In this document: one piece after another, positions 1 through 14,289 of the stretch | Layout: each line of letters begins with the position of its first letter | How positions within the stretch are numbered: the first letter of the stretch is position 1 | NCBI RefSeq assembly: GCF_001632365.1 | Contig: NW_024468535.1 | Location: forward strand, 465,157-479,445 | From: Laetiporus sulphureus 93-53 | Lineage: Eukaryota > Basidiomycota > Agaricomycetes > Polyporales > Laetiporaceae | Direction of reading: 5' to 3' | Length of the DNA stretch: 14,289 bases | Program-made: the position numbers and the translations under genes | Notes under the pieces: model-generated | Told to the model about the DNA's origin: nothing | Databases searched by the model: none | The model's input: the letters and a program-made list of their open reading frames with translations, nothing else

Positions 1-118
1 CTGACTATTGGAGACGTTAGGTATATTTGGTATCTAAGTCTCTATCCACGTTGTGGACTAGTACGTGTGAGAAGGCACACGTGGTTCTGAACGTTCTAGC
101 AGGAAACACTTCATAACA
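1..118 (+). repeat. 3' end (U5) of the 5' LTR of element A
   Basis: These 118 bases align without gaps to 3965-4082. By eye there are seven differences, all transitions. The LTR ends in CA at 118, followed by TT and then the primer site, the spacing expected if integrase trims two bases. The rest of this LTR lies left of the window. Confidence 0.9.
63..82 (+). other. U5 stem-loop (U5-IR analogue)
   Basis: ACGTGTG (63-69) and CACACGT (76-82) form a perfect 7-bp stem around AGAAGG. In the 3' LTR copy (4027-4046) one C has become T, which leaves a G-T wobble and keeps the stem. Tf1 of fission yeast needs an inverted-repeat stem-loop in U5, near the primer site, for self-priming. The position here, about 40 nt upstream of the primer site, fits that role. 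The function is inferred. Confidence 0.5.
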
Positions 119-120
119 TT

Positions 121-131
121 TGGAAGAGGTT
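121..131 (+). other. Primer-binding site of element A, self-priming type
   Basis: TGGAAGAGGTT lies two bases after the LTR end. It begins with TGG, as tRNA-type sites do, but it is the exact reverse complement of AACCTCTTCCA at 3728-3738 in the 3' LTR. That site is 33 nt downstream of a TATA box, where the RNA should begin. Tf1 uses the first 11 nt of its own mRNA as primer in this way. I could not match the site to the 3' end of a tRNA I know. Confidence 0.75.
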
Positions 132-143
132 TTTCTATAGGTC

Positions 144-508
144 AACCTGTTTAGGTTTAGAACCACTTACCAGAAGTGGGGTCTACTTGGATGCTACAGG
201 AAAATCAAGACCTGTGTGGTCGCTTCCAGGACCTGTGTGGTTACCTTGGTACGACAAGGAAGGGGAACCTGTGTGGTCACCAACAAACCTGTGTGGTTCA
301 ATCAAATCTGTGTGTTTATCAAACTCAAGCACTAGCAGTTACCTGTGTGGTAATCCAGAAGAGAAGCCCTCAACTGAGGCACATGTAGAAGACATGCTAA
401 AGCCCTTCCCAGGGAAGGCAATTCAGAATCAAGAAGATTCAAGGAACTAGCGATAGTCTGTGTGACTATCCAGAAGAACTCGGCGTGAAAACACGGACCC
501 GTGTGGTC
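144..508 (+). other. Leader hairpin array with TGTGT loops
   Basis: The untranslated leader between primer site and gag ATG carries a repeated 13-17 nt motif that folds as a small hairpin with a TGTGT loop. Copies are at 209-221 (GACC/GGTC stem), 230-242, 267-277, 286-298 (AACC/GGTT), 305-317 (degenerate), 338-354 (GTTACC/GGTAAT), 452-470 (GATAGTC/GACTATC) and 496-508 (loop CGTGT). The last two strong stems share little with the first, yet still pair. Related or extra hairpins lie at 144-157 (AACC/GGTT), 163-179 (CCACTT/AAGTGG) and about 403-418. The arrangement suggests an RNA signal, for example for packaging by Gag; the role is inference. Confidence 0.6.
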
Positions 509-546
509 AATGAACAATTGGTTAAGGGCCACCAAGAAAAGGCAAG

Positions 547-3321
547 ATGTCGTATCACGAAAACAAAGGATACGAATCAGACTCCGGAGATGAGCCGATA
601 GGCTATCAAGGAGACAAAGGATACATGACGCCGTTGTCATGGAACGATGCAACCAATGAAGAGTTAGATTGGTTCAAAGACGTCAGGAATACGTGAGCCA
701 TTGCGCTGCAAAGACGACAAAGGTTGGGGAACCTTACAACCCCAGAAGAGCAGCATCAGCTTTGAGAGCTCGAACATGACGTTGAAGAAATTCGACGGGT
801 AATCAATAATAGGAAGGACATTGCAAAGGATTTCGAGGACAAATTCCTAACGCATATGGATCTTCCTAGAGGAAAAGCGATACAAGTCAATCCAAGGCCA
901 GAGGATGCCGAAGGATCAAACAAGGATAAAGGACGGGAGGAATGGAATCCTCTCAGCATCAATCCAAGTTTATTAAGGAGTGGCAACTCTAGCATTACGC
1001 CAACATCCAGGAAGCCCTACGATGGGTTAGGATTATGGAAAGGAGTCAGGACGACACCTTTAACCAGGACATCCTCAGAAGGAGGAAGGCCAGTAATGCC
1101 ACTCGAAGTACCAAAAAGGTCACAATCAGCCATGGCACAAACAAGTAGTTTGGGAACTACTATTCAAAATCCCATCAAAGCATGGTACGATCCAGCCAAT
1201 GGACCACCAGTGCATCCAGGACTGACATGTCTGAAATTCCAGTGGCAGGAATATCTCCTGGAAATGAATCTATACGTGCTGTATAATTCTGCACAACCAG
1301 AATTGGAAAAGGAGGAATTACAGCTAGGGGAGATCTGACCATTCACAGGAGATAAGCGAACATTTACATCACTCCTCCAAGCTGGAGAGCGACATCTCCA
1401 GGCAAACATCCACATATATGATAACGACTACAGTCAGATAACATTCATCCTATCCCACTTCGAACCTGGTTCAGCAGCAGCAAAATGGGTCGAATCATGG
1501 GAAGCAGCGATGATCGCATCTACAGGAAGATCAGATGATCTAGGACTTTATCGCGACTTTCGGATGACTCTCCAAGAAAAGTATGGAGGAGTCGCAACCA
1601 AGGATCAAGCATGGCAAACGTTACTCGACAATCAGTGTAGGCAGAAGAAAGGAAAGGTCGACAATTACATCAGGAATCTCGATATCCTATTTTGCTATGC
1701 TGAAATCGATGATGACTATACCAAGCTCATTCATTTCAAGTGAGGCTTAGAATCGAAGTTGGCAGAAAAAGTCTTCCTTATCCCTAATCCTCCAACAACG
1801 TATGAGGATGCTTGCGACCTTGCGAGACAAGTCAACGACCTTCAAAATGCCCATAAGGGAAAAAGCAATATCTTCGATTTCATCACACATGCGAATCAGG
1901 GTGATTCAATGAATGAAGGAGATTCGATGGATGTAGATGATCCCAATGCAATGGACATCGACAGGGCATGACAAATACGACAAGTACGGAACCTTCCAGT
2001 TAAAATATGCCTGTGCTACCGATGCAGAAAACCAGGGCACGAGATGGATCAATGCCCCGCAAAGAAGCCAAACATCGATAGGACCCTGCAAAACATGCAA
2101 CCCGTATAAATTGTCAAATTAACAAAGAAGCAGAAGGCTTCTTCAATTAAGAGAAAAATTGCATACGCGTCTACTGGATCAAAAGAACCCTCAAAAGATC
2201 TGTCAATCACGAAGAAGATGCGGAAGCAGATTGAGCAGCTGGTAACTAAGTTGGTTAATGAAAAACTCGTTAACCTTCTTCTCGGAGCCGGCGGTCAAAA
2301 CCACCATGTCGATCGAAAGGAAAAGGAAGACGAAGAAGATAATGACGAACCTATGGATATCGATCGAATGTCTGAACATATTCTTGGCATGAACACCATT
2401 CAAATTGGTGCCATACGTACTCATTCATCGCATAAAGACCAGACAGCCTTCCCTACATCAATATGGAAGGAAGTACTTATGGCATCACTCGATATCAGTC
2501 AAAAAGAATGGCATGGTATCAAGGCCATTGTCCAAAGAAAATTTGACAAGAGGTGACAAGGAGATGACGATGAAAGTACTTCATCATCTACATCTTCCTC
2601 TTCAGCAAACAGCATGTCCAACCAACGTATGAAGACATGTCCTAACCGGAAGGGCGAAAAGAAGAAGACAAAGCAGCAGCAGTCGACTAAGTCAGGCCAG
2701 CAGTCTTCACCTTCCATTAACCAATGGATCAATCAGCCATTTAAGGGGACTCGTGAAGATTCTCGCCATTCACAACCGGGACAAGGACAGTTCTCTGATC
2801 GATGCTGGAACTGCAATCGTATCGGACATCGTGAATTTGAATGCCCAAAGCCGCATCGGATGGAGGCTACTTCTGAAAACAGTAACAAATCAAGGTCGCG
2901 ACCGCTGCGACAGCACGAATGATGGAATGCAGGACAATTACCCGATTCGTTATCACCCAAGCATTTCAAGGCAGCCTATGCATGAAACTCCAGTATTGAT
3001 TCCTCGAATCCAAGTACTGGCAGCAATGCGAAGCAAGGAACTCCTCTGAGTCCCTCAAACCTGCACGTGCATCACAGTGGACGTACCGTCGAGTTGTTTA
3101 ACAGTGATTCTGAATCATCAAGCACCAATCAGACTTCTTGGGCTGATCAAGTCGAAAAGAGATACCCGTCTCTGGGCAACCCTACACCAGAACAGTCAAG
3201 CATCGGCACAAATGATGAATCCTCTGCTGAATCACATGACAGCTCCACGCATACTATTTCAAGAATACTTCCTTCCTCAAAGCGGAAGCGCAGATGGAGA
3301 AGATGGGATCTTATGGTTTAA
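547..3321 (+). pseudogene. gag: gag polyprotein of element A, nonsense-riddled
   Basis: One frame of 925 codons starts at ATG 547 (residues MSYHENKGYE) and ends at TAA 3319. It holds nine premature stops and no frameshift: TGA at 694, 763, 1336, 1741, 1969, 2554, 2920 and 2983, and TAA at 2107. Codons about 265-428 form a retrotransposon Gag capsid-type domain, from PFTGDKRTF to the stretch after LIPNPPTTYEDACDLA. Where related Gags usually have RGL, this copy has stop-G-L at 1741, so the lost codon was probably CGA. Two CCHC zinc knuckles follow, at codons 490-503 and 753-766, each downstream of an acidic stretch containing MDIDR. The tail is rich in Ser, Asn and acidic residues and ends in a basic cluster. 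Gag would coat the element RNA in a cytoplasmic particle. This copy is dead. In the last 60 codons another frame stays open towards the LTR, so a late frameshift is possible. Confidence 0.85.
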
Positions 3322-3343
3322 TTGCCAAGAGGTCTTGGCAGTT

Positions 3344-3354
3344 GGAGAGGGAAG
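3344..3354 (+). other. Polypurine tract of element A
   Basis: GGAGAGGGAAG is an 11-base purine run, 22 nt after the gag stop and 4 nt before the proposed LTR start. This is the expected site for plus-strand priming. The gap of four bases is slightly long, so the exact LTR edge remains uncertain. Confidence 0.55.
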
Positions 3355-3445
3355 CTTGTGTTACGAAACATACCGTCGCTCATGGTCACGTAATCCCCAT
3401 GAACAAGCACCTAGAAGAGACGCCCAATCACGGTCAGGTGATATC

Positions 3446-3501
3446 AGTCACTATGTGACTGAGGACAGCTTCTAGTCACTATGTGACCGAGGACAGCTTC
3501 T
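3446..3501 (+). repeat. 28-bp tandem repeat with palindromic core in U3
   Basis: Two head-to-tail 28-bp copies (3446-3473, 3474-3501) differ at one base. Each contains GTCAC-TAT-GTGAC; in the first copy the arms extend to an 8-bp perfect palindrome, TCAGTCAC/GTGACTGA (3444-3462). The position, about 200-250 bp upstream of the TATA box, suggests a duplicated upstream activating site for a dimeric protein. Confidence 0.65.
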
Positions 3502-3694
3502 AGGGTTCTTAAACTCTAACCCCAGGATCTGCGATCCAGGACTTTGGTTCTCATTTCATATTTCAGGTATTTCACCTACGCTTTTCTTAGCTCGCCAATT
3601 ACCTGGCTCACAGCAGCTAAGCTCCGGTGTGTTTCACCTATCTTTAGGATAACGGAACCCCTTGTACTAGTACCCCAGACTATAGGTCTGCAAC

Positions 3695-3738
3695 TATATA
3701 AAGGGGCAGAGCAGCAGTGGGAAGACTAACCTCTTCCA
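3695..3738 (+). promoter_or_regulatory. TATA box and predicted RNA start / self-primer of element A
   Basis: TATATAAAG is at 3695-3703. AACCTCTTCCA at 3728-3738 is perfectly complementary to the primer site at 121-131. The 33-nt distance from TATA to 3728 matches a normal RNA polymerase II start, so R should begin at or close to 3728. Confidence 0.7.
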
Positions 3739-4082
3739 CCTGTGACTCTGAACGTTCTCAGTTCTAGAACCCTCGTGCAATCGTACTCGCTCTCAAGAGG
3801 TAGTAAGCTCGTACACTTGCTAGAGTCAGAACAGCGAACCTAGTAACCTGCGGGTGAACATGCAGTAGCTGTAGCGGCCAAGGCCTAGCAAGGGTAGAGT
3901 GAGGACCTCACTGCTACATCGTCTACTAGGCTTGACCACACTATAAACCCTGCTAATAGTCTGCCTGACTATTAGAGACATTAGATATATTTGGCATCTA
4001 AGTCTCTGTCCACGTTGTGGACTAGTACGTGTGAGAAGGCATACGTGGTTCTGAACGTTCTAGCAGGAAACGCTTCATAACA

Positions 4083-5928
4083 TTTTGCCGCAGATCTCCT
4101 TCAAATGCTGCTGTGCATCCTTGTCTGGGTTGAGGGTCCTGTAGTTTACTTTGAGAATGTCGACGAAGTCTAACCAAGTACCGAGTGATTGCTGTGCCAC
4201 TGCCCTGGTTGCGTATTCTGACATGTAGGTGAATGCGCCACCTTCCAAGTGCAGCAGGGCTGTGGTAATCTTGTGCTCATCGTCATTGATCTCATTTCAC
4301 CACATCCATATTCCGAGTTGTTGGAGCCAGTCCTTCAGACTTCATTTGCCCGAGTAGTGTGGAGGTTCAGCAATTTTGATGCGGAGTTTGTAACCTTGAC
4401 CGGATGTGTGACCTTGCGTCATTGCGATGCCACTTGCTTTTAGTGAAGCTAACTCATGGCATAACTTGATATTTTCTGCACCGAGTTCCATCAATTTTTT
4501 TCCCATGTCTAGCATGGCTCCCTGTGTGCCTGTGATCTCATCGTTGAGAACCGTCATGTGCGCATCTTGCGCTTGAATTTTGTTGTTAAGCCTTCCGATT
4601 TCTGTTTGGAGGACTGCCTCCTTCAATCGGTGCTCGCTTCAGTTCGACTGAATTATCACGTTGAAGGCTCTCTTGTGCTCGTACATTTTGTTTCCAAGCA
4701 TGTTCTAAACCTTTTTGACTCCGGTGTTGACCGTGAGCTTCATGGCGACTATGACCCATTCTTGGATATGATCCAGGACTTCACCGAGAGTGGATTGCCT
4801 GAGTGCATCTTCTAGATGCTGAAATTGCTGTCCATCAAACTCCCAAATGAGAGGGACGTAGGTGGGTAAAAGTGATGGTGTCGAAGATTTGGGTCCTCCG
4901 ACTTGTGATGCAGAGTCCTGGGATCCTAGTCCAGGCTCAGGTGAATTGCGTTGCAAGGCACGTGAGGTACTTCTGTCATGTGTCTCAATGTTAGAATGGA
5001 GTACATCCTTCATTGGTTGTCTGAATGTAGACATGTGGGGATGGGAAGGTTCGGCCATTGTGCAGTGTAACTAGTACAAAAAATTCAAGTATCTCTTCTT
5101 TGAGATCTCAAATAGTGTCCTGACTATCCTGTCTAGTGTCTCCTGTTTCCCAATCCGTTGAAAGCTGATTCTGCCTATCTTCAAGCAGACCATGTTGATA
5201 ATTTGTTTCTCGATGAATGTGTATTTGCAAGCTCTCGTGTAAAGGTCTGCGCAGACCTTGTCTAGTTCTGACAATAGGCACTGTAGTCCTTTGCCTCTCA
5301 AATTCTCATCGAGGCATTCCCAGAAGGCTCCTAATAAGGGTTGGAGCCTGAAGTGAGTGGCGAATACTTGCTTCTTGAGGGTTTCAAGGTGAAGTGTGGG
5401 CCTGACTCTCGATGGAAGTGGACAGATTGGTCGTGCATGTGTGCTGACTTTGATAAAGTTGGGGAGTGGTTGCATGGGCTGTGGAGTGATAATGACTGGG
5501 GGGATAGCATTGGAGGTGATAAGTTCTGGCGGTGGTGCCAGCTTGTGACTACCGGTGGTGAGGTGTCCTCTTCTGGGCTTGTAGCATTCGAGCGAAGGGG
5601 TGTGACTATGAGGCCAGTGAATGATTCTGCACTGTATGATGTGTGTGGTGTCAACTACCCTGGCTGCTGTGCATTGCTGGTCTGTGGAGGATGCACCTAG
5701 AAATGCTAAAGTGAGGAGCCTTTCTCACTCCTTGTTGGTTTCCTGACACTTATAGTGGACGTTGAGGTCAATCCTAGGGAGGGCCTTGCACTTTGGAGCT
5801 TTGGGCTGCTCAGTGTCTTGCTGAGGCTCACACCTGGTAGAGATTGGATTGGAATGTGTGTCAAAAAAGCCATGCACTATGGCTGAAACTGCTTGCACTG
5901 AAAATACATGGCCACTTGTGCTAGACAC
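4083..5928 (-). pseudogene. gag: gag of element B, truncated and with nonsense mutations
   Basis: On the minus strand one frame runs from ATG 5928, 23 nt after the primer site, to the insertion point at 4083. It has six stops and no frameshift: TGA 5727, TAG 5073, TAG 4707, TGA 4641, TGA 4344, TGA 4299. The first 286 codons are Pro/Ser/Thr-rich, then basic and helical; I do not recognise this part. After TAG 5073 the same frame continues to MAEPSHPHM at 5058. Codons after 4626 look like a coiled coil (LNNKIQAQDAH to the region near 4420). The capsid-like domain follows (KIAEPPHYSGK, then DWLQQLGIW and TTALLHLEGGAFTYMSEYA). The stop at 4299 falls in the W-W-N stretch and fits TGG to TGA. Either the true Gag starts at 5928 and TAG 5073 is a mutation, or Gag starts at 5058 after a separate upstream frame ending 12 nt before it. 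Confidence 0.75.
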
Positions 5929-5950
5929 TAAGCAGGGGTGCAGAAAATTG

Positions 5951-5963
5951 TCAGATTGTTTCT
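5951..5963 (-). other. Primer-binding site of element B, self-priming type
   Basis: On the minus strand AGAAACAATCTGA follows the LTR end after TT, the same CA-TT-site spacing as in element A. It is the exact reverse complement, over 13 nt, of TCAGATTGTTTCT at the predicted RNA start (minus strand 6176 to 6164). It lacks the TGG that a tRNA-primed site would have. Confidence 0.75.
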
Positions 5964-5965
5964 AA

Positions 5966-6666
5966 TGTCACAGCACCACTGGACAAGAGATCAAAAAGAC
6001 TATAAAAGGAAATGGTCACGTGGAACATGCCGCCCTGATTCCCCTGATCCCTTATGTGGCTTGAGAGCCTAACACTTACTTGTTGGTGAAGCAAGCGTAT
6101 GGAAGGGTGAAAGATATATGGTGGAGCTGGTAGGCTCAGTGGGTGCTACAGTGGTAGACGAGGAGAAACAATCTGAAGTTTTGTCCTCTACATGGCTGGT
6201 CTTATATACATGTACAGGAGCCTGATTACATAACCTTCATCATACCACTACTACAAAATAGATGATTGGCTATCTACGTATCTAGGTGACTAAACTATAT
6301 ATGGAACAATAAGTGGGAAGATCTATCCTAAACTAGAATAATAGGTGAGAAGATCGGTCTTCATCCATAACAATGGTGAGATGATCCATCCTATCGTGGT
6401 AACAGCCATACCTTGAGCTGATTGCCTAGACAATCCTAAACAATAGTCCTTGTTCCCTTTGTTTCTAAATGGATGCCTCTATTGCATCCTGGAATAGACA
6501 GGTCCGATAGTATTATCTGCAGGTCTGGGCCATAACATGTGATATGGACTATCACCTGATCTCTATGTGTCACGTCTGTGGCTAAGTAGCGTGAGATATT
6601 GGTGAAGCATGTGATCTGTGGCATGAGAAAAGTCACATGCAGACATTGTGGCAAAAATCTGTGACA
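5966..6666 (-). repeat. 5' LTR of element B, 701 bp
   Basis: The edges are TGTCACAG and CTGTGACA, a perfect 8-bp inverted repeat. The sequence matches the copies at 7648-8366 and 12988-13710 over its length. In minus orientation it carries a TATA box at 6208-6202, a predicted RNA start at 6176, and a hairpin at 6017-6029 that in the other two copies is a perfect CACGT/ACGTG stem, in the position of a U5 inverted repeat. It differs most from the other two copies. Confidence 0.88.
6164..6208 (-). promoter_or_regulatory. TATA box and self-primer sequence of element B
   Basis: On the minus strand TATATAA begins at 6208, and TCAGATTGTTTCT starts at 6176, 32 nt downstream. The 13 nt match the primer site by complementarity and are unchanged in the other two LTR copies (7864-7876 and 13206-13218). 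U3 would be about 490 nt and R-U5 about 210 nt. Confidence 0.65.
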
Positions 6667-7084
6667 AATAGCTTTAGTGTCCCAGCGGCGTGCAAAACTG
6701 AAGGTTAGGATGAGATCAAAGCATAGGATGTTGAATCCCATGGTCACGATGTAAGCTCGGTCCTCATGGCTTTCATACAATTGCTGCCAAGCTGTAGCCG
6801 AGCAAGGATTAGGCAGCAATTCTGCATGGCACAGGTATCCTCAATTAGCCTGATGGTGGTCTATTCATTGCTGTCGATCTTCAGAGGTCCCAGTATATAG
6901 CAAGGTGACGATGAGGATTTGATCTCTCTCCAACTGAGCTTCATCTTCCTCTTCCTGTTCTGCCTCATGGGTGACACTGAGATGACCAAGGACATTTTTC
7001 ATTAAAGATTGTGAAGCCACGAAATGATACAGGGCAAAAGCATGTCTGTCAAGTGCAAGTGCCACAACAGGTTCAAAGTCCGCA
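6667..7084 (-). pseudogene. PIF/Harbinger-like transposase, 5' fragment (left palindrome arm)
   Basis: The minus strand encodes the same N-terminal residues as the right copy: VALALDRHAFALYHFVASQS, then an acidic run EAEQEEEDEA, LERDQILIVTLLYTG and, after two in-frame stops (in the stretches DRQQ-stop-ID and QAN-stop-GY), LLPNPCSATAWQQLYESHED and YIVTMGF. It ends at RRWDTKAI, where the LTR of element B begins. No start codon is evident; the residues may follow a splice acceptor. It lacks the catalytic domain in this window, and the remainder may lie beyond element B. Confidence 0.7.
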
Positions 7085-7500
7085 CTACAATATAAAAATA
7101 TTCTAATGCAACGCTACGGTGTGAGCTATTCTATCAAGTGCCTTCTGGATATGATTTGACACTCAGCTTTATAATCTGAAATGTGTTCTAAACCTGCAGG
7201 ATGGCATCCAATATGTTGGAGGCAGAAATTTAAAATCATATATTTTAAGAAATGACACCATTTTCAAACTCACCAGATACATTTAGAATTTGAGTGCTGT
7301 TGAATGTAATCATACATTTTTGAATTTCAAACTATGACATGTATAAAATATCTAGTAGCAGATGAAGGTGTAATTAAATGCCATCCTGCAGGTTTAGACT
7401 GCATTTCAGATTATAAAGTGGAGTTACAAATCATATCCAGAAGGCACTTGATAGAATGGCTCACACTGTAGCATTGCATTAGTACATTTTTATATTGTAG

Positions 7501-9661
7501 CGCGGACTTTGAACCTGTTGTGGTGCTCGCACTTGACAGACATGCTTTTGCCCTGTATCATTTCGTGGCTTCACAATCTTTAATGGAAAACATCCTTGGT
7601 CATCGCAGTGTCACCCATGAGGCAGAACAGGAAGAGGAAGATGAAGCTGTCACAGTAACACCGGACAAGAGATCAAAAAGACTAAAAGGGATAGTCACGT
7701 GGAACGTGCCACCCTGATCCCTCTGATCCCAAAGTATCTCCCTGAACCCTATGTGGTGCAAGAGCCTGTTTGACTTACTGGTTGATGTGGTGAATGCAGA
7801 AAAGGGTAAGAGATATATGGAAAAGCTGGTGAGCTTAGTAGATGCTACGGGTAGTAGACGAGGAGAAACAATCTGACGTTTCGTCCTCTACATGGCTGGT
7901 CTTATATACACGTACAGCGGGCTATCTTACCTAAGCTACCTATCTACGGGTATAAGCTAATGGCCGTACATGAAACAATAGGATGTCCGGAAGTAGAACA
8001 ATAAGTGGGAAGATCGATGGTTGCTGCAGTAATGCGTGTGCACATCATGCCTATCTTGGTTCCCCTTTTGTTCTCTGGTGTGAACATCGTGCCTATCTAG
8101 GCTTCTGGCTAAACTAATAGGAAGCGGAAGGCCGATGCATAACAATAGTCCTTGTTCCCTTTGTTTCCAAATGGGTGCCTCTATTGTATCCTAATAGACA
8201 GGTCCGACCGTATCATCCGTGGGTCTGGACCATAACATGTGATGTGGACTATCACCTGATCTCTACGTGTCACGTCTGTGGCTGAGTGGCATGAGATATT
8301 GGTGAAGCACGTGATCTGTGGCATGAGAAAAGTCACGTGTGGACTTTGTGGCAAAAATCCGTGACAGAAGCTCAGGTGGAGAGAAATCAAATCCTCATCA
8401 CCACCTTGCTATATACTGGGGGCCTCTGAAGATTGACAGCAACAAATAGACCACCATCAGGCCAATTGAGGATACCTGTGCAGTGCAGAATTGCTGCCTA
8501 ATCCTTGCTCAGCTACAGCTTGGCAGCAATTGTATGAAAGCCACGAGGACCGAGCTTACATCGTGACCATGGGATTCTACATCCTATGCTTTGATCTCAT
8601 CCTAACCTCCAGTTTTGCATGCCGCTGGGACACTAGAGCTATTGTAAGGAGAGATGTTGCTGAGAAGGGAACGGCATGCCCAGATCAACGCTCGCTTGAT
8701 GCTGCTGGAGGTCTAGCCTCATCCTCCATTACCTCTGCTCTACAATGCACGAAATCTCCCTTCAGCAGATCTTTGCCCTCATTCCTGCCACAGTCTCGAG
8801 ATATACCAACTTCACGCTGAAGATACTCCTGGAGACTCTTCGAGACATGCCATCTGGCCAAATTAAATGGTCGCAGGGCTTCGAATTCGAATAATACACA
8901 CATTTAATCTCTGCACACCATAGCCTGCTTGACAGAGCATTTGGCTCTCTTGATGGCCTCAATCTTCCATGCCAGACATCAGATGACTTGGAAATTGAGA
9001 ACGCAACTTACAATGGGTGGTTGCATGAGCATTTTATTAGCTCTGTGTTGGCATTCACACTGAAAGGTATGCTATTCCTGTCTATCTGCAGTAAGCGAGC
9101 CTGATCTTACCTGACACAGGCACGATTATGGCTGCCAAGCTGAACTGCCCAGGCAGCTGGCATGATTCTCGTGTAGCACGTCCTATCTATGAGAAGCTTT
9201 ACACCAAGACTCCAGATGGATACTTTCTTGTTGCAGATACAGCATTCCCTCATGGGTCAGACCAAATTGCAGGCCGCATTCGTGCTTCTATCAAAGCTGG
9301 ACAGCAATTACTGTCATCGGTTACTGAGCGTACTCATGCTCTTCAGATCAACCGGCAGCTCCTTTCATATTGACAGACTGCCGAATGGGTAATGCATGGA
9401 CTTCATAGTTCCTTTGGCCGCCTTTGAGTCCCACTCGAGATTGACCATGATGAGCAACGAGGTGATCTCCTTGAAACTTGTGTACGCCTTAACAATGTTC
9501 ATGCCAACATCATTGGAATCAATCAGATCAACACTGTCTATGCATCAATATAGAGGGAAGGGGATCAGGCACAAATTTGGGATGGTTTTGCAGGTATGCT
9601 ATTTGCGGAGCAGAGGTGCAGAGACCAGGTCAAAGCATTTCATATTGTAGCAGACTCGTGA
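7501..9661 (+). pseudogene. PIF/Harbinger-like DDE transposase (DDE_Tnp_4 type), degraded
   Basis: Coding similarity starts near 7501, after a possible splice acceptor (tatattgtag), is split by the solo LTR, and resumes to 9661. Segments are VLALDRHAFALYHFV; LPNPCSATAWQQLYESHED (8494 on); SLDAAGGL; a one-base deletion near 8716; then ISLQQIFALIPATVSRY, FGSLDGLNLPCQTSDDLE, GSWHDSRVARPIYEKL, FLVADTAFPHG and TAEWVMHGLHSSFGRL. Probable catalytic residues are Asp at 8952 (SLDG), Asp at 9236 (VADTAF) and Glu at 9383 (AEW). A GT-AG intron of 53 bp lies at 9067-9119, within LKG|T. Premature stops are TAA 8892, TGA 9371, TGA 9425 and TAG 9551. The enzyme would cut and rejoin the transposon ends in the nucleus. 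A convergent MYB-like gene ends 50 bp downstream. Family assignment is by recognised sequence patterns only. Confidence 0.85.
7648..8366 (-). mobile_element. Solo LTR of the B/C family, 719 bp
   Basis: It begins TGTCACAGTAAC, ends GTGACA, and is flanked on both sides by gaagc (7643-7647 and 8367-8371), a perfect 5-bp target duplication. No internal sequence is present, so the element was lost by recombination between its LTRs. It interrupts the transposase pseudogene in its acidic stretch (EEEDEA then QVERNQ). The self-primer sequence (7864-7876), TATA box (7902-7908 region) and U5 hairpin (7696-7708) are kept. An imperfect direct repeat with 42-bp spacing (acatc-tgcctatct at 8042 and 8084) lies in U3. 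Confidence 0.93.
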
Positions 9662-9711
9662 ACTTATGCAAACATTTTAGAAAATTTATTTCGATGTCAT
9701 TGTTTACTATT

Positions 9712-11986
9712 TTACTGTGACAGAGGGCTAGGAGCCCAGTCTGATGGAGTTTGAGGCTGTGAGTTCGCTTCACTTGCATTTTCGTCATCATTGGGATTCA
9801 TCACCAAGGCCTGAGGGTGCGACGGAGAGATCTCAAACAAAAGGTCACCAATGCGGCTGCAGTGAGGTGTGATGGAGACTTCGATACCTCCAATGTTGAG
9901 TGCTGCTGGTGTAGCATGTGATGCCTCATGAGAAGACTGTAAAGAATGCACTTGTGCATTCATCTCTCGAGTTCCTGCTGCTCTGCCAAAGCTGCCTTCT
10001 GGCTATCGAGGAGAGCTGGGAGTGTGCGGAGACCCATCATGATGTTGGCGAGCATGACAAAAGGGAGAGTGTACAGGTGGATGGTTGCCACGTGTAGTGA
10101 GTGAGCTTGCTGAATGCATGTGATGATCTGAATACCGCACTAGATCTGGTCATCTAGAAGGTGTGTCAGGGATTCTTTCAAATGTACAAGGACGATCAGG
10201 GTTGATGAGATCGTCAACTTCATCAGGGAATGCCCAGAATGTTGCGCGAGCTCCATCAGCATAGCAGACGTTATAGCGGTCACAGTGAGGGGAAGGCTCG
10301 AGGGTTTGACGAGGCAAGGGCTCAAGGGCATGGCGATGATGATGAGAGGCCGATATTGGATGATGGTGAGGTGAGGAATCTAGTGCATAATTTGAATGAT
10401 GGGAGATTGATGTGCGACGAGAGCGGCGATATGGATAAAGGTGGCTCCGAGATGAGCTACAGCTGCAATTGCGAGAGTGAGACCTGCTTCGTCTACCAGA
10501 ATCATGGAGCATGCGTGATATTTCCATTTGATGTTCTGCATGATCAGCATGCTGCTGTGCATCCTGATAGCGATGCTCAGCCTCCATGAGCTGTGTACGA
10601 AGGTTAGTAACCATAGTGTTGAGATCACGAATGTGTTGATTCAATGCTAGAACTTGAGTAGTATGAAGTGATTGTGCGGCCCTATCACTATCATGCATGG
10701 CTTGCACTGTAGGGTCCAGGGAATGAGAAAGGCATGTAAGAACCTCCATGCCAGCATTGACGTTAGGAGCATGCGATCGACGAGCACGCTCAGCATGAAC
10801 TGCGGCAGGAGGTAGCTTGGGGTCAATTTTGATGGCATGAGCTGTAACAGTTGGCTCATTTTGAGATCATCTATTGTTCTTCTCATCATCACTAACAGAA
10901 AGAATGGAATGGTCAGCATCTTGCTCCGTGGCAATTTCGTCATCATCAAGATCATGAGAGTGAACTTTATCGTTGATAAGGTCGTCGATGTAATGCACCC
11001 GCTCAACAGCTGGAGGACAGTCTGCATCACTGATAGGCTTGCTGGTTTGTACCAGCTAAAGGACTGTTAGTGATAGGAAATGAGATGTTATCACAAATCA
11101 ACGCTCACCTGCTTAAACTTTGCCTTCAGTGACTTGTCTGTTCACTCGGGTCTGCTGTAAACATATGCCCAATCTTGATGCTGCTTGTCTACCACCGTCC
11201 AGCCGTTGGCACCAACAGGTAGCTCATCTTCAACAAGGTCGAGAAGTTCACTGATATCATCATCGCGATAGTTGGCTGCACCTCGAATGCGATCTGGGCC
11301 CTTTTTGGTAGGAGCTTTCATATCGCCATCTCTGTCACTGTCGCCACTACCATCGTCTCAGATCTGCTTGTGCTTACATGTTCGGACAGGCTCTGGCTCA
11401 CACATGTGCTGTTTTCCCTTGGCCTTCGAGCAACCACGAGAGACTGTGTGATGAGATCCTCCAGTCTTGTCCACCAGTGAGTGACAGTGATGAAGCTCTA
11501 AAATCTCCAACGTATGCTGGGGCGGGAGAGGCACCAGCATTGGATCGATTGCACTGGATGGCAGCTGTGGTGGGCCAGCAACAGCACTGGTGGGAGCCTT
11601 GCATCATTCATGAGGATAATCTGGGTCAGAAGAGCAGTACAAAAACACTTACATATGATGGATGAAGGACAGTAGGTGGTGGACCATACTGCAAAGACAT
11701 AGCACGCGCTTGAGATCCTTCACCAGCATGGTATGGTGGTCCATCGTTCAGGCTGCCAGACAGCCCAGGCATGATTTGATGGTTCATGAGCAAATTTGAG
11801 ACATTGCAGGATGATGGGAATACATACCTGCAGAGGTGCCAGCTGGGATGCACCAGATGGTCCATAAGGTAGCCATCGGCCATCCACTCCAGTGGTCCAA
11901 GCCTGTCCATCAGGTGATACCCAGAACTTTGCATTGTCTCCACCAGATGGAGTGCTGTCAGCAAAGCTGTGCAGTGGCTGAGACAT
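9712..11986 (-). pseudogene. MYB/SANT-like (DUF6818-type) transposon companion gene, multi-exon, degraded
   Basis: The minus strand starts at ATG 11986 (MSQPLHSFADSTPSGG, then KFWVSPDGQAW and GRWLPYGPSG). Likely exons are 11986-11828, 11752-11653, 11620-11109 and 11055-10150, with a weaker tail to 9712. The 53-bp intron 11056-11108 has GT-AG ends. The recognisable domain spans about 11290-10990: GAANYRDDDISELLDLVEDE, LPVGANGWTVV, KSLKAKFKQ, then CPPAVERVHYIDDLIND. It resembles a MYB/SANT-like DNA-binding domain that I recall as Pfam DUF6818. Next comes a coiled coil (NQHIRDLNTMVTNLRTQL), an Arg/Ser-rich and a His-rich stretch. TGA interrupts at 11360, 11144, 10869 and 10152, and the frame across the first introns is off by a base. 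PIF/Harbinger elements use a MYB-like partner to bring the transposase to DNA ends; that role is inferred here. Confidence 0.7.
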
Positions 11987-12554
11987 GCTTATTTTGATGA
12001 GAGCTTCGCAGAATGGTTGAGAAGAACGTTGAAGATCAGAACAAAGATGCTTCACTACTGTCACAGTATTAAGTGGCACCTTTCTTTTTGCACCAATAAA
12101 GTCATCATTCAGCAATCACAAGTGGTTATTCGGACGCCAACCTTCATATTGGTCTCACAAAGTGGATACTTAGACAAACAGCACAATACCACCACATACA
12201 TCGCGGATATGACTGTGTCTACCACATGATCACCAAGTGCCCATGATTCAGCCACCCAGTCACGTGACACTGCCCACTTGCCCTATTCGGAAGTTATCAG
12301 GCGTTGATCACGTGACACCAGGCCACTTGCCCAGAATGGAACTCTTTGGCCCACAATAGGCTTACCTGTGCTCATTGGACCATCAAGCTAGCAAGCACCC
12401 AATTCGCTGCTTAATAGCAGCAACAACTACATGGCTGCCAAATAGTAGCACCAGCATTAGAATATGCGCTATGGCAGAACCTCCATTGGGCACTCAATAA
12501 GTGGCACCACTTCAGTCACTCAAATAGTGGCACCACCTTCAGGCAATTATCTCA
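11987..12554. promoter_or_regulatory. Upstream region of the MYB-like gene with E-box doublet and GTGGCACC repeats
   Basis: I see no gene here. TCACGTGA, a perfect E-box palindrome of the type bound by bHLH proteins, occurs at 12260-12267 and 12308-12315. Each is followed by a GACAC stretch and CCACTTGCCC, so a unit of about 48 bp was duplicated. GTGGCACCAC occurs at 12501-12510 and 12527-12536 (26-bp spacing), with variants at 12073-12080 (GTGGCACC) and 12445-12454. These may be subterminal repeats of the two-gene transposon or promoter elements. I could not find a convincing terminal inverted repeat. Confidence 0.4.
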
Positions 12555-12987
12555 TTGGGTAAAGTAGGATTACCTTGGTGTATCCACGGCCTTTATAGAT
12601 AGTTGCTATAGCGAAGTCCAGAACCATTACTGGTTTTGGCAATATGTTCACATGTAGACAGGACAGGACCCCAATAAGTACACCATAGTTAGGGTACCCA
12701 GGGTCCACCACTACATGTATATAAGCACATGAGGATCTAAGGGAAGACCTTAGATTCATTCAACTATTGTATGCGGCCAGCAGGCCAGCTCCCCCCTTTC
12801 ACCTTTTGTGCAAGGCCATGCATTGGGGCTTTGCCTTGATTGCTGGTTATATGCCACTGCGCGCCATCCTCAGCCTAGCCCTTGTGGCAGGCTTTTATGT
12901 TGTGGATTTATTTGTGCAGGTCACACAAGCAGACTTGCCCTTAATTGGGTTAAGTGTTTTGTGCTTTGTGACAACTACGGAGGCATG
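12555..12987. other. Unassigned stretch with TATA box and hairpin
   Basis: No convincing gene. TATATAAG at 12718-12725 is followed by a perfect 8-bp stem, ATCTAAGG/CCTTAGAT (12735-12755), at the distance where a transcript would start. This looks like a promoter, perhaps of a decayed LTR, but I found no LTR edges. An open frame after 12767 encodes hydrophobic residues and then runs into the LTR at 12988; I take it as chance. gcatg at 12983-12987 should be the target duplication of element C. Confidence 0.35.
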
Positions 12988-13710
12988 TGTCACGGTAACA
13001 CCGGACAAGAGATCAAAGAGACTAAAAAGGGACAGTCACGTGGAACGTGCCGCCCTGATCCCCCTGATCCCAAAGGTATCCCCCTGAACCCTATGTGGCG
13101 CAAGAGCCTGTTGACTTACTGGTCAATGTTGGCAGACGCAGGAAAGGGTGAGAGATATATGAAGGAGCTGGTAAGCTCAGTGAGTGCTATAGGTAGTAGA
13201 CGAGGAGAAACAATCTGAGGTTTCGTCCCCTACATGGCTGGTCTTATATACACGTACAGCGGGCTATCTTACCTAAGCTACCTATCTACGGGTATAAGCA
13301 AATGGCTGTACATGAAACAATAGGATGTCCGGAAGTAGAACAATAAGTGAGAAGATCGATGGTTGCCGCAGTAATGCGTGTGCACATCGTGCCTATCTTG
13401 GTTCTCCTTTTGTTCTCCGACGTGAACATCGTACCTATCTAGGCTTCTGGCTAAACTAATAGGAAGCGGAAGGCCGACGCATAACAATAGTCCTTGTTCC
13501 CTTTGTTCCCAAATGGGTGCCTCTATTGTATCCTGGAATAGACAGGTCCGACCGTATCATCCACGGGTCTGGACCATAACATGTGATGTGGGCTATCACC
13601 TGATCTCTACGCGTCACGTCTGTGACTGAGTGGCGTGAGATATTGGTGAAGCACGTGATCTGTGGTGTGAGAAAAGTCACGTGCGGACTTTGTGGTGAAA
13701 AACTGTGACA
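12988..13710 (-). repeat. 3' LTR of element C, 723 bp
   Basis: The edges are TGTCAC on the left and GTGACA on the right. It aligns over its length with the solo LTR at 7648-8366, and less closely with 5966-6666. The self-primer sequence (13206-13218), the TATA box (near 13244-13250, minus orientation) and a perfect CACGT/ACGTG hairpin (13037-13049) are kept. The right edge is fixed by the adjacent polypurine tract. Confidence 0.9.
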
Positions 13711-13724
13711 CTACCCCCCTCTCA
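13711..13724 (-). other. Polypurine tract of element C
   Basis: On the minus strand TTGAGAGGGGGGTAG lies directly before TGTCAC of the LTR and a few bases after the dUTPase stop codon. This is the usual plus-strand primer position and settles the orientation of the element. Confidence 0.85.
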
Positions 13725-13728
13725 AGGC

Positions 13729-14289
13729 TCATTGTCCCGAGGAGCCAAAACCTTTATTACCCCTTCTAGTTGCTCGCAACGGTTGGTAGCTTCGGGAGGG
13801 AAGCCCTTCTGCATAATACTCAAAGATTATTTGGGCTATTCTATCTCCCGGCTTGACCGAAAATACGAAATCCGTTGTGTTGATTAGTACGACCTTGAGT
13901 TCCCCAGTGTAATCTGGATCGACGACTCCTGCGCCCACGTCAATTCCTCGTGCAGCCAGTCCGCTGCGTGGAGCTATTCGTGTATAGGTATGTTTGGGAG
14001 GGTCAATCGCGACTCCCGTCCCTACCACAGCTCGTGAATGCGAGGGGATTTCATGCGTTTCTGCTGCATAAATATCCCATCCTGCTGCTTCATTTGAGGA
14101 TTTTTTCGGTGATTTGGCGAGATCTGTCATCTTATGATATAGGAAGAACTCGTCTGGATGGTCGGACATATTGATTCGGTGTGTGGAGATCGGTGCAACT
14201 TCATATGAGGATAATTCGAAGTGTTTTCCACCAAAAGTGACGACCCTGATTGGTGCTTTGGCTGCATCTGGGTGTTGCTGGTGGAATTC
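13729..14289 (-). CDS. dUTPase domain at the C-terminus of a retrotransposon polyprotein (5' end outside window)
   Basis: dUTPase hydrolyses dUTP to dUMP and pyrophosphate, keeping uracil out of new DNA. The frame is open from the window edge (14289) to TGA at 13731-13729, 186 codons, so ATG 14169 is probably internal. Counting from that Met, all five trimeric dUTPase motifs are present: I AGWDIYA (29-35), II PRSGLA (67-72), III GVVDPDYTGE (81-90, catalytic Asp 84 and Tyr 87), IV GDRIAQII (108-115), V RGNKGFGSSG (136-145). The 146 residues match the usual size of the single domain. The 40 codons upstream (EFHQQHPDAAKAPIRVVTF, then FELSSYEV) could be the end of integrase or a linker. The stop lies right before the polypurine tract, so the domain closes the element's coding region. 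A host gene is unlikely given this position. Confidence 0.9.
   Translation of the reverse strand, partial: EFHQQHPDAAKAPIRVVTFGGKHFELSSYEVAPISTHRINMSDHPDEFFLYHKMTDLAKSPKKSSNEAAGWDIYAAETHEIPSHSRAVVGTGVAIDPPKHTYTRIAPRSGLAARGIDVGAGVVDPDYTGELKVVLINTTDFVFSVKPGDRIAQIIFEYYAEGLPSRSYQPLRATRRGNKGFGSSGQ

What the first reader, a model, noticed from the sequence alone, without database searches (positions are those of the whole stretch)
144..508. Array of small hairpins with a conserved TGTGT loop in the leader of a gag-only retrotransposon
About eight copies of a short motif lie between primer site and gag ATG, at loop starts 213, 234, 270, 290, 309, 344, 459 and 500, several about 20 or 36 nt apart. 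The loop is constant but the stems differ: GACC/GGTC, AACC/GGTT, GTTACC/GGTAAT, GATAGTC/GACTATC. Both sides of the stem change together, which is what selection on RNA pairing would leave. It looks like a repeated protein-binding RNA signal, such as a packaging signal read by the two-knuckle Gag, or a translation or localisation element. I know of no described array of this form, but could not search.
Basis: partly seen in the sequence, partly recalled or inferred. Interest (0 to 1): 0.8.

Follow-up and report, generated by a model that had tools for sequence, protein, structure and literature searches.

The report
Retrotransposon leader with repeated GUG-loop hairpins
The start of the RNA of a gag-only jumping element in a wood-rotting fungus carries a row of small hairpins whose stems change in matching pairs while the loop letters GUG stay fixed, which looks like a multi-site docking signal, perhaps for the element's own packaging protein.

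Summary
The array is real. All eight loops are where stated: seven TGTGT, one CGTGT; six have stems of 4 bp or more. None of 2000 dinucleotide shuffles matched it. Protein names point to Laetiporus sulphureus 93-53. In 71 unique TGTGT instances from related leaders, arms pair with their own partner better than with swapped ones (0 of 20000 permutations; window alone P 0.019). In the leader core, 6 of 22 pairs carry two-sided changes against 0.76 expected (0 of 1000). Within loops only G-U-G is fixed: 0 of 12 columns vary, against 6 of 8 for loop positions 1 and 5. The element is gag-only, and its Gag has an added tail with a second zinc knuckle. Tail matches (19) fall in array-bearing families plus one orphan gag, none at F3 or F4 relatives, some of which have integrase downstream. 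I favour a multivalent Gag-binding packaging signal; function is untested. Against: no single pair was significant in an all-pairs ranking, the whole leader is not unusually stable, and some hairpins fold no better than shuffles.

The parts
1..118 (+). 3' end of the 5' LTR (the LTR begins upstream of the window)
   Evidence: 1-121 is 94% identical to 3965-4085; LTR ends CTTCATAACA at 118 and 4082; full LTR about 735 nt in a sister copy
119..135 (+). presumed primer binding site region directly after the LTR
   Evidence: position only; primer tRNA not sought
145..156 (+). hairpin P1, ACCT/AGGT
   Evidence: 59 of 60 cells paired in 15 copies
163..179 (+). hairpin P2, CCACTT/AAGTGG
209..221 (+). 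H1, GACC-UGUGU-GGUC
   Evidence: closing pair C-G in 12 of 14 F1 copies, T-A (two-sided change) in L008, C.A in L012; the F1b row is misaligned here
230..242 (+). H2, GACC-UGUGU-GGUU
244..259 (+). hairpin H2b, CCUUG/CAAGG
   Evidence: T-A, C-G and A-T at one pair, G-C and A-T at another, also broken pairs (some rows may be misaligned)
267..277 (+). H3, ACC-UGUGU-GGU (3 bp)
286..298 (+). H4, AACC-UGUGU-GGUU
303..322 (+). H5, motif UGUGU at 309 without a stable stem in this copy
   Evidence: 0 kcal/mol; 4 bp in copy L013, and in L006 with a 6-nt loop
338..354 (+). H6, GUUACC-UGUGU-GGUAAU; the only array hairpin with a counterpart in family F3
   Evidence: 171 of 175 cells paired in 25 sequences of F1, F1b, F2 and F3, counting a seventh pair at 337-355; T-A to A-T in two
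368..379 (+). core hairpin Ha, CCUC/GAGG
   Evidence: 105 of 108 cells paired
382..396 (+). core hairpin Hb, CAUGU/ACAUG
   Evidence: three of five pairs with two-sided changes, 9 of 135 cells broken
404..418 (+). core hairpin Hc, CCUUCC/GGAAGG
   Evidence: two of six pairs with two-sided changes, 8 of 162 cells broken
426..440 (+). hairpin Hd, GAAUC/GAUUC
   Evidence: G-C to A-T in 2 of 15 rows
452..470 (+). H7, GAUAGUC-UGUGU-GACUAUC
   Evidence: G-T, A-T and G-C at one pair; loop NGUGN in 14 of 14
496..508 (+). H8, GACC-CGUGU-GGUC
   Evidence: loop NGUGN in 14 of 14 while loop position 1 takes all four letters; closing pair broken (C.A) in 5 of 14
547..2922 (+). gag, disabled in this copy by in-frame stops
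   Evidence: 5 TGA over residues 1-498; 1 TGA and 1 TAA in the tail
2014..2055 (+). first CCHC knuckle of Gag
   Evidence: my reading; same knuckle at 486-501 of P0001
2803..2844 (+). second CCHC knuckle of Gag, in the added tail
   Evidence: my reading
3359..4082 (+). 3' LTR (TGTTA...TAACA), TATA-like word at 3695
3953..3975 (+). LTR hairpin CUAAUAGUC-UGCCU-GACUAUUAG; the loop is UGUGU in copies L005 and L013

Best explanation
The leader of this gag-only Ty3-like element is a structured RNA: a row of short hairpins presenting the same GUG in a 5-nt (sometimes 6-nt) loop, next to a core of three hairpins shared with related families. Shown here: the hairpins, their paired changes, the fixed GUG, the gag-only anatomy, the extra Gag tail with a second knuckle, and that the tail is found only in array-bearing families. 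Inferred: the zinc knuckles of the element's own Gag hold the loop guanines, several Gag molecules dock side by side, and this marks the RNA for packaging into Gag particles, where reverse transcriptase and integrase are supplied by family F3, whose LTR is about 90% identical.
For: Pairing is specific to the partner arm: mean stem 3.23 versus 2.24 bp when 3' arms are swapped, 0 of 20000 permutations (71 unique of 100 TGTGT instances); window leader alone P 0.019, F2 leader alone P 0.017, n 7 each. Core and H6, 27 sequences: 6 of 22 pairs carry two-sided changes, null mean 0.76, 0 of 1000; slid versions 0 or 1. GUG columns of four slots: 0 of 12 variable; loop positions 1 and 5: 6 of 8; rest of leader 100 of 320. 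NGUGN in 88 of 89 aligned loops, the exception being a misaligned row. The seven exact CTGTGTG words of the leader are all on the transcript strand, between LTR and gag. Tail: 19 matches, in the 14 F1 copies, F2 (two copies), F1b, F1c and one orphan gag on C8, none at F3 or F4 positions. LTR 87.6 to 90.9% identical to six F3 copies over at least 500 nt. In HIV-1 SL2 the two NC knuckles hold the two G of a loop G-U-G (PMC7599994, passages), and NC prefers unpaired guanines (PMC7601788, passages).
Against: No binding or packaging data. F3, with integrase about 5 kb downstream in 4 of 10 copies, has one such hairpin and keeps GUG in 6 of 9, so the array is not needed by every relative. L010, L012 and L014, open over the first 487 to 498 gag codons, have only 2 or 3 hairpins of 4 bp or more. 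Whole-leader energy is ordinary (z -0.04); H2, H3, H5 and H8 fold no better than many shuffles; closing-pair probabilities run from 0 to 1. An all-pairs ranking gave no significant pair (best E 5.5). In F1b and F1c the tail match stops before the second knuckle (residues 193 and 197 of 295, knuckle at 264-277), so that knuckle is shown only for F1, F2 and the C8 gag. From the passages read: replacing the GGAG loop of the HIV-1 psi hairpin barely affected packaging, MoMuLV NC did not bind its isolated hairpins well (PMC7599994), and Ty3 packaging needs both UTRs and POL (PMC11381356). Tail and array probably arose once each, so their co-occurrence is weak evidence.
Confidence: 0.5

Rival explanations
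1. Host RNA-binding protein sites: the GUG loops recruit a host protein that controls translation, decay or location of the RNA.
For: Fixed loop and paired stems fit any loop-reading protein; the array lies in a 5' leader with four ATGs between 130 and 546.
Against: The array is found in the families with the altered Gag and not in F3 or F4; weak, as both traits may date from one event.
Confidence: 0.27
2. Translation or dimerisation element: the string of hairpins shapes the leader for internal initiation, for slowing scanning, or for pairing of two RNAs.
For: Ty3 RNA dimerises in vitro through a short palindrome near its 5' end (PMC11381356, passages); core hairpin Hc is nearly palindromic.
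Against: The loop UGUGU is not self-complementary, and fixed loop letters are not needed for a scanning block (inference).
Confidence: 0.15
3. Simple DNA tandem repeat or leftover of template switching without RNA selection.
For: Units are gained and lost between copies at the CTGTGTGG word; a tandem repeat finder reports part of it (266-322).
Against: Partner-specific pairing, compensatory changes, fixed GUG beside variable neighbours.
Confidence: 0.05
4. Double-stranded DNA sites for a protein that binds inverted half-sites.
For: Hairpin arms are inverted repeats.
Against: Arms vary while the asymmetric spacer is fixed, all in one orientation. In the F1 slots 44 cells are G.U against 14 A.C (pair positions 12 against 9), which keeps pairing on the transcript strand; but core Ha, Hb and Hc show 0 v 3, 5 v 7 and 0 v 6.
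Confidence: 0.03

Closest known systems
Retroviral packaging hairpins with guanine-bearing loops read by NC knuckles (HIV-1 SL2 and psi hairpin; PMC7599994, passages)
   Same: Short hairpins in the RNA leader, loop guanines spaced by one base, CCHC knuckles in Gag
   Different: Here one loop is repeated up to about eight times on changing stems; fungal gag-only element; the two knuckles lie about 240 residues apart; binding not measured
Ty3 of Saccharomyces cerevisiae (PMC4974528 and PMC11381356, passages)
   Same: Gag with CCHC knuckle; needed RNA sequences lie at the RNA ends, nt 429 to 4979 being dispensable for transposition with proteins in trans
   Different: Ty3 Gag3 has one knuckle; its packaging sequences are called not precisely defined, with both UTRs and POL needed; no such hairpin array in the passages I saw
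TR-GAG elements of plants (search listing; that they have gag and no pol is recalled)
   Same: LTR element with gag and no pol
   Different: Fungal host; added Gag tail with second knuckle; I saw no mention of a hairpin array in the listing
Multi-site packaging signals dispersed in RNA virus genomes (PMC8472981, passage)
   Same: Many similar sites proposed to cooperate in binding coat protein
   Different: Here clustered in about 300 nt of leader

Membership tests
Ty3-like LTR retrotransposon | paired LTRs with TG...CA ends | tested here: met
   TGTTA...TAACA, about 735 nt; the two LTRs of one sister copy (L008 and L061) are 98.6% identical
Ty3-like LTR retrotransposon | Gag of Ty3 type | tested here: inconclusive
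   Retrotrans_gag E 0.0002 and Ty3_capsid E 0.003, both under the curated cut-off; knuckles of P0001 also under cut-off
gag-only (TR-GAG-like) element | open gag frame and no pol between the LTRs | tested here: met
   798-codon gag frame in the copy L008/L061, ending at L061:948, with the 3' LTR from about L061:1406, so about 460 nt remain. An overlapping 280-codon frame (L061:680-1522) was not searched for domains.
retroviral-type packaging signal | structured leader RNA between primer site and gag | tested here: met
   by pairing statistics only
retroviral-type packaging signal | loop guanines kept in evolution | tested here: met
   less so in F3, 6 of 9
retroviral-type packaging signal | binds Gag or NC and directs packaging | not testable with these tools
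   needs biochemistry
known Rfam RNA family | match at the gathering score | tested here: not met
   window 1-700: best 19.7 bits against 81 needed
simple tandem repeat | copies differ without regard to pairing | tested here: not met

The most novel reading that the evidence does not exclude
A parasitic gag-only element has built a private packaging channel: it added a second zinc knuckle to its Gag and multiplied one ancestral GUG-loop hairpin (H6, still single in F3) into an array, so that its own Gag picks its own RNA while enzymes come from the relative. This would be a matched protein and RNA innovation visible in one genome.
Probability: 0.2. Interest if true: 0.8.

Novelty: new variant of a known kind. 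Interest (0 to 1): 0.6.

Why it matters
Packaging sequences of Ty3 are called not precisely defined even in yeast (passage in PMC11381356). A leader with many natural variants of one hairpin, a fixed GUG and changing stems gives ready-made material for testing what a Gag reads, and suggests how a non-autonomous element might secure packaging of its own RNA.

Tried and rejected
Whole-leader folding energy as evidence: z -0.04, so not used. An all-pairs G-test with a tree-preserving null on the core alignment gave no significant pair; that alignment still held a non-homologous tail, and I then tested named pairs only. Rfam: nothing near a gathering score. DNA-site and simple-repeat readings: see rivals. 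Search of the own genome for two motifs 8 to 38 nt apart: 71 hits against 7 for the reversed pattern; by my count 52 of 71 lie in the array leaders of F1, F1b and F2 and 19 elsewhere, mostly singly. Ten paper searches listed nothing whose title or abstract start describes such an array; that covers only the open-licence library. I opened four papers by passages (searches are five look-ups of five papers: PMC4974528, PMC11381356, PMC7601788, PMC8472981, PMC7599994) and read none in full.

Rows dropped: of 43 leader matches 30 became loci; 15 were used as leaders with arrays (L001-L015) and 10 as F3 (L016-L019, L021-L025, L029). L020, L027 and L030 repeat elements already held; L028 is a short piece. 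One search left out the four F4 leaders and readings preceded by TG, and used exact TGTGT only. One search used 27 of 31 leaders: three have no recognisable core (F3_L029, F4_C24, F1c) and F4_C1 was dropped because its core breaks off. Slots H2 to H4 are aligned partly by the loop word itself, so one search used only H1, H6, H7 and H8 in the 14 F1 copies.

Full report
What is there. The window lies in a 38.6 Mb, 124-contig genome. All eight Gag relatives returned are named from Laetiporus sulphureus 93-53, and three lie on contigs of 690557, 506282 and 1646637 bases, the lengths of C13, C24 and C2 here. Positions 1-118 are the end of a 5' LTR, 3359-4082 the 3' LTR, and gag starts at 547. Seven loops are TGTGT and one is CGTGT; stems from the loop outwards are 4, 4, 3, 4, 1, 6, 7 and 4 bp. 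TGTGT is the most repeated hairpin loop in the leader, with 5 hairpins of 4 bp or more; 0 of 2000 dinucleotide shuffles reached that. The same test gave 0 of 2000 for the leaders of F2 and F1b.

Relatives. The leader has 43 matches in the genome. My labels: F1, the 14 gag-only copies like the window (L001-L014); F1b, a divergent copy (L015); F1c, a decayed copy on C111; F2, a copy on C7 with its own array (L026); F3, ten copies with a different leader middle; F4, four further copies. Comparing positions by eye, which scored 150 of 238 integrase candidates, an integrase lies about 5 kb downstream on the same strand for 4 of 10 F3 copies (C94 twice, C12, C25) and 1 of 4 F4 copies (C1).

Pairing. 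Swapping 3' arms among the 71 unique TGTGT instances lowers mean stem length from 3.23 to 2.24 bp and the number of stems of 4 bp or more from 35 to 15.8; none of 20000 permutations reached the observed value. The window alone (n 7) gives P 0.019 and F2 alone (n 7) P 0.017. Related copies are not independent, so the single-leader values are the cautious ones. On the core (H6, Ha, Hb, Hc) of 27 sequences, 556 of 580 cells pair; 6 of 22 pairs show two-sided changes against a mean of 0.76 in a null that keeps tree and substitution numbers (0 of 1000); cells with two-sided changes reach P 0.012; sliding the partner by 1 to 3 columns gives 0 or 1 such pairs. Examples: closing pair of H1 C-G to T-A in L008; H6 T-A to A-T; Hb and Hc C-G to T-A. 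Against: an all-pairs ranking gave nothing significant; A.C cells are commoner than G.U in Ha, Hb and Hc; the closing pair of H8 is C.A in 5 of 14 copies.

Loop. Of 89 aligned loops of F1 and F1b, 88 read NGUGN, the exception being the misaligned F1b row of H1. Exact UGUGU is rarer: 1 of 14 in H8, 7 of 14 in H7. In four securely aligned slots of the 14 F1 copies the GUG columns never vary (0 of 12) while loop positions 1 and 5 do (6 of 8); against the rest of the leader (100 of 320) Fisher P is 0.021. In F3 the counterpart of H6 keeps GUG in 6 of 9 copies. Part of the variation at loop position 1 is C/T before G, the CpG type.

Turnover. Seven unit deletions that I picked from the alignment end at the CTGTGTGG word; six of the seven fused hairpins have 4 bp or more with a 5- or 6-nt loop, one has 3. 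L009 has a further deletion that I did not count. NGUGN hairpins with 4 bp or more number 2 to 7 per F1 leader.

Gag. An annotated F1-type Gag (P0001, 780 aa) has knuckles at 486-501 and about 744-760. Two Gag relatives (P0006, P0007; family not checked) match it at 50% and 43% up to the first knuckle and a little beyond, not over the rest of the tail. The tail has 19 matches in the genome: the 14 F1 copies, two on C7 (F2), F1b, F1c and a gag copy on C8; none lies at an F3 or F4 position. In F1b and F1c the match ends before the second knuckle, so that knuckle is shown only for F1, F2 and C8. Arrays occur in F1, F1b and F2, with a remnant in F1c, and not in F3 or F4. The residue after the first cysteine is Tyr in knuckle 1 and Trp in knuckle 2.

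Mechanism. In HIV-1 SL2 the two knuckles hold the two guanines of a loop G-U-G (PMC7599994, passages), and NC prefers unpaired guanines (PMC7601788, passages). The same chemistry would explain why GUG is fixed, why stems may change as long as they pair, and why several copies help. The two F1 knuckles are about 240 residues apart, so one knuckle per guanine of the same loop is not assured. The same review reports that replacing the HIV-1 psi GGAG loop had no significant effect on packaging and that MoMuLV NC did not bind isolated hairpins well, which warns against reading loops alone.

Odds. On checking I lowered the packaging reading from 0.55 to 0.5, because I had left out these two contrary results, and the novel case from 0.25 to 0.2, because the second knuckle is not shown in F1b, which has an array. 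Host-protein reading 0.27.

Novelty. Hairpin-loop packaging signals and gag-only elements are known; a clustered array of one GUG loop on changing stems in a fungal LTR element is not described in anything my ten searches showed me. New variant of a known kind.

Noticed in passing
window 3953-3975 (3' LTR) and L005, L013: A hairpin in the LTR, CTAATAGTC/GACTATTAG, has loop TGCCT in most copies where the search word was found but TGTGT in L005 and L013, and its inner stem TAGTC/GACTA is that of H7, so the two may be related.
   Followed up: partly
G000:C8:130139-131893: A gag copy with tail, 94% and 88% identical to the query pieces, is reported inside an open frame of 6470 codons; masked letters could be the reason. 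Not read.
   Followed up: no
gag copies across the genome: In-frame stops in decayed gag copies are mostly TGA (for example 5 TGA in the window copy), as C-to-T change at CGA would give.
   Followed up: no
window 5966-13710: Another repeated element is present in three pieces (near 6439, 8139 and 13483) with long inverted repeats (6937-7212 with 7373-7648, and 6667-6891 with 8419-8643), suggesting nested or inverted insertions.
   Followed up: no
window 13729-14169, minus strand: Likely host gene for dUTPase (Pfam E 1.7e-35).
   Followed up: no
L062 and L065 (two of four F4 leaders): A repeat 78 nt apart holds GGGTACACTGYGTGGTACTGG, in which GTAC/GTAC could enclose a UGUGU-like loop.
   Followed up: no
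window 3446-3501: Two tandem 28-nt copies of AGTCACTATGTGACYGAGGACAGCTTCT in the LTR, upstream of the TATA-like word.
   Followed up: no
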